Below are positions 1 to 64,000 of a DNA stretch of 64,000 nucleotides, piece after piece (position 1 is the first letter of the stretch; each line of letters begins with the position of its first letter). The notes beneath the pieces were generated by a model. That model did not search any database and was not told where the DNA came from. It saw nothing but the letters and a program-made list of their open reading frames with translations. Both the position numbers and the translations under genes were made by a program. The stretch covers positions 3,536,501 through 3,600,500 of the forward strand of contig NZ_JADBEG010000001.1 in the NCBI RefSeq assembly GCF_014873755.1, read 5' to 3'. Source of the DNA: Amycolatopsis lexingtonensis (lineage in GTDB: Bacteria; Actinomycetota; Actinomycetes; Mycobacteriales; Pseudonocardiaceae).

Positions 1-659
1 CCGGTGCGCTCGGAGCCGGTGAACTGGACGAAGTCCACCTGGTCGACCAGCGCCGCGCCGCTCTCCCCCGCCCCGGTCACGCAGGCGAGGACCGCGGGGG
101 CGCCGATCTCGCGCCACCCCGCGACGGCGGCCAGGGTGGCGAGCGGGGTGAACTCCGACGGCTTGATCGCCACGGCGGCGCCCGCGATCAGCGCGGGCAG
201 CGCGTCCATCATGGCCAGCGCGAGCGGGAAGTTCCACGGCGAGATCACCCCGACCACCGGGTAGGGGCGCAGCAGCCGTTCCTGCCGCTTGTTCGCCACC
301 AGCAGCGAGGCCGGGCGGGGGCGTTCAGTCGCCAGGAAGCGTGCGGCGTGCTTCGCGTAGTAGTTGATCACGTGGACCGGGTAGGCGGGTTCGGCGCGGG
401 CCTCCGGCCACGCTTTGCCGGTCTCGTCCTGCAGCAACCGGGCCAGGTCGCCGGCGTGGTCGAGCAGCCAGTCGCGGTAGCGGCGGAGCCAGCGGGCGCG
501 CTCGCGCGGCCCGAGTGCTTCCCACTCCGGCTGCGCGGCACGCAGGTCCGCGACGGTGCGCGCCACCGTCGCGGCGTCCGTGCGGCCGACCGACGCGAGC
601 AGTCTGCCGTCGGCCGGCGATCGCACGTCGATGCTGCTTGCGGTTTCGTCCACGGCCAC
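1..659 (-). CDS. Aldehyde dehydrogenase, partial (C-terminus lies beyond the left edge)
   Basis: NAD(P)-dependent aldehyde dehydrogenase oxidising an aldehyde to its acid in the cytoplasm. Only about 219 N-terminal residues are in the window. Diagnostic stretches are the cofactor-domain motif VISPWNFPL, then AVAIKPSEFTPLA (the Lys-Pro-Ser of the NAD site) and FVQFTGSERTG (the GS turn of the Rossmann fold). The catalytic Cys/Glu part is outside. I chose the GTG at 657-659 because the frame shows family similarity from there and has no better upstream start; a second GTG six bases later is equally possible. It lies 63 bases downstream of the AraC regulator on the same strand, so co-transcription is likely. 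Its context suggests it oxidises an aldehyde feeding the neighbouring CoA-dependent pathway (inference). Confidence 0.88.
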   Translation of the reverse strand, partial: MAVDETASSIDVRSPADGRLLASVGRTDAATVARTVADLRAAQPEWEALGPRERARWLRRYRDWLLDHAGDLARLLQDETGKAWPEARAEPAYPVHVINYYAKHAARFLATERPRPASLLVANKRQERLLRPYPVVGVISPWNFPLALAMMDALPALIAGAAVAIKPSEFTPLATLAAVAGWREIGAPAVLACVTGAGESGAALVDQVDFVQFTGSERT

Positions 660-722
660 GACGGTAGGCGCGGGCGGCCCGGCGCCCCATGGCCCGGCCG
701 CCCGGATGATTGGCCGAAACGC

Positions 723-1742
723 TCAGGCGTTCCGGCGCTGGTACGCGCCGGGCGGGCTGCCCGTCCAGCGCCGGAAGGCCCGGGAGAAGGTGCTGGGCTC
801 GGAGAAGCCGAGCCGGCGCGAGAGGGCCTGCACCGTCTCCTGCCCGCGCACCAGCCCGGCGATGGCGGCGTCGCGCAGGATCTGCTCCCGGATCTCCCGC
901 GCGGACGTGCCTTCCTCCCGCAGCCGGCGGCGCAGCGTCTGCGGGCTCATCGCCAGCCCGGCGGCGATCTCCTCGACACCCGGCCACGCACCGCCCAGGC
1001 CACGCGCCATCCGCGCCCGGACCTGGCCGGTGAGCGTGGTGCTGTACCCGCCATCGGTGAGGAAGCGGGCCGGCGAGTCGCGCAGGTAGCCGTCGAGCTC
1101 GTCCGCGCCGCGCACGATCGGTGCCGCGAGCCACCGGGTGGCGAACACCAGGCCCGGGCGGTCGGCGCCGAACGCCATCGGGGCGCCGAAGATCAGGTCG
1201 TGGTCGTCGATCTCCGGCTGCCGCCGGTAGGGCACCTCGACGACGTGCAGCGGCAGCCGTTTCCCGATCGCCCAGCCGAGGAACCGGTGGACGACCGCGA
1301 GCATGGTGTCGACCAGCAGCGGAACGGGATCCTCGACGGCCTGGACGTCGCAGGTGAACCTGGCCCGCTCGCCGTCGGTGGTCAGCTCCGGCGGCGGGAA
1401 CCCCGGAACCGCGCGCCGGAACCCCTGGCACCGCCGCAGCATCCCGCCGAGATCGGGCGCGGTGATCATGGCGTGCGCCAGCAGATGGGCGGTGCCGCGC
1501 GGGACCGGCGCCAGCCCGAACCCGAGCAGCTCGTCGTCGGTGGCGCGCCACAGCGCCCGGATCACCGAGGCGAGCTGCGCGGCGGTGACCCGGGAGCGGC
1601 CCTCGGCCAGCAGGTCCGGCGCGATCCCGGCGGCGGCGAGCAGGGCGTCGACGTCCCAGCCGCGCCGCAGGGCCAGCGCGACGGTCTGCTGGACGCGCTG
1701 GATCGGGACGGTAGGGCCGGTCTCGACCGACACGTCGGGCAC
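723..1742 (-). CDS. AraC-family transcriptional regulator (AraC arabinose-binding-type N-domain)
   Basis: 339 residues, the usual length for OruR/VirS-like AraC regulators: an N-terminal effector domain (about 1-200) and a C-terminal AraC HTH pair (about 240-335). The HTH is visible as SPQTLRRRLREEGTS followed by LGFSEPSTFSRAFRRWTGSPPGAYQ, the conserved second helix-turn-helix and signature. The start is GTG. It is divergent from the MaoC-thiolase-SDR operon and upstream of the aldehyde dehydrogenase, so it probably controls both. Two 10-bp direct repeats with 21-bp spacing in the shared upstream region are a plausible binding site. The effector is unknown; a pathway substrate or CoA ester would be the natural guess. 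Confidence 0.9.
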   Translation of the reverse strand: MPDVSVETGPTVPIQRVQQTVALALRRGWDVDALLAAAGIAPDLLAEGRSRVTAAQLASVIRALWRATDDELLGFGLAPVPRGTAHLLAHAMITAPDLGGMLRRCQGFRRAVPGFPPPELTTDGERARFTCDVQAVEDPVPLLVDTMLAVVHRFLGWAIGKRLPLHVVEVPYRRQPEIDDHDLIFGAPMAFGADRPGLVFATRWLAAPIVRGADELDGYLRDSPARFLTDGGYSTTLTGQVRARMARGLGGAWPGVEEIAAGLAMSPQTLRRRLREEGTSAREIREQILRDAAIAGLVRGQETVQALSRRLGFSEPSTFSRAFRRWTGSPPGAYQRRNA

Positions 1743-1792
1743 GACACGGAGGCTAGCCCGCGCTCGCGGCTGCGGCGACCGCGGACGTGAGC

Positions 1793-1823
1793 GGTTCGGC
1801 CACCGGCGCGAGTGGTTCGGCCA
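1793..1823. promoter_or_regulatory. Direct repeat pair, probable AraC-family binding site
   Basis: GGTTCGGCCA occurs at 1793-1802 and again at 1814-1823, exactly 21 bp (two helical turns) apart, in the 117-bp region between the divergent araC-type gene and the MaoC gene. Same-face direct repeats are the typical geometry for AraC-family activators. The assignment to the adjacent regulator is an inference. Confidence 0.55.
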
Positions 1824-1859
1824 TCGTCAGGCGTGCCGTGTGGTTCCTACCGTCGAGGT

Positions 1860-2732
1860 ATGTCCGATGGAGCACAGGAAACCACCGCGGCCTACCCGCT
1901 CGACCGCCTCGACGTGTGGGGCGAGGAACACGAATTCGCGGTCGAGGCCGAGCGGACCATCGCGTACGCGAAGGCCACCAACGACCCCATCGCCCGGCAC
2001 CTCGACGGCACCTGCGCGCCGCCGGTGTTCGCCGTGGTGCCCGCCATGGTGGTGATGACCGACGCCACCATGTCCGTGGTGCCGGACGAGCTGATGCTGC
2101 GCATCCTGCACGGCGAGCACGACTTCCGGCTGCACCGGCCGATCGTGCCGGGCGAGACGCTGGCGGTGCGGGCCAAGCCGGTCGGCGTCCACGGCAAGGA
2201 GTCCGGCGTCGTGGTCACCACGCTGGTGGAGACGCGCAGCCGCACCCACGGCGACCTGGTCAACGAGCAGTACTTCATCGGCTTCTTCCGCGGTGGCGCG
2301 TTCGACGGCGGCGTCGGCGTCCCCGCGCCGGACCACGCCTTCCCGGCCGGACTGCGCGAGCGCGAGCCCGGCTTCACCGCGGTGCAGCGGTTCGACGAGG
2401 ACCAGACGTTCCGCTACGCCGGGCCCGCCGGTGACCCGATGCCGATCCACACCGACGACGAGTTCGCCCGGGCGATGGGCCTGCCCGGGATCATCGTCCA
2501 CGGCCTGTGCACGATCGCGTTCACCTCGCACGCGCTGATCACGAGGATCAGCCCGGACGACCCGGGCCGGCTCAAGCGGCTCGCGGTGCGGCTGACCAAG
2601 CCGGGCCTGCCGAAGGAAACCATCACCACCAGTGTGTGGCCGGCCGGCGACGGCGCCTACGCGTTCGAGACGGCCGGTGACGAGCGACCCGGCAAATTCC
2701 TGATCACCGACGGCCGCGCCGAGTTCGCGTAG
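1860..2732 (+). CDS. MaoC-like (double hotdog) enoyl-CoA hydratase/dehydratase
   Basis: 290 residues, the length of two fused hotdog domains as in (R)-specific 2-enoyl-CoA hydratase 2. The C-terminal half carries the hydratase motif: D192 and H197 in [17 protein letters not shown], followed by GIIVHGLCT. The N-terminal hotdog is the substrate-binding, non-catalytic half. ATG 1860 is preferred over an upstream in-frame GTG because the MSDGAQ start fits the family. It is the first gene of the rightward operon; the thiolase starts 17 bases downstream. It probably hydrates an enoyl-CoA intermediate made by the downstream ligase; the actual substrate cannot be read from sequence. Confidence 0.85.
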
Positions 2733-2749
2733 CCGGCAGAGGAGCAGCC

Positions 2750-3949
2750 ATGAGCACCAAGGTCTACGTCATCGGCGTCGGCATGACGAAGTTCGAGAAG
2801 CCGGGCCGGCGGGAGGGCTGGGACTACCCGGCCATGGCCGGCGAGGCCGGCACGAAGGCACTCGAGGACGCCGGCATCGGCTACGGCGAGGTCCAGGAGG
2901 CGGTGGCGGGTTACTGCTACGGCGACTCCACCAGCGGCCAGCGCGCCGTCTACGAGCTGGGCCTGACCGGCATCCCGATCGTCAACGTCAACAACAACTG
3001 CTCCACCGGCTCCACCGCGCTGTACCTCGCGGCCCGGGCCGTCCGCGGCGGCGACGCCGACTGCGCGCTCGCCATCGGGTTCGAGAAGATGCAGTCCGGG
3101 TCGCTCGAGGCCGGCTACGCCGACCGGGAACAGCCGCTGCTGCGGCACATCGAGGCGCTCGCCCGGGTGCGCGAGTTCGCGATGCCGGTGGCGCCGTGGA
3201 TGTTCGGCGCGGCGGGCGCGGAGCACATGGAGAACCACGGCTCCACGCCCGAGCACTACGCCAAGATCGCCGAGAAGAACCACCGGCACTCGGCGAACAA
3301 CCCGTACGCCCAGTTCCAGGACGTGTACACAGTGGACGAAATCCGCGCCGCCAAGATGGTGTACGAACCACTCGGCATGACCCGGCTGATGTGCTCGCCC
3401 ACTTCGGACGGCTCGGCCGCCGCCGTGCTGGCCAGTGAGCGGTTCGTGGACGAGCACGACCTGGGCGGGCGCGCGGTCGAGATCGTGGGCCAGGCCGTGG
3501 TCACCGACCTGCCCTCGACGTTCGAGGCTGGGACGGCCCGCGCCCTGGTCGGTGTCGACATGACGACCGCGGCCGCCGAGCGGGTGTACGCCCAGGCCGG
3601 GTTCGGCCCCGCCGACGTCGACGTGATCGAGCTGCACGACTGCTTCGCCCCCAACGAGCTGCTCACCTACGAGGCGCTCGGGCTCGCCGGGGAAGGCGAA
3701 GGGCACAAGCTCGTCGACAACGGCGACACCACCTACGGCGGCCGCTGGGTCGTCAACCCGTCCGGCGGGCTGATCTCCAAGGGCCACCCGCTCGGCGCCA
3801 CCGGCCTGGCCCAGTGCGCCGAACTGACCTGGCAATTGCGCGGCGAGGCCGCGGCCCGCCAAGTCGAGGGCGCCCGGATCGCGCTCGCGCACAACATCGG
3901 CCTCGGCGGCGCGGCGTTCGTCACCGCCTACCGGCCGGCCCACCGCTGA
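2750..3949 (+). CDS. Thiolase / SCP-x-type lipid-transfer protein (acetyl-CoA acyltransferase family)
   Basis: 399 residues. The nucleophile region is [13 protein letters not shown] (C84), the second active-site motif is [11 protein letters not shown] (H296, C298), and the C-terminal motif is [14 protein letters not shown] (H346). This layout, with HDCF instead of the classical NEAFA, is typical of the thiolase half of SCP-x and of actinobacterial 'lipid-transfer proteins' that act on branched or steroid side-chain 3-ketoacyl-CoAs. The mRNA has GAGGAG upstream of ATG 2750. Its position between a MaoC hydratase and two SDRs fits the thiolytic step of a beta-oxidation-like sequence. Some family members are retro-aldolases rather than thiolases, which is a real alternative here. 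Confidence 0.88.
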
Positions 3950-3978
3950 AACCCGCACCACCCCAGGAGGAAACGATC

Positions 3979-4413
3979 ATGGCTGAGGCACACGTCTCGA
4001 AGGAGTTCGCCGTCGCGCCGGAAAAGGTGTGGGCGGTCATTTCCGACCCGAAGCGCTTCGAGGAGTGGCTGACGGTGCACACCAAGTGGAAGGAAGAGCC
4101 GCCGGCCGTGCTGGCGAAGGGCGCCACCATGGCCGAGGTGCTGACCATCATGGGCATGGCCAACACCATCACCTTCACCGTCGAGGAGTACGACGCGCCG
4201 AACAGCACCCGCTTCTCCGGCGCCGGCATGGCGGGCGCGAAGATCACCTTCACCCTCTCAGTCGTGGCCCAGGGCCCGGACGCCTCCGTGGCGACCGTCG
4301 ACGCCGAGTTCGTCAGCCAGATGATGGTCGGCGCGATCGGCGGCGCCGTCGAGCGGGCCACCACCAAGGAGCTCACCGCCTCGCTGGACAACCTCGAAAA
4401 GCTGGTGGCGTGA
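3979..4413 (+). CDS. SRPBCC (START/CoxG-like) family protein
   Basis: 144 residues matching a single SRPBCC helix-grip domain: an N-terminal strand and helix (KEFAVAPEKVWAVISDPKRFEEW), central strands and a long C-terminal helix (VERATTKELTASLDNLEKLV). A strong AGGAGG-like ribosome site (3964-3970) precedes ATG 3979, which rejects the longer upstream frame. Such proteins bind hydrophobic ligands in a deep cavity. In this operon it may carry or channel a lipophilic CoA-pathway intermediate, which is an inference. It ends one base before the next ATG, so it is translationally coupled to the following SDR. Confidence 0.8.
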   Translation: MAEAHVSKEFAVAPEKVWAVISDPKRFEEWLTVHTKWKEEPPAVLAKGATMAEVLTIMGMANTITFTVEEYDAPNSTRFSGAGMAGAKITFTLSVVAQGPDASVATVDAEFVSQMMVGAIGGAVERATTKELTASLDNLEKLVA

Positions 4414-4414
4414 G

Positions 4415-5299
4415 ATGGGCGTGCTGGACGGACGGGTCGCCGTCATCACCGGGGCGGGCCGGGGCATCGGCCGCGAGCACGCGCTGCTGTTCGCGAAGGA
4501 GGGCGCCGCGGTCGTGGTGAACGACCTCGGCGGCGGCAACGACGGCAGCGGCTCGGACGCCGGTCCGGCCAAGCGGGTAGCCGACGAAATCGTCGCCGCC
4601 GGGGGCCGGGCCGTGGCCAGCACCGACGACGTCGCCACCTGGGACGGCGCGAAGGCACTGGTCGACCGGGCGATCGCGGAGTTCGGCGGGCTGGACGTCG
4701 TGGTGAACAACGCGGGCATCCTGCGCGACGCGTTCATCGCCGGGATGACCGAAGCCCAGTGGGACTCGGTCATCGCGGTCCACCTGAAGGGCCACTTCTC
4801 GGTGCTGCACCACGCGGCGGCGTACTGGAAGGAACAGACCAAGGCGGGCAAGCCGGTCACCGCGTCGGTGATCAACACCGCCTCGGCGTCCGGCACCTTC
4901 ATGCCCAACGCGGGCCAGGCCAACTACGGCGCGGCCAAAGCGGGCATCGCCGCCCTCACCGAGGTCGCGGCCCTGGAACTGGAGCGGTACGGGGTGCGGG
5001 TCAACGCCGTCGCCCCGGTCGCGCGCACCCGGCTCACCCTGGCCACCCCGGGCATGGGCGCCATGTTCGCCGAAGAGGTGCCCGAGGGCGAGTTCGACGC
5101 CTTCTCCCCCGCCAACATCGCGCCCGTGGTGGCGTACCTGGCGAGCCCGGACTGCCCGCTCACCGGCAAGGTGCTGGCCGTGCAGGGCGGCGCGGTGTCG
5201 CTGCTGCGGGGCTGGGCGTACCAGGAAGTCGTGGAGACCGACGGACCGTGGGAGCTGGCGAAGCTGCCCGGCCGGTTCGACCAGTGGGCGACCGCGTGA
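4415..5299 (+). CDS. Short-chain dehydrogenase, probable 3-hydroxyacyl-CoA dehydrogenase
   Basis: 294 residues, a classical SDR with cofactor motif TGAGRGIG near residue 12, NNAG near residue 98, and catalytic Y171 and K175 (ANYGAAK). The insertion NDLGGGNDGSGSD after the second strand is typical of the dehydrogenase module of peroxisomal multifunctional enzyme 2 and its actinobacterial homologues, which oxidise (3R)-hydroxyacyl-CoA. That pairs naturally with the (R)-type MaoC hydratase at the operon start. It overlaps the next SDR by four bases (GTGA). Confidence 0.85.
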   Translation: MGVLDGRVAVITGAGRGIGREHALLFAKEGAAVVVNDLGGGNDGSGSDAGPAKRVADEIVAAGGRAVASTDDVATWDGAKALVDRAIAEFGGLDVVVNNAGILRDAFIAGMTEAQWDSVIAVHLKGHFSVLHHAAAYWKEQTKAGKPVTASVINTASASGTFMPNAGQANYGAAKAGIAALTEVAALELERYGVRVNAVAPVARTRLTLATPGMGAMFAEEVPEGEFDAFSPANIAPVVAYLASPDCPLTGKVLAVQGGAVSLLRGWAYQEVVETDGPWELAKLPGRFDQWATA

Positions 5300-6138
5300 C
5301 GACCGGCGACCGGGCCGCCGCGATCACCGGGAAAGTCGTCGTCGTCACCGGCGGCGCCCGCGGTATCGGCCTCGCGACCGCGACCGCGGTGCACCGCCTC
5401 GGTGCGCGGGTCGCCATCGGCGACGTCGACGAGGCCGCCGCGAAGACGGCGGGCGAGGCGGCCGGGTTCGCGGTCGCCGCGAAGCTGGACGTGACCGACC
5501 CCGAGTCGTTCGAGGCGTTCCTCGCCGAGGTCGAGAGCCGCGTCGGACCGGTCGACGTGCTGGTCAACAACGCCGGGGTCATGCCGGTCGGCCTGCTGGC
5601 CGACGAGCCCGACGCGGTGACCCGGCGCGTCCTCGGCATCAACACCTACGGCGTGATCGTCGGCACCAAGCTCGCGCTGCGGCGCATGCTCCCCCGCCGC
5701 ACCGGTCACGTCATCAACGTCGCGTCCCTGGCCGGTGAGGCGTACGCGCCCGGGGTGGCCACCTACTGCGCCAGCAAGTACGCCGTCATCGGGTTCACCG
5801 ACGCGGTCCGGGTCGAGAACCGCGGCAGCGGCGTCGACTTCTCGGTGGTGCTGCCCTCGTTCGTCAACACCGAGCTCACCGCGGGCACCCGGGGGATCCC
5901 CGGCTTCCGCGCGGCCGAGCCGGCGGAGATCGCCGCCGCCATCGTCCGGCTCATCGCCAGGCCGCGTCCGGTCGTGCGGGTCACCTGGCAAACCGGGCTG
6001 CTGCTCGGGTCGCAGAAGTTCCTGCCCCGCCGGGTCTCGGAGGCCGCGGCCCGGGTGCTCGGCGGCGATCACCTGTTCACCGACGACGTCGACGCCGATC
6101 GGCGGCGGGCCTACGAGCACCGCGCCCGCGGCATCTGA
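5296..6138 (+). CDS. Short-chain dehydrogenase/reductase
   Basis: 280 residues from a GTG at 5296 that overlaps the previous stop (GTGA). Cofactor motif TGGARGIG, NNAGVM, and catalytic Y157 and K161 (YCASK) are present. Residues past about 200 (PRPVVRVTWQTGLLLGSQKFLPRR) form the extended C-terminal tail common in mycobacterial and nocardial membrane-associated SDRs. The substrate is unknown; its operon position suggests oxidation or reduction of the alcohol or ketone form of the pathway substrate. The downstream ligase starts 31 bases later. Confidence 0.83.
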   Translation: MTTGDRAAAITGKVVVVTGGARGIGLATATAVHRLGARVAIGDVDEAAAKTAGEAAGFAVAAKLDVTDPESFEAFLAEVESRVGPVDVLVNNAGVMPVGLLADEPDAVTRRVLGINTYGVIVGTKLALRRMLPRRTGHVINVASLAGEAYAPGVATYCASKYAVIGFTDAVRVENRGSGVDFSVVLPSFVNTELTAGTRGIPGFRAAEPAEIAAAIVRLIARPRPVVRVTWQTGLLLGSQKFLPRRVSEAAARVLGGDHLFTDDVDADRRRAYEHRARGI

Positions 6139-6169
6139 CGTCCACTCCCGTTCGCCGAAGGAGCCCGCG

Positions 6170-7940
6170 ATGCCCCCGCCCCGAACCCTCTGCGAGGCGT
6201 TCCAGTCCATCGCCGCGCTGGAACCCGACGCGGTCGCCCTGCGCGATCTCGGCGGCACCGTGACACTCACCTGGCGGCAGTACCGGGACCGGGTGCGCGC
6301 CATCGCCGCCGGGCTGGCCGGCCTGGGCGTGGACCACGGCGACACCGTCGCGCTGATGCTGACCAACCGGCCGGAGTTCCACCTGTGCGACACCGCGGCC
6401 CTGCACCTGGGCGCGACGCCGTTCTCGGTCTACAACACCAATCCGGCGCACGTGCTGGCCTACCAGTTCGGCAACGCCGGGAACCGCGTCGTGATCTGCG
6501 AGCGGCAGTTCCTGCCGGTCGTCCGCGAGGCGATCCGGCACGGGGGCGACGTCGAGCACATCGTCTGCGTCGACAGCGCGGACGGGGGCGTCGTGCCACT
6601 GGCACGGCTGGAAGCCGAGCCGGCGACCGCGTTCGACTTCGAGGCGGCCTGGCGTGCCGTCGTCCCGCGGGACCTGCTCACCCTCGTCTACACCTCGGGG
6701 ACCACCGGACCGCCCAAGGGCGTCGAACTGACCCACGCGAACTTCATCGAGAACGCACGGGTCCTCGCCGACTTCGGCGTCCGCGACCAGCCCAACCGGA
6801 TGATCTCCTACCTGCCGGACGCGCACGCGGCCAACCGCTGGTTCAGCCACTACGCCCACCTGCTGCACGGCGGGCAGATCACCACCGTCGCCGACGCCCG
6901 CCGCCTGCCGGACGCACTCACCGAGGTCCGGCCCACCTACTTCGTCGGCGTGCCCCGCGTCTGGGTCAAGCTGAAGGCGGGGCTGCAGGACGCGCTCGCC
7001 CGGCAGGACCCGATCCGCCGCGCGCTCGCCGGCTGGGCGATCGGCACCGGCCGCGCCCACGCCCGTGCCCGGTCCGACGGCCGCGCGCAGCACCGCGCGG
7101 CACCGCGCGGCACGGCTGCACTACGAGCTGGCCGACCGGCTGGTGCTGGCACGGATCCGGCGGCGGCTCGGCCTCGACCGGATCGCCGCCGCCGTCAGCG
7201 GAGCGGCGCCCATCCCGCGTGAAGTGCACGAGTTCCTCCTGGGCCTCGGCATTCCGCTGTCCGAGGGCTGGGGGATGTCGGAATGCACCGCGGCGATCAC
7301 GGTGAATCCCTTGCACCGCATCAAGATCGGCACGGTCGGCTTGCCGGTGCCCGGCGCGCGGATCGCGCTGGCCGACGACGGCGAGGTCCTCGCACGCGGC
7401 CCGATGGTCATGCGCGGCTACCGCAAGGACCCGGGCAAGACCGCCGAGACCATCGACCCGGACGGCTGGCTGCACACCGGCGACATCGGCGAGTTCGACG
7501 CCGACGGCTACCTGAAGATCGTCGACCGCAAGAAGGAGATCATCGTCAACGCCGCGGGCAAGAACATGTCGCCCACGAACATCGAGAACGCCGTTCTCGC
7601 GCACTGCCCGCTGGTGAGCAGCGCCGTCGTCATCGGCGAACAGCGCCCGTACAACACGATGCTGCTCTGCCTCGATCCCGACGCCGCCCAGGCCTTCGCC
7701 CACCGGCACGGGCTGCCGGGCGACCTCGCGACATTGACCGGGCGCGCCGAGCTGGTGGCCGCCGTGCAGAGCGGGGTGGACGCCGCCAACGCCACGCTGT
7801 CGCGGGTCGAGCAGATCAAGAAGTTCACCGTCCTGCCCGAGATCTGGCTGCCGGGCAGCGCGCACCTGACCCCGACCGGCAAGCTCAGGCGCACCCCGAT
7901 CGCCACCCACTACGCCCAGGCAATCGAGGCCATGTACTGA
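6170..7940 (+). pseudogene. Long-chain acyl-CoA ligase (AMP-forming), frameshifted by a 10-bp tandem duplication
   Basis: The N-terminal part reads to the adenylate P-loop YTSGTTGPPKG and on to about residue 305. The C-terminal part continues in another frame with GWGMSE, the TGDIGEFDADGYLKIVDRKKE hinge and the final catalytic Lys region TGKLRR. Deleting one copy of the duplicated 10-mer at 7091-7110 restores one 586-residue frame with a smooth join (HRAARLHYELADR). As it stands, translation runs into unrelated sequence and stops at 7222, giving 350 residues without the mobile C-terminal domain. A GTG at 7065 could allow separate translation of the C-terminal part. The intact enzyme would have activated the free acid that starts the pathway. 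It may be a true pseudogene, a slippage-switchable gene, or an assembly artefact. Confidence 0.85.
7091..7110 (+). repeat. 10-bp perfect tandem duplication inside the acyl-CoA ligase gene
   Basis: CACCGCGCGG occurs twice head to tail (7091-7100 and 7101-7110) and is followed by CACGG, a partial third copy. Removing one unit restores the ligase reading frame exactly. This is the signature of replication slippage. Confidence 0.9.
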
Positions 7941-7944
7941 ATCG

Positions 7945-10900
7945 TCAGACGCCCGCCGGAACGACCGCGGGAACGACCGGCTTCCGGCGGTTACCGGGAA
8001 GCAGCCGCAGGGGACGGCGGGCCGCCAGGTCCTCGACCCAGCCGAAGGCGAGCACGGCCACGGCCGTGAGAACGGCCGATGTCGCCAGCCGAACCGGCAG
8101 CGAAGACCAGCCGAGCCAGTCGTCGACGGGATAGGAAACGTCGATGGCGACGTTGTGCCACAGGTAGATCGTCACCGCACGCGCGTTGAGCACGGTCACC
8201 AGCCGGCCGAACACCGGCGTCCGGTCCAGCCAGGCGAGCTTGGGCGACACCCGCAGGAACACGAGGATCGCGGCGGCGGAGATCAACGCCTGCCCGAGCG
8301 GGATCTCGTTGAGGTCGAACGTCCCGTCCGGCAGCGGGTGCCCCGCCGTCCACCAGGCGCCCAGTCCGACCGCGGCCGCGAACAGTCCCGCCAGCACGGC
8401 CGGGTGGATCCGGCGCAGCATGCCTTCCCGGTGGGCGAAGCCCAGCATCCAGCACGCCCCGAAGGTGACGAAGTCCAGCACACCCTCGCCGACCGGCCCC
8501 GAATCGGCCAGCGGGGAGCCCAATACGGCGTCCACCGCGACGAAGACCAGCGGGGCGAGCACGGTGACGACCGGCCGGCGGCGGAACGCGAGCAGCAGCA
8601 GCGGGCTGAGCAGCACGAACCACAGGTAGGCACGGAGGTACCACAGCGCCACCGTGAAGTCCGCACCCCAGAGACTGCCCGGCGGGTCCAGGATCGGGAA
8701 CACCCAGAACACCATCCGCGGCCAGCTCAGGGCGAGGTCGCCGGTGTCGCGCGCCCAGCCGTGCGCGAGCATCAGCCCGACCGCGACCAGGCCGAAGAGC
8801 CACAGCGGGGGCAACAGCCGGCGGATGCGGTGGCCGACGACGTCCACCGCGGGTGTGCGGCGCAGTGAGCTCACCATGAGGGAACCGCCGAGCGCGAACA
8901 TCACGCCCATGGACGGGAAGGCGAGGCTCAGCCACCCCCAGCCCGTGGCGTGGTAGAGCACGACCCGCACCAGCGCGACCCCGCGCAGGCTGTCGAGCCA
9001 GCGGTCACGGCGCCCCGGCGGCGGGGGTTCGGTCGCCGGAGCGACCCGGGGCTCGACCGGCCCGGCGGGCGCCACCCCGGCCCGCACGGTCGCCCGCAGC
9101 GCACCGATGCGGTGCATCCGCTGCCAGCGCACGAGAATCCCGGACACCGCCGCGCCCAGCGACTGGATGAGGACCACGTACATCAGCTGGCGGTACACCA
9201 GCTGCTGCATCGGGATCAGCCACAGCGCGCTCTTCGGCTCGCCGTCGAGGTGGAAGGCGTACGCGGCGCCCGCGCTCTGCAGCAGCATCACCGACAGCCA
9301 GAGCACGAGCGTCGTCCCGGGATCGAGGAAGAACAAGCCGTAGACGAAGAACACGTCGATCAGCGGCGCGGTCACCGGCAGCACGATCTGGAACGCGAGG
9401 ACGTGCAGGAGCCCGAACCGGCCCAGGCGGCCCGCCGTGCCCCGCTGGACGACCGCCCGGCGGTGCCGCCACACCGACTGCATCGTGCCGTAGGTCCAGC
9501 GGAACCGCTGCTGCCACAGCTGCCGCAGGGTCGCCGGGGCCTCGGTCCAGGCGACCGCGTCGTCCACATAGGACATGCGCCAGCCTGCCCTGCCGATCCC
9601 GATGGTCAGATCGGTGTCCTCGGCCAGGGTCAGCGAGCTCAAGCCGCCGGCATCGGCGATCGCGGCCCGCCGGAACGCGCCCGCGGCGCCCGGGATCGTG
9701 CAGATCGACCCGGTCAGGTCGTGCACGCGGCGGTCCACGCTGAACCCGATGACGTACTCGATGTGCTGCAGCCTGGTCAGGAAGGTGTCGCGGTTGACGA
9801 TCTTCACGTTGCCGGACACCGCACCCATCCCGGGCCGGGCGAAGGGTTGCACCAGGCGCCGGACGGCGGTGGGCTCGACCACGGTGTCGCCATCGACCAT
9901 GACGATGAGGTCGTACCGGGCCTGCGCGATCCCGGCGTTCAGCGCGGCCGCCTTGCCCTGGTTGCGCTGGCGGAGGACCCGTACCCCGGGCAGCTCGAGA
10001 GCTTCGACGAGGTCGGCGGTGCCGTCGGTGGACCCGTCGTCGACGACCACGACCTCCACCGGGTGGTCACTGGCCAGGATGGACCGCAGCGCCACTTCGA
10101 TGTTGGCCGACTCGTTGTAGGCGGGCACGACGACCGAGACCGGTTCGGTCACCGGGGGTCCCCAGCTCCAGCGCGGATGGCGGCGCTGCCGGGCGTGCCT
10201 GCCCGCGTAGCCGAGCATCAGCAGCAGCCGGAGGATCACCAGCACGCCGACGCCCAGCAGGATCCACTGCAGCCAGGCGACCACGGTGAGGGAAACACCG
10301 ATGGCGCCCAGCAGGATCTCCCCGGTCACCCGGTCCCGGGCGGTGGCGGGCTGGTTGGCCGGGGCCATCCCGGCCGCGGCGGTGACGGTGGCGAAGTGGT
10401 AGCCCTGCTGCTGCAGCCGCGGGATCAGCAGGTCCAGCGCCGCGACCGTCTCGGACCGGTCGCCGCCGGCGTCGTGCAGCAGCACGATCGAACCCGCGTC
10501 CGAGGGCGGTGTGGCGTTGTGCACGATCGCCGAGACCCCCGGCCGCGCCCAGTCGTCGCTGTCGGTGTCGGTGAAAACGCTGAGGTAGCCGCGCGCCGCA
10601 GCCGACTGCACGGTGCGGTAGCCGAGGTCGTCGACCGCGGAGACGCTGGAGGAGTACGGCGGGCGGAAGAGGTTGGTGGTCAGGCCGGTGCTGCCGACGA
10701 GCACCATTTCCGTCTGGTCCAGCTCCCGGTCCAGCCGCCACGGGGAGACATCCACCAGGTCGGGGTGGGTGAAGGTGTGCAGCCCGATTTCCGAACCGGA
10801 GTCGTGGATCCGGCGGAGGAGTTCCGGATGGCGCGAAGCCATCGAGCCGACGACGAAGAACGTCGCGGGCACTTGGTGCTTGCGCAGGATGGAGAGGATC

Positions 10901-11190
10901 TGGGGCGTCCAGGTCGGATCGGGTCCGTCGTCGAAGGTCAGCGCGATGGTCTTGGCGGCCGGTGCCCGCGAGACCACCGGAGACCGGATCGCGTCGACCA
11001 CCGCACCACCGTTGACCACCGCGGCGGGCACCGAAGAGGTGCCCACCGGGTCGTGCGCCTTGGCGTCGTTGCTGACCTGAGAGCTCGCCAAGCCCGCGAT
11101 GACGAGCATCACCGACAGCAGGGCCACCGCGATGCCCGCGAACACCCAAGGCAGCCGGAGGCGGCCTCGCCACCTCCGGCGCCCGGTCAC
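7945..11190 (-). CDS. Triple-domain cell-envelope enzyme: NodB-type polysaccharide deacetylase + GT2 synthase + acyltransferase-3
   Basis: 1081 residues. A signal-anchor (about 15-36) is followed by an extracytoplasmic NodB deacetylase (about 78-275) with TFDDGPD (D87, D88), the metal histidines in HTFTHPD (H138, H142), RPPY at 176-179 and LLHD at 237-240. After membrane segments near 292-328 comes a GT2 domain with PAYNE, DDGSTDG (384-390), DGD (433-435), EDTD (524-527) and the processive-synthase motif QQRFRW (560-565), then more membrane helices. From about 728 an acyltransferase-3 domain begins with RWLDSLRGVALVRVVLYH (H747) and about ten hydrophobic segments. Deacetylase-GT2 fusions are common in actinobacteria; the third module is the unusual part. 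It overlaps the upstream proline-rich gene by four bases (GTGA). It likely makes a partly deacetylated, O- or N-acylated glycan at the membrane (inference). Confidence 0.9.
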   Translation of the reverse strand: MTGRRRWRGRLRLPWVFAGIAVALLSVMLVIAGLASSQVSNDAKAHDPVGTSSVPAAVVNGGAVVDAIRSPVVSRAPAAKTIALTFDDGPDPTWTPQILSILRKHQVPATFFVVGSMASRHPELLRRIHDSGSEIGLHTFTHPDLVDVSPWRLDRELDQTEMVLVGSTGLTTNLFRPPYSSSVSAVDDLGYRTVQSAAARGYLSVFTDTDSDDWARPGVSAIVHNATPPSDAGSIVLLHDAGGDRSETVAALDLLIPRLQQQGYHFATVTAAAGMAPANQPATARDRVTGEILLGAIGVSLTVVAWLQWILLGVGVLVILRLLLMLGYAGRHARQRRHPRWSWGPPVTEPVSVVVPAYNESANIEVALRSILASDHPVEVVVVDDGSTDGTADLVEALELPGVRVLRQRNQGKAAALNAGIAQARYDLIVMVDGDTVVEPTAVRRLVQPFARPGMGAVSGNVKIVNRDTFLTRLQHIEYVIGFSVDRRVHDLTGSICTIPGAAGAFRRAAIADAGGLSSLTLAEDTDLTIGIGRAGWRMSYVDDAVAWTEAPATLRQLWQQRFRWTYGTMQSVWRHRRAVVQRGTAGRLGRFGLLHVLAFQIVLPVTAPLIDVFFVYGLFFLDPGTTLVLWLSVMLLQSAGAAYAFHLDGEPKSALWLIPMQQLVYRQLMYVVLIQSLGAAVSGILVRWQRMHRIGALRATVRAGVAPAGPVEPRVAPATEPPPPGRRDRWLDSLRGVALVRVVLYHATGWGWLSLAFPSMGVMFALGGSLMVSSLRRTPAVDVVGHRIRRLLPPLWLFGLVAVGLMLAHGWARDTGDLALSWPRMVFWVFPILDPPGSLWGADFTVALWYLRAYLWFVLLSPLLLLAFRRRPVVTVLAPLVFVAVDAVLGSPLADSGPVGEGVLDFVTFGACWMLGFAHREGMLRRIHPAVLAGLFAAAVGLGAWWTAGHPLPDGTFDLNEIPLGQALISAAAILVFLRVSPKLAWLDRTPVFGRLVTVLNARAVTIYLWHNVAIDVSYPVDDWLGWSSLPVRLATSAVLTAVAVLAFGWVEDLAARRPLRLLPGNRRKPVVPAVVPAGV

Positions 11191-11906
11191 AGCAGGTTAC
11201 CGAGCAGCGACCCGACCGCCCCGGTCACGGGTGCGACCACGCCACCGACGACCTCGACCACGGGTGGGACGACGGACACGACCGGCGCCACCACCGCCGG
11301 AGCGGGTGGCTGCACGACCACGGGCGGAACCACCGCTACCGGCGGAACCGCGGCTGCGGGCCGTGCCTGCGGAACGGGATCGGCCCGGTTCACCGGCGCC
11401 GGGCCGGCGACCGCCTGGTTCCCCGGCTGCGCCGCCGCCGCGGGCCCGCTCGTGCCACTCTGCGCTCCGCCCGCCGGCTGCTGTCCCCCTGCAGCGGCGC
11501 CGCCCGCTACCGCGGACAGGGGAAGGGCGTTGGCCGGTATGGCGATACGCGGCCCGGAACTCCGGCCCGTCCCCGGTGACTGCTGCTGTCCCGCGCCGGC
11601 GGCCGGCGGCCGCCCCGCACCCGGTACGGCCGGAAGGGCGCCCGGCGCGGAGTTGGACTCGGCGTCGCCGGCGGCGGACGTCGCCGGCTGGTTGGCCAGC
11701 AACAGCCCGGTACCCGCGATGAACGCGACCCCCGCGACGGCCAGTACCCCGGCCGAACCGCGGACCAGCAGCCGCCGGCGCCCGCTCGGATCGACGAACA
11801 CCGGATCGACGCGACGGTTCGCCTCGACGTGGCGGGCCTGCTGACGTTCGCCGGAACCGAGCCCGGCGAACAGATCCGGACCGCGCGGATAATGATGGGT
11901 GACCAC
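11187..11906 (-). CDS. Pro/Ala/Val-rich single-pass membrane protein, partner of the triple-domain enzyme
   Basis: 239 residues from a GTG at 11906, chosen because AAGGAG lies five bases upstream; a longer frame to 11978 has no such site. Cytosolic head of about 45 residues (basic GRRRLL before the membrane), one transmembrane helix (VLAVAGVAFIAGTGLLLA), then a long extracytoplasmic tail rich in Pro, Ala, Gly, Gln and Val, ending in hydrophobic VV/PP repeats and GSLLGNLL. No catalytic motif is visible. Translational coupling to the deacetylase-synthase-acyltransferase suggests a scaffold, wall-spanning or polymer-guiding role (inference). Low-complexity composition makes homology assignment unreliable. 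Confidence 0.7.
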   Translation of the reverse strand: MVTHHYPRGPDLFAGLGSGERQQARHVEANRRVDPVFVDPSGRRRLLVRGSAGVLAVAGVAFIAGTGLLLANQPATSAAGDAESNSAPGALPAVPGAGRPPAAGAGQQQSPGTGRSSGPRIAIPANALPLSAVAGGAAAGGQQPAGGAQSGTSGPAAAAQPGNQAVAGPAPVNRADPVPQARPAAAVPPVAVVPPVVVQPPAPAVVAPVVSVVPPVVEVVGGVVAPVTGAVGSLLGNLL

Positions 11907-12305
11907 GTTGACTCCTTCATGCACTCGTGAACCGGGGAAACCGGTCAGGGGCCGGAGGTACTCCGAAGCGGCAAGCACGATGTGCGACTGAGCCCCCAGC
12001 GACGCGGAAGCGGTGTGACGACTCCACCCGCCATCCGCGTGTTGCTCTCCGTGTCCCCAGCATCCGGTCGAGGCACGGGTGACAGCTAGGGCCGTGTGTC
12101 ACAGCAATTGCGCCGAAGAGACCAATCTGCGGGCTCCCCGGCGGCACCACTGGTCCATTCGGCTGAACCCGGCCGCCGGCGGCGGAGTATCGGTCACCGA
12201 ATCGCTTGCCCGCGGAAGTGGGCCTAGGATTCGGGAGAACAGCACGTCACGGCAACCCCGGACCCCGGTGGCCGAACACGCGTCACCCGCCACCGGGAGC
12301 AGCCG
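11907..12305. other. 400-bp divergent intergenic region
   Basis: It separates the leftward envelope operon from the rightward small-gene pair. I see no convincing gene. An inverted repeat (GTGACA at 12079-12084, TGTCAC at 12097-12102, 12-bp spacer) is the only clear symmetric element and could be an operator. A structured leader RNA for the leftward operon is possible but I could not match one. Confidence 0.4.
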
Positions 12306-12476
12306 ATGACCAGCGTCCAGCACACGACGAAACCCCTCCTCACGCGCGAGTTCACCCGGCGGGCAGCCGGCGCCTGGGTCCGTGCCGCGGACGCCGGGAT
12401 CATCGACGCCGCGGAACTCGTCTGGCTGCTGGAGCACCTGCCGGCGGAGCCGGCGCGGCCGAAGGCGACCGGTTGA
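12306..12476 (+). CDS. Small protein (56 aa), unknown function
   Basis: ATG 12306 with GGGAGC nine bases upstream. The product begins MTSVQHTTKPLLTREFTRRA, is rich in Ala, Arg and Leu and is predicted to be mostly helical (DAAELVWLLEHLPAEPAR). It overlaps the next frame (TTGA), which suggests co-translation with the sigma-like protein that follows. It could be a small binding partner or adaptor; no domain is recognisable. Confidence 0.5.
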   Translation: MTSVQHTTKPLLTREFTRRAAGAWVRAADAGIIDAAELVWLLEHLPAEPARPKATG

Positions 12477-12961
12477 CGACCGGGAGCCACTCCCGGCCCG
12501 CACCGGCCCGCCCGGTGCCGGAGTGGGAATCCGCGGAGGTGGATCTGCCCGGCCGGATGCTGACGCTGGTCTACCGGGTCGCGTGCCAGACCGGCCATTC
12601 CCGGCGGAAGAGTGCCGCGTTGTGCAGCCGGATCCTTTGCGCACAGCCGGATGCCGCCGGATCACGGGCGGTCGTGGACGCCGGACGGCAGGTACGCACC
12701 CGCGTCCTGGTGGAGCTGCGTGCCGTCCTGGGCCGGCGGATCGGCCGGTCACGGCTGGACGCGGCACTGCGCGACGCGGTACTGCTCGACGAAGTGACGC
12801 TGCTGCCGCCTCGCCAGCGCTTCGCCTTGTGGTCGACGGCGGTGGACCACCTCACGACGGCCGAACTCGCCACCCGCACCGGCTGGACGTCTCCCCAGAT
12901 CGCCCGGCTGCTGCGGGGCGCGCTGCGAACCGTGACTTCGAAAGCCACCTTGCCGGCGTGA
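12473..12961 (+). CDS. Small protein with a sigma-70 region-4-like helix-turn-helix
   Basis: 162 residues from a TTG at 12473 that overlaps the preceding stop; an internal ATG at 12559 is an alternative. The C-terminal half (LLPPRQRFALWSTAVDHLTTAELATRTGWTS...) has the spacing of sigma region 4: 'LPPRQR', a helix, 'TTAELA', a turn, and a recognition helix with TSPQIARLLRGAL. No region 2 is present, so it is not a complete sigma factor. It may be an orphan region-4 regulator, an anti-sigma mimic, or a decayed ECF factor. Only the HTH similarity is supported. Confidence 0.55.
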   Translation: MTTGSHSRPAPARPVPEWESAEVDLPGRMLTLVYRVACQTGHSRRKSAALCSRILCAQPDAAGSRAVVDAGRQVRTRVLVELRAVLGRRIGRSRLDAALRDAVLLDEVTLLPPRQRFALWSTAVDHLTTAELATRTGWTSPQIARLLRGALRTVTSKATLPA

Positions 12962-12975
12962 AAGGCGACCAGCGC

Positions 12976-12995
12976 CATACCGACCGGATGGTATG
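12976..12995. promoter_or_regulatory. Inverted repeat upstream of the SCO6745-family gene
   Basis: CATACC (12976-12981) and GGTATG (12990-12995) flank an 8-bp spacer (GACCGGAT), resembling TetR/MarR-type actinobacterial operators. It lies 8 bases upstream of the GTG start at 13004 and would overlap the promoter, consistent with repression or autoregulation. Confidence 0.45.
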
Positions 12996-13003
12996 TTGAC
13001 CGC

Positions 13004-13855
13004 GTGATCGAAGCGGCGCGCCGGACCTGGCGACTTCTCGAGCCCTACCACGGAATGATCTACTTCGCCCCGGAAGCCGCCGCCGCGTACGAGAAGCTCG
13101 GCCTCACCGGCCGCGCCGGCTATTTCGCGTCGAGGTCGGCGGCGCTCGGCGCGGTCCCGGCGCCGGTCGTGGTCGCGACCTTCTACAACTTCAACCCGGT
13201 CCTCGTCCGGACGTCGATCACCGCCGCCTGGTCCACCACCGACCCGGAAGCCGTCCTGGCCGCGCGGTACGCCGCGGCCGACCGGGCGTTGCGCGACACC
13301 CTGGGCGAGGCGATCGGCTCGCCGGAGATGCGGCGGGCCGCCGCTCTGGCGCGCGAGGCCGCCGAGACGGTCGCCGGCGATGTCATCGGCCGGCCCCTTT
13401 TCGCCGCCCACGCGGCCTTGCCGTGGCCCACCGAGCCCCATCTGGTCCTGTGGCACGCGCAGACCCTGCTCCGGGAGTACCGCGGCGACGCGCACATCGC
13501 GGCTCTGCTGACGGCCGGGCTGGACGGCATCGAAGCCCTCGTCACGCACGCCGCTTCCGGCGCCGTTCCCGCCGAGACGTTGCGCACCTCCCGGTCGTGG
13601 TCCGAAGTGGACTGGAGCCGGGCCGCCGCCGGCCTCCGTGAGCGAGGCTGGCTCACCGGCGACGCCGACCCGGCGTTCACGCCCGCGGGCGCGGCCCGCC
13701 GAGCGGAAATCGAAAAAGCGACCGACGAGAACAGCGTGACTCCCTACGCGCACATCGGCGAGGCCGCCTGCACCGAACTGCGGTCACTGGTCCGCCCGTT
13801 CAGCCGGGCGCTCGCCGCGAGACTCATGCCGTGGGTGCTCGCGAGGCAGGAATGA
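13004..13855 (+). CDS. SCO6745-family protein (winged-helix-like)
   Basis: 283 residues from a GTG start. The N-terminus RRTWRLLEPYHGMIYFAPEAAAAYEKLGLTGRAGYFASRSAALGAVPA is characteristic of the SCO6745 family, widespread in actinomycetes. Its C-terminal part (about 170-245: GLREAGWLT-like segment GLRERGWLTGDADPAFTPAGAA) resembles a MarR-type winged helix. The function is not established; a ligand-responsive regulator is plausible. A palindrome sits directly upstream. It converges with the SDR gene, with 22 bases between their stop codons. Confidence 0.75.
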   Translation: MIEAARRTWRLLEPYHGMIYFAPEAAAAYEKLGLTGRAGYFASRSAALGAVPAPVVVATFYNFNPVLVRTSITAAWSTTDPEAVLAARYAAADRALRDTLGEAIGSPEMRRAAALAREAAETVAGDVIGRPLFAAHAALPWPTEPHLVLWHAQTLLREYRGDAHIAALLTAGLDGIEALVTHAASGAVPAETLRTSRSWSEVDWSRAAAGLRERGWLTGDADPAFTPAGAARRAEIEKATDENSVTPYAHIGEAACTELRSLVRPFSRALAARLMPWVLARQE

Positions 13856-13880
13856 CGCGGTTCACGAAGCGACGGCGTCA
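13853..13880. terminator. Possible bidirectional hairpin between convergent genes
   Basis: TGACGC (13853-13858) pairs with GCGTCA (13875-13880), and the arms include both stop codons of the converging genes. The stem is only 6 bp and there is no U-tract, so support is weak. Confidence 0.3.
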
Positions 13881-14612
13881 CAGCTGGGTTCCGCCGCCGT
13901 CCACCACGAGCTCGGCGCCGGTGGTGTAGGTCGCGTCGAACGCGAGGAAAAGGGCGGCACGCGCGACCTCTTCCGGTTCCCCGATGCGCAGCATGGGAAT
14001 CCGGGCGGCGAATCCCGCCTTCATTTCTTCCGCGACTTCGGCGGGCAGGGTTCTGCGCAGGATGCCCGTGTCGATCGGCCCGGGGCTCACCGCGTTGACC
14101 CGTACCCCGCGCGGCAGCAGGTCGCGCGCCCAGGTCCGCGCGAACGACCGCAGGGCCGCCTTGCTCGCCGAGTAGACGCTGTGGTCCTGCTGCCCCAGCA
14201 CGTCCGAAACCGAGGTGGTCAGCACTACGCCGCAGCCCTCGGCGAGCAGCGGGGTCAGCCGCTGCAACGTGAAGAAGGGGCCCTTGGTGTTGGCCGCGAA
14301 GATGGCGTCGTACACCTGCTCGGTCGTCGCCTCGAACGGCGTCACGGCAGTGGTGCCCGCGTTCAGGAACACCGCGTCCAGCTGGCCGAAGGCCTCCTCG
14401 ACCTCGCCCGCGAGGGCGTCGATGTCGGCTTGCACGGTGACGTCGCTGCGCACCGCGACCAGCCCCTCCGCGCTCGCCTTTCCGAGCGCGGCTTCGTCGC
14501 GTCCCGTGACCACCACCCGAGCGCCTTCGGCGGCCAGCAGGCGCGCGATCGCCAAGCCGATTCCGGTGCTGCCGCCGGTGACCAGAGCGCGTTTTCCGTC
14601 GTGCTTTCCCAT
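13878..14612 (-). CDS. Short-chain dehydrogenase/reductase
   Basis: 244 residues from ATG 14612 (MGKHDGKRALVTGG); an upstream in-frame start adds 24 residues before the Rossmann strand and is unlikely. Motifs are TGGSTGIG, NAGT, catalytic Tyr/Lys in YSASK, and the C-terminal ELVVDGGGTQL. The FabG-like length and PGPIDTG motif mark a classical SDR. It is divergent from the LysR gene with an 89-bp shared region that contains a LysR-type palindrome, so it is probably the target of that regulator. Substrate unknown. Confidence 0.87.
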   Translation of the reverse strand: MGKHDGKRALVTGGSTGIGLAIARLLAAEGARVVVTGRDEAALGKASAEGLVAVRSDVTVQADIDALAGEVEEAFGQLDAVFLNAGTTAVTPFEATTEQVYDAIFAANTKGPFFTLQRLTPLLAEGCGVVLTTSVSDVLGQQDHSVYSASKAALRSFARTWARDLLPRGVRVNAVSPGPIDTGILRRTLPAEVAEEMKAGFAARIPMLRIGEPEEVARAALFLAFDATYTTGAELVVDGGGTQL

Positions 14613-14668
14613 GCCTTCGATCAAATCCCGGTCCGGCGACGGCGTCCAAGACCTGTCCGGCAACCCGT

Positions 14669-14685
14669 CATGCACGCGCTGCATG
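14669..14685. promoter_or_regulatory. LysR-type T-N11-A palindrome
   Basis: CATGCA (14669-14674) and TGCATG (14680-14685) are perfect inverted arms around CGCGC. The inner core begins with T at 14671 and ends with A at 14683, the T-N11-A rule of LysR boxes, between the divergent SDR and lysR-type genes. Confidence 0.6.
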
Positions 14686-14701
14686 GCGTAACGTCGGGGC
14701 T

Positions 14702-15613
14702 GTGCGTGTTCCTGGATCGGATCTCGACCTCCGGCTGGTCGGGTACTTCACGGTCGTCGCCGAGCACGCCAACTTCGCCCGCGCCGCCGCGGTGCTGCGC
14801 GTCGCGCAACCGTCACTGAGCCGTCAGATCCAGCGCCTCGAGCACCACCTGGGCGTGCGCCTGTTCGACCGCACCCCCCAGGGCAGCCGGCTCACGGACG
14901 CCGGCCGCGCTTTCCTGCCCCGGGCTCAGGCGCTGCTCCAGGCCGCCCAGCAAGCCGAGGCCACCGCCCGCGACGCCGGCGCGCCGCGCGAGTTCACCAT
15001 CGGGTACGCCGAGGACCTGGTGATCACCCACGCCGTCCGCCGGCTGCGGCACCGGCATCCCACGGTGCACATCCGTACTCGCCACCTGGCCTGGAACGAC
15101 GCCCACGCCCTCGCCGACCGTCGAGTGGACGCCCTGGTGGCCCGTGCCCCCCTGCCCTTCCCCGCCGACCGCCTGCGCCTGACCGAGCTGTGGGCCGAAC
15201 CGCGGGTCCTGGTCGTTTCGACGAGCCACCGCCTGGCGGGAAAGGAGTCGGTGGCTTTCGACGACCTCCGCGACGAAGTCCTCCCCCAATGCCCGAGCGC
15301 CGTCCCGGAGTGGAGCGACTTCGCCCGCCTCGAGCCCCGTCCGGACGGCGCTGCGGCCCGGAACGCGCCGCCCGGCTACGAATCGTTCGAGGACAAGCTC
15401 GACCTCGTCGCCGAGGAGGACGCGGTGTTGATCCTGGCCGCCGGCGACCGGCGGCCCCGGCTGCGCCCCGACCTGACCACCGTGCCCATCGAAGACATCG
15501 AGCCGGCCCGGGTCGTCCTGGCCGCCCGCGCGGGCGATGACAACCCCCTGATCACCGATTTCCGGAACACCTGGGCCGCCGACGCACCTGCTCCGGCTCC
15601 TCGGGGGCATTGA
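14702..15613 (+). CDS. LysR-family transcriptional regulator
   Basis: 303 residues from GTG. The N-terminal winged HTH is clear (LVGYFTVVAEHANFARAAA, then QPSLSRQIQRLEHHLGVRLFDRT), followed by a linker helix and a periplasmic-binding-like effector domain from about 95 (FTIGYAEDLVITHAV). It is divergent from an SDR gene and presumably controls it through the T-N11-A palindrome between them. The effector is unknown. Confidence 0.9.
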   Translation: MRVPGSDLDLRLVGYFTVVAEHANFARAAAVLRVAQPSLSRQIQRLEHHLGVRLFDRTPQGSRLTDAGRAFLPRAQALLQAAQQAEATARDAGAPREFTIGYAEDLVITHAVRRLRHRHPTVHIRTRHLAWNDAHALADRRVDALVARAPLPFPADRLRLTELWAEPRVLVVSTSHRLAGKESVAFDDLRDEVLPQCPSAVPEWSDFARLEPRPDGAAARNAPPGYESFEDKLDLVAEEDAVLILAAGDRRPRLRPDLTTVPIEDIEPARVVLAARAGDDNPLITDFRNTWAADAPAPAPRGH

Positions 15614-15638
15614 GGCGCTACCACGCCGTGATCGACGG

Positions 15639-16103
15639 TCACGGCAACCAGGCGCGCGGATCCCTGGACACCGGGGCGGCGACGGCGGCCGCGCGCGAGG
15701 TGTGGATCACCAGGGTTTCGTGCAACCGGGCGATTTGCAGCGGCCGCCACGTCGATCGCGTCGTCGCGACGATGCGCAGATCAGTCCGCGGAGCGGCGCG
15801 CCGGTGGCAGGCGAGCAGCACCTCGAGTCCCGCCGAATTCAGGAAACTGACCTGCGAAAGGTCCACCACCAGCCGCCGCGGGGCCCGGCGCAGGATCAGG
15901 TCGAGGGCCCGGTCGACCTCGGGTGCGGTGTACAGGTCGAACTCGCCGTCCAGGGCCAGGATCGCGGTGCGGCCGATCAGCTCCTCCGACAGCGTCAGCC
16001 CGGACGGGAGCGACGGTGTCCCGTGCGGGCCGAACATGATCAGCACCAACGGTTCCGCTGCGAGGTCGTGACGACGACGGCCGGCCAGCGCGCTGATTCT
16101 CAT
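15639..16103 (-). CDS. STAS-domain protein (anti-sigma factor antagonist-like)
   Basis: 154 residues from ATG 16103 (GGAG nine bases upstream); upstream in-frame sequence lacks family similarity. The STAS fold reads AILALDGEFDLYTAPEVDRALD and then VDLSQVSFLNSAGLEVLLACHRRA. The serine of FLNSAGL aligns with the phosphorylated serine of SpoIIAA/RsbV antagonists, and the usual Asp before it is Asn. It probably binds an anti-sigma kinase encoded elsewhere. It lies downstream of the phosphoketolase operon but 228 bp away, so its own promoter is likely. Confidence 0.8.
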   Translation of the reverse strand: MRISALAGRRRHDLAAEPLVLIMFGPHGTPSLPSGLTLSEELIGRTAILALDGEFDLYTAPEVDRALDLILRRAPRRLVVDLSQVSFLNSAGLEVLLACHRRAAPRTDLRIVATTRSTWRPLQIARLHETLVIHTSRAAAVAAPVSRDPRAWLP

Positions 16104-16331
16104 GGGTTCGCTCCAAGCATCGCCGTCCGGCTCTCGCCACGCCGGACACTGCACGGATCCGGTGCGGACGTTCGTCGGCTGTCGGTCGTCGCAAGAGCGG
16201 GGACTCGGCACTTCGGCGCTGTCCCCCTCAGCATACCGCGCCCCGGTACCGGTGAGCCTTTCGTTCAGCCCAACTTCCCTTGCTGACAGGAGAATGCGGA
16301 TGATCCGCGGCTGATGCGCACCGTCGGCGTG

Positions 16332-18749
16332 TCAGCCGGCCCAGGTCCAGCCGCGGATTTCCGGCATGTCCTCGAAGTGTTCACGAATGTAGCCGTGGTG
16401 GCGGGTCAGCATGGCCTGGCAGTGCCCGGCCAGTGCCACGCCGCCTTCGGGGACCCGGGCGGACCTGCGCAGTGCTTCGAGGGCGAGGTGGTAGCGGCTC
16501 ATCCGGTTGAGCACGACCATGTCGAACGGCGTGGTGGTGGTGCCCTGCTCGGTGTAACCGCGGACGTGGAACCGGCCCGGCCCGGGGCGGCCGTGCAGCA
16601 GCTGGTGCACGGCCCGGGGGTAGCCGTGGAAGGCGAACACGACGTCGGTGGTGGCGCTGAACAGCCGCTCGAACTTCCGCTCGCCGAACCCGTGCGGGTG
16701 GTCGGCGGGCGGGAGCAGGCCCATCAGGTCGACCACGTTGACCACCCGCACCCGCAGGTACGGGACGTAGTCGCGGAGCAGCCGGGCCGCGGCCAGGACC
16801 TCCAGCGTCGGCACGTCACCGGCGGCGGCGAGCACGATGTCGGGTTCGCCGCCGGTCGTCTCGGTGCCGGCCCAGTCCCAGGTCGACGCTCCCGCGGCGC
16901 AGTGGGCGGCCGCTTCCTCGATGTCGAGGTACTGCAGGTGCTCCTGCTTGTCCGCGACGATCAGGTTGACGTGGTCGCGGCTGCGCAGGCACTGCTCCGC
17001 CACCGACAGGGTGGTGTTGGCGTCCGGCGGGAACCAGAGGCGCACGACAGCGGGCGCGAGCGGGATGGCGATGTCGATCAGGCCCGGCCCCTGGTGCGAG
17101 AAACCGTTGTTGTCGTTGCGCCAGCAGGTCGAGGTCAACAGGACGTTGAGCGACGCGACCGAGCGGCGCCAGGGCAGGTCCGCGGCGTGCTGCAGCCACT
17201 TGGCGTGCTGGATCAGCATGGAGGCCGAGACCATCGCGAACGCTTCGTAGGTCGCGAACACGCCGTGGCGACCCGAAAGCAGGTAGCCCTCGAGCCAGCC
17301 CTGGCACAGGTGTTCCGAGAGCACCTCCATGACGCGGCCCTCGGGTGAGACGTGGTCGTCGGTGGTGAGGATCGGCGCCTGCAGGCAGCGGTCGGTGGCC
17401 TCGAAGACGGCGCCGAGCCGGTTGCTGGCCGTTTCGTCCGGGCAGAACAGGCGGAACGTGCCGCCGCCGTCGGATTCCCGGGTGCTGGCGCGGTAGACGT
17501 CGCGCAGCAGCTCACCGAACGGACGGGTGTTGCCGTGGTGCACGACACCGGGCGACGGCACGGTGACGGCATACGGGGCCAGGGCGGGGACGTCGAGCCG
17601 GTGCAGCAGCCTGCCGCCGTTGGCGTACGGGCTGGCGGACATCCGCTTGTCACCTTCGGGGGCAAGCGCTCGCAGTTCCGGGACGAGCCGTCCGGTGGCG
17701 TCGAACAGGGTTTCCGGCGCGTAGGACCGCAGCCACCGCTCCAGCAGCCGGAAGTGTCCGACGTCCTCCCGGACCAGGGTCAGCGGCACCTGGTGCGCCC
17801 GGAACGTGCCTTCGACGGCGACGCCGTCGACGACCTCCGGGCCGGTCCAGCCCTTCGGCGTCCGGAGGACGATGGCCGGCCAGCGGACCGGGCGGAACGG
17901 CTCGGCCACGCCGGTGCGGGCCTGCCGCTGGTTGTCGCGGATCCGGTCGTGAGCGGCGGTGAGGACGCGGTGCAGGTCGGTGAACACCGCGGCGGGGTCG
18001 TCCCCGGCCACGAGGACCGGGTCCCAGCCCTGCGCCGTCAGCAACCCGAGCACGTCGGTGTCGTCGGCCCGGCCGAGCACGGTGGGCCCGGCGATCTTGT
18101 ACCCGTTGAGGTGCAGGATCGGCAGCACGGCACCGTCGCGGCGGGCGTTGAGGAAGGCGGGGATCTTCCAGGACCCCGCCAGCGGGCCGGTCTCCGCCTC
18201 ACCGTCCCCGACCACGCAGGCCACGATCAGGTCAGGGTGGTCGAACGCGGCGCCGGCGGCATGGGCCAGGGAGTAGCCGAGCTCGCCGCCCTCGTGGATG
18301 CTCCCGGGCGTCTGGACTCCGACGTGGCTCGGCACGCCCCCGGGCGTGGAGAACTGCCGTACCAGCCGGGTCAGCCCGACGATGTCGGCGGAGACGGCGG
18401 GGTACGCCTCGCCGTAGGTGCCTTCGAGGTAGGCGTTCGCGAGCAGGGCCGGTCCGCCGTGGCCGGGTCCGGCGACGTAGACGCAGTCGGCGCCGGTGTC
18501 GCGGATGAGCCGGTTGAGCAGGGTGTAGATCATCGACAGCCCGGGGCTGGTGCCCCAGTGGCCGAGCAGGCGCGGCTTGATGTCCTCCACCGAGAGGGGT
18601 TCGCGCAGCAGCGGGTTGTCCTGCAGGTAGATCTGGGCGACGGTCAGGTAGTTCGCCGCGGCCCACCACCTCAGGTCCAGGTCCCGCTCGTGCTCCTCGT
18701 ACGCCGAAGCCGTGGTCGTGGTGCCGGTCGAGGTCGTGGTCTGGTGCAT
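16332..18749 (-). CDS. xfp: Phosphoketolase (xylulose-5-P / fructose-6-P phosphoketolase)
   Basis: 805 residues, the full length of the family. It cleaves xylulose-5-phosphate (or fructose-6-phosphate) with phosphate to acetyl phosphate and a sugar phosphate, using thiamine diphosphate. The signatures are EGGELGYSLAHA (153-164) and GDGEAETGP (181-189), with H64 in GHWGTSPG and H97 in GPGHGGP. It starts 37 bases downstream of the CBS protein, in the order ATPase, acetate kinase remnant, CBS protein, phosphoketolase. With the local acetate kinase gene lost, its acetyl phosphate must be used by another acetate kinase or by phosphotransacetylase. Confidence 0.95.
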   Translation of the reverse strand: MHQTTTSTGTTTTASAYEEHERDLDLRWWAAANYLTVAQIYLQDNPLLREPLSVEDIKPRLLGHWGTSPGLSMIYTLLNRLIRDTGADCVYVAGPGHGGPALLANAYLEGTYGEAYPAVSADIVGLTRLVRQFSTPGGVPSHVGVQTPGSIHEGGELGYSLAHAAGAAFDHPDLIVACVVGDGEAETGPLAGSWKIPAFLNARRDGAVLPILHLNGYKIAGPTVLGRADDTDVLGLLTAQGWDPVLVAGDDPAAVFTDLHRVLTAAHDRIRDNQRQARTGVAEPFRPVRWPAIVLRTPKGWTGPEVVDGVAVEGTFRAHQVPLTLVREDVGHFRLLERWLRSYAPETLFDATGRLVPELRALAPEGDKRMSASPYANGGRLLHRLDVPALAPYAVTVPSPGVVHHGNTRPFGELLRDVYRASTRESDGGGTFRLFCPDETASNRLGAVFEATDRCLQAPILTTDDHVSPEGRVMEVLSEHLCQGWLEGYLLSGRHGVFATYEAFAMVSASMLIQHAKWLQHAADLPWRRSVASLNVLLTSTCWRNDNNGFSHQGPGLIDIAIPLAPAVVRLWFPPDANTTLSVAEQCLRSRDHVNLIVADKQEHLQYLDIEEAAAHCAAGASTWDWAGTETTGGEPDIVLAAAGDVPTLEVLAAARLLRDYVPYLRVRVVNVVDLMGLLPPADHPHGFGERKFERLFSATTDVVFAFHGYPRAVHQLLHGRPGPGRFHVRGYTEQGTTTTPFDMVVLNRMSRYHLALEALRRSARVPEGGVALAGHCQAMLTRHHGYIREHFEDMPEIRGWTWAG

Positions 18750-18786
18750 CGCCGTGGCCTTCCGCCGGGTGGGTCGGGCCGACCGG

Positions 18787-19407
18787 TCAGCCGGCCGGGC
18801 TGGTGCCGCTCACGCGGACCGCGGTCACCCCGGGCACCGCCTGCGCCAGCACGGTCGCGACGTGCCGGTCGGTTTCGTCGTCGAAGGCGTCCACGACCTC
18901 GACCTCGCCGCCGTGCACCGCGACGGTCCAGCGCGCCGCCCCGCCGTAGATCGACAACTGGTGGCGCACGTCGGCCGAAATGACTTCGTCGTCGCGGGCG
19001 AGCGCCCGGACGAGGTCGCGCCGGGTGACGATGCCGACGACGTGGGCGCCGTCGACGATCGGCATGCTGCGGATCCGGTCTTCGAGCAGGACGCGGACGA
19101 GGTCGACCACGTCGGTGCCCGCGCCCATCCCGACCGCCGGGGTGGTCAGCACCCCGCCGACCGTCCCGGCCGGCGGCCTCGGTGGGTCGTCCGGGCCGGT
19201 GCCGTCGGCCGGGCGGTACCGCGCGTCACGCGGAAACCGGTCCCGCACGAGGTCCGCCTCGGTCACCACGCCGATGAGCCGGCCGTCGTCGTCGAGGACC
19301 GGGAGCGCGGTGAAGCCGTGGGCGGACAACAGGTTCGCGGCGTACTTCACCGTCATGTCCGGTGTCACGGTGACGACGGGGCTGCTCATGATGTCGCGTG
19401 CTTGCAT
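18787..19407 (-). CDS. CBS-pair and BON domain protein
   Basis: 206 residues: two CBS motifs (about 5-60, ARDIMSSPVVTVTPDMTV...LPVLDDDGRLIGVVTEADL; about 85-140, VLTTPAVGMGAGTDVVDLVR...GIVTRRDLVRAL) and a C-terminal BON domain (about 140-200). CBS pairs bind adenine nucleotides and sense energy state. This architecture is frequent in actinobacterial hypoxia or dormancy-type loci beside phosphoketolase, acetate kinase and cation ATPase genes. A role in tuning this operon's enzymes or expression is plausible but not shown. Confidence 0.88.
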   Translation of the reverse strand: MQARDIMSSPVVTVTPDMTVKYAANLLSAHGFTALPVLDDDGRLIGVVTEADLVRDRFPRDARYRPADGTGPDDPPRPPAGTVGGVLTTPAVGMGAGTDVVDLVRVLLEDRIRSMPIVDGAHVVGIVTRRDLVRALARDDEVISADVRHQLSIYGGAARWTVAVHGGEVEVVDAFDDETDRHVATVLAQAVPGVTAVRVSGTSPAG

Positions 19408-19471
19408 CGAACTCCTCTTCCGTCGGCCTTCACGCTAGGTGCGTGCCCGCCGGGCGCGCTGCGGCCGTTCG

Positions 19472-19612
19472 TCACCGATCGCGAGGCCCACCGGCACCCG
19501 CGGCCAGTTCCGGCGACAGCGGCTGGTGCGGCGGCGTCGACGCGTCGATCGGACGCCGCCGGACCACCAGCTTGACGCTCGACGAGCCCGGGTTCCCCGT
19601 GAGCACTCTCAT
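19472..19612 (-). pseudogene. ackA: Acetate kinase remnant (N-terminal 15-20 residues only)
   Basis: The 46-residue frame opens [17 protein letters not shown], matching the universal acetate kinase start (the family reads MxVLVxNAGSSSxK, with the Asn and Ser of the phosphate site). After about 17 residues the sequence is unrelated (RRRPIDASTPP) and stops. The ATG overlaps the ATPase stop codon (ATGA), so the ancestral translational coupling is preserved. A near-complete internal or 3' deletion is the simplest explanation. The ancestral product would have converted acetyl phosphate from the phosphoketolase into acetate and ATP. Confidence 0.72.
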
Positions 19613-22302
19613 CGGACGCCCCTGGTGTGCCGGCGACCCACCCAGCGGAACAGCTCGTCGGCGCCCCACACGAGCAGCGGCATCGGCAGCAGCAGCGCGA
19701 TCACCCAGGCGGGCAGCGCGGCGGTGCCGAACACCGGCTGCAGCGCCGGGACGTAGATCAGGACCGCGGCGAACGCCAGCTCGAAGGCCAGGCCGGCCAG
19801 CAGCAACCGGTTCGTGGTGAGCCCGACCGAACGCAGCGACGCCCGCTGGGTACGCGCGGCGAACGCGGTACCGAGCTGGCAGAACACGATCGCGGCGAAA
19901 CTCGCCGTGGTGGCCTGCAGGTAGGCGTGGTGCAGCGGCGCGCCGGCCGAGACGTCGGCGCCGTAGTGCCAGCCCGCCTCGTACAGGACCGCGAAGAAGG
20001 CGGCCAGCACCAGGATTCCCGAGAGCAGGCCCATGATTCCCCAGGCGCGCAGGAGCATCCGCCCGGAGACGACACCCTCGGACCGGCTGCGGGGACGCCG
20101 GTCCATCAAGCCGGGCTCGGCCGGCTCACGCCCGAGGGCGAGTGCGGGCAGGGTTTCGGTGCCGAGGTCGATCGCCAGGATCTGCAGCACGGTCAGCGGC
20201 AGCGGGATCGCGCCGCCCGAGATCGCGAACAACAGGAACGGCAGCACTTCGGGGACGGCGTGCGCGAAGATGTACAGCACGAACTTGCGGACGTTGTCGT
20301 AGACCCGGCGGCCTTCGCGGACGCCCGCGACGATCGTGGCGAAGTTGTCGTCGGTGAGCACGACGGTCGCCGCCTCCTTGGCGACGTCCGTCCCGCCGGC
20401 CCCCATCGCGACGCCGATGTCCGCCCGCCGGAGCGCGGGCGCGTCGTTCACGCCGTCACCGGTCATCGCGACGACCGCGCCACCGTGGCGCAGCGCGTCG
20501 GCGATCCGCAGCTTGTCCTCCGGCGCCACGCGGGCGAACACCAGCTCCTCTCCGGTCGCCAGCGCCGCGTCCAGCTCCGCCTCCGGCATCGCGAGCAGTT
20601 CGCCGCCGTCGATGACGCGGCCCACGCGGATCCCCACCTGGCGCGCGATCTCCGCCGCGGTCAGCCCGTTGTCCCCGGTCACCACGTGCACGGTGATCCC
20701 GGCCGAGTGGCACGCCGCGACGGCGCCGGCGACTTCCGGACGGGGCGGGTCGGCCAGCCCGACGAGACCGAGCAGGCGCATCCCGGATTCGGCCGCGTCG
20801 CGGGTGAGCGGGACCTCGCCGGGCACCGGTCCGTCGGCGACGGCCAGCACCCGCAGCCCGCGGCCGGCCATCTCGTCCACCAGCTCGGTGATCCGGGCCC
20901 GGCGCGGCGCGGTCAGGCCGGCCTCGTGACCGGCCGCGTCGAGGGCGGTCAGGCAGCGGGGAACGACCTTCTCGGGTGCGCCTTTCATGTCGCGCACGCG
21001 GCGTCCGGCAGGCAATCCGTCCACTGTGGACATCATCTTGAGCCGGGGGTCGAACGGGTACAGCACCACCCGGCCGGCGTCCCTTGCGGACGCGTCGAGC
21101 CGCACGCCGCTCGTGGCCGCGAACTCGAGCAGGGCCAGCTCGGTGGGGTCTCCGGTGCGCGATTCGAGATCCGCGGTACTGCACCGGGCGAGGGTTTCGG
21201 CCAGCGGCGCGGATCCGGTCAGCCGCTCCCCCGCCGGGTCACGCGCCTCCACGACGTGCATGGCGTTGCGGGTGAGCGTCCCGGTCTTGTCCGTGCAGAT
21301 CACCGTCGTCGACCCGAGGGTCTCCACCGCCGACAGCCGTTTGACGAGCGCGCCGGACTTCGCCATCGAACGCACCCCGCCGGCCAGCGCCAGCGTGATC
21401 GTCGGCAACAGCCCTTCGGGGACGTTCGCCACCAGCAGGCCGATCGCGAACACGAACGCGGCCGGCCACGTGAGGCCCGCCGCGACGCCCAGCGGCAGGA
21501 AGCCGATCCCGACGGCGAGTGCGACGCCGGCGATGAGCCAGGCCACCCGGCGGACCTGCCGTTCCAGCGGGCTCTCCTCGTGGCCGATCCCCGCCGTCAG
21601 CGCAGCGATCCGCCCGATCTCGGTGTGCCGCCCGGTGGCGTGGACCACGCCGCGGGCGGCACCGCCGACGCAGGCGGTGCCGCTGAACACCAGCACCGGC
21701 GAGTCGAGCGCCCGATCGGCGTCGTCGACCGCGTCCGCGGTGCGGGTCACCGGCCCCGGCTCGCCGGTCAGCATCGAGGCGTCCACCTCGAGCAGCCCGT
21801 CGACGAGCCGCACGTCGGCGGGCACGCGATCGCCCTCGGCGATCAGCAGGACGTCACCGGGGACCAGTTCCCGCACCGGAACGGATCGCGGCCGGCCATC
21901 GCGCAGCGCGGACGCCTGAGCGGGCAGGTACGCGCCCAGCGCGTCGACGGCCCGCTCGGCCTGCTGTTCCTGGACGAAGGCGAGGACACCGTTGAGCACG
22001 ATCACGCCGACGATCGCGTACGCCAGGCTGGTGGTCCCGGCGAGCCAGGACAGGCCAGCCGCTACCCAAAGCAGCAACGCCAGCGGGTGGATCACCTGAC
22101 GCAGCAGGGCGAGCGGCCAGTGCCGGGACCGGTTCGCCGGCAGCTCGTTCGGGCCCCGGGCCAGCAGCCGGCGGGACGCTTCCCGCGAAGTCAGTCCTCC
22201 GGTGGTGGTGCGGAGGTCGCGCAGCAGTCGCGCGAGGGGTTCGCGGGCATCCGGCCGCGGTTCCGCGGCGCCCGCCCGCTCGGCACCCACTCGGGTGGTC
22301 AT
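19609..22302 (-). CDS. Cation-transporting P2-type ATPase
   Basis: 897 residues with the complete P2 ATPase layout: N-terminal cation-ATPase domain, TGEP (179-182) in the actuator domain, NVPEGLLP in TM4 (293-300), phosphorylated D338 in CTDKTGT, a nucleotide-binding domain, the hinge [17 protein letters not shown], and a C-terminal six-helix membrane part. The TM4 motif NVPEGLLP, rather than IPEGLP, places it closer to Na+/K+- and H+/K+-type (P2C-like) pumps than to SERCA, but ion choice cannot be settled from sequence. It is the second gene of a leftward operon (18 bases from the CBS gene once the ackA remnant is skipped is not the case: the remnant lies between them). Confidence 0.92.
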
Positions 22303-22408
22303 CGCGGCTCACCGTCCTGGTTCCGGGCTCGCGCGGCGACGGTCCGCCCAGCGGCTGGGGCCCCGCGGCCGTCGGAAAGGCGCGCGGCAAAACAGGCGGA
22401 GGTCGCCG

Positions 22409-22591
22409 TCATGAGGGTTCCACGCCGGTGCGCGGAGTCGGGATGACGGAGCCACCGGCCGCGGCGCGGATCCGGCCGATCATCAGGAGCGCCTGCGCAT
22501 CGGTGAACAGGCCTTGACGGGCTAGATCAATGATCGCGGTGACCGTGCTCCGGTGGGGCTCGGCGATCCCCGCGAGTTCGATGCGTGCCAT
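22409..22591 (-). CDS. Small conserved-type protein (60 aa) upstream of the ATPase
   Basis: ATG 22591 (MARIELAGIAEPHRSTVTAI) is preferred over an upstream start that adds 32 Cys/Pro-rich residues. It contains one amphipathic helix-rich segment (IIDLARQGLFTDAQALLMIGRIRAAAGG). It is on the ATPase strand, 106 bases upstream of it, and may be the first gene of the operon. Function unknown. Confidence 0.5.
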   Translation of the reverse strand: MARIELAGIAEPHRSTVTAIIDLARQGLFTDAQALLMIGRIRAAAGGSVIPTPRTGVEPS

Positions 22592-22811
22592 GACAGGCCC
22601 CTCGGTCGACTGGTCGTCGCACCGGGGTCCGGGGCACTCGCCGTCAGTGTACGCGCCCACCTCGCGCCGGGAATACGTGACGGACAAGCAACGTCAGGCC
22701 GCGCCGGATGTGCCATGCTGGTGGGGTCGTGACCAGGACGACTCGAGCCTTTCACGCCCAAGACCCCGGATCGGGGCTCGGACCGCGTTTCACCCACCCG
22801 TGGAGGCGGCC

Positions 22812-23243
22812 GTGCAGGCGGTACCACGACACGTTTTCGATGGGCCCGGACAGGTCCCGGCCCGGATCTGTGATGTCTGCGGGCAGTCGATCGCGCCGAG
22901 AGACGTGATCGGTTCCCTGGTTCCGGACTCCTCGGTCGTGGACGAGCTCGATCCGGGGTGCGACGGCTGGCGCCCGGTGACGGTCTGCTGCTCCGAACAC
23001 CTCCACCTGCTCACCGACCGCGGCCGGGCAGCCTGGATCGACGAGCAGCTCTGGCTCGGCCGGCTCGCCCGGGCCGGCACCCAACCGGGACTGCACCACG
23101 CCGACCTGGCCACCCTCGCCCGCCGTGCGGCGCTCACGCCCGAGCAGCTCCAGCGGCTGCTGACCTGGAATTCGACCCGCCCCGGCGCGGTCTCGTCCCT
23201 GCCCACCGGCCAGTCCCTCGTGCCCCGCCCGCGAGCGGTCTGA
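22812..23243 (+). CDS. Putative zinc-ribbon-like small protein
   Basis: 143 residues from GTG 22812, chosen for the GGAGGC five bases upstream; the frame is open further upstream but without similarity. CDVCGQ (Cys-x2-Cys) near residue 18 and VTVCCSEH near residue 58 could bind one zinc. The C-terminal half is helical (LATLARRAALTPEQLQRLLTW). It is divergent from the small ATPase-linked gene and convergent with the aldo/keto reductase. Function unknown. Confidence 0.6.
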   Translation: MQAVPRHVFDGPGQVPARICDVCGQSIAPRDVIGSLVPDSSVVDELDPGCDGWRPVTVCCSEHLHLLTDRGRAAWIDEQLWLGRLARAGTQPGLHHADLATLARRAALTPEQLQRLLTWNSTRPGAVSSLPTGQSLVPRPRAV

Positions 23244-23268
23244 ACCATGGCGTGAAGTCCCCGGTGAC

Positions 23269-24147
23269 TCAGCGGCCGATCTTGTCGAGCTCGGCGAGTT
23301 CTTCGCCGGAAAGCTGAAGTCCGGCGCCGGCGACGTTCTCGGTCAGGTGCGCCACCGAGGAGGTGCCGGGGATGAGCAGGATGTTCGGCGCCCGGTGCAG
23401 CAGCCAGGCCAGGGCGACCGACATCGGTGCCGTGTCCAGTCGCGACGCGACGGCCGACAACGCCGAGGACTGCAGCGGGCTGAAGCCGCCGAGCGGGAAG
23501 AAGGGCACGTAGGCGATGCCCTTGCCGGCGAGTTCGTCGATCAGTTCGTCGTCGTGGCGGTAGGCGAGGTTGTACAGGTTCTGCACGCACACGATCGGCG
23601 CGATCGTCTGGGCTTCGGCGATCTGCTCCGCCGTCGCGTTGCTGACTCCCAAGTGCCGGATCAGGCCTTGCCGCTGCAGCTCGGCGAGCGTTTCGAACGC
23701 CTCGGCGAGCGAACCGGGCTGCGGGCCGAGGGCATTGCCGAGCCGGAGGTTGACCAGGTCGAGCCGCTCGACGCCGAGGGTCTCCAGGTTTTCGCGCACC
23801 GCGCGGCGCAGGTCGTCGGGCCGCCGGGCCGGGGGCCAGCCACCCTGCTCGTCGCGGGTCGCGCCGACCTTGGTCACGATGTGCAGCGAGTCCGGGTAGG
23901 GGTGCAGTGCTTCGCGGATCAGCCGGTTGGTGACGCCTGGCCCGTAGGCGTTGCTGGTGTCGATGTGGGTGATGCCGAGCTCGACGGCTTCGCGCAGCAC
24001 CGCGAGTGCGCCGTCGTGGTCGGCAGGCGGGCCCATGACGCCGGGGCCGGCCAGCTGCATGGCGCCGTAACCGAACCGGGTGACCGTCAGCTCGCCGAGA
24101 GACCAGGTGCCGCCGGGCAGCGGTGCAGCGGGGGATGCGTTGTTCAT
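23269..24147 (-). CDS. Aldo/keto reductase
   Basis: 292 residues from ATG 24147. The TIM-barrel AKR pattern is visible: FGYGAMQL, HIDTSNAYGPG (catalytic Asp and Tyr), VTKVG (Lys), RHLGVSNA, and a C-terminal LLIPGTSSVAHLTENV that binds NADPH. The position of the fourth tetrad residue (usually His in DLxxxH) reads DLVNLRL, as in several actinobacterial AKR subfamilies. It is divergent from a LysR gene with a T-N11-A palindrome between, suggesting control by it. Confidence 0.9.
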   Translation of the reverse strand: MNNASPAAPLPGGTWSLGELTVTRFGYGAMQLAGPGVMGPPADHDGALAVLREAVELGITHIDTSNAYGPGVTNRLIREALHPYPDSLHIVTKVGATRDEQGGWPPARRPDDLRRAVRENLETLGVERLDLVNLRLGNALGPQPGSLAEAFETLAELQRQGLIRHLGVSNATAEQIAEAQTIAPIVCVQNLYNLAYRHDDELIDELAGKGIAYVPFFPLGGFSPLQSSALSAVASRLDTAPMSVALAWLLHRAPNILLIPGTSSVAHLTENVAGAGLQLSGEELAELDKIGR

Positions 24148-24205
24148 GCCGTCGATGGTCGCTCCCGGACGAGCGGTGCGGCCAACACCGATCCGGTGAG
24201 CTGTG

Positions 24206-24220
24206 ATACCCAGTCGGTAT
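24206..24220. promoter_or_regulatory. LysR-type T-N11-A palindrome
   Basis: ATACC (24206-24210) and GGTAT (24216-24220) flank CAGTC; T24207 to A24219 satisfies T-N11-A. It lies in the 93-bp region between the divergent aldo/keto reductase and lysR-type genes. Confidence 0.6.
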
Positions 24221-24240
24221 GACCGCAGTATGCTGCGGCC

Positions 24241-25113
24241 ATGGACACCGCGGACACCCTGGAGACCCGTGAGCTGAGGTACTTCGTGGCCGTCGCCGAG
24301 GAACTGCATTTCGGCCGTGCGGCGGAGCGCCTCGGCATGGCCCAGCCGCCGCTGTCCCGGGCGATCCAGCAGCTGGAGCGGCGGCTCGGGGTGTCCCTGC
24401 TGAAGCGTGACCGCCGTGGCGTCTCGCTGACCGGAGCCGGGGAGATGCTGCTGCACGAGGGCCGCGCGGCTCTCGACGCGACCGCGGCCGCGGCTCGCCG
24501 CACCCGCCGTGCCGGCGCCGCCGCCACGGCGGACGGCTCCCGCGACCGCCTGGTGCTGGCGGTGAAGGCCGGCGCGTTCCACGAACTGCTGCACAAGCTC
24601 CTCGACGCCTACGCGGCCGAACCGGGCGCCGCCGAGATCGAGGTCCTCCCGAGCGGCATGTGCGAACAAGAAGGGATGCTGCGTGACGGCCGCGCCGACG
24701 TCGCGCTCATGCACGCGCCGTTCAATTCCCTCGCCGGCTTCGACAGCGAGGAACTGATGACCGAGGGGCAGATCGCCATCCTCCCCGCGGGACACCCCCT
24801 CGCCGCGCGCAAGACGTTGTCGCTGGCCGAGGTCGGCGACGTCCCCGACCTCCCCCTCGCCCGCTGGCCCCGCCACGGCGGTTACCCGCCCGGCCCGGGA
24901 CCCGAGATCCACGACCAGACGCAGCTGGCCCAGCTGATCGCACTCGGCCGCACCGTGGCCGTCCTGCCCGACTCGGCCCGCACCTGGCTGTGGGCCGAGC
25001 ACGCCGCCGTCCCCTTGCGCGACGCACCTCCTGTCGTCACCCACATCGCCTGGCCCGCGCACAGCCGTTCCCCGGCCCTGGCGAGCCTGGTCCGCACGGC
25101 CTCGCGCCTGTGA
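24241..25113 (+). CDS. LysR-family transcriptional regulator
   Basis: 290 residues. The HTH is LRYFVAVAEELHFGRAAERLGMAQPPLSRAI followed by LERRLGVSLLKRDRRGVSLTGAGE. The effector domain follows from about 95. It resembles the BenM/CatR-like LysR subgroup often paired with a divergent reductase. It likely regulates the adjacent aldo/keto reductase in response to an unknown ligand. Confidence 0.9.
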   Translation: MDTADTLETRELRYFVAVAEELHFGRAAERLGMAQPPLSRAIQQLERRLGVSLLKRDRRGVSLTGAGEMLLHEGRAALDATAAAARRTRRAGAAATADGSRDRLVLAVKAGAFHELLHKLLDAYAAEPGAAEIEVLPSGMCEQEGMLRDGRADVALMHAPFNSLAGFDSEELMTEGQIAILPAGHPLAARKTLSLAEVGDVPDLPLARWPRHGGYPPGPGPEIHDQTQLAQLIALGRTVAVLPDSARTWLWAEHAAVPLRDAPPVVTHIAWPAHSRSPALASLVRTASRL

Positions 25114-25302
25114 CCCGGTGGTCTCCCCGCCTCGCCGGACGGGACCTCGTCAGCCCCGCTCGACCGGCCACCCGGGCCGGGTAAGTTTCATCCGCCGCCG
25201 CTCACCTGTCCTGCCGGCAGTCACCGTGGCTGAGCAGCGAACGGGCCGGTGATCGCCGGCCCGCCGGGGCGCAGACCGGCCGCGAAGTACGTGACAAGCC
25301 TC

Positions 25303-25320
25303 AATGTTAGCGCTAACGTT
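25303..25320. promoter_or_regulatory. LacI-type operator
   Basis: GTTAGC|GCTAAC at 25306-25317 is a perfect 12-bp palindrome with a central CG, extended on both sides by AA/TT with one mismatch. This is the classical LacI-family operator form seen before actinobacterial carbohydrate-use genes. It lies 40 bases upstream of the GH127 start codon. Confidence 0.75.
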
Positions 25321-25356
25321 CCCCTCCGGTCCGACGCTGGACGAACGGAGAACCCC

Positions 25357-27684
25357 GTGACCTCACCCTTCACCCGGCGGCGGTTGCTCCAAGCCGCCGG
25401 CGCCGGCGCCCTCGTTTCCGCGGCCGGATCCGCCTTCGGGTGGACGCCCGCCGCCGGCGCCGCCACCGGGCCGGTCCGGCCGGAGGCCGGCGTGTCCGCG
25501 TTCCCGTTCGAGCTCGGCCAGGTGCGGCTGACGGCGAGCCGGTGGCTGGACAACCAGAACCGGACGCAGAACTACCTGCGGTTCGTCGACGTCGGCCGGC
25601 TGCTCTACAACTTCCGGGCCAACCACCGGCTGTCCACCGGCGGCGCCGCCACCAACGGCGGCTGGGACGCGCCGGACTTCCCATTCCGCGGCCACGTGCA
25701 GGGGCACTTCCTCACCGCGTGGGCCCAGCTGTGGGCGGTCGCCGGAGACACGACGTGCCGGGACAAGGCCACCTCCATGGTCGCCGAGCTGGCCAAATGC
25801 CAGGCCAACAACAGCGCCGCCGGGTTCACCGCCGGGTACCTGTCCGGCTTCCCCGAGGCCGACTTCGACAACCTCGAGGCCGGGCGCTTGTCGAACGGCA
25901 ACGTGCCGTACTACTGCATCCACAAGACCATGGCCGGCCTGCTCGACGTGTGGCGGTACGTCGGCAGCACCCAGGCCCGCGACGTGCTGCTGAACCTGGC
26001 GGCGTGGGTCGACCGGCGGACCGGACGGCTCAGCTACGCGCAGCAGCAATCCGTGCTGGGCACCGAGTTCGGCGGCATGAACGCGGTGCTGACCGACCTC
26101 TACCAGTACACCGGCGACGCACGGTGGCTCACCGTCGCGCAGCGGTTCGACCACGCCGCCGTGTTCGACCCGCTGGCGGCGAACCGGGACCAGCTCAACG
26201 GGCTGCACGCCAACACCCAGATCCCCAAGTGGATCGGCGCCGCGCAGGAGTACAAGGCGACCGGCACCACCCGCTACCGCGACATCGCCACCAACGCGTG
26301 GAACATCACCGTCGGCGCGCACACCTACGCCATCGGCGGCAACAGCCAGGCCGAGCACTTCCGCGCCCCCAACGCCATCGCCGGGTACCTCAACCAGGAC
26401 ACGTGCGAGAGCTGCAACACCTACAACATGCTCAAGCTGACCAGGGAGCTGTTCAGCCTCTACCCGGACCGCGCCGACCTGGCCGACTACTACGAGCGGG
26501 CGCTGCTCAACCAGATGATCGGCCAGCAGAACCCGGCCGACAGCCACGGCCACGTCACGTACTTCAGCTCCCTCAACCCGGGCGGCCGCCGCGGTCTCGG
26601 CCCGGCGTGGGGCGGCGGCACGTGGAGCACCGACTACGGCTCGTTCTGGTGCTGCCAGGGCAGCGGGCTGGAAACCCAGACGAAGCTGGCGGACTCGATC
26701 TACTTCTACAGCGACACGACGCTGATCGTGAACCTGTTCCTGCCTTCGGTGCTCACCTGGACCCAGCGCGGCATCACCGTCACCCAGACGACGTCATACC
26801 CGGCCGGTGACACCACCACGTTGACGGTCACCGGCAGTGTGAGCGGCACCTGGGCCATGCGCCTGCGCATCCCGGGCTGGGCGAGCGGGGCGACCATCAC
26901 CGTCAACGGCGTCGCGCAGAACGTGACCGCCACGCCCGGCAGTTACGCCACGGTGTCGCGGTCGTGGGCCTCGGGTGACACGGTCACCGTCCGGCTGCCC
27001 ATGAAGGTCGCCCTCAAGGCGGCCAACGACAACGCGAACGTGGCCGCGGTCACCTACGGCCCGGTGGTCCTGGCCGGCAACTACGGCAGCAGCACGCTCG
27101 GCGCGCTGCCGTCCCTCGACCCGAACTCGGTCACGCGGACGAGCACCACCGCGCTCGCCTTCAGCGCGAAGGCCAACGGCTCGCCGGTCACCCTCGTGCC
27201 CTTCTACGACGCGCAGGGCTTCAACTACACGGCCTACTGGAACACCGGGGGCGGCTCCGGCGGGACGACGAGCCGGCTGGTCAACGTGGGCAGCGGGCTG
27301 GTGCTGGGCATCGAGAACATGTCCACCGCCGACGGCGGCCGCGCGCTGCAGTGGTCGGACAGCGGCACGGCGGACCACAACTGGGAGATCATCACGGACG
27401 GGACGGCCGTCCGGTTCCGCAACGCCAACAGCGGCAAGGTGCTCGGCGTCCTGGACATGTCGACGGCGGACAACGCCCGCGTCCTGCAGTGGTCGGACAA
27501 CGGCACGGCCGACCACCGGTGGACCGTCGTCGACCAGGGCGACGGCACGGCGAAGATCCGCAACGTCAACAGCGGCAAGCTGTTGACCATCGAGAACGGC
27601 TCGACGGCCACGGGCGCGTTCGCCGTCCAAGGCCCCGACAACGGCGCGGCGGCCAACCGCTGGCGGATCGTGCGCAACGGCTGA
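25357..27684 (+). CDS. Secreted GH127 beta-L-arabinofuranosidase-like enzyme with ricin-type lectin domain
   Basis: 775 residues from GTG 25357 (ACGGAG upstream). A Tat signal (TRRRLLQAAGAGALVSAAGSA) is followed by a GH127/DUF1680 (alpha/alpha)6 barrel. The zinc and catalytic ligands known from HypBA1 (E338, C340, C417, C418) correspond to E351 and C353 (ESCNTYNML) and C432-C433 (FWCCQGSG). From about 638 three beta-trefoil repeats form a ricin-B (CBM13-like) lectin domain, the first two nearly identical. The enzyme should remove beta-L-arabinofuranose from plant glycans or glycoproteins outside the cell. Regulation by a LacI repressor is suggested by the upstream operator; no lacI gene is in the window. 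Confidence 0.9.
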   Translation: MTSPFTRRRLLQAAGAGALVSAAGSAFGWTPAAGAATGPVRPEAGVSAFPFELGQVRLTASRWLDNQNRTQNYLRFVDVGRLLYNFRANHRLSTGGAATNGGWDAPDFPFRGHVQGHFLTAWAQLWAVAGDTTCRDKATSMVAELAKCQANNSAAGFTAGYLSGFPEADFDNLEAGRLSNGNVPYYCIHKTMAGLLDVWRYVGSTQARDVLLNLAAWVDRRTGRLSYAQQQSVLGTEFGGMNAVLTDLYQYTGDARWLTVAQRFDHAAVFDPLAANRDQLNGLHANTQIPKWIGAAQEYKATGTTRYRDIATNAWNITVGAHTYAIGGNSQAEHFRAPNAIAGYLNQDTCESCNTYNMLKLTRELFSLYPDRADLADYYERALLNQMIGQQNPADSHGHVTYFSSLNPGGRRGLGPAWGGGTWSTDYGSFWCCQGSGLETQTKLADSIYFYSDTTLIVNLFLPSVLTWTQRGITVTQTTSYPAGDTTTLTVTGSVSGTWAMRLRIPGWASGATITVNGVAQNVTATPGSYATVSRSWASGDTVTVRLPMKVALKAANDNANVAAVTYGPVVLAGNYGSSTLGALPSLDPNSVTRTSTTALAFSAKANGSPVTLVPFYDAQGFNYTAYWNTGGGSGGTTSRLVNVGSGLVLGIENMSTADGGRALQWSDSGTADHNWEIITDGTAVRFRNANSGKVLGVLDMSTADNARVLQWSDNGTADHRWTVVDQGDGTAKIRNVNSGKLLTIENGSTATGAFAVQGPDNGAAANRWRIVRNG

Positions 27685-27712
27685 AGCCGCACCGGGCCGT
27701 AGGGTGTGGGGC

Positions 27713-28354
27713 ATGGATCTCGGTCAGGTGTTCGCCGGAGTGCCCCGAGCCGGGTCGGTGGTCGGCTGCGCCTATTGCTACTCGCGGTCGGACCTGGACC
27801 TGCTCGGCGGTGATCCGGCGTTGGTGCCGGACGATCTCGTCGCGGCTTTCGCGAGAGAGGTCACCGATCACTGGACGCAGGAGCAGTACGGCCTCGTGTG
27901 GCGCGGACTCGCGCCGCGGATCCTCGCTGTGCTGGAAGCTTCGCCGGATGAGCTGCTGTTGCGCGGCTTGGCCTTCGCGCGCTTTTCCGCCTGGCCGGCT
28001 GAGGAGCGAGACGCGGTGCGCGCGGCGCTCCGCGCGATGCTGGCGCGTGCCGTCACCGGCGCCCCGCCCCCGCGTGACGTGGCGACGCTGGTCTGCGCCG
28101 CGGCGCATGTCGACCACGACTTGCCGCACTGGCTGAGCCACCTGGACACGTTGCCCGCCGACGCCGACGCGGGGATCGCGGCTCTGGCGCGTTATTGGGC
28201 CGATGACCTTGCCGTGGGCGGCGAGCCGAGCCTGTGGTGGTTCCCGTCGGACCCGGCGGCACCGATCCGCGACTGGCTCTACTCCGACGCCCTGCACGAG
28301 CGTCTGTCTCGAATGGACGATCAAAGCACGTTGATGGCCATCGCGCGGATGTGA
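27713..28354 (+). CDS. Uncharacterised protein (213 aa)
   Basis: ATG 27713, 28 bases after the GH127 stop. The product starts MDLGQVFAGVPRAGSVVGCAYCYSRSDLDLLGG; the Cys-x2-Cys is not backed by a second pair. The rest is helical and acidic/Leu-rich with a conserved-looking YWADDLAVGGEPSLWWFPSDP. I do not recognise a domain. It may be co-transcribed with the GH127 gene but is more likely independent. It is convergent with the broken AraC gene. Confidence 0.6.
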   Translation: MDLGQVFAGVPRAGSVVGCAYCYSRSDLDLLGGDPALVPDDLVAAFAREVTDHWTQEQYGLVWRGLAPRILAVLEASPDELLLRGLAFARFSAWPAEERDAVRAALRAMLARAVTGAPPPRDVATLVCAAAHVDHDLPHWLSHLDTLPADADAGIAALARYWADDLAVGGEPSLWWFPSDPAAPIRDWLYSDALHERLSRMDDQSTLMAIARM

Positions 28355-28385
28355 ACGAGGAATCCCGCGAGGAGCCTCGGCCGAC

Positions 28386-29262
28386 TCAGCGAGCTTGCGA
28401 CGGCGGATGGCCATACCGCCGGCGAAACGCCGCGGCGAACCGGCTCGCGCTCGAGAACCCCCACCGGGCCGCGATCTCGCTGACCGACAATTCAGGGCGC
28501 GCTCGCAGGTCGGCGTGGGCACGTTGCAACCGGACACCGACGAGGTGGTCCGTCGGCGTGCAGCCGACCCACTTCTGGGAAGCTCTCTTGCAACCTCCGG
28601 ACCGTTGTGCCGGCGACAGCGGCCATGTCGGCGGCGGTCCAGGCCCGGGCCGGATCGTCGCGAACCGCGTCCACCACCCGGGAGATCGCGCGCGGGCGGA
28701 CGATCGGCCCGCGGCCGAGGTCGGGGCAGCCGGCGAGCAGGAAGCCCGCCGCCACCGCACCGGCCAGCTGCTGCCGAACGATCGGCTGATCACCGAACAA
28801 GCGGTGGTCAGGCATGTGGGAGGAAAGACCCGTGACGAGGTGCCGCCAGTCCTGCCCCGCACCGGAATCGAGGCGCAGCTGGTCCGGTAGCACGCCGGCC
28901 ACGCGAACCGGCTCGGCGCCCAGAACCCGTTCGGCCCCGCGGTCCAGCCAGTCGCGGTCGAACTTGACGCCGAGCACCGTGCACGTGGCGTCCCAGTGGC
29001 TGATCAACGACGAGGTGTCGGCACGGAAGATCGTCGCCTGCCCGGCCACCGACGTGACCGTGCCGTGCCGTCCCCGGCTTTCGAGATGACCGGTCAACGG
29101 CAGGTTGACCTCGTAGGCGCTCGGGTAGTCGCAGGCGACCTCGACGTCCGCACCCCACCCGACGTACCCGATCAGCACCGGACCGAGATCCAGCGTGCGC
29201 AGGGTCAGCCGGGGCTCACGGCCACGACTGAGCGGAGTGAGCTGGTGCGGGAAGTCACCCCG
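28386..29262 (-). pseudogene. AraC-family regulator, frameshifted (and lacking a clear start)
   Basis: The effector half (LTPLSRGREPRLTLRTLDLG... PLTGHLESRG, an AraC_binding_2-like domain) and the first HTH (WTAADMAAVAGTTVRRLQESF) are in one frame. The second HTH (VGCTPTDHLVGVRLQRAHADLRA... ARWGFSSASRFAAAFRRRYGHPPSQ) is in another. Removing one C from CCC near 28574 joins them as RRLQESFQKWVGCTP, the expected family sequence. The N-terminal part of the family similarity extends into a region with no start codon, so the 5' end is also damaged or misread. The first in-frame GTG is at 29178 and would lose about 28 residues. Confidence 0.75.
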
Positions 29263-29673
29263 GCGCGCAACGCCAGGTTGTGGATCCCGACGACCCGGGC
29301 GACAGGCTCCTCCCCCGGGCGATCGCGGTAGCGGGGACCGGGCGCGACCGTGCTCCGCGGATTGTCGGCCAGCAGCCGGTAGTCGGTGAACAACGTCGGC
29401 AGCTCACCGTAGGTGCCCAGCCGCCGCCACCGCGCCAGCACCGCCTCCGCCTCCGGGTGCCGCGCCCAGAACTGCAGGGCCGCCTCGGTCTGCTCACCCC
29501 GGGCCGTGACGTAGCGGTCGCGCTGCTCGGCGCTCTCGATCTCGTACAACATCAGGTACTGCCCGGTCCGCTCGCCGCGCAACCCGCACGAAAGTCTCGA
29601 ACTCCTCCGGCGTGACACCAGCCTCGGTGTCGATGGCGATGTACTGGAAAGTGAACACCGACGAGCGTCCCAT
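29205..29673 (-). pseudogene. Small ferredoxin-fold-like protein gene, frameshifted
   Basis: ATG 29673 starts MGRSSVFTFQYIAIDTEAGVTPEEFETFVR. The continuation (GERTGQYLMLYEIESAEQRDRYV... TLFTDYRLLADNPRSTV) is in the next frame. Removing one G from GGG near 29580 fuses them. The approximately 150-residue product has the size and strand pattern of EthD/NIPSNAP-like dimeric alpha-beta-barrel proteins, but the family is not certain. Its 3' end overlaps the 5' end of the broken AraC gene. Confidence 0.6.
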
Positions 29674-29872
29674 TGCGTCCAATCCTCGGGCCGGGAAGGG
29701 AACGTGCGTCCGCCCGGCACGACTCCCCTGCACCACATCCTGCCAGCTCCAGCGCAACGGGGCCGCCGAGACTTCCCCGCTCGACCCAATGCGGCCCGGC
29801 TTCGGCGTGGGCGAGCAACGCGTCGGCGGCCGTCCGAAGAGGACGGCTCGGGCAAGGGCGGATCACCAGTCC

Positions 29873-30815
29873 CTGAATAAGGCAGCCATCGACATCACCA
29901 TCCCCCGACCTGTCGGGAAAACTCGCCGTCGTCACCGGCGCCAGCGACGGCATGGGCCTGGGTATGGCCGCGCGCCTCGCGGCGGCGGGAGCGGAAGTGA
30001 TCATGCCCGTGCGCAACCCGCGCAAGGGAGAGACCGCGATCACCACGATCCGCGATTCCGTACCCGACGCGAAGGTTTCGCTGCGAGAGCTCGACCTGTC
30101 CTCGCTCGGATCCGTGGCCGCACTCGGTGACACGCTGCGCGCCGAAGGGCGGCCGGTTCACCTCCTGATCAACAACGCGGGGGTCATGACGCCACCGGAG
30201 CGGCAAACCACGGCCGACGGGTTCGAGCTGCAGTTCGGCACGAACCACCTGGGTCACTTCGCGCTCGTCGCGCAGTTGCTGCCGCTCCTGCGGGCCGGCC
30301 GCGCGCGGGTGACCTCGCAGCTGAGCATCGCCGCGAACCAAGGCTCGATCAACTGGGACGACCTGAACTGGGAACGCAGCTACGTCGGCACGCGCGCCTA
30401 CAGCCAGTCGAAAATCGCCTTGGGCCTGTTCGGCCTGGAACTCGACCGGCGCAGCCGCGCGGGTGGCTGGGGCATCACCAGCAACCTCTCCCACCCGGGA
30501 CTCGCACCGACGAACCTGCTCGCGGCGCGCCCCGAACTGGGCCGCGGCGAGGAGGTGACGGGCCGGCGGGTGATCCGCGTCCTGTCCGAGAAGGGCATCC
30601 TGGTCGGCACGGTCGAGACGGCCAAGCTGCCCGCGCTCATGGCCGCCACGGACCCCGGCGCCAAGCCCGGGGGTTTCTACGGTCCGCGCTGGCCCGGACG
30701 CGTCGGAGGACCACCCGCCGAGCAGAAGCTCTACTCGCGACTGCGCAGCACGGACGAGGCCGCACGCGTTTGGGAGGTCTCCGAGCAGCTGACGAAGACG
30801 ACCATCGCCGCCTGA
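29873..30815 (+). pseudogene. Short-chain dehydrogenase with an N-terminal frameshift
   Basis: The body ([30 protein letters not shown], catalytic [14 protein letters not shown]) is a complete SDR of the type usually starting '[21 protein letters not shown]'. The residues KAAIDITIP and [12 protein letters not shown] are in different frames; deleting one C from the run CCCCC at 29902-29906 joins them. No ATG or GTG precedes KAAID; CTG at 29873 sits where ATG would be expected. If translation begins at ATG 29952 the TGxxxGxG cofactor loop is lost. The XRE regulator 120 bases downstream is the usual neighbour of such SDRs. Confidence 0.65.
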
Positions 30816-30935
30816 GTGCGCCGTGCCGAAAGCGCGTCACGGGCGAGGCACCCGCCGCGCAAAGGGGGATCGGCGATCCGTGGCTCGGACCGTGCTCCCG
30901 ACGGTAGGAAAGAAGAGCGACGAGAAAGGCGGCGT

Positions 30936-31778
30936 ATGGAGATCGATCGGACCGGCCTGGCGGAGTTCCTCCGCCGCCGCCGGGAAGCCCTGCAACCGGA
31001 GGACGTCGGGCTGCCCCGCGGGCCACGCCGCCGGACCAGCGGACTGCGACGGGAAGAAACGGCCGCGCTCTGCCACATGTCGGCCGACTACTACTCGCGG
31101 CTCGAACGGGAGCGCGGCCCCCACCCGTCCGAGCAGATGATCGCCTCGATCGCGCAGGGCCTGCACCTTTCCCTCGACGAGCGCGATCACCTGTTCCGCC
31201 TCGCCGGCCACCGCCCACCCACCCGCAGCAGCACCAGCGACCACATCGGACCCGGTCTGCTGCGCGTGCTCGACCGCCTCGACGACACCCCCGCGGAGAT
31301 CGTCACCGAACTCGGCGAAACACTCCGGCAGAACGAGCTCTGCGTTGCCCTCACCGGGGACACGACCTCGTTCACCGGTCCCGCGCGCAGCATCGGCTAC
31401 CGGTGGTTCACCGACCCGGCCACGCGGAACCGGTACGCGACCGAGGACCACGCCTTCCTGTCCCGGCTGTTCACCTCGGGCGCGAGGGAGATCGCAACCC
31501 TGCGCGGCCCGCATTCCCGGGCCGCCCGTCTCGTGGAACTGCTCCTCGAACGGAGCGAGGAGTTCCGGACGCTGTGGGAACAGCACGAGATCGGCATCCA
31601 CCCGGAGGAAGGCAAGACCTTCATCCACCCCGAAGTCGGCCGGCTCGAACTGCACTGCCAGACGCTGATCGACCCCGGGCAATCCCACGCCCTGCACGTC
31701 TACACCGCGACGCCGGGCACCGAAAGCTACGAAAAACTGCAGCTGCTGTCCGTGATCGGGACGACCTCGTTGCCCTGA
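30936..31778 (+). CDS. XRE-type regulator with MmyB-like ligand-binding domain
   Basis: 280 residues. An N-terminal HTH (LAEFLRRRREALQPEDVGLP... RTSGLRREETAALCHMSADYYSRLER) and a C-terminal MmyB-like/PAS-type domain (about 105-275, ending ESYEKLQLLSVIGT) are both clear. This family often controls an adjacent oxidoreductase; here the upstream SDR on the same strand is damaged. GAAAGG eight bases upstream supports ATG 30936. Confidence 0.88.
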   Translation: MEIDRTGLAEFLRRRREALQPEDVGLPRGPRRRTSGLRREETAALCHMSADYYSRLERERGPHPSEQMIASIAQGLHLSLDERDHLFRLAGHRPPTRSSTSDHIGPGLLRVLDRLDDTPAEIVTELGETLRQNELCVALTGDTTSFTGPARSIGYRWFTDPATRNRYATEDHAFLSRLFTSGAREIATLRGPHSRAARLVELLLERSEEFRTLWEQHEIGIHPEEGKTFIHPEVGRLELHCQTLIDPGQSHALHVYTATPGTESYEKLQLLSVIGTTSLP

Positions 31779-32201
31779 CCGGCATTCGCAGTCTCGGCGC
31801 CTCAACGGCTCCGGCCGGCACATCGCCGCCCGGGAAGTATCTGCACAGCACGGAATCGGTCGAGTCCGCCGACAGCGGGACCGTCGACGGCCACAGGGCG
31901 ACGCCGGCAGACCTGAACACCCCCGCGGGACCTGATGCTCGGCCGCGGCGCGCCCCGGCTGCTGCCCGTCCTGCACGGCCGTCCGCGACGGTCAGTAGCG
32001 AGCCGAAAGCCCAGACAGCCCAGACGGCGAGTCCCTCGGCCAGCCTCCCTGTCCGAGACCCACCCACAGTCGACATCGATTGACTGTGAACCATTCTTTC
32101 GTGTCCACCTCGAAGTGGTCACAGGCGTTACCGAAGTTGTTAGGCTGCCAGCCGATGCGAGCTTGTTCCGATTCCCCACCAGAATGCCGGAGGTACGCGG
32201 C
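31779..32201. other. 423-bp region without a supported gene
   Basis: Open frames exist on both strands but none shows start sites, domain similarity or consistent third-position bias. The last 120 bp (about 32080-32200) is relatively AT-rich and probably contains the promoter of the methyltransferase gene, whose GGAGG ribosome site is at 32189-32193. Confidence 0.4.
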
Positions 32202-33029
32202 ATGACACTCGCACTACCCCCTGGCCTGTTCACCGCCCGGACGTGGCGGCGCCCGGTCGCCTCGCCGGCGCGGATCCACGACGCGGCCCTCGGCGGCACC
32301 GACAACTACGTCCTCGACCGCGAAGCACTCGCCGCCCTCGAACACGCGGCACCCGGCTTCACCGAACTGCTGCGCGCGACCCGCGCCTGGCACGTCCGGG
32401 TCGTGCGGCACCTCGCCGGCCGCGGCATCGACCAGTTCCTCGACCTCTCCGCCGGCCTGCCCCGCACCCGGGAGAACACCCACCAGGTCGCCCAGCGGTA
32501 CAACCACGACGCGAAAGTCGTCTACACCTACACCAACCCGCTGCTGCTCAGCTACGCCCGAGCACTGCTGGACGACAACGACGCCACCCACATCGTGCCC
32601 GGCGACCACCTCGACCCACACCGCCTGCTCGACAGCGAGCACCTCTGCTCGGCCCTGGACCTCCGCCGTCCGGTCGCGGTCCTGATGACCCGCGGCGTCC
32701 AGCACGAACTCGACGACCACCGCCTCGGCGCGGCTCTCGCCGGATACCGCGCCCTGCTCGCCCCCGGATCGGTGCTCGCGCTCAGCGGCTGGGCCGAACC
32801 CGACGACGACCGCGACCTGCCCCGAACCATCGAACAGCTGTGGCACACCCACTCCGGCCTGCGCGTCCGGTGTCGCCGTGTCCCCGAGCTGCGGCGGCTG
32901 TTCGACGGCTACGACCTGCTCGACCCCGGCCTGACCACCGTGCAGGACTGGTGGCCGGACGGACCCCGGCTGCGCACACCGGGAATGGCCCTTCGACTCG
33001 GCTACGGCGGCGTCGGCACCACCCGGTGA
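32202..33029 (+). CDS. DUF574-type SAM-dependent methyltransferase-like protein
   Basis: 275 residues beginning PARIHDAALGGTDNYVLDREAL, the hallmark opening of the actinobacterial DUF574 (Methyltransf_19) family, then QFLDLSAGLPRTRENTHQVAQ and PRTIEQLWHTHSGLRVRC. In the family the SAM site reads FLDIGTGLPT and VVYVDNDP. Here the loop is FLDLSAGLPR and the acidic VDNDP is TYTNP, so SAM binding may be weakened or altered. Biological substrates of DUF574 proteins are unknown; the genes are numerous and often regulatory-linked in Streptomyces. Confidence 0.8.
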   Translation: MTLALPPGLFTARTWRRPVASPARIHDAALGGTDNYVLDREALAALEHAAPGFTELLRATRAWHVRVVRHLAGRGIDQFLDLSAGLPRTRENTHQVAQRYNHDAKVVYTYTNPLLLSYARALLDDNDATHIVPGDHLDPHRLLDSEHLCSALDLRRPVAVLMTRGVQHELDDHRLGAALAGYRALLAPGSVLALSGWAEPDDDRDLPRTIEQLWHTHSGLRVRCRRVPELRRLFDGYDLLDPGLTTVQDWWPDGPRLRTPGMALRLGYGGVGTTR

Positions 33030-33059
33030 ACACCCCGAGTACTCGCCGCACCAGATCTG

Positions 33060-33255
33060 TCAGCGTTTGCCGTTCGTCGGCGTCGAGTTGTCGAGGTCCG
33101 GGAAGTCACCGTCGCGGTACTCGCCCGCCGGCCGGTCGTCGCCGCGGGCGAAAGCGTCGAACCAGTCGTGGACGAGGTTGAAGGTCGGGCCGACGTCGGG
33201 CCGCTGGCACGAAGCCACCGTAGGACGTCCGCAGGTCCTGCAATCGGTCGGACAC
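33060..33255 (-). pseudogene. Small frame-disrupted gene downstream of aldoxime dehydratase
   Basis: A GTG at 33255, three bases after the aldoxime dehydratase stop, opens VSDRLQDLRTSYGGFVPA. The frame that looks coding further on (GPTFNLVHDWFDAFARGDD, ending DLDNSTPTNGKR) is different. The two could be one protein of about 65 residues with a frameshift near 33205. No family is recognised. The spacing suggests it was the last gene of the nitrile operon. Confidence 0.4.
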
Positions 33256-33258
33256 GGG

Positions 33259-34320
33259 TCACGAGCCGGCCGGCCGGTGGGCGTCGCGCAGCATGCCGGT
33301 CCGGGGGTGGCAGTTGATGTACTCGAAGGTCTGGTCTCCGCCGTCGGACACCGAGACCTCGTGGTACAGGCGCAGCTTTTCCAACCCGGTCACAACACGG
33401 AAGAACGTGACGAAGATGCGCAGGTGGGTGGGGTGCGACTCGGCCCACCGCTCGAGGTGTCCCAGCGACTTCCAGTGGCCGATGTTGTAGCTTTCGTCGA
33501 GGTCGTTTCCGTCCAGGTCGATGCTGCGCACGAAGCGGTTGCTGTAGCAGCCGATCGCCTCGCCGTTGTCCCGCAGGAAGTCCATGCCTTCCTCGAGAGG
33601 TGGGAGGAGCTCGTCCAGATAGAGCGTGCGTTCTTCTTCCCCGGCTTCGCGCCAGTCCTGACCGGACCGGATGAGCGCGATGTTGTCGTGCCCGCGGACG
33701 ACAACCCTGCCTCCCTTGTCCGGGTCTCCGGACACGACGGTGAGGTCGCCGCCGGGCTGCATCCAGTCGGTCTGCGACAGCGGGATGCGGTCGCGCATCG
33801 AGCCCCAGTAACCGTGCTCGCTGATTTCCCCGCTGATCTCCCCCATGACGCCTCCGACGCCGGGCAGGTCGTCCTGGAACGCGTAGAGGGTCTCGAACTG
33901 GTCGGTCCGGGGCGTCAGGACTTCCCGGAAATAGCCGAGACCATCGGCGAGCCGCTCGTCGGACTCCCACCACCCCTTGACCCGCTCGGAGCGCAGCCAG
34001 CGGCAATAGGCGGCGGGGTCGCTCCAGTACCCGACGGCGATGAGGTTGTGGTGGTCCTGGTTGTCCACGTGGTCGGTGAGGTCGTGCTGAACGGGTCCGT
34101 CCTCGCCGTCGAAGGTGCCGACGATGTGACGCAGTGCCGCGAGGGCGGCCGGGCGCTGCGCATCCTGCCGGTACTGGACACCGAGGTAGGCCATCACCAC
34201 CTGCTGCAGGGCGCCCTCGGCGCGGGCCACCCACATCGGGAACGGCGGCTGGTAGTCGTCGGGAACCCGGCGCGACAGGGTGCGCGGGCACTGGAGGCGG
34301 GGCTCGATCGCGGATTCCAT
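33259..34320 (-). CDS. oxd: Aldoxime dehydratase (heme-containing)
   Basis: 353 residues, the exact family length. It dehydrates aldoximes (R-CH=NOH) to nitriles using ferrous heme b. Residues reported for OxdRE of Rhodococcus all occur at the same numbers: R178 and S219 (distal pocket), H299 (proximal heme ligand in THLRIFVTFF) and H320 (catalytic, YHEVSV). AAGGAG precedes ATG 34320. It lies last among the intact genes of the leftward operon with nitrile hydratase and amidase, so the operon encodes the complete aldoxime to acid route. Heme must be reduced for activity; the adjacent ferredoxin-like gene could serve this (inference). Confidence 0.95.
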   Translation of the reverse strand: MESAIEPRLQCPRTLSRRVPDDYQPPFPMWVARAEGALQQVVMAYLGVQYRQDAQRPAALAALRHIVGTFDGEDGPVQHDLTDHVDNQDHHNLIAVGYWSDPAAYCRWLRSERVKGWWESDERLADGLGYFREVLTPRTDQFETLYAFQDDLPGVGGVMGEISGEISEHGYWGSMRDRIPLSQTDWMQPGGDLTVVSGDPDKGGRVVVRGHDNIALIRSGQDWREAGEEERTLYLDELLPPLEEGMDFLRDNGEAIGCYSNRFVRSIDLDGNDLDESYNIGHWKSLGHLERWAESHPTHLRIFVTFFRVVTGLEKLRLYHEVSVSDGGDQTFEYINCHPRTGMLRDAHRPAGS

Positions 34321-34360
34321 GGTGTTCTCCTTGACGGAACGTTCGGCAGGCAGGGGGTGC

Positions 34361-34741
34361 TCACCGGTTGGTGGAGCTGACGCGCCGGAGCCCGGCCGCG
34401 GACAGCACTTCGCCGAGCTCTGCCGGCGGATCGGTGGTGCCCGGGCCGCCCCGGCGCACCCAGTCGGCGAGGGCGTGGGCGCGTTCGACGGTGTTGACCC
34501 GGGTGACCCAGGCCGGCCGGGCACCTCGCCGGCGGGCGTCGGCGGCCGGGTTCACGACCACGACGTTGGACAGGTCGCAGGCCCACAGGCAGCCGACGCG
34601 GACCAGCCGCGCGTCGGGACCGATCGCGGTCTCGAGGACAGCGGCGATGCCCTCGTGGTCGACATCGGGGTGTTTGCGGGTGGTCCCGCAGCAGCAGCCG
34701 CGGCACATCCGGATCCGCGGCCCGGACGCTGCCGCGGTCAC
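34361..34741 (-). CDS. Thioredoxin-like [2Fe-2S] ferredoxin domain protein
   Basis: 126 residues from a GTG at 34741 that overlaps the cbtA stop (GTGA). The N-terminal Cys cluster (MCRGCCCGT) and a second motif VGCLWACDLSN (Cys-x3-Cys) fit the thioredoxin-fold [2Fe-2S] ferredoxins, which occur near cobalt/cobalamin genes. It sits between the cobalt transporter and aldoxime dehydratase. Possible roles are electron supply to the dehydratase heme or a function in cobalt handling; sequence does not decide. Confidence 0.75.
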   Translation of the reverse strand: MTAAASGPRIRMCRGCCCGTTRKHPDVDHEGIAAVLETAIGPDARLVRVGCLWACDLSNVVVVNPAADARRRGARPAWVTRVNTVERAHALADWVRRGGPGTTDPPAELGEVLSAAGLRRVSSTNR

Positions 34742-35508
34742 CGGACTCGGGCCGCGCTCCGCGGACTCGCGTCCGGCGCCGGAGTGAGCCGCGGGCGGGC
34801 GAACGTCAGGAACGCGAAAACGGCGGCGAGAACGAGCCACATCACCCCGATCTGCGCCAGCGACGCGACACGGAAGTGCCAGATCAGATCGGCCGGGACG
34901 GCCGCCGGTACCGGGTCGGCGACGTCCGGCAGGGCCCAGAGCAGGACCGCTGTTCCGGCGATACCCAGCGATGTGGCAGCCACCGCCCGCGCCCCGGGCG
35001 TCAGGTTCTTGGCGCGCGCGACGCCGGTGATCACCGCCGTCAAAACGACCGCGCCCACGATGGCCCCCAGGTAGGTGAGGGTGCGGGCGTCGACGGTCAT
35101 CGGGTCGCCGACGGCGGGCGGGTTCGCCGGGATGACGATGGCCGGAGTCAGGGTGAAGGAGACGAAGCCCAGTCCCGCCAGCGCCATCACCGACGCCGCC
35201 GTCGAACTGCCGGGGAGCCTCGGCCGGAGGAACCGGTGGACGAGTGCGAACGCGATCCCGATCAGGATCCCGACCAGCACCACGGTGGCCAGGCCGAACG
35301 AGACCTGCTCGCCGCGCGTCACCACCTCCCCCGCGGCCTGCGCGTGACCGGTGTGCGCCTCGGGCTCGGAGCCGGCTTCCTCGATGGCGATCGCGGCGCG
35401 GATCAGCGGCTCGACGAGCCAGTACATCGTCGCGGCGCCGGCCCCACCGGCCACGGCGCCCGCGAGAGCGCCGTAGCCGAGGGTGCGGCCGATCGGAACG
35501 GTGTCCAT
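34738..35508 (-). CDS. cbtA: Cobalt transporter subunit CbtA
   Basis: 256 residues with about six hydrophobic segments (for example YGALAGAVAGGAGAATMYW, VVLVGILIGIAFALVHRFL, YLGAIVGAVVLTAVITGVA and VMWLVLAAVFAFLTFA). The N-terminal pattern LGYGALAGAVAGG and the EPLIRAAIAIEE helix match CbtA, predicted cobalt permease. It is immediately downstream of cbtB. It presumably imports Co2+ for the cobalt-type nitrile hydratase of the same operon. Confidence 0.88.
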   Translation of the reverse strand: MDTVPIGRTLGYGALAGAVAGGAGAATMYWLVEPLIRAAIAIEEAGSEPEAHTGHAQAAGEVVTRGEQVSFGLATVVLVGILIGIAFALVHRFLRPRLPGSSTAASVMALAGLGFVSFTLTPAIVIPANPPAVGDPMTVDARTLTYLGAIVGAVVLTAVITGVARAKNLTPGARAVAATSLGIAGTAVLLWALPDVADPVPAAVPADLIWHFRVASLAQIGVMWLVLAAVFAFLTFARPRLTPAPDASPRSAARVR

Positions 35509-35525
35509 CAGCTGTCCCCTGCCGC

Positions 35526-35720
35526 TCAGTGGCACGGGACGCCGAGGGCGTGCCGCGCGTCGTGGGTGGCTTCGTGCAGGTAGTGCGCCGCCTGCGGGGA
35601 GAGGGCGAACCCGTTCTCCTGCAGGAGGAACAGAACACCGAGCAGGGCGAGAACCGTCAGCGCGATGCTGAGGTTGGTGGTCGCGATCTTGCCGTTCGCG
35701 ACGGCGATGCGCTGTGTCAT
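35526..35720 (-). CDS. cbtB: Cobalt transporter subunit CbtB
   Basis: 64 residues: one transmembrane helix (IALTVLALLGVLFLLQ) and a His-rich C-terminus HYLHEATHDARHALGVPCH, the diagnostic CbtB metal-binding tail. Usually cbtAB genes are under a cobalamin riboswitch; here they are embedded within the nitrile operon, 16 bases after the preceding gene, with no room for one. Confidence 0.92.
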   Translation of the reverse strand: MTQRIAVANGKIATTNLSIALTVLALLGVLFLLQENGFALSPQAAHYLHEATHDARHALGVPCH

Positions 35721-35736
35721 GGCAGTTCCTTCCGGG

Positions 35737-36165
35737 TCAGGGGTGACGCGCGGGGTCGACGGCGATCGGTTCGGTGTGCGCCTCGTGGTGGTTGCGGTTG
35801 GCCGGCAGCGCCAGGACTTCCTTCGTCTGGACGTCGAGGTCGGCCGCGTCGAGCACGCCGGCCTTCGCCAGCACCGCTTCCAAGGCGGAAACCCAGTGTT
35901 CGTAGTAGGACCACGGGGACTCGCTCGCGGCGTCGGCGCGCTCCCAGTCCTGAATGGACGCGATCAGCGCACCCTGGAACGCCGACCAGTCGAACCCGAG
36001 CCGGCGATGGGCGGCGACGGCCATCGCGAACGCCCGGATCTCCCAGGGGTGGTCGAAACTCGGGTCGCCGCCGGGCATCCCGCAGACGAGGTGCTCGACC
36101 TCGCGGCGTGCCTCGCCCAGGGCCACGGCGCTGGTATACGGCGCCGGGAGGGTCGTGCCGGACAT
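35737..36165 (-). CDS. Nitrile hydratase accessory protein (beta-subunit-like activator)
   Basis: 142 residues, starting at an ATG that shares one base with the alpha-subunit stop (TGATG). The sequence (DHPWEIRAFAMAVAAHRRLGFDWSAFQGALIASI... YYEHWVSALEAVLAKAGVL) resembles the N-terminal helical half of nitrile hydratase beta subunits, as do the P14K/NhlE-type activators that insert cobalt by swapping alpha subunits. It is probably the maturation factor for this enzyme. Confidence 0.88.
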   Translation of the reverse strand: MSGTTLPAPYTSAVALGEARREVEHLVCGMPGGDPSFDHPWEIRAFAMAVAAHRRLGFDWSAFQGALIASIQDWERADAASESPWSYYEHWVSALEAVLAKAGVLDAADLDVQTKEVLALPANRNHHEAHTEPIAVDPARHP

Positions 36166-36764
36166 CAGGCGACCTCGGCGACCGGGCCGACGCCGATCAT
36201 CGACTCGCGGGTGACGAGGGCGGCCAGCTGCTCCTCGGTCCACCCGTCGGTGCCCGCCGGGCGCTGCGGCAGGACCCAGTAGCGCATCTCGCTGCTGGAG
36301 TCCCACACCCGCACCTCGACGTCCTCGCCGACGGTGAAACCGAACGCCTCGTGCAGGACCTTGCGCGGCTCCCGCGTGATCGCGGCGCGGTACTGCGGGT
36401 CCTTGTACCAGTTCGGCGGCAGGCCGAGCACCGGCCACGGGTAGCAGGAGCAGAGGGTGCAGACGATGATGTTGTGGACCGTGCCGGTGTTCTCCACCAC
36501 GACCATGTCCTCGCCCTGCAGGCCGCTGATCCCGAGCTCCTTGCACGCCTCGGACGCGTTCCCGACGAGCCGGGCCTTGAAGTCCGGGTCGCTCCACGCC
36601 TTGGCCACGACCTTGGCGCCCAGCTGGGGCCCGACCTCGTTCTCGTAGATTTCGACCATGCGGTCGATGGCCTGGGTCGTCATGACGCCCTGCTCGATGA
36701 GCATCGACTCCAGCGCTTTGACGCGGGCGGCGATCTCTTCCGGGGTGCGGATCTTGGCGCTCAC
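36165..36764 (-). CDS. Nitrile hydratase alpha subunit, cobalt type
   Basis: 199 residues from a GTG that overlaps the beta-subunit stop (GTGA). The metal site is VCTLCSC with C102, C105, S106 and C107; the Thr between the first two Cys residues marks the Co(III) class, whereas Fe enzymes have Ser. C105 and C107 should be oxidised to sulfinic and sulfenic acid in the mature enzyme. It hydrates nitriles to amides. Gene order beta then alpha then activator is the known cobalt nitrile hydratase arrangement. Confidence 0.95.
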
Positions 36765-37480
36765 GCGTGCGCTCCTTCGGCGGTCGTGGGTGCGGAAGTG
36801 ACGAGCTCGATGTAGGGGTCCCAGACGTCGAAGTACACCGACCCGTTGGGTTCGGCGTGGTCGGCGCCCCAGAGCTCCTCGTTGGTGAACCGGACGGTGT
36901 AGACGTGTTCGGGGTTCTCGCCGAGGCCGTTGCCGGCGGTGTCGGGGTAGATGAACGAGCCGTGGGCGAGCACCACCTCGCCGACGGCGCCGCGGATGTA
37001 CCGGGCGCGGCGGGTGTGGCCCTTGGGCGCGGACCGGTCGACGCGGACGGTGTCGCCGACCTTGAACCGGGCCGGCTTGTCGGACGCGCGCTGCGCGGGG
37101 GCCCCGGCCGGTACGACGGCTTCGACGAACGCGAGCAGTTCGGGGTCGTCCTCGTGCGCGGGCAGCGGGGCGTCCGGGTGGGCCAGGTAGTGCTCGGTCC
37201 GGCGGTCGAGCTCGGCCATGTCGAGCTTGCCGAGCTGCTCGCCGAAGTGCTCCACGGTGTGGACCCAGTGTTCGTAGTACGGGGATTTCAGGTAGACGGC
37301 GGGGTCGATCAGCTCGATGCCGTGGCGGAACTGGTCGACGCCGAAGAACCCGGCCCGGAAGCACATGGCGAACATCGGGAACACGGCTTTCTCCCACTCG
37401 GCGCGGAAGACCGGTTCCTCTTCGGGAACGATCACGGGACCGACGCCGTCGGTGCCGGCGAGGTCGAACACTCCATTCAT
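36761..37480 (-). CDS. Nitrile hydratase beta subunit
   Basis: 239 residues opening [16 protein letters not shown], the standard beta-subunit start. It has the helical N-terminal half ([20 protein letters not shown]) and the C-terminal SH3-like half ([32 protein letters not shown]... [12 protein letters not shown]). It forms the active site at the interface with alpha. ATG overlaps the amidase stop (ATGA), so translation is coupled. Confidence 0.95.
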
Positions 37481-39012
37481 GCGCTGAGCTCCTTCTGGTG
37501 ATCGGGTGCGGTGAGCGTTCCGAGGGTGCGTTCGAAGGCGTGGGCGGCACTCAGCACGCCCGCGTCGTCGAACTTCTTGCCGATGACCATCAGCCCGACG
37601 GGAAGGCCGTCGGACAGGCCGGCGGGGATCGAGCAGGCGGGGTGGCCGGTCACGTCGAACGGTGCGGTGTTGGACACCATTTCCAGGGCGCGGCCGATGA
37701 TCTCGTCGACCGGTGCGTCCGCGGGCGGGATCAGGCTCGCGGTGATCGGGAGCGTCGGCATCACCAGGACGTCGTAGGTGGCGAGAGCCGTGTCGTAGGC
37801 GGCAGCCAGGACCCGCTCGAGGTTGCGGGCCTTGGCGTAGGCGGCGCCGTAACCGTTGCGCAGCGCGTAGGTGCCGCCGAGAGCGACCAGCTTCACCGTC
37901 TCCGAGAAGGCCGACGGGTCCCGTCGCCACTGCCGGCCGTAGAAGGCCATCTGGTCCGGGTCGTAGGCGCCCTTCCAGTTGAGGCCGTAGGCGTTGCCCT
38001 GCACCATCTGCCACGTCGCGCCCTCGACCGAGATGACGTCCCAGATCGCGGCGCCGTGCTTGTGCCACGGGATCGACACCTCCTCGGCCGCGTGGCCCGC
38101 GGCGGTCAGGCGCTCGACGGCCTGGCTGACGACGGCGTTGACCGCCGGCTCGGAGTTCGCCTGGTCGAAGCCCTCGGTCACCACCCCGATGCGCAGGCCG
38201 CGGTCCAGCTGCTCGAGCGCGGCGAGGTAGTCGGTGCCCGCGATGCCGGCCGGCTGCCGGGGGTCCTTGCCGTCGGTGCCGGCGAGGACGGTCAGCATGG
38301 CGGCGGCGCCGGCGACCGTGGGTGCGAGGGGACCGAGGTGGTCGATGGTCTGCTCGATCGGGAACGCGCCGGTGTAGGGCACGAGCCCGAAGGTCGGTTT
38401 GTGCCCGACGACCCCGCAGAAGGAGGCGGGGATGCGAATGGAGCCGCCTTGGTCACCTCCGAGCGCCAGGTCGACCTCGCCCGCGGCGACCAGGGCGGCG
38501 CTGCCGCTGGACGAACCGCCGCTCGTGCGGTCGAGGGCCCACGGGTTGCGGATCGGCCCGGTCTTGGCCGTGTGCGAAGCACCGGAGAAGCACAGGTCCT
38601 CGCACACCGATTTGCCGGCGATGGTCGCACCCGCGTCGAGCAGCCGGGTGACGACGGTCGCGTCCACGCGCGGGACGAACCCGCGCAGGGTCTCCGAGCC
38701 GTTCATCATCGGGACCCCGGCGACGGCGATGTTGTCCTTGACGGCCACGCGCCGGCCCGCCAGAGGCCCGGCCACGCCGCTGGTGAGCTCCGTGGTGACG
38801 TACCAGGCGCCCAGCGGGTTGACGGCCGGCTCCGCCCACTCACGCCGCGGCGCTGTGGGTTCGACCTCGCGGGCGTAGAGGTCGTCGACGGTGCCCCACG
38901 AGCCCAGCAGACCGGTCGTCGCGGCGTGGTACGTCTCGAGGTCCCCGGGCGCGATCCCCAGCCGCAGCTCGGCGGCGAGGCTTTCGATCTCGCTGCGTGA
39001 GGGGAGCTCCAT
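37477..39012 (-). CDS. Amidase (amidase signature family)
   Basis: 511 residues. The Ser-cisSer-Lys triad lies at K92 (VKDNIA), S167 (GGSSSGSAA) and S191 ([11 protein letters not shown]), with spacing identical to the Rhodococcus nitrile-hydratase-linked amidase (96, 171, 195). It hydrolyses the amide made by nitrile hydratase to acid and ammonia. It is the first gene of the leftward operon, divergent from an AraC regulator with a 194-bp shared region. Confidence 0.93.
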
Positions 39013-39171
39013 GGTTTCTCCTCTTCATCGGAAATCGACGCGGCCCGCGTCGTGTCCGCCGATCGAACGCGCGAGGCGCCGGGCGGGTCAACGGTGACCG
39101 GCGACCTTGGATAGCGAGAGTCAAGGCGAGGTCACTGCCGTGCACGAACGCCCGGTGACCCTGGCGCGAAG

Positions 39172-39206
39172 TTGACAAGGCCCGGCACCCGCCGCATTGT
39201 TTTCCC
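39172..39206 (+). promoter_or_regulatory. Possible promoter giving a leaderless mRNA for the AraC gene
   Basis: TTGACA (39172-39177) and CATTGT (39195-39200) are 17 bp apart, and ATG 39207 lies seven bases after the -10-like element. No ribosome-binding site precedes the ATG. A leaderless transcript, common in actinomycetes, would explain this. An inverted repeat (GGTCAC 39130-39135, GTGACC 39155-39160) just upstream could be an operator for this region. Confidence 0.4.
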
Positions 39207-40163
39207 ATGTCAGGTTGGGTCCAGATCGACGCGGCGGACCGGGCTCCGGCGGAGCGCGGTGACTTCTGGCGCTCGACCGTGTGCGACCAGTTCGTGCCGC
39301 TCGCCGTGGAGCCGGCCGGCGAAGTCCTGCGCGGACGGGTCGCCGGCCGCGGCGTCGCCGAGACCCGGCTGCGCCGGATCCGGGCCACCCGGCACACGTT
39401 CGAGCGGCGCGCCCGCGACATCCGCGTCGACGACCCCGGCGTCCTGCACCTCCTCTTCCAGGACCACGGCCAGGCGACCATGGAGCAGGACGGCCGGACA
39501 GCGACCCTGAACACCGGTGACCTCCTGCTCTACGACAGCTCCCGGCCGTTCCGCTTCCGGACCGCGGAAGAGTTCGGGTTCACGATCTGCTTGCTGCCGA
39601 AGCGACTGCTCCCGCTGCCGGAGAAGCTGCAGAAAGAGCAAACCGCCCGGGTTTTCTCCTCACGGGCGGGCGTCGGCGCCGCGGCGGCCGCGCTGCTCAC
39701 CTCGATGTCCCGGCAGGTCGCCGAGGCCAACCCGAGTCAGCAGCCGGCCCTCCAGCAGGCCTTGGTCAGCATGTACGTCGCACTGATGTCGGAGGACGGA
39801 GTCGGCGGCAACCCGCCATTGGTCAACCTGTCGATGGCGAAATCGTTCATCGTGCGCAACCTGGGTGACCCGGACCTGTGCCCGGCCGACGTCGCGGCGG
39901 CGTGCAACCTCTCCTTGGGTTACCTACACCGGATCTTCGCCGGCGACGGCACGACGATCGCCGGTTACCTGCGGGAGAAACGGCTCCAAGGGGTCTACAG
40001 CGAGCTTTCCTCGACCGCGGTCGAGGAGCCGGTCAGCCAGACCGCAAGGCGGTGGGGCATCACGGATCCGGCCCACTTCAGCCGGATGTTCAAGAAGCGC
40101 TTCGGCTTGACGCCGGGCGAGCTGCGCCGCACCACCCACCGCTCAGCCGCACCCTCCGGGTGA
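39207..40163 (+). CDS. AraC-family regulator of the nitrile operon
   Basis: 318 residues: an AraC_binding_2-like N-terminal domain (LHLLFQDHGQATMEQDGRTATLNTGDLLLYDSSRPF) and a C-terminal HTH pair (AACNLSLGYLHRIFAGDG, then RRWGITDPAHFSRMFKKRFGLTPGELRR). Such NitR/OxdR-like activators are typical neighbours of aldoxime/nitrile genes. It is divergent from the amidase-first operon and probably activates it with an aldoxime, nitrile, amide or acid as inducer (inference). Confidence 0.9.
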   Translation: MSGWVQIDAADRAPAERGDFWRSTVCDQFVPLAVEPAGEVLRGRVAGRGVAETRLRRIRATRHTFERRARDIRVDDPGVLHLLFQDHGQATMEQDGRTATLNTGDLLLYDSSRPFRFRTAEEFGFTICLLPKRLLPLPEKLQKEQTARVFSSRAGVGAAAAALLTSMSRQVAEANPSQQPALQQALVSMYVALMSEDGVGGNPPLVNLSMAKSFIVRNLGDPDLCPADVAAACNLSLGYLHRIFAGDGTTIAGYLREKRLQGVYSELSSTAVEEPVSQTARRWGITDPAHFSRMFKKRFGLTPGELRRTTHRSAAPSG

Positions 40164-40255
40164 CGTGCCAGAAGTCGGCGGATCTCCAGCAGCGAGGCGG
40201 GTCGACTGTGCGCCGACCTGCCGGTGTCGTTGAAGCGCTCGACCCCAGCGCTGGT

Positions 40256-40775
40256 GACAAGGGCGACGATGCTGCCCTCGGTGTGCAGTTCGGCGTAGTC
40301 ATCGGGGCCGAACGGGGGTACGACTGGGGCGGTCTCGCCTCCTGCGTCGCCACCGCCCTGTGGCCCGAACGCGTGGCCGGCCTGATCTCCCTGGCGAGCT
40401 ACGACGTCATCGACGTCGAAGGGCAGAAGCACGCCCAAGAGCCCGGCCTGGAACACGCTTTCCGGTACCAGCACCTGTTCCAGACGGAGCGGGGTCGCGA
40501 ATGCCGCACCGGCCACCGGCGCGAACTGTGCCGCATGCTGTGGCGGCAGTGGTCCCCGGACTGGCAGTTCGACGACGCGACCTTCGAGCGGACCGCCGTG
40601 TCGTTCGACAACCCCGACTTCGTCGACGTCGTGATCCACGCCTACCGCCACAGCTTCGGCCTCGCCGCGGGGGATCCCGCCTACGCGGAGCTCGAGGAGC
40701 GGCTCGCCCGCCGTCCTCCGATCACCGTGCCGGCGGTGCCCCTGGACGGGGCGAGCGACACGCTGAAACCCGGTG
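40256..40775 (+). pseudogene. Alpha/beta hydrolase fragment (both ends missing)
   Basis: Similarity starts abruptly at GYDWGGLASCVATALWPERVAGLISLASYDVIDV, the nucleophile elbow (Asp of GYDWGG) of haloalkane dehalogenase/epoxide hydrolase-like proteins. It runs through FDNPDFVDVVIHAYRHSFGLAAGDPAYAELEERL and breaks off at VPAVPLDGASDTLKPGG. The first 100 or so residues and the last 30-40, including the catalytic His, are absent. The right end abuts a truncated MerR gene. Confidence 0.75.
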
Positions 40776-41060
40776 GAGCCCGCGGCTCCTGCGGTACTAC
40801 GAAGAGCAGGGCTTGCTGGTGTGCGCACGAACCCCGAGCGGCCAGCGGCGGTACGGCGAAGACCACGTCCCGCGGGTCGCCCTCATGCGTGACTTCGTCG
40901 CCGCGGGCCTGGCCACCCGCACCATCGCGGAAATGGTGCCCGGCATGGCCGACCCCAGCCCGGGCAAGCCACGCCGGCCACGATGGAGCACGAGCGGGAG
41001 CGGTTGTCCGCCGCGATCGACGTCAACCGGGACCACCTGCTCCACCGCGTGGCTTCCTGA
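40776..41060 (+). pseudogene. MerR-family regulator fragment
   Basis: It opens inside the MerR HTH (SPRLLRYYEEQGLLVCARTPSGQRRYGEDHV...), lacking the first recognition helix and start. It continues to TIAEMVPGMADPSPG. A further frameshift near 40990 separates the C-terminal helix TMEHERERLSAAIDVNRDHLLHRVAS, which ends at 41058-41060. Its tail overlaps the 3' end of the opposing LysR gene. Confidence 0.75.
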
Positions 41061-41967
41061 TCGCGGTCGCGGCGCGGGGCACCCGCCGGGACACCTCCGC
41101 GTGGAAGGCACTGACCGCGGGGGAACGGTCGGCGGCGCGGCTCGTGAGCTCGACCGTCCGGCTGAGCCCGGCCGGGGTGACGATGTCGAGCAGCCGCAGG
41201 CCGGGGCGGGGTGCCGCCGCGAGTTCCGGTACCAGCGCGACGCCGAGCCCGGCGGCCACCAGGTCGAGCAGCGCGACGTACCCGACCGTGCGGCCGGTGA
41301 TCCGCGGCCGGAACCCGGCCGCCTCGGCGGTCAGCTCGGTCAAGGCCTGGAACCCGCGGTCGGGACGGGTCGAGATCCAGTCCGCGCCGGCGAAGTCGCG
41401 CACGTCGGCGGCGGTGCTGTCCGATCGCGCGAGGTGCGCGGGTACGGCGAGCAGCAACGGGTCGGCGCACACCGCCACCTGCCGCAGACCGTGGGTGTCC
41501 GGGGCCGCGAGAACCGGGTAGTGGTGGGTCACCGCGACGTCCAGCTCGCCCGCCCGGACCGCGTCCAGCGCCGCTTCGGGCTCCACTTCGGTGAAGGAGA
41601 TCCGCATCCCGGGGTGGCGGCGGCGAAGCGCGCCGAGGGCCGGGGCGGCGAACAGGCGGGTCGCGGTGGCGAACGAGCCGACGCGCAGTCGTCCGCCCCC
41701 GGTGGTGCCGGCCAGCGCGAGGTCGCGCTCGGCCGCCTCGAGGTCGGCCAGGATCACGCGGGCCCGGTCGGCCAGCAGTTCGCCGGCCCCGGTCAGCCGG
41801 ACGCTGCGGGCCGACCGCTCCAGCAGGTCGGCTCCGGTCTCCCGTTCGAGGGCGGACAACTGCTGCGACGCCGCGGCCGCGCTGCACCCGGCGGCGGCCG
41901 CGGCACCGGCGATCGAACCGGTGCGCGCCAGCGCGACGAGCAGCTGGAGACGACGGGTGCTGAGCAT
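41023..41967 (-). CDS. LysR-family transcriptional regulator
   Basis: 314 residues. HTH: LQLLVALARTGSIAGAAAAAGCSAAAASQQLSALER; effector domain from about 93 (RLRVGSFATATRLFAAPAL). It is divergent from the threonine aldolase gene. A 25-bp palindrome with the T-N11-A rule covers its start codon, suggesting autoregulation plus control of the aldolase. Confidence 0.9.
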   Translation of the reverse strand: MLSTRRLQLLVALARTGSIAGAAAAAGCSAAAASQQLSALERETGADLLERSARSVRLTGAGELLADRARVILADLEAAERDLALAGTTGGGRLRVGSFATATRLFAAPALGALRRRHPGMRISFTEVEPEAALDAVRAGELDVAVTHHYPVLAAPDTHGLRQVAVCADPLLLAVPAHLARSDSTAADVRDFAGADWISTRPDRGFQALTELTAEAAGFRPRITGRTVGYVALLDLVAAGLGVALVPELAAAPRPGLRLLDIVTPAGLSRTVELTSRAADRSPAVSAFHAEVSRRVPRAATAIRKPRGGAGGPG

Positions 41968-41985
41968 CCGAAGATCTTATGCTCA
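41961..41985. promoter_or_regulatory. LysR-type operator overlapping the lysR start codon
   Basis: TGAGCAT (41961-41967) and ATGCTCA (41979-41985) are perfect 7-bp inverted arms around an 11-bp spacer that itself contains AAGATCTT. T41967 and A41979 give T-N11-A. The left arm contains the lysR ATG (complement), which implies repression when bound. Confidence 0.65.
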
Positions 41986-42061
41986 GCCCCACGGAGACGT
42001 CGTTTCGCCGATTCTCGGCGCGGCCGAGACTGTCCCTCGGCACGCCCACCGAGAGGACGAC

Positions 42062-43150
42062 ATGCACGACACCGGCTTGCGCGAGTTCGCCAGCGACAAC
42101 TACGCGGGCGTCCACCCGGACGTCCTGGCCGCGATCGCGGCGGCCAACGGAGGACACCAGGTGAGCTACGGCCACGACGTCCACACCGGCCGCCTGCAGG
42201 AGGTCTTCCGGCAGCACTTCGGACCCGAGGCCCGGGCGTACCCGGTGCTGACCGGCACCGGCGCGAACGTGATCGCGCTGCTGGCCGCGTGCAGCCGGTG
42301 GGCGTCGGTCATCTGCGCCGACACCGCGCACCTGCACGTCGACGAGTGCGGAGCGCCCGAGAAGGTCGGCGGCGTCAAACTGCTGACCGTACCGGGCGAG
42401 CACGGCAAGCTGACCGTCTCCGCGCTCGAGCGCGAAGCGCGGGGCTTCGACGACGAGCACCGGGCCCAGCCGCAGGTGGTGTCGCTCGCCCAAGCCACCG
42501 AACTGGGCACGGTGTACTCGCCGGAGGAGATCCGGGCCATCGCCGAGTTCGCGCACGCGCGGGCCATGCTCGTCCACGTCGACGGCGCCCGGCTCGCCAA
42601 CGCGGCCGCGCACACCGGCCTGCCGCTGCGGGCCTTCACGACCGACGCCGGTGCCGACATCGTGTCGTTCGGTGGCACGAAGAACGGCATGCTGCTCGGC
42701 GAAGCCGTGGTCGTGCTCGACCCGGCGCTCGACCACGGAATCCCCTACCTGCGCAAGTTCTCCATGCAACTGGCGTCCAAGATGCGGTTCGTCTCCGCCC
42801 AGTTCGTCGCGCTGCTGGAGGGCGACCTGTGGCTGCGGAACGCCCGGCAGGCCAACGAAATGGCGCGGCTGCTGCACGAGGGCATCCGGGACGTGCCCGG
42901 CGTGAACGTGACCAACCCGGTCCAGAGCAACGCGGTGTTCGCGACGCTTCCGGCCCGCGCACTCGCCGAACTCCACCGGCGATTCCACTTCTACGACTGG
43001 GACGAGTCCACCGGCGAGGTCCGGTGGATGACCTCGTTCGACACCACACCGGAAGACGTCCACGCGTTCGTGCGGGCTGTTCGAGCCGCCTGCTTCCGGG
43101 ACGGCGGCGAGGACACGGAGGCAGCGCGGGCCGGCGTCGTTGCCGGATGA
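42062..43150 (+). CDS. Low-specificity threonine aldolase (PLP enzyme)
   Basis: 362 residues of fold-type I PLP enzyme: FASDNYAGVHPDVLAAI at the N-terminus, ADTAHLHVDECGAPE, VDGARLANAA, and the Schiff-base Lys K207 in SFGGTKNGMLLG. It cleaves beta-hydroxy amino acids such as threonine or allo-threonine to glycine and an aldehyde. The opening SDNYAGVHPDVLAAI with VSYGHD matches the L-threonine aldolase branch. It is divergent from LysR and likely under its control. Confidence 0.9.
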   Translation: MHDTGLREFASDNYAGVHPDVLAAIAAANGGHQVSYGHDVHTGRLQEVFRQHFGPEARAYPVLTGTGANVIALLAACSRWASVICADTAHLHVDECGAPEKVGGVKLLTVPGEHGKLTVSALEREARGFDDEHRAQPQVVSLAQATELGTVYSPEEIRAIAEFAHARAMLVHVDGARLANAAAHTGLPLRAFTTDAGADIVSFGGTKNGMLLGEAVVVLDPALDHGIPYLRKFSMQLASKMRFVSAQFVALLEGDLWLRNARQANEMARLLHEGIRDVPGVNVTNPVQSNAVFATLPARALAELHRRFHFYDWDESTGEVRWMTSFDTTPEDVHAFVRAVRAACFRDGGEDTEAARAGVVAG

Positions 43151-43157
43151 GCGGGGA

Positions 43158-44996
43158 TCAGAGGTCGTAGAGTCGTGCCCAGTTCTCCCGCGACGTGAGT
43201 TCCGGCATGGCGCGCTTGTACTGCTCCTGCACCGCCGCGCCTTCCTTGCGCAGCCGCTGGACCACCTTCGCTCCATGCTTGGCCAGGTCGACCATCTTGA
43301 CCTTGTCGTAGGACCGGACACGGACGCCTTCCTGGTTCGCGTCGGTCACCACCACGCTGCTGAACAGCGACGTGTGCCACCAGTGGGCTTCGTCCGCGGG
43401 GACGGCGCCGAGACCGAACCGGTGGCGGCCCCTGGTCTGGTCGAGCAACCGCTTGAGCAGGACCGCGACGGTCCGGCTCGGCGGCGGCGCGCTGTTGATG
43501 ATGCCGATGTCGTTGGACGCGATACCCGGGACGTCGGTCGCCTTGTGCCGCTTGGTCTCCGGGTAGGCGTCGCGGATCCGGCGGATCTCCTGCATCGCCT
43601 CGACACCACCGTCACGCAGGATCTCCGGACCCTCCAGGAAGTCCTCGACCGCCTTGATCAGCGTCGCCGACAAGCCGTACTGCATGCCGAGCAGGTAACG
43701 CACCAGCTGCGCCAGCAGCACCCGCGACAGCAGGTTCAGGTTGAACGGCGAGTGCAGCGCCGCGGTGATGATCGAGTTACGCAGGTTGAAGTACCGGTGC
43801 CACTCGTCCCAGTCCTTCATGTGGAAGTCCGCGTGCCACACGCCCGCGCCCGGCAGGGTCACGGTCGGGAAGCCGTGCGCGCGGGCCCGGTAGGAGTACT
43901 CGGCGTCGTCCCACTGGAAGAAGAACGGCAGCGGGTAGCCGGTCGCCTGCACGACCTCGTACGGGATCAGGCACGACCACCAGCCGTTGTAGCCGGCGTC
44001 GAGGCGGCGCTCCTGACGGTTCGGCTTGAGCGTCTCCTCGTCCACCCCGAGCAGGTCGGCCGTCGACAGCGAGTGCTCGACCGGCTGGCCGGGCTCGAGG
44101 GTGTTGAGCCGGGCGTACTCGGCGCCGACGTGCAGCTGGTTCGGGTGGAACAGGTTCAGCATCTGGCCGCCGACGATGATCGGGTTGGCGGCGCGGTTGG
44201 AGAACGCCGTCATCCGGATCACCAGGTCCGGCTCGAGCAGCACGTCGTCGTCCATGAACAGGACGTTCGCGTGCTCGGTCGCGGTGTGCCCGGCCACCTC
44301 GAACAGGCCGCGGGTGAAACCACCGGCACCACCGAGGTTCGGCTGCTTGATGTAGTGCAGCTTGTCCGCGAGGTCCTTCGCGACCTGCTCGAACCCCTCA
44401 CGCGACTCCACCAGGTCGGTGCCCTGGTCGGCGACGTAGATCGCGTCCAGCGTCTCCAGCGACGAGACGTCCGCGGCGAGCGCCTGCAGGTTCTTCAGGC
44501 AGTCGTCGGCGCGGTTCATCGTGCAGATCGTCACCGCGGTCGGGCGGATCTTCTCCGGCGCCTCGACCGTCCAGCGGACCTGCTCCACCCGCAGCGTCTG
44601 GCCACCCTCGGTCTCCAGGTCGAGCCAGAGCGCGCCACCGTCGTAGAACTTGTCCAGCTTGCCCGTCAGCGAGACCTTCAGCTGCGTGGCGTCGGCGACC
44701 TGCTCGGCGGCCACCACACGCGGCTCGCCCTCGACGTCGGACGCACCCATCGACAGCAGGCCGGTACCGGTCACGACCGCCTCGACCGAGACCTCGGACA
44801 CGGTCGTCCAGCGCTGCCAGTAGCTGGCCGGGAACCGGCCGAAGTACGTGTTGCCCGACACCTTCGTGGCCGGGGCCAGCCGGACCGCGTCGCGGTCCCG
44901 GACCGCCGAACCGGTGTGGACCTCGGCGTAGAGGTCCTTGCTGACGATCGGCGCCGGGCCCGCGTACAGGCCGCGCTGCGCGGTGAGGTCGGTCAT
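43158..44996 (-). CDS. glfT2: Galactofuranosyltransferase GlfT2
   Basis: 612 residues, an arabinogalactan galactan polymerase that adds alternating beta-1,5/1,6 galactofuranose from UDP-Galf. It has an N-terminal beta-sandwich (1-150) and a GT-A domain (from about 152, PTAVTICTMNRADDC). DDD at 249-251 and WDD at 362-364 match the metal/substrate aspartates of the M. tuberculosis enzyme; H388 in GVWHADFH matches its active-site histidine. Its presence is the best taxonomic marker in the window. It is two bases from the stop of the next upstream gene. Confidence 0.96.
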   Translation of the reverse strand: MTDLTAQRGLYAGPAPIVSKDLYAEVHTGSAVRDRDAVRLAPATKVSGNTYFGRFPASYWQRWTTVSEVSVEAVVTGTGLLSMGASDVEGEPRVVAAEQVADATQLKVSLTGKLDKFYDGGALWLDLETEGGQTLRVEQVRWTVEAPEKIRPTAVTICTMNRADDCLKNLQALAADVSSLETLDAIYVADQGTDLVESREGFEQVAKDLADKLHYIKQPNLGGAGGFTRGLFEVAGHTATEHANVLFMDDDVLLEPDLVIRMTAFSNRAANPIIVGGQMLNLFHPNQLHVGAEYARLNTLEPGQPVEHSLSTADLLGVDEETLKPNRQERRLDAGYNGWWSCLIPYEVVQATGYPLPFFFQWDDAEYSYRARAHGFPTVTLPGAGVWHADFHMKDWDEWHRYFNLRNSIITAALHSPFNLNLLSRVLLAQLVRYLLGMQYGLSATLIKAVEDFLEGPEILRDGGVEAMQEIRRIRDAYPETKRHKATDVPGIASNDIGIINSAPPPSRTVAVLLKRLLDQTRGRHRFGLGAVPADEAHWWHTSLFSSVVVTDANQEGVRVRSYDKVKMVDLAKHGAKVVQRLRKEGAAVQEQYKRAMPELTSRENWARLYDL

Positions 44997-44998
44997 GC

Positions 44999-46507
44999 TC
45001 AAGCTCCGCTTCCGTTGCCCCGGACGAGATACAGCTGCTGGGTGCCGGCCCACGGCGACGTCAGTGTCCAGTGGGCCAGCGCACCGGGCGGCGGGTCGCC
45101 ACGTACCAGGGCGTAGTCGGTGACGATCGGCCGGTCGCCGAAGTCGAAGAACCGGAAGTTGACGTCGACCAGCGCCCGGCCGAGCGCGCCGAGGTGGGCC
45201 TCGCGCTCGGTGATGGCCGGGCCGACGGCGCCGCGGTCGTCGAAGAGGTCGACGATCGCGCAGCCGCAGCTGTAGGCCAGCACGCCGATCTCGCCGCCGC
45301 TGCGCACCGTGCCGCCGCCGACCAGCCGGCCCAGCTCCGGTCCGATCCGTTCGTAGTCCGCGGTCGCGTCGTGGTTGGACATCAGCGGCGCGAACCGCCG
45401 CGGCAGGCCGTCGGCCGCGTAGGCCCCGACGCTGACCACCACTACGCCCGCGACGGCGACGGCGGCCGCCACCCGGGCCGGTACGCGGACCGCGGCCGTC
45501 GCGGCGGCCGCGAGGAAGAGCGTCGCCGCGACCAGGCTCGGCCCGTAGTACCAGTGGTACGGCGGCACGTGCAGCCGCGTGTAGGCCAGGTAGTGCGCGA
45601 TCCCGGCGGGCACCAACGGGACGAACGGCCGCACCCGGGCCCACAGTGGACCTCCTCGGGCCGCGTCCGCCACGCAGAGCGCGAAGGCGAGCAGGGCGAG
45701 CGCGGCCGGGAGGAAGGCGGCGATCGTCGCCAACGGGAAGACCTCGGCGTAGAGCCCGGGGCCGTTGCCGAAGTCCCACTGCCCCCAGGACTTCTGCAGG
45801 GTCTTGATGATCACCGTGTCCGGCACCGCCGACCCGAGCACCACCCAGCTGAAGGCGAACCAGGGGAACGCGACCGCCGCCGCGGCGAGCACCGACTGCC
45901 ACGCCTTCTCCCAGAACCGGCGCCGCAGCGCGAAGAGCACCAGCGCGACCACGACCAGATCGAGCCGGACGAGGGCGAGCAGCCCGGTCAAGACGCCGAG
46001 GGCGACCGGCCGCCGTTCCCCCGCGAAGACCAGCAGCCAGGCGATCCCGGTCGCGCCGAGCTCGACCTCGAGCCCGATCGACGACAGCAGCAGCGGGTTC
46101 ACCGTCAGCAGGGCGACGGCGGCCGGCGCGAACCAGGACGGCAGCCCCGCCCGATCGCCCGCCCGGCGCAGCGCGAGGACCAGCGCGACCTGGCAGAGCA
46201 CGAACAGCGCACCGGCGGCGAGCACCGCGTCGCGCAGGACCAGGGTCAGCGCGGCGAGGAGCAGGACGTTCAGCGGCGACGTCGCGGTGTTCGACGTCTC
46301 CGCCGCGATCAGCCCCCAGTGCCCGTGGAAGGCGAGGTTGCGCGCGTAAGCCAGCGTGATGAACGTGTCGTCGACGAGGTGCGGGCGCACCACCGCGAAG
46401 ACCAGAGCGGACACCACGGCCACCACGCCGGGCAGCACCCAGCGCCGCGACCGGGACTCCGGGGCCGCGATCCCGGCGACGGGGTCCCGCCGCTGTGCCA
46501 CGCTCAC
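44999..46507 (-). CDS. GT-C-type membrane glycosyltransferase, AftB-like
   Basis: 502 residues from a GTG at 46507 that overlaps the upstream stop (GTGA); a second GTG at 46501 is also possible. It has about ten membrane segments and a periplasmic C-terminal domain. The first loop carries DDTFITLAYARNLAFHGHWG, the acidic GT-C catalytic motif seen in AftB and related arabinofuranosyltransferases that use decaprenyl-phospho-arabinose. It is paralogous to the upstream gene (shared NTATSPLNVLLLAALTLV). The position next to glfT2 supports a role in arabinogalactan or a related glycan. Precise linkage is unknown. Confidence 0.75.
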   Translation of the reverse strand: MSVAQRRDPVAGIAAPESRSRRWVLPGVVAVVSALVFAVVRPHLVDDTFITLAYARNLAFHGHWGLIAAETSNTATSPLNVLLLAALTLVLRDAVLAAGALFVLCQVALVLALRRAGDRAGLPSWFAPAAVALLTVNPLLLSSIGLEVELGATGIAWLLVFAGERRPVALGVLTGLLALVRLDLVVVALVLFALRRRFWEKAWQSVLAAAAVAFPWFAFSWVVLGSAVPDTVIIKTLQKSWGQWDFGNGPGLYAEVFPLATIAAFLPAALALLAFALCVADAARGGPLWARVRPFVPLVPAGIAHYLAYTRLHVPPYHWYYGPSLVAATLFLAAAATAAVRVPARVAAAVAVAGVVVVSVGAYAADGLPRRFAPLMSNHDATADYERIGPELGRLVGGGTVRSGGEIGVLAYSCGCAIVDLFDDRGAVGPAITEREAHLGALGRALVDVNFRFFDFGDRPIVTDYALVRGDPPPGALAHWTLTSPWAGTQQLYLVRGNGSGA

Positions 46508-48081
46508 GGTTCGCGGGTGAGGGTCAAGTGGCCGACGCCCTTCGCCGCGGACTGCACCTGCCAGCTGTCCGGCCCGGTCGCGGGCCCCGATCCGTACTGC
46601 AGCCGGTAGTCCGGCTTGCGCGGGGTGATCGAGCGGTCCAGCCAGTGGTAGTTCAGCCGCAGCGCGAGGCTCATCAGCGGGTTCGCCGTCGCGATCCGCC
46701 GCTCGACCAGCTCCTTCGCGTGGCCGCGATCGGAGAACTCGTCGATGATCGCGCACTCGCAGTAGTAAGCGAGGGTGCCGATCTCCCCGGGGCTGGCCAC
46801 GCTCGCGCCGTCGAGCCTCGCGCCCAGCTCCTTGCCGACTCGCGCGTAGTCCTGCGCGCTGGCCCAGTTCCCGAAGATGACCGGCGACTTCCACGGCACA
46901 CCCTGCGCGGCGTCGACGGCCGCCGCGCTCAGCACCAGCACCCCGGTCAGCCCGAGGGCCAGCAGCGGCGGACCGGTGCGCAGCGCCGTCCGCGCGCGTG
47001 CCTGGCCGGACCAGGCACCGAAGGCCGCGACGGCGAAACTGCCCACCGTCGTCGTCGGAGCCACGTAGTACCAATGGAACGGGCCGACGCCGATGAACGA
47101 ATAGGCGACGAAGTAGAGGATCCCGCCGGCACCCAGCGCGGCGACCGGGCCGAGCGCGGGGAACTCCGGCCAGCGCACCGAAAACCGCGCGGCGGCCCAG
47201 CCGGCGAGGGCGACCACGCCGAGCAGCGCCGGGACGAACGTCACGAGCACGGTGACCGGGTACCCGAGGTAGTACATGACCGGCCCGGTGCTGTAGGTCC
47301 ACGGCGCGAACAGCCCCACCTGCGTCTGCTTGATCGCCAGCGTGTCGGGCACGAACGAGCCGAAGGCGAACCAGCTGAAGACGAACCACGGCGCGGCCGT
47401 CAGCACGGCGAAACCGGCGGCGGGCAGCAGCCGCCGCCGGAGCGCGGGCGCGCTGAGCGCGATCACCACGACGAACACGACGAGGTCGAGCCGGGTGAGG
47501 ACGGTGAACCCGGCGGTGACGCCGAACAGGATCGGCCGGCCTTCGAGCGCGAAGACCGTGAGCACCAGCAGGACGGCGGGGATCAGGAGGACTTCGAGAC
47601 CGATGGCGGACAGCACGAACGGGTTGAACAGGACCAGGGTGACGCCGAGCACCCCGGCCGCGGGCGGCAGCGCGAGCTTCCGCCCGATGCGCTGCCAGGC
47701 CCAGCCGAGCGCGCCGCCGCACAGGACGGTCAGGATCCCGAGCGCGACGACCGGGTGCGGGTCGCCGGCCACCCGGGTCACCAGGGTGAGCGCGGCGAGG
47801 AGCAGGACGTTCAGCGGTGACGTCGCCGAGTTCGCGGGCGCGCCGGGGATGATGCCCCATTCGCCGTGCACCGCGAGGTTCTTCGCGTAGGCGAGGGTGA
47901 TGTAGCTGTCGTCGGTGAGACTGCCGCGTACCACCAGGAAAAGCCCGGCGCCCAGTACCGCGCCGAAGACGGGCAGCCACCACCCTCGCGCGTGCACCTG
48001 CCCCGTTTCCGCGTCAGGTGGCACCTGTTGACCGCGGGGAAGCGCCACCGGCGCCGGATCCGTCATCTGCCCGATCGACAT
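46504..48081 (-). CDS. GT-C-type membrane glycosyltransferase, AftB-like (paralogue)
   Basis: 525 residues from ATG 48081. Catalytic-loop motif DDSYITLAYAKNLAVHGEWG, then NSATSPLNVLLLAALTLV, about ten transmembrane helices and a C-terminal domain with LAYYCECAIIDEFSDRG that is echoed in the neighbour as LAYSCGCAIVDLFDDRG. It shares the whole plan with the downstream gene, so the two arose by tandem duplication. It is presumably the first gene of the glfT2 operon. Confidence 0.75.
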   Translation of the reverse strand: MSIGQMTDPAPVALPRGQQVPPDAETGQVHARGWWLPVFGAVLGAGLFLVVRGSLTDDSYITLAYAKNLAVHGEWGIIPGAPANSATSPLNVLLLAALTLVTRVAGDPHPVVALGILTVLCGGALGWAWQRIGRKLALPPAAGVLGVTLVLFNPFVLSAIGLEVLLIPAVLLVLTVFALEGRPILFGVTAGFTVLTRLDLVVFVVVIALSAPALRRRLLPAAGFAVLTAAPWFVFSWFAFGSFVPDTLAIKQTQVGLFAPWTYSTGPVMYYLGYPVTVLVTFVPALLGVVALAGWAAARFSVRWPEFPALGPVAALGAGGILYFVAYSFIGVGPFHWYYVAPTTTVGSFAVAAFGAWSGQARARTALRTGPPLLALGLTGVLVLSAAAVDAAQGVPWKSPVIFGNWASAQDYARVGKELGARLDGASVASPGEIGTLAYYCECAIIDEFSDRGHAKELVERRIATANPLMSLALRLNYHWLDRSITPRKPDYRLQYGSGPATGPDSWQVQSAAKGVGHLTLTREP

Positions 48082-48245
48082 GTCCCGGGGACCGTAGTGA
48101 CGTTTCGTTACAGTGGTGCTACGTCTCGGTTAGGTCCGGCTGCTCTGTGGAACATCACGCCGGTGACAGCACGGTGGCCGGCCCGAGGCGCCGCCCACGA
48201 CGCAGGACGCACGCGCGGACGCAGCAGCGCGGGAAACTGCCGCCC

Positions 48246-49185
48246 ATGCTGTTCCGCCTGCTCGGTTCCGTCGAGGTGCTCGGCGACGACGGATCGCCCG
48301 TCGCGCTGCCGGGAGCCAGGGCCCGGGCCATTCTCGCGATGCTGCTGGTCTCCCGGCCGGATGCGGTGTCGCCCAGCCGGTTGTTCGCGACCGGCCGATC
48401 CGCGAAAGACCCCGTCAACGCGCTGCACGTGCAGATCGCGAAGCTGCGCGCCGCGTTGCCGGAGCTGCGGCTGGTTTCCGAACGCGGGGGCTACCGGCTG
48501 CTCACCCGGGCCGGCGAGATCGACGCCGACGTGTTCGCCGATGCCTGCGAAACGGGACGCGAGCTGGCGCGGCAGGGCGATCCGGCCGCCGCGGTCGCCG
48601 TGCTGCGCGAGGGGCTGACGCGGTGGCGGAAGCCGGTCGGCTACGACTTCGCCGAGGCGTGGCGGGTCCGGCTCGAGGAGCTCCGCTTGGCCGCGCTGGA
48701 CACCGTGCTCGACGCGAAACTGACGCTGGGCCGGCACCGGGAACTGGTGCCGGAGCTCGCCGGGCTCGTCGCGGAACACCCGTTGCGGGAACGGTTCGCG
48801 GAACTGCTGATGCTCGCCCTGCGCAGCGGCGGACGGGCGGCAACCTGCCGCACCCGGTCGGTGCCCTGTTCGGGCGCGACGCGGATCTCGGCACCGCCGG
48901 GCGGCTGCTCGGCGAACGGCACCTGGTCACCCTGACCGGGCCGGGTGGCGTGGGCAAGACGCGGGCCGCCCGCGAGCTCGGGCACCGCCTGCGCGGCCGC
49001 TTCCGCGACGGTGTCTGGCCGGTCGAGCTCGCCTCGGTCGCCCGCGACGGCAGCGTGCTCGACGCGGTCGCGGCGACACTGCTGGACGGCGAGCCCGCGG
49101 CGCCGGCCCGCGACCGGTTGCTCGCGCACCTGCGCGAGCGCGAAGTCCTGCTGGTGCTGGACAACTGCGAGCCGAGTCCGGCGAG
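48246..49185 (+). pseudogene. AfsR/SARP-type regulator, internally deleted and truncated
   Basis: The N-terminal SARP DNA-binding domain (MLFRLLGSVEVLGDDGSPVALP...) and most of the BTAD (LRLAALDTVLDAKLTLGRHRELVPELAGLVAEHPLRERFAELLMLAL) are present in one frame, stopping at 48935. The NB-ARC part (PHPVGALFGRD... LTGPGGVGKTRAARELGHRL) is in another frame and starts directly after 'ALRSGGR', so the BTAD end and linker are deleted. The Walker B strand LLVLDNCE is the last recognisable element near 49173. What survives could make a 229-residue SARP without NB-ARC. Confidence 0.8.
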
Positions 49186-49189
49186 GATC

Positions 49190-49396
49190 CCGTTCGACGG
49201 CGGCGAGCTCGTCGAAGTCGGCTCGCAGGTAGCGCACCTCCGCGTAGCTCGCCGCGCGGAGCCGGTCCATCAGCGGCCGCACGTCGGCCGCCGCCAACGG
49301 GCCGTGGACGATCAGCCGGTCGGCGCGGTCCGCGAGCGCGAGCGCCGTGGCGCGTCCGATGCCGCTGGTCGCTCCGGTGAGGACGATGGTGGTCAT
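49190..49396 (-). pseudogene. Short-chain dehydrogenase fragment (N-terminal 65 residues)
   Basis: ATG 49396 opens MTTIVLTGATSGIGRATALALADRADRLIVHG, a classical SDR Rossmann start, and runs to YLRADFDELAAV, where it meets the truncated AfsR gene on the other strand. The NAG and YxxxK regions are missing. The abutting fragments mark one deletion end point near 49180-49195. Confidence 0.75.
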
Positions 49397-50857
49397 CGGG
49401 TTCTCCCTCCGGGACCGTGGGTCTGCCTCACTCAACCAAGTTCCGCGGCGCGAAACGGGTTCGAAGCAGGCCTGGCCTATCGGGGGACAAAATGGACCAC
49501 CCCACGAAAACTTCGCGCGCCGCGGCGCCGACCTGACCACCGCTGCGGTGCACGAGCTCGACCGCGGGCACGCGGTGCTGGCCGCTCAGCACCTGCTCGA
49601 CACGGTCCTCACCACCGGCACCGCCACGTTCGGCCGCTACACCGCGAGCCCGGCGCACCGGCTACTCACCGATCCGGCCGTGCTCGCGTCCCGGATCCTG
49701 CGCACCGCCGAAGCGCCATGCGCCGCCGATCCCGATATCGGAGACCCGAGCGACGCCACCACCCGTGCTTTGTCCGTACTGGGCGCCGCCGACGAGACGA
49801 ATGCCGTCGCCCTGCTGGCCTCCTTGTGCGCGTCTGGCAGTGCGGGCCGGAGTCTGGTCGCACCGCACCACTCCCGGCAGCGGCCAATCACTCCGCAGCT
49901 GGCCTGCGTCCTGCAACAGGCTCGCCGCACCCTGAACACACGTTCGATGACATCGTGAGCAACTCAGGTATATACCGTTATACAACTCTAAGTTTCGGCC
50001 TTCACGCATGGATCGCGCCCGCGCGCGTCAACGGCCAGATGGGTCTGGCTGCAGACGTGAGGAGCACAGTGATGTCGCCCCGGCCGGGCCCACCCGCTGT
50101 GGTCCATCCCCGCGGCGCTTCGGCACGGCGAACCGACGCCGGGCCGGACGCCTCAGCATGTACGGGTCGGTCGCGTGGCTGCTGTCCGGTTTCGGCGTCG
50201 TCGCCCTGCTCGTGTCGCCATGGTTCGGCAGCTTGTGGCGTGCTCTGGACGGCCGCCTTGTGACGGTGTCGTACAACCGACCCGCGCGAAGACCGGCCGG
50301 GTGATCCTGTGACTGGGCGCCTGCCGCGACGCACCGGGCGCGGGGAACGCTCGAGCGGCCTGTCGTTCGATCTGGCGAAGGAAGCGTGCGGCCGCGCGAA
50401 CCGATCCGAATACCGCACGGGTGAAGATGGCCGAAGACGAGCCGACCAGGCGGACGGGCTCCGACTTCGGCGTCGCTTATGGTCTTTCATCATCTTTGCC
50501 TTCCCGGCGGCGGATTGATCCACCAGCAGCCGTATCGGCCGATCTGGCCGCTCGCCGCCGGGATCTTGGCCTTCGCCGGTGGGTGGGGGCGGCGGCTCCG
50601 GGCCAAGCGGAACAAGACCTGATTCCGAGCCGCCCTCATCTCCTGATCCGGCCGAAGTCGCGGCCGGCGCCGAGTACCGCGGCGGCCCGGACGCGAGCGT
50701 CAGCGACCCGAAGCCCGCCTGCGGCCGCCCGTGCCAGCCCGGTTCCGGCACACCGCTGTGAGGACACTAAGTCCGGCCGGCTTTCTCAGCGTCCTCACAG
50801 CGGTGTTCCGACAGGGTGCGGGTGCGGCAGCGTCTCCTCCGAGAATCGAGACCGGTT
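49397..50857. other. Gene-poor 1.46-kb stretch with fragments
   Basis: No complete gene is supported. A frame at 49487-49958 (…GADLTTAAVHELDRGHAVLAAQHLL...) looks coding-like but has no clear start or family. 49940-50000 is an AT-rich island with the perfect palindrome GGTATATACC at 49967-49976, resembling a GntR-type operator or promoter. Two small frames encode hydrophobic peptides: 50158-50304 (48 aa, YGSVAWLLSGFGVVALLVSP) and 50479-50622 (47 aa, with PLAAGILAFAGGW). Either could be real or chance. Confidence 0.4.
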
Positions 50858-51631
50858 TTGAACGACCCCCTCACCCGCCGGGGCCTCTTCGGCTTCGCGC
50901 TGGGTGCCGCCGCGCTGACGGCGTGCTCGGCTCCCTCGCCGTCGCCCGCTCCGGGACCCGGCTCCGCGAGCCATTCCCCGGTCACGACGACGCCGTTCGC
51001 GACGTCGGCCCCGGCCTCCCCGCCGCCGTCCGGCCCGGCCACCGAGGTGAGCCGCTCGACCTCCGGCCGCCCCCAGGTCGGGCTGACCTTCCACGGCGCC
51101 GGTGACCTCCAGGTCACCCGCGAGGTGCTCGACGTCGTGCACCAGCACGGCGCGCGGATCACCGTGCTCGCCGTCGGGACCTGGCTCGCCGCGCACCCCG
51201 ACGCCGCCCGCATGGTGCGCGACGGCGGGCACGAGCTGGGCAACCACACGTGGAGCCACCCGGCGCTGTCGGGGTACGCGGCCGAACCGATGTACGCCGA
51301 AATCCAGCGCTGCCGCGACAAGCTCGTCGAGCTCACCGGGTCCCCGGGCGGCTTCTTCCGCCAGTCCCAGGGCCAGCACGCCACCCCGCGGGAGCTCGCC
51401 GAAGCCGGGCACGCCGGCTATCCGAAGGTCCTCTCCTACGACGTCGACTCCCTCGATTGGACCGACCCTGGGCCCGCCGCCATCCGGGCGGCCGTGGCGA
51501 AGGCCCGCGCGGGCAGCGTGGTGAGCATGCACCTGGGCCACCCCGGCACCGTCGCCGCGCTGCCCGGCATCCTCGCCGATCTCGCCGACCGCGGCCTCGC
51601 TCCGGTCACCGCGTCCGAGCTGCTGGCGTAG
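50858..51631 (+). CDS. Polysaccharide deacetylase-like lipoprotein
   Basis: 257 residues from TTG 50858; an upstream GTG at 50816 is an alternative. A twin-Arg stretch and lipobox (TRRGLFGFALGAAALTACS) give an exported lipoprotein, then a Pro/Ser-rich linker and a NodB fold from about 72. The catalytic motif usually reading TFDDGP is TFHGAGD (H79, D83); the metal histidines are present in NHTWSHP (H130, H134). This variant occurs in an actinobacterial subgroup; activity on glycans is plausible but the catalytic base is altered. It is five bases from the next gene. Confidence 0.8.
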   Translation: MNDPLTRRGLFGFALGAAALTACSAPSPSPAPGPGSASHSPVTTTPFATSAPASPPPSGPATEVSRSTSGRPQVGLTFHGAGDLQVTREVLDVVHQHGARITVLAVGTWLAAHPDAARMVRDGGHELGNHTWSHPALSGYAAEPMYAEIQRCRDKLVELTGSPGGFFRQSQGQHATPRELAEAGHAGYPKVLSYDVDSLDWTDPGPAAIRAAVAKARAGSVVSMHLGHPGTVAALPGILADLADRGLAPVTASELLA

Positions 51632-51635
51632 CCCG

Positions 51636-52826
51636 ATGCGCTTGCTCCCCGTCCTCGCCGTCGTCGCCGTGCTCGCCACCGGATGCTCGTCGGGAGGTGG
51701 CGACCCGATGTCCGGCATGCCCGGCATGAGCGACCCGCCGCCGGCCGGGCTCCCGCACGAGAGCACCCCGCCCATCCCGGGTACGCACCCGCTGCCCGGC
51801 ATGCCCGCCGTCCCCGACCCGCACGACGTGGACGCCGCCGCCGGGGCCGGCATGCTCGCCCCCGCCGTCGCCGCGGACAAGCCGCTGGTCTACGTGCCCC
51901 ACAGCGGGTCCGGTGACGTGTGGGTGATCGACCCGGCCACCTTCCAGGTCGTCGCGAAGTACCCGGCGGGCAAGGAACTGCAGCACGTCGTGCCCTCGTG
52001 GGACCTGCGCACGCTGTACGCCACCGACGACCGCGGCGACCACGTCCTGCCCTTCGACCCGCGGACGGGGCAGCCGGGCAAGCCGTTCCCGGTCGTCGAC
52101 CCTTACAACATGTACTTCACCCCCGATGGCCGGTACGCGATCTCGGTGGCCGAGCGGCTGCGCAAGCTGGTCTGGTACGACCCGCATACGTGGCAGGTGC
52201 ATGACGAAACGCCCGCCCCGGGGTGCGCGGGCATCGACCACGCGGACTTCTCGCCCGACGGCCGTACCGCGGTCTTCACGTGCGAGTTCGCCGGCCGCGT
52301 CGCGGTGGTCGACGTCGCCTCCCACCACCTGCTGCGGATGGTCGACATGCCGCACCGCAACACGCGCATGGGCCCGCAGGACATCAAGCTCGCCCCCGAC
52401 GGCTCGGTGTACTACATCGCCGACTCCGACGCGAACGGCCTCTGGATCCTCGACGGCGCGGCGACGAAGGTGCTCCGCTTCATCTCGACCGGCCGCGGCG
52501 CGCACGGGCTGTACTTGTCGCGGGATGCCAAGCAGCTCTACGTGACCAACCGCCACGAGGGCAGCGTCAGCGTGCTCGACGCATACACCGGCGCACCTGT
52601 GACGGTGTGGCACATCCCGGGCGGCGGCAGCCCGGACATGGGCAACGTGACGTCCGACGGCACACAGCTGTGGCTGTCCGGCCGCTACGACCGAGTCGTC
52701 TATGTACTGTCCACAAAGGATGGTGCGTTACTGGCGAAGATCCCCGTCGGGAACGAGCCGCATGGTCTCTGCGTGTGGCCGCAGCCGGGCCGATATTCCC
52801 TCGGCCACACGGGGATCACCCGTTGA
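51636..52826 (+). CDS. YncE-like beta-propeller lipoprotein
   Basis: 396 residues with a lipobox (VLATGCSSG), a Met/Pro-rich linker (MSGMPGMSDPPP) and about six YVTN-type repeats (VYVPHSGSGDVWVIDPATFQVVAKYPAG, LYVTNRHEGSVSVLDAYTGAPV and others). It probably folds as a surface beta-propeller binding a ligand or partner protein. The Met-rich linker could bind copper, an inference only. It is coupled to the deacetylase-like lipoprotein. Confidence 0.85.
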   Translation: MRLLPVLAVVAVLATGCSSGGGDPMSGMPGMSDPPPAGLPHESTPPIPGTHPLPGMPAVPDPHDVDAAAGAGMLAPAVAADKPLVYVPHSGSGDVWVIDPATFQVVAKYPAGKELQHVVPSWDLRTLYATDDRGDHVLPFDPRTGQPGKPFPVVDPYNMYFTPDGRYAISVAERLRKLVWYDPHTWQVHDETPAPGCAGIDHADFSPDGRTAVFTCEFAGRVAVVDVASHHLLRMVDMPHRNTRMGPQDIKLAPDGSVYYIADSDANGLWILDGAATKVLRFISTGRGAHGLYLSRDAKQLYVTNRHEGSVSVLDAYTGAPVTVWHIPGGGSPDMGNVTSDGTQLWLSGRYDRVVYVLSTKDGALLAKIPVGNEPHGLCVWPQPGRYSLGHTGITR

Positions 52827-53180
52827 GTCAGCGGAATTCCCGTGACACGCGGCCGGTTGAGGCGCCTTCCGGTCCGGCATCACCGGCTCTGTTGCGCCAC
52901 CGGCCGGCGTGGCCGCGTCGAAGACCTGGTTGGTGCTGACGTCAATGCCCCAGACGGTCTGAGCACGCTCTTCACCGCGTCGAGTTCGTTCTTCACGCCG
53001 GTCAGTTCCGCCCTGCTGTGCTTGAACTTTCGCCCAGTCAACCCCGCCGCGTGCACCTCGGCCACGGACGCGGGTGCTCAGGCCGAGGCCGCCGGCGAGG
53101 CCAGCGTCCCGATGCCGCGCAGGTCCAGCCACGGGCAGCCGCTGTGGGGGAGCGACATTCCGAGCACCTGAACCTGAACC
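52827..53180. other. Non-coding or heavily decayed stretch before the IS remnant
   Basis: I see no supported gene. A short CCTGAA repeat (three units, about 53167-53184) lies just upstream of the transposase remnant and creates a stop codon in its frame. The region is probably eroded mobile-element sequence. Confidence 0.35.
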
Positions 53181-53648
53181 TGAACCTCGCCGGGATACAC
53201 CGGCAGCGAGCAGACCGTGCGCCGCTACTTGTACCCTTTCCGTGAGATGCTCATCCCACCCCCGGCGCCGCCGGTCGTGCCCAAGATCCGCCACGTTACC
53301 GGTTGGCTGCTGCGCCGTCCCGGCGATCTCGAGGACGACGAGCAGCGTCAACTTGACGGCATCCGGTCGCGCTGTTCGCACCTGGACCGCCTCGCCGAGC
53401 ACGTCAAGTCCTTCGCGACCATGATGGTCCAACGACAAGGCCAAAACCTCGACACCTGGCTGTCCACAGTGGAAGCTGACGACCAGCCCCACCTGCACTC
53501 ATTCGCCACCGGAATCCGCCGCGACCACGACGCCGTCACCGCCGGGCTCACCCTGCCCCACAGCTCCGGCAAGGTCGAAGGCAACGTCAACCGGCTCAAG
53601 GCCATCAAACGACAGATGTACGGCCGTGCCAGAGCCAATTTCGCTTAG
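53181..53648 (+). mobile_element. ISL3-family transposase remnant (C-terminal part)
   Basis: The frame reads GYTGSEQTVRRYLYPFREML... and ends LPHSSGKVEGNVNRLKAIKRQMYGRARANF. 'SSGxVEGxVNRxKxxKRQMYGRA' is the C-terminal signature of ISL3 transposases. The N-terminal zinc-finger/HTH region and the final helix (normally FDLLRKRVL) are missing, and I see no matching terminal inverted repeats. It is a non-autonomous, decayed copy. Confidence 0.8.
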
Positions 53649-53763
53649 CGCCATCATCTCGACGTACTAGTTGGTCATTTCGACTCCGATCCCGTTCCAG
53701 GTAGGCGGAGTCGCTGTCGGACGCTGTCCTGTTACTCGTGCAGGCGTCGCCGGCCGAACGGCC

Positions 53764-53910
53764 CGCGTGGTCTCGGAGGCACTGGTCGCCGCGTTCCGGG
53801 TCGCGTTCGAGTACTAGGGCGAGCACCCCGACCGGGAGCTGCCGCAACTGGTGGACGAGGCGATGGAGGAGCTGGGGAGCACCCTCGGGATCGCCGCCCG
53901 GTCGACCTGA
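53764..53910 (+). pseudogene. TetR-family regulator C-terminal remnant
   Basis: The frame reads RVVSEALVAAFRVAFEY, TAG at 53815-53817, then GEHPDRELPQLVDEAMEELGSTLGIAARST. The pattern 'EHPDRELPQLVDEAMEEL' resembles the last helices of TetR proteins; an internal stop and missing HTH make it a remnant. It ends within the first copy of a palindromic repeat pair that could be its former operator. Confidence 0.45.
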
Positions 53911-53921
53911 TGACATTGCAT

Positions 53922-53956
53922 GCTGTCAGTCTGATTACTGCACGTAATCACGACAG
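53922..53956. promoter_or_regulatory. Nested inverted repeat
   Basis: GATTAC (53933-53938) and GTAATC (53944-53949) are perfect arms around TGCAC. They are flanked by CTGTC (53922-53926) and GACAG (53952-53956). It lies in the gap between the TetR remnant and the glxA-type gene; operator or weak terminator. Confidence 0.4.
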
Positions 53957-54040
53957 TGCACTCGTGGGTTCCGTTCACTTCCGACTCGGCGGTCGCCGAC
54001 CGAGTCGGGAGCGACCCGCGCAACCGCACCCTGTCGTTCG

Positions 54041-54061
54041 TGATGACATTGAATGTCGTCA
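54041..54061. promoter_or_regulatory. Palindromic site, with a 19/22 related copy at 53908-53929
   Basis: GACATT (54045-54050) and AATGTC (54052-54057) form a perfect core around one G, and 10-bp arms have a single mismatch. A close copy begins at 53908 with TGATGACATTGCATG. The two lie 133 bp apart and look like TetR-family operators, perhaps left from the decayed TetR gene. Confidence 0.45.
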
Positions 54062-54073
54062 GACGGCCCGCGA

Positions 54074-55000
54074 TCAGTGCGCGAAGGTGCGACGGTACGC
54101 AGTGGGAGTGGTGCCCAGTGCACGCCGGAAGTGCAGCCGCAGGTTGGCTGCGGTGCCGAGGCCGCACTCACGGGCCACCGCGTCCACCGAGCGGTCGGTG
54201 GATTCCAGCAGTTCCCGTGCCCGGCCGAGGCGGGCGCCGAGCAACCACTGCAGCGGGGTCATGCCCGTCTCCTCGGCGAAGCGGCGCATGAAGGTGCGTT
54301 GCGAGACGCCGGCGTGCCGGGCGAGCACGCGCAGCGTGAGCGGCTCGCCGAGCCGCTGCAGCGCCCATTCCCTTGTCGCGGAAAGCGAGGCGTCGCCGGA
54401 TACCGCTACCGGGACCGGCACATACTGGGCTTGGCCGCCGTCCCGGTGCGGAGCGGCGACCAGGCCGCGGGCGATCTGGTTGGCCACCACCGCGCCCAGG
54501 TCGCGGCGCACGATGTGCAGGCACAGGTCGATGCCGCAGCACACCCCGGCCGAGGTGAGCACATCGCCTTCGTCGACGTAGAGCACGTCGCGGTCGACCG
54601 TGACCGCGGGGAAATCCCGTTCGAGCTCGTCGGTGTGCTTCCAGTGGGTCGTGGCGTGGAGCCCGTCGAGCACGCCGGCCGCGGCCAGCGCGAAGGCACC
54701 CGTGCAGATCGACACCACCCGCCGGCCTCGCTCCCGGGCCTCGGCCAGCACTTCGACGACGGCGTCGGGCGGTCTCCCAAGTGGCTCATAGCCGGGGACG
54801 ATCACGGTGCCGGCGGCGCGCACCTGCGCCAGATCCCCGCCGGTGTCCAGAGCGAAGCCCGCGGTGGTGGCCGCCCGCCCGCCGAGCGCACACACCGTCA
54901 TCTCGTAGGGAGTCTCCGGCCGCGCGGTGAAGATCTGCGCCGGTATGGCGAGGTCGAGCGGGGTGACCCCGTCCAGCGCCAGTACCGCGACTCGATGCAT
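54074..55000 (-). CDS. GlxA-family regulator (DJ-1/PfpI domain plus AraC HTH)
   Basis: 308 residues. The N-terminal DJ-1/PfpI domain (MHRVAVLALDGVTPLDLAIPAQIF... VVSICTGAFALAAAGVLDG, C99 at the elbow) is followed by an AraC HTH pair (LARHAGVSQRTFMRRFAEETG; ARECGLGTAANLRLHFRRALGTTPTAYRR). This AdpA/GlxA class integrates sensing and DNA binding. A perfect 16-bp palindrome in the 72-bp region shared with the divergent HD gene is its likely operator. Confidence 0.92.
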   Translation of the reverse strand: MHRVAVLALDGVTPLDLAIPAQIFTARPETPYEMTVCALGGRAATTAGFALDTGGDLAQVRAAGTVIVPGYEPLGRPPDAVVEVLAEARERGRRVVSICTGAFALAAAGVLDGLHATTHWKHTDELERDFPAVTVDRDVLYVDEGDVLTSAGVCCGIDLCLHIVRRDLGAVVANQIARGLVAAPHRDGGQAQYVPVPVAVSGDASLSATREWALQRLGEPLTLRVLARHAGVSQRTFMRRFAEETGMTPLQWLLGARLGRARELLESTDRSVDAVARECGLGTAANLRLHFRRALGTTPTAYRRTFAH

Positions 55001-55019
55001 GGCAAGATCCTATCGAAAG

Positions 55020-55035
55020 GTGGCAAACTTGCCAC
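55020..55035. promoter_or_regulatory. Palindrome between glxA-type and HD genes
   Basis: GTGGCAA (55020-55026) and TTGCCAC (55029-55035) are perfect arms around AC. The half-site TGGCAA resembles the TGGC-starting sites of AdpA, a regulator of the same class. It likely serves both divergent promoters. Confidence 0.6.
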
Positions 55036-55072
55036 TCGCCAGGTCAGGACCGTGGCCACCACTCTGGAGCGC

Positions 55073-55738
55073 ATGACCGGACCGACTTCCGCTGACCTGA
55101 CCGCGCTGCCCCGCACGCCACTTGCCACGGCCGTCGTGAACCTGATCCAGCCGCTGGAAACGCCGTCCGTGTTCAACCACAGCATCCGCACCTACCTGTT
55201 CGCCCGGCTGGTGGCCGCCCGGCTCGGCCTGCTCGCCGCCGACGAGTACGACGACGATCTGTTGTTCGCCGCCTGCGCGATGCACGACCTCGGCGTGGCG
55301 CCGGACGGCCCCCACCGTCAGCGGTTCGAGGTCGAAGGCGCCGACCGGGCCGCCGAATTCCTCACCGCGCGCGGAGTCCCCGCGGCCGACGCCGACGCGG
55401 TGTGGCAAGCCATCGCCTTGCACACCTCGTCCGGCATCGCAGAACGCCGCGGCACCCTGTGCGTGCTCGTCCGCGAAGGCGTCGCCGTCGACTTCGGCGG
55501 ACCGCTGGGAACCGACCACCTCGATGCCATCACCGACGAGCAGGCCGACGCCATCCACACCGCCTATCCCCGGCTGAACATGATCCGCTCACTCACCGAC
55601 GCGATCGTCACGCAAGCCGCGAAAAACCCGGCGAACGCGCCGCGCTACGCGATTCCCGGAGAGTTCCTCCGCGAACGCGAGACCTCCGGCCGGACCCGGC
55701 TGGAACACGCCTGCCGTTCCTCTCGCTGGGGCAACTGA
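55073..55738 (+). CDS. HD-domain hydrolase (cyanamide hydratase-like)
   Basis: 221 residues. Metal ligands fit the HD pattern: H36 (NHSIRTYLF), H71-D72 (AMHDLG) and H117 (ALHTSSG). The 'HSIRTYLFARL ... ACAMHDLG' layout is close to the cyanamide hydratase/5-formyl-uracil-type HD subgroup rather than GTPase-activating HD-GYP. It is divergent from a GlxA regulator and precedes a RidA-like gene by 26 bases. A role in hydrating a small nitrogen compound is an inference. Confidence 0.8.
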   Translation: MTGPTSADLTALPRTPLATAVVNLIQPLETPSVFNHSIRTYLFARLVAARLGLLAADEYDDDLLFAACAMHDLGVAPDGPHRQRFEVEGADRAAEFLTARGVPAADADAVWQAIALHTSSGIAERRGTLCVLVREGVAVDFGGPLGTDHLDAITDEQADAIHTAYPRLNMIRSLTDAIVTQAAKNPANAPRYAIPGEFLRERETSGRTRLEHACRSSRWGN

Positions 55739-55764
55739 CTCGACAAGGAAGGGACAACACCACG

Positions 55765-56187
55765 ATGACCATCGACACCGTAGAGATCCCGGAGAACTCC
55801 GAAGTCTTCGGAGAGACCAGGAACGCCTTCGCGCGCTTCGGCTACTCCGCCGCGGTTCGCGCGAAAGGGCTGCTGTTCATCGCCGGAACGATCGGCCGCC
55901 GCAGCGACGGATCCATTCCGGACAGTATCCAGGAACAGACCGAGGCCGCGATCCGCCGCATCGAAGAGATCCTCCGCGTGGAGGACCTCGACCTGAGCGC
56001 CCTCGTCGACGTCACCAGCTACCACGTCGACATCCACCAGCACCTGCCCGGCTTCAGCGAGACCAAGCAGCGCCTGATCAAGCCGCCCTACCCGGCCTGG
56101 TCCATGATCGGCGTCAGCGGCCTGGCCAGCCCCGGTCTGCTCGTGGAAATCCGCGCGACCGCCGCGTATCCCGACACATCCCGGTAG
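55765..56187 (+). CDS. RidA/YjgF-family protein
   Basis: 140 residues, single YjgF domain: FGYSAAVRAKGLLFIAGTIGRRSDGSI, then TEAAIRRIEEILR and LVEIRATAAYP. The active-site Arg of canonical RidA (R105 in E. coli) falls in a VSGLASPG loop here, so it lacks the residue needed for imine deaminase activity, as in the Rid4-7 groups. Probably in an operon with the HD gene; GGAAGG precedes ATG 55765. Confidence 0.85.
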   Translation: MTIDTVEIPENSEVFGETRNAFARFGYSAAVRAKGLLFIAGTIGRRSDGSIPDSIQEQTEAAIRRIEEILRVEDLDLSALVDVTSYHVDIHQHLPGFSETKQRLIKPPYPAWSMIGVSGLASPGLLVEIRATAAYPDTSR

Positions 56188-56233
56188 GTCGGCGCTCAGG
56201 GGCCCGGCACGGCCCATCTCCACCTCCGGCTCG

Positions 56234-57045
56234 TCACCCCGAGGCCAGCAGCCGCCGGATCCAGGCGGACCGGGTCGCCGAGGCGGTCTGGACGCCGGCC
56301 CGCAGCAGCCGGGTGGCGTAGTCGATGGTCTCGTCGCGGAAGGTTTCGACAGAGCCGACGTCGAGGAACGCGGTGGGCAAGCCGGTGAGATCGGCCGCCC
56401 TGGCCGGTGCCGCGTAGCTGCTGACGTCGGCGCCGCCCCTGCGTTCGCCGAGCAACGAGTTCCATCCGGTCAGGTTGCTGGTGGCGTCCCAGATGCCCTC
56501 GCCGTCGAGTTCCCGGCTGCTCGGCGTGACGAGCCGGTCGTCGAGCATCGGGCACATGAGCACCTGGCCGAACAGCCGGGGGCCACCGCGGTCGCGGGCG
56601 AGCAGTGCGACACCAGCCGCGAGCCCGCCGCCGGCGCTGGCCCCGGTGACGACGATCCCGTCCGGGTCGCCGCCGATCTCCGCGGCGTGCTCATGAGTCC
56701 ACAACAGACCCGCGTAGCAGTCCTCGATCGGCGCCGGGTCGGGGTGTTCCGGTGCCAGCCGGTACTCCACCGAGACCCAGTCGAGAACGGCGCCGACTCC
56801 CGTGCGGCTGTTGCCGATGATCATGCCGCCGCCGTGCATGTGGTAGAAGACAGGCGCTCCAGCCGCCAGGCCGACGGGCTTGAGCACCAACAGCGAAACG
56901 TCAGGAGCACCGGCCGGGCCCGGCACGGAGACGTTCCGCGGTTCGACGGTGCCGTCGCGCGTCAGGTCCTCCCCCGCTGCCGCGAACATCGGGCCGGCAC
57001 CGCGGCGAGCTCCGGATCGAACGGTGGATGCGTCCTCGTCATCAT
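56234..57045 (-). pseudogene. HSL-family alpha/beta hydrolase, frameshifted and missing the catalytic His
   Basis: The oxyanion-hole motif HMHGGGM and nucleophile GASAGGG are present. At the 5' end, MTRTHPPFDPELAAVPA and MFAAAGEDLTRDG are in different frames near 56996. At the 3' end 'LLRAGVQT' joins directly to 'ASATRSAWIRRLLA', so about 25-30 residues that normally contain GGFHGF with the catalytic His are deleted. Both lesions independently abolish function. Confidence 0.75.
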
Positions 57046-57080
57046 CGTTTCCTCGGCTGTGGACGAAGAGTGCCGGCCGG

Positions 57081-57986
57081 TCACTTCGAGTCGATCCTGC
57101 CCAGCGGGTCGCCGCTCGCCGCCAAGTCTGCCCGGACTTCAGGCCACGCCACGGCGTCGAGACCCAGCGTGGTCCGCAGGTACGCCAGCGTGGCTCGCTG
57201 GACGAGCGCGACCCGCTCGGGGCTTTCGTCGGTGGTCCGCGTGTCGTGGGCGCCCTGGATGCCGCCGAGCCCGTGTTCGGCCCCGAAGAGGGTGAGCAGG
57301 TCGGTGGCCCCCGAGGCAAGGTGGAAACCGTCGGTGAACCAGTCCGGACCGCGCACCGTCAGCGGGGACTGGTCGTGGTCGCCGGCGACGATCAGGCTCG
57401 GCGTCTTCAGCTCGGCGAAATCCGGGCTCATGAAAGGGAAGTACTGAAGGGCCATCGGACTCAGGTCGGCGCCGCCGGTCCCGGGCAGGCAGAGCAGGAC
57501 CGCGGCCCTGACTCGCGGGTCGGTCATGCTTTCCCCGGGCGTGCCGTCGGCGCCGACGACCCGCGCACCCACGAGGGTGCTCGCGGTCTGCGCGCCCCAC
57601 GAGTGACCGGCGGCCGCGATGCGCTCGTGGTCGATGCGTCCGGCCAGGCCGGGCACGGCGGCTTCGATGGCGTCGAACCGGTCGAGAATGCCGGTCAGGT
57701 CGTCGGTCCGGATGCGCCAGATGAGCGGGGTGCGGGGGTCGTCGGGTGCCAGCCCGAGCGAGTCGAGGTGCGTGGGCTGGATGACGACGAACCCGTGCGC
57801 GGCCCAGAAAGCGGCGAGCGGGGCGTAGTCGTCCATGCCGAGGGTCATGCCGTGCGAGAAGACGATGACCGGCAGGTCGCCGCCCGTCGTGGGCGCGGTG
57901 ACTCGCACCTGCAGGTCCTGCCCGCGATCGGGGGCGGCGAGCGTGACCGGGTTGACCGAGATGACCGGGGTTCCTGTGTCGTTCAT
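57081..57986 (-). CDS. Alpha/beta hydrolase (chlorophyllase/PAF-acetylhydrolase-like)
   Basis: 301 residues. HG of the oxyanion hole (VIVFSHGMTLGMDDY), nucleophile Ser in AAGHSWGAQT, Asp in IVAGDHD, and a His in FGAEHGLGG complete a triad. This group hydrolyses short acyl esters. It is divergent from a TetR gene, with a 41-bp nested palindrome between them, so it is very probably repressed by it. Confidence 0.85.
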   Translation of the reverse strand: MNDTGTPVISVNPVTLAAPDRGQDLQVRVTAPTTGGDLPVIVFSHGMTLGMDDYAPLAAFWAAHGFVVIQPTHLDSLGLAPDDPRTPLIWRIRTDDLTGILDRFDAIEAAVPGLAGRIDHERIAAAGHSWGAQTASTLVGARVVGADGTPGESMTDPRVRAAVLLCLPGTGGADLSPMALQYFPFMSPDFAELKTPSLIVAGDHDQSPLTVRGPDWFTDGFHLASGATDLLTLFGAEHGLGGIQGAHDTRTTDESPERVALVQRATLAYLRTTLGLDAVAWPEVRADLAASGDPLGRIDSK

Positions 57987-58052
57987 GGAATGAGACCTTC
58001 CTGGTGGAGCGCATCCGGCTGCGCGGTGACGAATGTGAGAGGATGACCTATC

Positions 58053-58093
58053 CGGATCGGTGTTCCGCATCAGCGTAGCGGAACATTGATCCG
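58053..58093. promoter_or_regulatory. 41-bp nested palindrome, probable TetR operator
   Basis: CGGATC (58053-58058) and TGTTCCGC (58061-58068) are mirrored by GCGGAACA (58078-58085) and GATCCG (58088-58093), with 2-bp and 9-bp spacers and no mismatch in any arm. It occupies the centre of the region between the divergent hydrolase and TetR genes and suits binding of two dimers. Confidence 0.75.
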
Positions 58094-58121
58094 CTTACCA
58101 GTGAGGAGGGAGACACCTCGA

Positions 58122-58697
58122 ATGACGAGGGCTCACACGACGCCGTCCGGTAGGCGCAAGCGGTCCGATGCCCGCCGCAACGAGCAGGCACTCCTGGACG
58201 CCGCCGCCACCGTGTTCGTCCGCGCGGGGGTCGAGGCGCCCGTGCGGGACATCGCCGCCGAAGCGGGCGTCGGCATCGCCACCATCTACCGGCACTTCCC
58301 CACCCGCGCGGACCTGGTGGTCGCCGTCTTCCGGCACCAGGTCGACGCGCTCGCGGCCACCACGCCCGCAGCCGGGGAATCGCCAGAGGACACCTTGCGG
58401 AACTGGGTGCACCGGTTCGCCGACTTCCTGGTCACCAAGCACGGCCTCGCCGAGGCGCTCCACTCCGACCAAGCGGGGTTCGAGAGCCTGCACGCCGAGT
58501 TCGTCGACCGTCTCCTGCCCGTTCTCGACCGGCTACTGAAGGCAGCGGGCGCGACCGGCCGGACCCGCGACGACATCCGGGCCTTCGACCTGATGCTCGG
58601 CGTCGGCAACCTCTGCATCGGCGCCGGCACCTTCCCCGGTTACCAGGCCCGGACCATGATCGACCTGCTCCTCGCCGGACTCGCGCACACCGACTAG
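58122..58697 (+). CDS. TetR-family repressor
   Basis: 191 residues. HTH: RNEQALLDAAATVFVRAGVEAPVRDIAAEAGVGIATIYRHFPTRADLV; the C-terminal part is the usual helical ligand domain (YRHF and TetR_C subgroup with 'HRFADFLVTKHGLAEALHSD'). GAGGAGGGA precedes ATG 58122. It probably represses itself and the divergent hydrolase through the nested palindrome. Confidence 0.93.
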   Translation: MTRAHTTPSGRRKRSDARRNEQALLDAAATVFVRAGVEAPVRDIAAEAGVGIATIYRHFPTRADLVVAVFRHQVDALAATTPAAGESPEDTLRNWVHRFADFLVTKHGLAEALHSDQAGFESLHAEFVDRLLPVLDRLLKAAGATGRTRDDIRAFDLMLGVGNLCIGAGTFPGYQARTMIDLLLAGLAHTD

Positions 58698-58715
58698 CGC
58701 CACGAGGCGCGGGGC

Positions 58716-59294
58716 TCACGCCAGGCGGGCACAGGGAGCGAGGGCCGACGCCAGCTCGCCGAGACCGTCGCGGAACATCGCCGGCAGATCCTGGTGCCCG
58801 GGGTCGGTGATCCAGCGCTCGAAGGACAGTCGAAACACGGCGACCGCCGTGTGCGCGATCAGCTTCGCGAGAGGCTCCGGTGTGTCGCGCCCGGACAGCG
58901 CCTCGGCCATCCCGGCGGCCAGTTCGGCGTGCTTGCTCAGGTCGCGTTCGCGCAGCTCGGCGTTGGCCGACACCAGGTTGTGCCGGATCAGGGCGGCGTC
59001 CGCGTGCTCCTGGATGATCGCGCAGCGCTGTTCCAGTGCCGCGGCGACGGCGTCGACGGGAGTGGTGCCTGCGGGTAGGCCGGCGATGACGGCGACAGCC
59101 TCCCGCTGCGCCGCTTCCACGGCGTGGAAGAAGACTTCGCGCTTGTCGGGGAAAAGACGGAAGAACGAGCGCTCGTGCATGCCGGCGCGCGCCGCGATCT
59201 GCGCCCCGGTGGTCTCGTCGAACCCCTGGGCGGCGAACAGCTCGACCGCGGCCTTGGCCAGCCTGCCCCGCGGATTCGGTTCCCATCGGCCCAT
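58716..59294 (-). CDS. TetR-family repressor
   Basis: 192 residues from ATG 59294; an in-frame GTG at 59300 adds two residues. HTH: RLAKAAVELFAAQGFDETTGAQIAARAGMHERSFFRLFPDKREV. It is divergent from an NAD(P)-binding reductase, and two operators lie between. No ribosome site is evident, so a leaderless transcript is possible. Confidence 0.92.
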   Translation of the reverse strand: MGRWEPNPRGRLAKAAVELFAAQGFDETTGAQIAARAGMHERSFFRLFPDKREVFFHAVEAAQREAVAVIAGLPAGTTPVDAVAAALEQRCAIIQEHADAALIRHNLVSANAELRERDLSKHAELAAGMAEALSGRDTPEPLAKLIAHTAVAVFRLSFERWITDPGHQDLPAMFRDGLGELASALAPCARLA

Positions 59295-59308
59295 GACCAC
59301 GAGTCTAG

Positions 59309-59362
59309 GCGATAGCAGTGACTGCTATCGCGGTGCTACGCTGATGGCAGTCACTGCTATCA
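59309..59362. promoter_or_regulatory. Two TetR operators, 32 bp centre to centre
   Basis: Site 1 (59309-59331): GCGATAGCAG and CTGCTATCGC around TGA, perfect. Site 2 (59342-59362): TGATGGCAG and CTGCTATCA around TCA, one mismatch. The shared half-site is CTGCTATC. Site 1 lies next to the tetR start and site 2 covers the reductase leader. Confidence 0.8.
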
Positions 59363-59376
59363 CGGAGGTCGTCGCC

Positions 59377-60270
59377 ATGAAGGTGTTCGTCACCGGGGCA
59401 AGCGGCGGGATCGGATCCCGGCTCGTCCCCGAGCTCATCGCCGGAGGCCACGAAGTGCTGGGGCTGGCCCGCTCCGACGCCGCCGCGCGGAAGGTCGCCA
59501 CAGCGGGCGCCCGGGTGCTCCGCGGCGATTTCACCGACCCGGAAACCCTGCGCGCCGGCGCCGTCGAGGTGGACGCGGTGATTCACGTCGCGTTCAACCA
59601 CGGCACCGACATGGCGCAGTCGGTAGCTGACGAGGCGATGGCCGTCGAGACATTCGGCGCCGCCCTCGATGGGACCGGCAAGGCGCTGCTCATCGCCTCC
59701 GGCACGCCGATCGTGCCCGGCCGCCTCGCCACCGAAGAGGATTCGCCCCTCGCCACCGATCCCCTGGCCGGTTCACCCCTGGGCCGGCGCGGGCGGACGG
59801 CCGAGTACACGCTCGCCTTGGCCGAGAAGGATGTCCGGTCCGTGGTCGTGCGGCTGCCCCGGTCGGTGCACTCCCGCGGCCACCGGTACGGACTCGCCTC
59901 CGCCCTCATCGCCACCGCCCGCCGCACCGGCGTGTCCGGCTACGTGGGCGACGGTGCCCAGCGCTGGCCCGCAGTGCACCACCTCGACGCGGTCCGGCTG
60001 TTCCGGCTGGCCCTGGAAGACGCCGAGCCGGGCACGGTCGTGCACGCGGTCGCCGACGAGGGCGATCCGATGCGGGCTCTCGCCGAGACCATCGGCCGGC
60101 AACTCGACGTGCCCGCCGTTTCGGTGCCCGCCGAGCACTTCGGCCCCGCTGGTGCCGTCTACGCCCTCGACCAGCCCGCCTCCGGCGAGCTGACCCGGAA
60201 GAAGTTCGGCTGGCAGCCCGCTCAGCCCACCCTGCTCGACGACCTGGCAGCCGGGAACTACCCGGAATGA
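59377..60270 (+). CDS. NAD(P)-binding reductase, extended-SDR (NmrA/epimerase-like)
   Basis: 297 residues from ATG 59377 (GGAGG upstream). N-terminal MKVFVTGASGGIGSRLVPELIAGGHEVLGLARSD is the Rossmann nucleotide site; the body is the atypical SDR type with RLPRSVHSRGHRYG and a C-terminal substrate domain (FGWQPAQPTLLDDLAAG). The Tyr-x3-Lys appears as YTLALAEK-like, so catalysis is uncertain. Regulated by the divergent TetR. Confidence 0.88.
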   Translation: MKVFVTGASGGIGSRLVPELIAGGHEVLGLARSDAAARKVATAGARVLRGDFTDPETLRAGAVEVDAVIHVAFNHGTDMAQSVADEAMAVETFGAALDGTGKALLIASGTPIVPGRLATEEDSPLATDPLAGSPLGRRGRTAEYTLALAEKDVRSVVVRLPRSVHSRGHRYGLASALIATARRTGVSGYVGDGAQRWPAVHHLDAVRLFRLALEDAEPGTVVHAVADEGDPMRALAETIGRQLDVPAVSVPAEHFGPAGAVYALDQPASGELTRKKFGWQPAQPTLLDDLAAGNYPE

Positions 60271-60286
60271 GTCACGGTATCCCCGA

Positions 60287-60478
60287 TCACCGTGCGGCTT
60301 CGATGTTGTTTTGCTCGTGGATCAGCCGCCGGGCCTCGACCTGGTCTCGGGCCTCGATCGCGTCGACGAGCCGCTCGTGGAGCAGGTAACGCGCGGCGAC
60401 GTAGTCGGGCAGGGGCTGTGTCTCCGTGCCCCCGACGCCGCGGGTGTGCGCCTGGATCAGTTCCAGGAAGGAGATGCC
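60287..60478 (-). pseudogene. GntR-family (FCD) regulator, C-terminal fragment
   Basis: The frame reads GGGISFLELIQAHTRGVGGTETQPLPDYVAARYLLHERLVDAIEARDQVEARRLIHEQN, matching the last helices of FCD-domain GntR proteins (H.ALVDAIxAxDxxxARRLxxEH). The DNA-binding domain and most of FCD are absent. Confidence 0.6.
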
Positions 60479-60565
60479 GCCGCCCGGCCCCGATCGGGAC
60501 ACGACGAAACTCGGCTGACCCGGGACACGCCGAACAGCCACAGGATGAGAAAGCAGAACGAATTC

Positions 60566-61464
60566 ATGCGACAAGTACGATATGACCGCTTCGGCGGGGT
60601 CGACCAATTGTCGATCGACGACGTGCCCATGCCGGAAGTGTCTCCAGGACAAGCGATAGTGCGGGTTCAGGCGTCATGCATCAACCCAGGCTCTCTGTCC
60701 GCGCTCCACGGAGCGCCCTACACGCCCATCCGCGACCTGGCGGGCGTAGTGGTGAGCGTCGGTGACGGCACCCAGGACGTGCGGGCCGGAGACGAAGTAC
60801 TCGGCTGGTCACAGGAATGGTCCGCACACGCCGAGTACGTTGCCGTTCCGGCAACGCAGCTGATCCCCAAGTCGCTCGGACTGGCCTGGGACGTCGCCGG
60901 TTCCCTCTTCGTCACGCCCATGGCCGGTCTGGCCGGGTTCAACGCCGTCGGGCCCGCCGCGGGAGAGGTCGTCGTCGTATCCGGCGCCACCGGCGGTGTC
61001 GGCTTCACCGCCGCACAGCTCGCACGACGAACCGGCGCGACCGTGCTCGGTATCGGCAACCCCGCGAAGGCCGACCACCTGCGGGCGCACGGCATCACCC
61101 CGGTCCCCTTCGTCGGCGACATCGCCGAAGACGTCCGGAACGCCGCCGGCGGCCGCAAGATCGACGCCTTCATCGACGCGGTCGGATCGGGCTACGTCCA
61201 GCTCGCCCTGGATCTCGGAGTACCTCCGGAACGCATCACCACCGCAGTCGACTACCAGGCCGCCAAAGAGCACGGAATCGCGGCGAAGGCACCATGGACG
61301 CCGGCGGTCTGCCGGCCCTCCGCATGCTGGCCGACCTCGCCGTCGAGGGTGCTCTCGACATACCCATCGCTGCGACATACCCGCTGGCCGAGGTGAAGGC
61401 CGCGTACACCACCCTCGCCGAGCGCCGGCCGTTCGGCCGCGTCGTCCTGCACCCACAGGAGTAG
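60566..61464 (+). pseudogene. Zinc-less quinone oxidoreductase / NADPH:alkene reductase-like, frameshifted near the C-terminus
   Basis: MDR family protein: MRQVRYDRFGGVDQLSIDDVPMPEV, PGQAIVRVQASCINPGSL, and cofactor motif VVSGATGGVGFTAAQLARRTGA. At GIAAK the frame is lost; GTMDAGGLPALRMLADLAVEGALDIPIAATYPLAEVKAAY...FGRVVLHPQE continues in another frame. One missing G in AAGGC (61286-61289) explains it. The truncated product loses the last 60 residues, which hold part of the substrate pocket. Confidence 0.75.
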
Positions 61465-61466
61465 GT

Positions 61467-61499
61467 GGCTTCCGCTCACCTGTTCCACCGGCGGAAGCC
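61467..61499 (+). terminator. Intrinsic-type hairpin after the oxidoreductase gene
   Basis: GGCTTCCGC (61467-61475) pairs perfectly with GCGGAAGCC (61491-61499) across a 15-base loop, two bases after the stop codon. There is no strong U-tract, as is usual for actinomycetes. Confidence 0.7.
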
Positions 61500-61677
61500 C
61501 GCGCCGGACTCTCGCCCGAGGTGACCGCGACCTGCACCGGCCCAGGCGAGAGCCGAACAGCACGAGACGTCATGCTGCACACCGGGTTCACGAACGCGGC
61601 GCCGTCCCGCTGGGGCGGAGGCCACGGCGTGTCCCGCCTGCTGGTGGCCCAGCGGTCCACCGCCGCCATCCGCGCCT

Positions 61678-62589
61678 TCAGGGAGACTCCGCGCGGCGGG
61701 TGGGCTCTGCCGCCTGCGATCGCGTCGCCGCCCAGCTGGCGAGGAGCTTGAGCCGGTCTTCGGATGCGGTGCCGGGTTCGGCGGTGTAGGTGATCAGGTT
61801 GTGCACGGCTCGGCCGGACAGGGGCAGGTCAAGGTCCTGGAAGTTCAGTTCCAGGTCGCCGACGTCGGGGTGTCGGAGCCGTTTGATGCCGTCGTGGCGG
61901 ATCAGGACGTCGTGCGCGGCCCACAGGTCGCGGAACTCGGGGCTGAGGGTGGACAGCTCGCCGACGAGTTCGCGCAGTGCCCGGTCGCGGGGCTCGCGCC
62001 CGGCCTCGGCGCGCAGCAGGGCGGCGGTGGCATTGCCGGCGGCGTCCCAGTCGACGAAGAAGTCGTGTGCGCCGGAGTCGAGGAAAATGTAGCGGGCGAT
62101 GTTGGGGCGGCCGCGCCGGTCGACGGTGGCGCTGCCGAACATCGGCGCGTACACGGCTCGGGCCAGGGAGTTGGCGGCGACGACGTCCGTGCGGCCGTTG
62201 CGCACGAACGCCGAGGACATCGTCATGGAGTCGAGCAGCCACTGAACCCGGGGCGGGACCTCGACGTCCCGGCGGCGCGACGGCGTGCGGCTCCCTCGCC
62301 GCGATGACCGGGCCACGTCGAACAGGTAAGTGCGTTCGTCGTCGTCCAGCCGCAGTGCGCGAGCGACCGCGTCGAGAACGTCCTCGGACACGCCGCCGAT
62401 GTGCCCCTTCTCCAGCCGCGTGTACCACTCCGTGCTCACGCCGGCGAGGACGGCGACCTCCTCACGCCGCAGCCCGGCGACCCGGCGGCGGGCACCGGTC
62501 GGCAGTCCGGCCTGCGCCGGGGTGATCTTGGCGCGGCGGCTGACGAGGAAGTCCCGGATTTCGCCGCGGTTCCCGTGCTGCTGGTCCAT
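61678..62589 (-). CDS. XRE-type regulator with MmyB-like ligand-binding domain
   Basis: 303 residues. HTH: IRDFLVSRRAKITPAQAGLP... VAGLRREEVAVLAGVSTEWYTRLEKGHIGG; C-terminal MmyB-like domain to about 280 (LSGRAVHNLITYTAEPGTASEDRLKLLASW). It is divergent from an aldo/keto reductase and shares 129 bp with it, so control of the reductase is likely. GGGGGT/ACCCCC inverted arms (62623-62643) are a possible operator. Confidence 0.9.
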   Translation of the reverse strand: MDQQHGNRGEIRDFLVSRRAKITPAQAGLPTGARRRVAGLRREEVAVLAGVSTEWYTRLEKGHIGGVSEDVLDAVARALRLDDDERTYLFDVARSSRRGSRTPSRRRDVEVPPRVQWLLDSMTMSSAFVRNGRTDVVAANSLARAVYAPMFGSATVDRRGRPNIARYIFLDSGAHDFFVDWDAAGNATAALLRAEAGREPRDRALRELVGELSTLSPEFRDLWAAHDVLIRHDGIKRLRHPDVGDLELNFQDLDLPLSGRAVHNLITYTAEPGTASEDRLKLLASWAATRSQAAEPTRRAESP

Positions 62590-62718
62590 GCCCTTGACGG
62601 TAGCCGCCGGTCACGGCCCGAGGGGGGTGGCGGTCGTACCCCCGATAACCGCGACCTTCTCCGGTGGCGGCGATCGCGGTCTCCTGGGGATCGACCGTTC
62701 CGTATGGAGGTAGGAGAC

Positions 62719-63672
62719 ATGACGAGCAAGACGCTGACCGCGTCGCCGGTGGCGCTGGGCACGTGGGCGTGGGGAGACAGCGGCGAGGTGGGCGACGGCC
62801 AGTTCGGCAGCCGGCTGACCGAGTCCGGTCTGCGAGAGGTCGTCGAGAAGGCGCACTCGAATGGGTTCACCCTGTGGGACACCGCCGTCGTGTACGGCAT
62901 GGGCCGCTCGGAGACGGTGCTCGCTCAGGCGCTCAAGGGCTACGCCCGCAGCGAGTACCAGCTGTCGACGAAGTTCACCCCGCAGGCCGCGGGCGACGGC
63001 GGCAATCCGGTCGCGGACATGCTGGAGCAGAGCCTCGACCGATTGGGTACGGACTATGTGGATCTGTACTGGATTCACAACCCTGCCGACGTGGCCCGCT
63101 GGACGCCGCTGCTGATTCCGCTGCTGCGGAGCGGCACGATCAAGCACGTCGGCGTCTCGAACCACAATCTGACGCAGATCGCTCTCGCCGATCAGATCCT
63201 CGGCGAGGCCGGCTTCCGCGTGGAGGCGGTCCAGAACCACCACAGCCTCCTGTACCGGAGCTCCGAGCGCGCGGGCATCCTCGACCACTGCCGCGAGCAC
63301 GACGTGCGGTTCTTTTCCTACATGGTCCTCGAGCAAGGGGCGCTGACCGGCAGGTACAGCCCGGCCCATCCGTTGCCGGAGGGCAGCGACCGGGCGGCCG
63401 TGTACAACGGCATCCTGCCCCGGCTGCAGACGCTGACGGACAGGATGGCGGCGATCGGCGAGGACCGGGGCGCGTCCGCCGCCGACGTCGCCACCGCCTG
63501 GGCCATCGCCAAGGGGACCACCCCGATCATCGGGGTCACGAAGGCCGGTTACCTCGACGGGCTGGTCCGAGCTCACGGCATCGAGCTCGCCGACGAGGAG
63601 ATCGCGGAACTGGAGACGCTGGCGGATGCCGCGGACGTCGACACGCGCGGCTGGTGGGAACCCGGCATGTAG
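62719..63672 (+). CDS. Aldo/keto reductase
   Basis: 317 residues from ATG 62719 (TAGGAG upstream). Catalytic residues of the AKR tetrad: Asp in FTLWDTAVVYG, Tyr in the same motif, Lys in LSTKF, His in DLYWIHNP. Cofactor end: PIIGVTKAGYLDGLV. NADPH-dependent reduction of an aldehyde or ketone; substrate unknown. Confidence 0.92.
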   Translation: MTSKTLTASPVALGTWAWGDSGEVGDGQFGSRLTESGLREVVEKAHSNGFTLWDTAVVYGMGRSETVLAQALKGYARSEYQLSTKFTPQAAGDGGNPVADMLEQSLDRLGTDYVDLYWIHNPADVARWTPLLIPLLRSGTIKHVGVSNHNLTQIALADQILGEAGFRVEAVQNHHSLLYRSSERAGILDHCREHDVRFFSYMVLEQGALTGRYSPAHPLPEGSDRAAVYNGILPRLQTLTDRMAAIGEDRGASAADVATAWAIAKGTTPIIGVTKAGYLDGLVRAHGIELADEEIAELETLADAADVDTRGWWEPGM

Positions 63673-63685
63673 CCACTCGACGACC

Positions 63686-63715
63686 AGGAAACCGGTGCGC
63701 GGCGCGACGGTTCCT
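63686..63715. terminator. Hairpin between convergent genes
   Basis: AGGAAACCG (63686-63694) pairs with CGGTTCCT (63708-63715), one bulged A, 13-base loop, between the reductase stop and the stop of the opposing fragment. It could terminate both directions. Confidence 0.45.
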
Positions 63716-63984
63716 CAGCGTGCCCGCCGCAACCGGTCGTGTGGCAGGGTGAAGGCGTCGGGGATTTCCCGGGTCTTTTCGTCGAACACCAAGACCGGAC
63801 GGGTTCCGGCGGCATAGGTATTCCATCCGGGTCTGCCGTCGCGCACGAAGCGCACGAGTGCGCCGTGCAGAGCGGTCGCCAGCCGAGCCGGCGCGTCGGG
63901 TCCCAGCAACTTGTTGTGCCAAGTACGGTGATCACGAGCGACCCGCTGCACAAGCGTAATCCTTGCTCTCTCAGGGACATTCAC
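63715..63984 (-). pseudogene. Type-B carboxylesterase, C-terminal fragment
   Basis: LLGPDAPARLATALHGALVRFVRDGRPGWNTYAAGTRPVLVFDEKTREI is the characteristic tail of carboxylesterase/para-nitrobenzyl esterase proteins (…MHxAWVxFVxxGxPxW.PY). The 30 residues before it (VPERARITLVQRVARDHRTWHN) do not match, and a GTG at 63984 opens the frame. The catalytic Ser domain is absent, so it is a remnant unless the window edge hides a rearranged upstream part. Confidence 0.6.
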
Positions 63985-64000
63985 CGTGCATTCACCAGAG

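Follow-up and report, generated by a model that had tools for sequence, protein, structure and literature searches.

The locus raises the question of what is made by a single membrane protein that carries a polysaccharide deacetylase (CE4), a processive glycan synthase (GT2) and an acyltransferase (AT3) in one chain, and what the acyltransferase domain does there. The genes lie on the minus strand of the window, by which we mean the whole 64,000 nt stretch of Amycolatopsis lexingtonensis DNA that was analysed. We suggest that they probably form a PNAG operon of the mat type, with MatB (CE4 and GT2) and an IcaC-like acyltransferase, which are products of neighbouring genes in Streptomyces, fused into one chain. 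The features are:

7945..11190, minus strand: fused matB::AT3 gene, 1081 aa, GTG start (ORF list, motifs and Pfam)
11187..11906, minus strand: matA-type partner gene, 239 aa (MatA profile, E=1e-10)
11083..11154, minus strand: transmembrane (TM) helix 1, residues 13-36 (model helix 13-36 and hydropathy)
10366..10962, minus strand: CE4/NodB-fold deacetylase domain, residues 77-275
9421..10155, minus strand: processive GT2 synthase domain with QQRFRW, residues 346-590
9091..9420, minus strand: C-terminal synthase membrane helices, residues 591-700 (helices 585-607, 609-621, 624-649 and 653-683)
9007..9090, minus strand: flexible proline-rich linker, residues 701-728 (pLDDT below 50 at 705-720)
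8011..9006, minus strand: AT3 (IcaC-type) domain, residues 729-1060 (Pfam PF01757, motifs and model helices)

The initial annotation had placed three activities in one polypeptide, translationally coupled to a membrane protein rich in proline and with the motifs of all three domains intact. On these points it holds. In brief, the 1081-aa product matches Pfam Polysacc_deac_1 at residues 77-186 (120 bits, cut-off 23.1), Glyco_tranf_2_3 at residues 350-568 (135 bits, cut-off 27) and Acyl_transf_3 (PF01757) at residues 730-1047 (90.3 bits, cut-off 31). The CE4 motif residues are D87 D88, H138 H142, R176-P-P-Y, D213-W214 and H239-D240, those of the GT2 domain D384-D385, D433xD435, E524-D525 and QQRFRW at 560-565, and the AT3 domain has R736-X10-H747 and R788-I-R-R791 (RXXR). 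The GTG start overlaps the TGA stop of the matA-type gene by 4 nt (GTGA, in CTGTGACC). The matA-type gene itself likely starts at the GTG at 11906, with AAGGAG 5 nt ahead. It encodes a cytoplasmic tail with a juxtamembrane motif, PVFVDPSGRRR, a single TM helix and a proline/alanine-rich tail, and gave no match against Pfam and NCBIfam. An assembly artefact is unlikely because a genome of the same genus (G025) has the same ORF, unbroken and 95% identical, and because two further homologues (P0002/P0003) are 92% identical to the fused protein over 99% of its length; on these grounds we rejected a frameshift. The dN/dS relative to G025 is below 1 in every enzymatic domain (CE4 0.13, GT2 0.27, AT3 0.31).

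The AlphaFold2 model of the fused protein has a mean pLDDT of 86.7 and hyaluronan synthase as its best structural match. Judged from the model, TM helix 1 would be a signal anchor that places the deacetylase outside, and the C-terminal synthase helices, with a dN/dS of 0.035 relative to G025, would form a channel for the glycan. The linker, which joins parts that are encoded by two genes in Streptomyces, has a dN/dS of 0.77 in the same comparison. The AT3 part of the model has ten long helices between residues 730 and 1049. Together with the PF01757 match and the two motifs, as defined for the family (R-X10-H in TMH1 and RXXR at TMH3; PMC9833829), these helices led us to reject an unrelated permease as the third domain. 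The structure matches listed by VIA-align cover the CE4 and GT2 domains only, so that the list barely probes the AT3 fold.

Between the GT2 domain and the linker, three segments seem to be of membrane-spanning length, which would place the linker outside. The linker is positively charged, which would place it inside, contrary to the three-span reading, and one segment after the GT2 domain may be an interface helix that does not span the membrane. The convention used for OafB would presumably also place the linker of the fused protein inside.

The Streptomyces mat system is already known (van Dissel et al. 2015, 2018), and the window encodes a fused matB::AT3 variant of it. Mutants of S. lividans in matA, matB or both lose the anti-PNAG signal, and matAB restores it in the double mutant; the product is reported as PNAG, MatB is described as GT2 and CE4, MatA as having no known domains, and SCO2961, downstream of matAB, is termed an icaC orthologue (PMC5972031 and PMC4391728, available text). 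The stop and start codons of matA and matB overlap in Streptomyces (PMC4391728, available text). The window has the same arrangement: a chain with CE4 and a PgaC-like GT2, a matA-type gene upstream with the start/stop overlap, and an AT3 encoded straight after MatB, here as a fusion. The MatA profile that the upstream gene matches was built solely from non-fused loci.

We examined 80 Streptomyces-type loci, a set that does not include that of S. coelicolor itself. An AT3 gene lies directly 3' of matB in 77 of these (the other three end at a contig edge), with a 4-nt overlap in 75 of the 77, and the MatA motif is found upstream in 76/80, the remaining four being at contig starts. Identity to the Streptomyces-type proteins is approximately 49-52% over CE4 and GT2, and their stand-alone AT3s are 42-47% identical to the C-terminal domain of the window protein. 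Unlike in the matAB-SCO2961 locus, the AT3 is joined to MatB by the proline-rich linker and does not have a gene of its own that overlaps matB by 4 nt. Nor is the regulator next to matA shared; in three Streptomyces loci that we scanned, the regulator upstream of matA is of the LysR type, unlike SCO2964, which is called an IclR-family protein (PMC4391728, available text).

The same set of activities, PNAG synthase, deacetylase and AT3, is encoded by staphylococcal icaADBC as IcaA, IcaB and IcaC, there as separate proteins and here as one chain, with MatA in the place of IcaD. The GT2 domain scores 186.6 bits against the PgaC/IcaA model (TIGR03937), below its curated cut-off of 422.3, and one Streptomyces MatB likewise falls under it with 195.5 bits. 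By score the fused synthase is outside the PgaC/IcaA equivalog, yet it probably works like PgaC/IcaA. The AT3 domain shares R-X10-H, RXXR and ten helices with OafB, OatA and IcaC (PF01757), and unlike in the usual AT3 fusions, it sits after a processive synthase; the common fusion partner of AT3 is a C-terminal SGNH domain (PMC9558356, available text). When the genome was searched for AT3 with the query used here, the fused protein's own domain was the sole match at E<=1e-5.

We propose that the cytoplasmic GT2 domain would polymerise UDP-GlcNAc and, as the hyaluronan-synthase-like model suggests, extrude the polymer by way of the synthase's C-terminal helices. The CE4 domain, kept outside by the N-terminal anchor, would strip some of the acetyl groups. 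The AT3 domain, tethered to the channel by the flexible linker, would take an acyl group from CoA, carry it over the membrane and attach it to the chain as this emerges, with succinyl and acetyl as candidates. MatA, with its conserved PVFVDxSGRR tail and one TM helix, would act as an accessory subunit. An acylated, partly deacetylated exopolysaccharide, as initially proposed, is retained as a possible product.

It is unlikely that the enzyme makes another processive glycan, such as a 1,4- or mixed-linked aminoglycan, that is then deacetylated and acylated. The sequence does not reveal linkage or sugar, the best matches of the CE4 domain, solved structures included, are peptidoglycan or chitin deacetylases, and hyaluronan synthase is the top structural match; against this stands the homology to Streptomyces MatB, for which dispersin B removes the antibody signal and calcofluor staining is the same in the mutant (PMC5972031, available text). 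Far less probable still is an acylated chito-oligosaccharide signal resembling Nod factors, an analogy drawn in the initial annotation. Rhizobial NodB, NodC and NodX comprise a NodB-fold deacetylase, a GT2 and an AT3 as well; they are separate proteins, and the product is a short N-acylated chitin oligomer. An AT3 domain stands for O-acylation of the IcaC or NodX type, not for N-acylation of the NodA type. The CE4 domain reaches 138.7 bits against the NodB model (TIGR04243, cut-off 240), no higher than against PdaB (149.4), and the GT2 domain 99.4 bits against NodC (TIGR04242, cut-off 550), so both cut-offs are missed and the NodC score is weaker than that for PgaC/IcaA. The membrane part resembles hyaluronan synthase. 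NodX is indeed an AT3 protein (PMC9558356, available text), but gene order, overlap and homology are those of the mat locus, for which PNAG is the reported polymer (PMC5972031), and we rejected the Nod-factor reading on the model scores and the operon identity.

The three-domain architecture is not unique to this genome. Among the matches listed, 116/120 homologues have all three Pfam families. Fused forms are widespread among Pseudonocardiaceae, and Micromonospora and Streptomyces have them as well. A tree of fusion state, leaving out the long-branched or distant L053, L065 and L066 and with no state for L166 (contig edge), requires at least four changes; a first quick tree that included those three gave seven. 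The Streptomyces clade of the CE4 and GT2 tree contains fused as well as adjacent forms. A search of our paper library, to which this statement is confined, found no published CE4-GT2-AT3 fusion; none is described in the available text of PMC13390465, PMC9558356, PMC11064477, PMC9764417, PMC7300013 and PMC12423673, and that of PMC7112194 describes N-terminal GT fusions in pgaB-like clades and no AT3 fusion.

The proline-rich partner does not always accompany the fusion, as the MatA profile finds it upstream in 12 of the 34 fused loci, of which 33 are distinct. The 22/34 fused loci with no recognisable MatA speak against the PNAG operon, since S. lividans requires MatA for PNAG. The profile matches 78/82 non-fused loci, a figure that is partly circular because the 66 segments used for training came from non-fused loci that had been picked out by a pattern. 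A two-domain MatB with no AT3 within the stretch read occurs in 71/116 loci, or in 70/114 once repeats are removed (G706 occurs twice, and G646 and G664 are identical), and acylation is therefore not essential to such systems; these loci were fetched from the best matches listed, and the proportions are not population estimates.

The AT3 domain may not be active in all fused proteins. The R-X10-H dyad is intact in 76/76 stand-alone mat AT3s. Of the 153 fused sequences, a set that mixes cluster representatives with genome loci, 41 have lost it. When only the 138 distinct sequences are counted, the dyad is complete in 99, and the other 39 are without one or both of R and H; the residues that take the place of H are Q, E, D, N, R, S, A and G. 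One dyad-less homologue, P0039, is from Amycolatopsis acidiphila. On the tree this loss requires at least nine changes (bootstrap range 9-10). One locus labelled fused in the AT3 tree (L060) is of the Streptomyces type with the GT2 in another frame and is no true fusion, and two sequences, P0084 and P0105, both dyad-less, are fused by BLAST but have no AT3 among their precomputed Pfam domains. The 18 CE4 and GT2 residues are intact in the 41 dyad-less proteins save for one D213T. Hydropathy profile and column coverage are also kept in the dyad-less AT3 domains: the median correlation is 0.75, versus 0.81 for intact fused ones, and coverage has a median of 0.99 and a minimum of 0.25.

These observations favour a reading in which the AT3 serves the synthase of the fused family chiefly as a module for structure or export and acyl transfer is optional and lost in many lineages, which we regard as possible but not probable. 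The dyad-less domains diverge faster (identity 0.43 versus 0.52 at 60-70% core identity), which is also compatible with slow decay, and the dyad of the window's own AT3 is intact. Furthermore, the close relative G706 has no AT3, and none of the seven same-genus two-domain genomes (7/7) has an AT3 match at E<=1e-10; the synthase can therefore do without it.

Because the catalytic dyad was lost many times while the domain was kept, we speculate, with considerable doubt, that the IcaC-type domain of the fused family supports the synthase as a scaffold in the membrane or by assisting export, independent of acyl transfer. If true, IcaC-type proteins would have two separable roles, and the old view of a PNAG exporter would be reconciled with the newer one of an O-succinyltransferase. 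The motif PVFVDxSGRR provides a way into the study of MatA, a subunit with a function described as unclear (PMC5972031, available text). The natural covalent fusion of MatB with an AT3 supports an association of the two. Dyad loss is relevant to the question of whether proteins of the IcaC type acylate PNAG or export it, and since homologues occur naturally both with the dyad and without it, experiments could tell the two roles apart.

The matA and matB genes of Streptomyces are described as translationally coupled, and both are required for poly-N-acetylglucosamine (PNAG) in this genus. In brief, matB encodes a protein with a CE4 and a GT2 domain, matA encodes a protein without a known domain, and the downstream gene SCO2961 is termed an icaC orthologue (PMC5972031, PMC4391728). 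Of at least 588 related stretches, the 80 best were compared with the window; 79 carry the name Streptomyces and one Kitasatospora, with S. coelicolor absent. An acyltransferase-3 (AT3) ORF directly follows matB in 77 of the 80 loci, the remaining three stopping at a contig edge, and in 75 of these 77 its start overlaps the matB end by 4 nt. These stand-alone AT3s are 42-47% identical to the C-terminal domain of the window protein. Upstream, 76 of the 80 loci encode a MatA bearing the motif P-V-F-V-D-x-[ST]-G-R (the other four lie at contig starts), and in the window MatA PVFVDPSGRRR precedes a TM helix. The window operon is therefore matA followed by a fused matB::AT3; in Streptomyces, by contrast, the AT3 is a separate gene after matB. 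In one Streptomyces-type locus, L060, part of the GT2 is out of frame with the CE4 and AT3 parts, either a frameshift or an assembly error.

The host genome is 10.7 Mb in one contig. Other features of the window are:

5735-7940, + strand, ORFs of a long-chain acyl-CoA-ligase-like gene (AMP-binding) split over two frames, the N-terminal part in 5735-7222 and the C-terminal part in 7065-7940
12206-12961, + strand, ORF neighbouring matA on the opposite strand, matching sigma-70 region 4 weakly and under the cut-off
13004-13855, + strand, HTH_67 family protein, also a matA neighbour on the opposite strand
14702-15613, LysR-type gene, more distant from matA
50963-51655, + strand, another CE4-type deacetylase match (L005), 33% identical to the deacetylase part

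The split ligase-like gene reflects either a sequencing error or a broken gene, and the L005 match has one TAG within the aligned stretch. A LysR-type regulator lies upstream in the three Streptomyces-type mat loci scanned, whereas the 2015 paper describes an IclR-family regulator upstream of matA (PMC4391728).

The initial annotation had proposed looking for the three-domain architecture in other genomes. All three Pfam families are present in 116 of 120 homologues among the matches listed, whose named sources include Pseudonocardia, Amycolatopsis, Saccharomonospora, Actinomycetospora, Micromonospora, Plantactinospora and Streptomyces. At the family level, matches at E<=1e-60, fused or not, come from 117 of 297 genomes. 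The 35 relatives at the genus level comprise one with a fused protein, five with a two-domain (CE4+GT2) MatB and 29 without a match (E<=1e-100), and a search of seven same-genus genomes that encode a two-domain MatB gave no AT3 match at E<=1e-10 in any of them. The name Streptomyces flaveus is attached both to a separate matB-AT3 pair (L112) and to a fused protein (P0115), and the two forms may therefore coexist in that species.

On a tree of 78 CE4+GT2 sequences, fused forms occur in Micromonosporaceae-, Streptomyces- and Pseudonocardiaceae-type clades, the Streptomyces clade holding fused and adjacent forms together. The tree requires five changes between the fused and non-fused states, at least four of them forced by well-supported branches, in a direction (gain or loss) that it does not give. 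Two-domain P0102 from Amycolatopsis antarctica is nested within a fused clade, which suggests loss of its AT3.

Co-occurrence of the fused protein with its upstream partner, also raised initially, was borne out in part. A MatA profile trained on non-fused loci matched upstream in 78 of 82 such loci, a figure that is partly circular because 70 were first found by pattern; two of the four misses are at contig edges. Among fused loci it matched at 12 of 34, namely in the window, in the same-genus genome G025, in three genomes that share a genus with A. thermophila and in seven of g279. From sequences identical to named proteins, g279 is Saccharomonospora, g297 Actinomycetospora and g260 Pseudonocardia. 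The g279 MatAs (L148, L150-L155) are an acidic variant, with a motif of the PIF[LH]D type and, where others have a proline-rich tail, a long acidic one rich in D/E. Within the DNA read upstream of the other 22 fused genes the profile found no MatA; these are 16 from g297 (L156, L157, L159-L164, L171, L172, L175-L179, L181), three from g260 (two identical) and three from g279. Twelve genomes whose fused gene is without MatA, several of g297 among them, hold a second, two-domain matB with MatA upstream.

The AT3 dyad R-X10-H is described as absolutely conserved across AT3 domains (PMC9833829). It is intact in the window, as the initial annotation had stated of its motifs, and in all 76 stand-alone mat AT3s. 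Among 153 fused sequences it is intact in 112, and R, H or both are missing in 41 (99 with and 39 without among 138 distinct sequences); it is gone even from P0006, a homologue 76% identical to the window protein. On a 62-row CE4+GT2 tree with 18 dyad-less rows, the dyad state requires nine changes, each one imposed by supported branches, and bootstrapping gives a range of 9-10. The losses fall in the Pseudonocardiaceae-type part of the tree, and all 14 Streptomyces- and Micromonosporaceae-type fused rows keep the dyad.

The window system is ordinary in that its family is widespread and akin to a PNAG operon that has been characterised. As far as the literature searched could show, the novelty lies in describing the fusion and how it has changed state repeatedly, along with the MatA motif and the recurrent disappearance of the dyad from the AT3 domain. 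In the 41 dyad-less proteins, the 18 CE4 and GT2 residues that were compared are all retained except for one D213T. Their AT3s diverge faster, and hydropathy and length are mostly retained. Purifying selection acts on the AT3 in the window's own lineage, where dN/dS is 0.31 for this domain, 0.13 for CE4 and 0.27 for GT2. Behind the recurrent dyad losses lies either a dispensable decoration that has decayed repeatedly or a second role of the AT3 domain.
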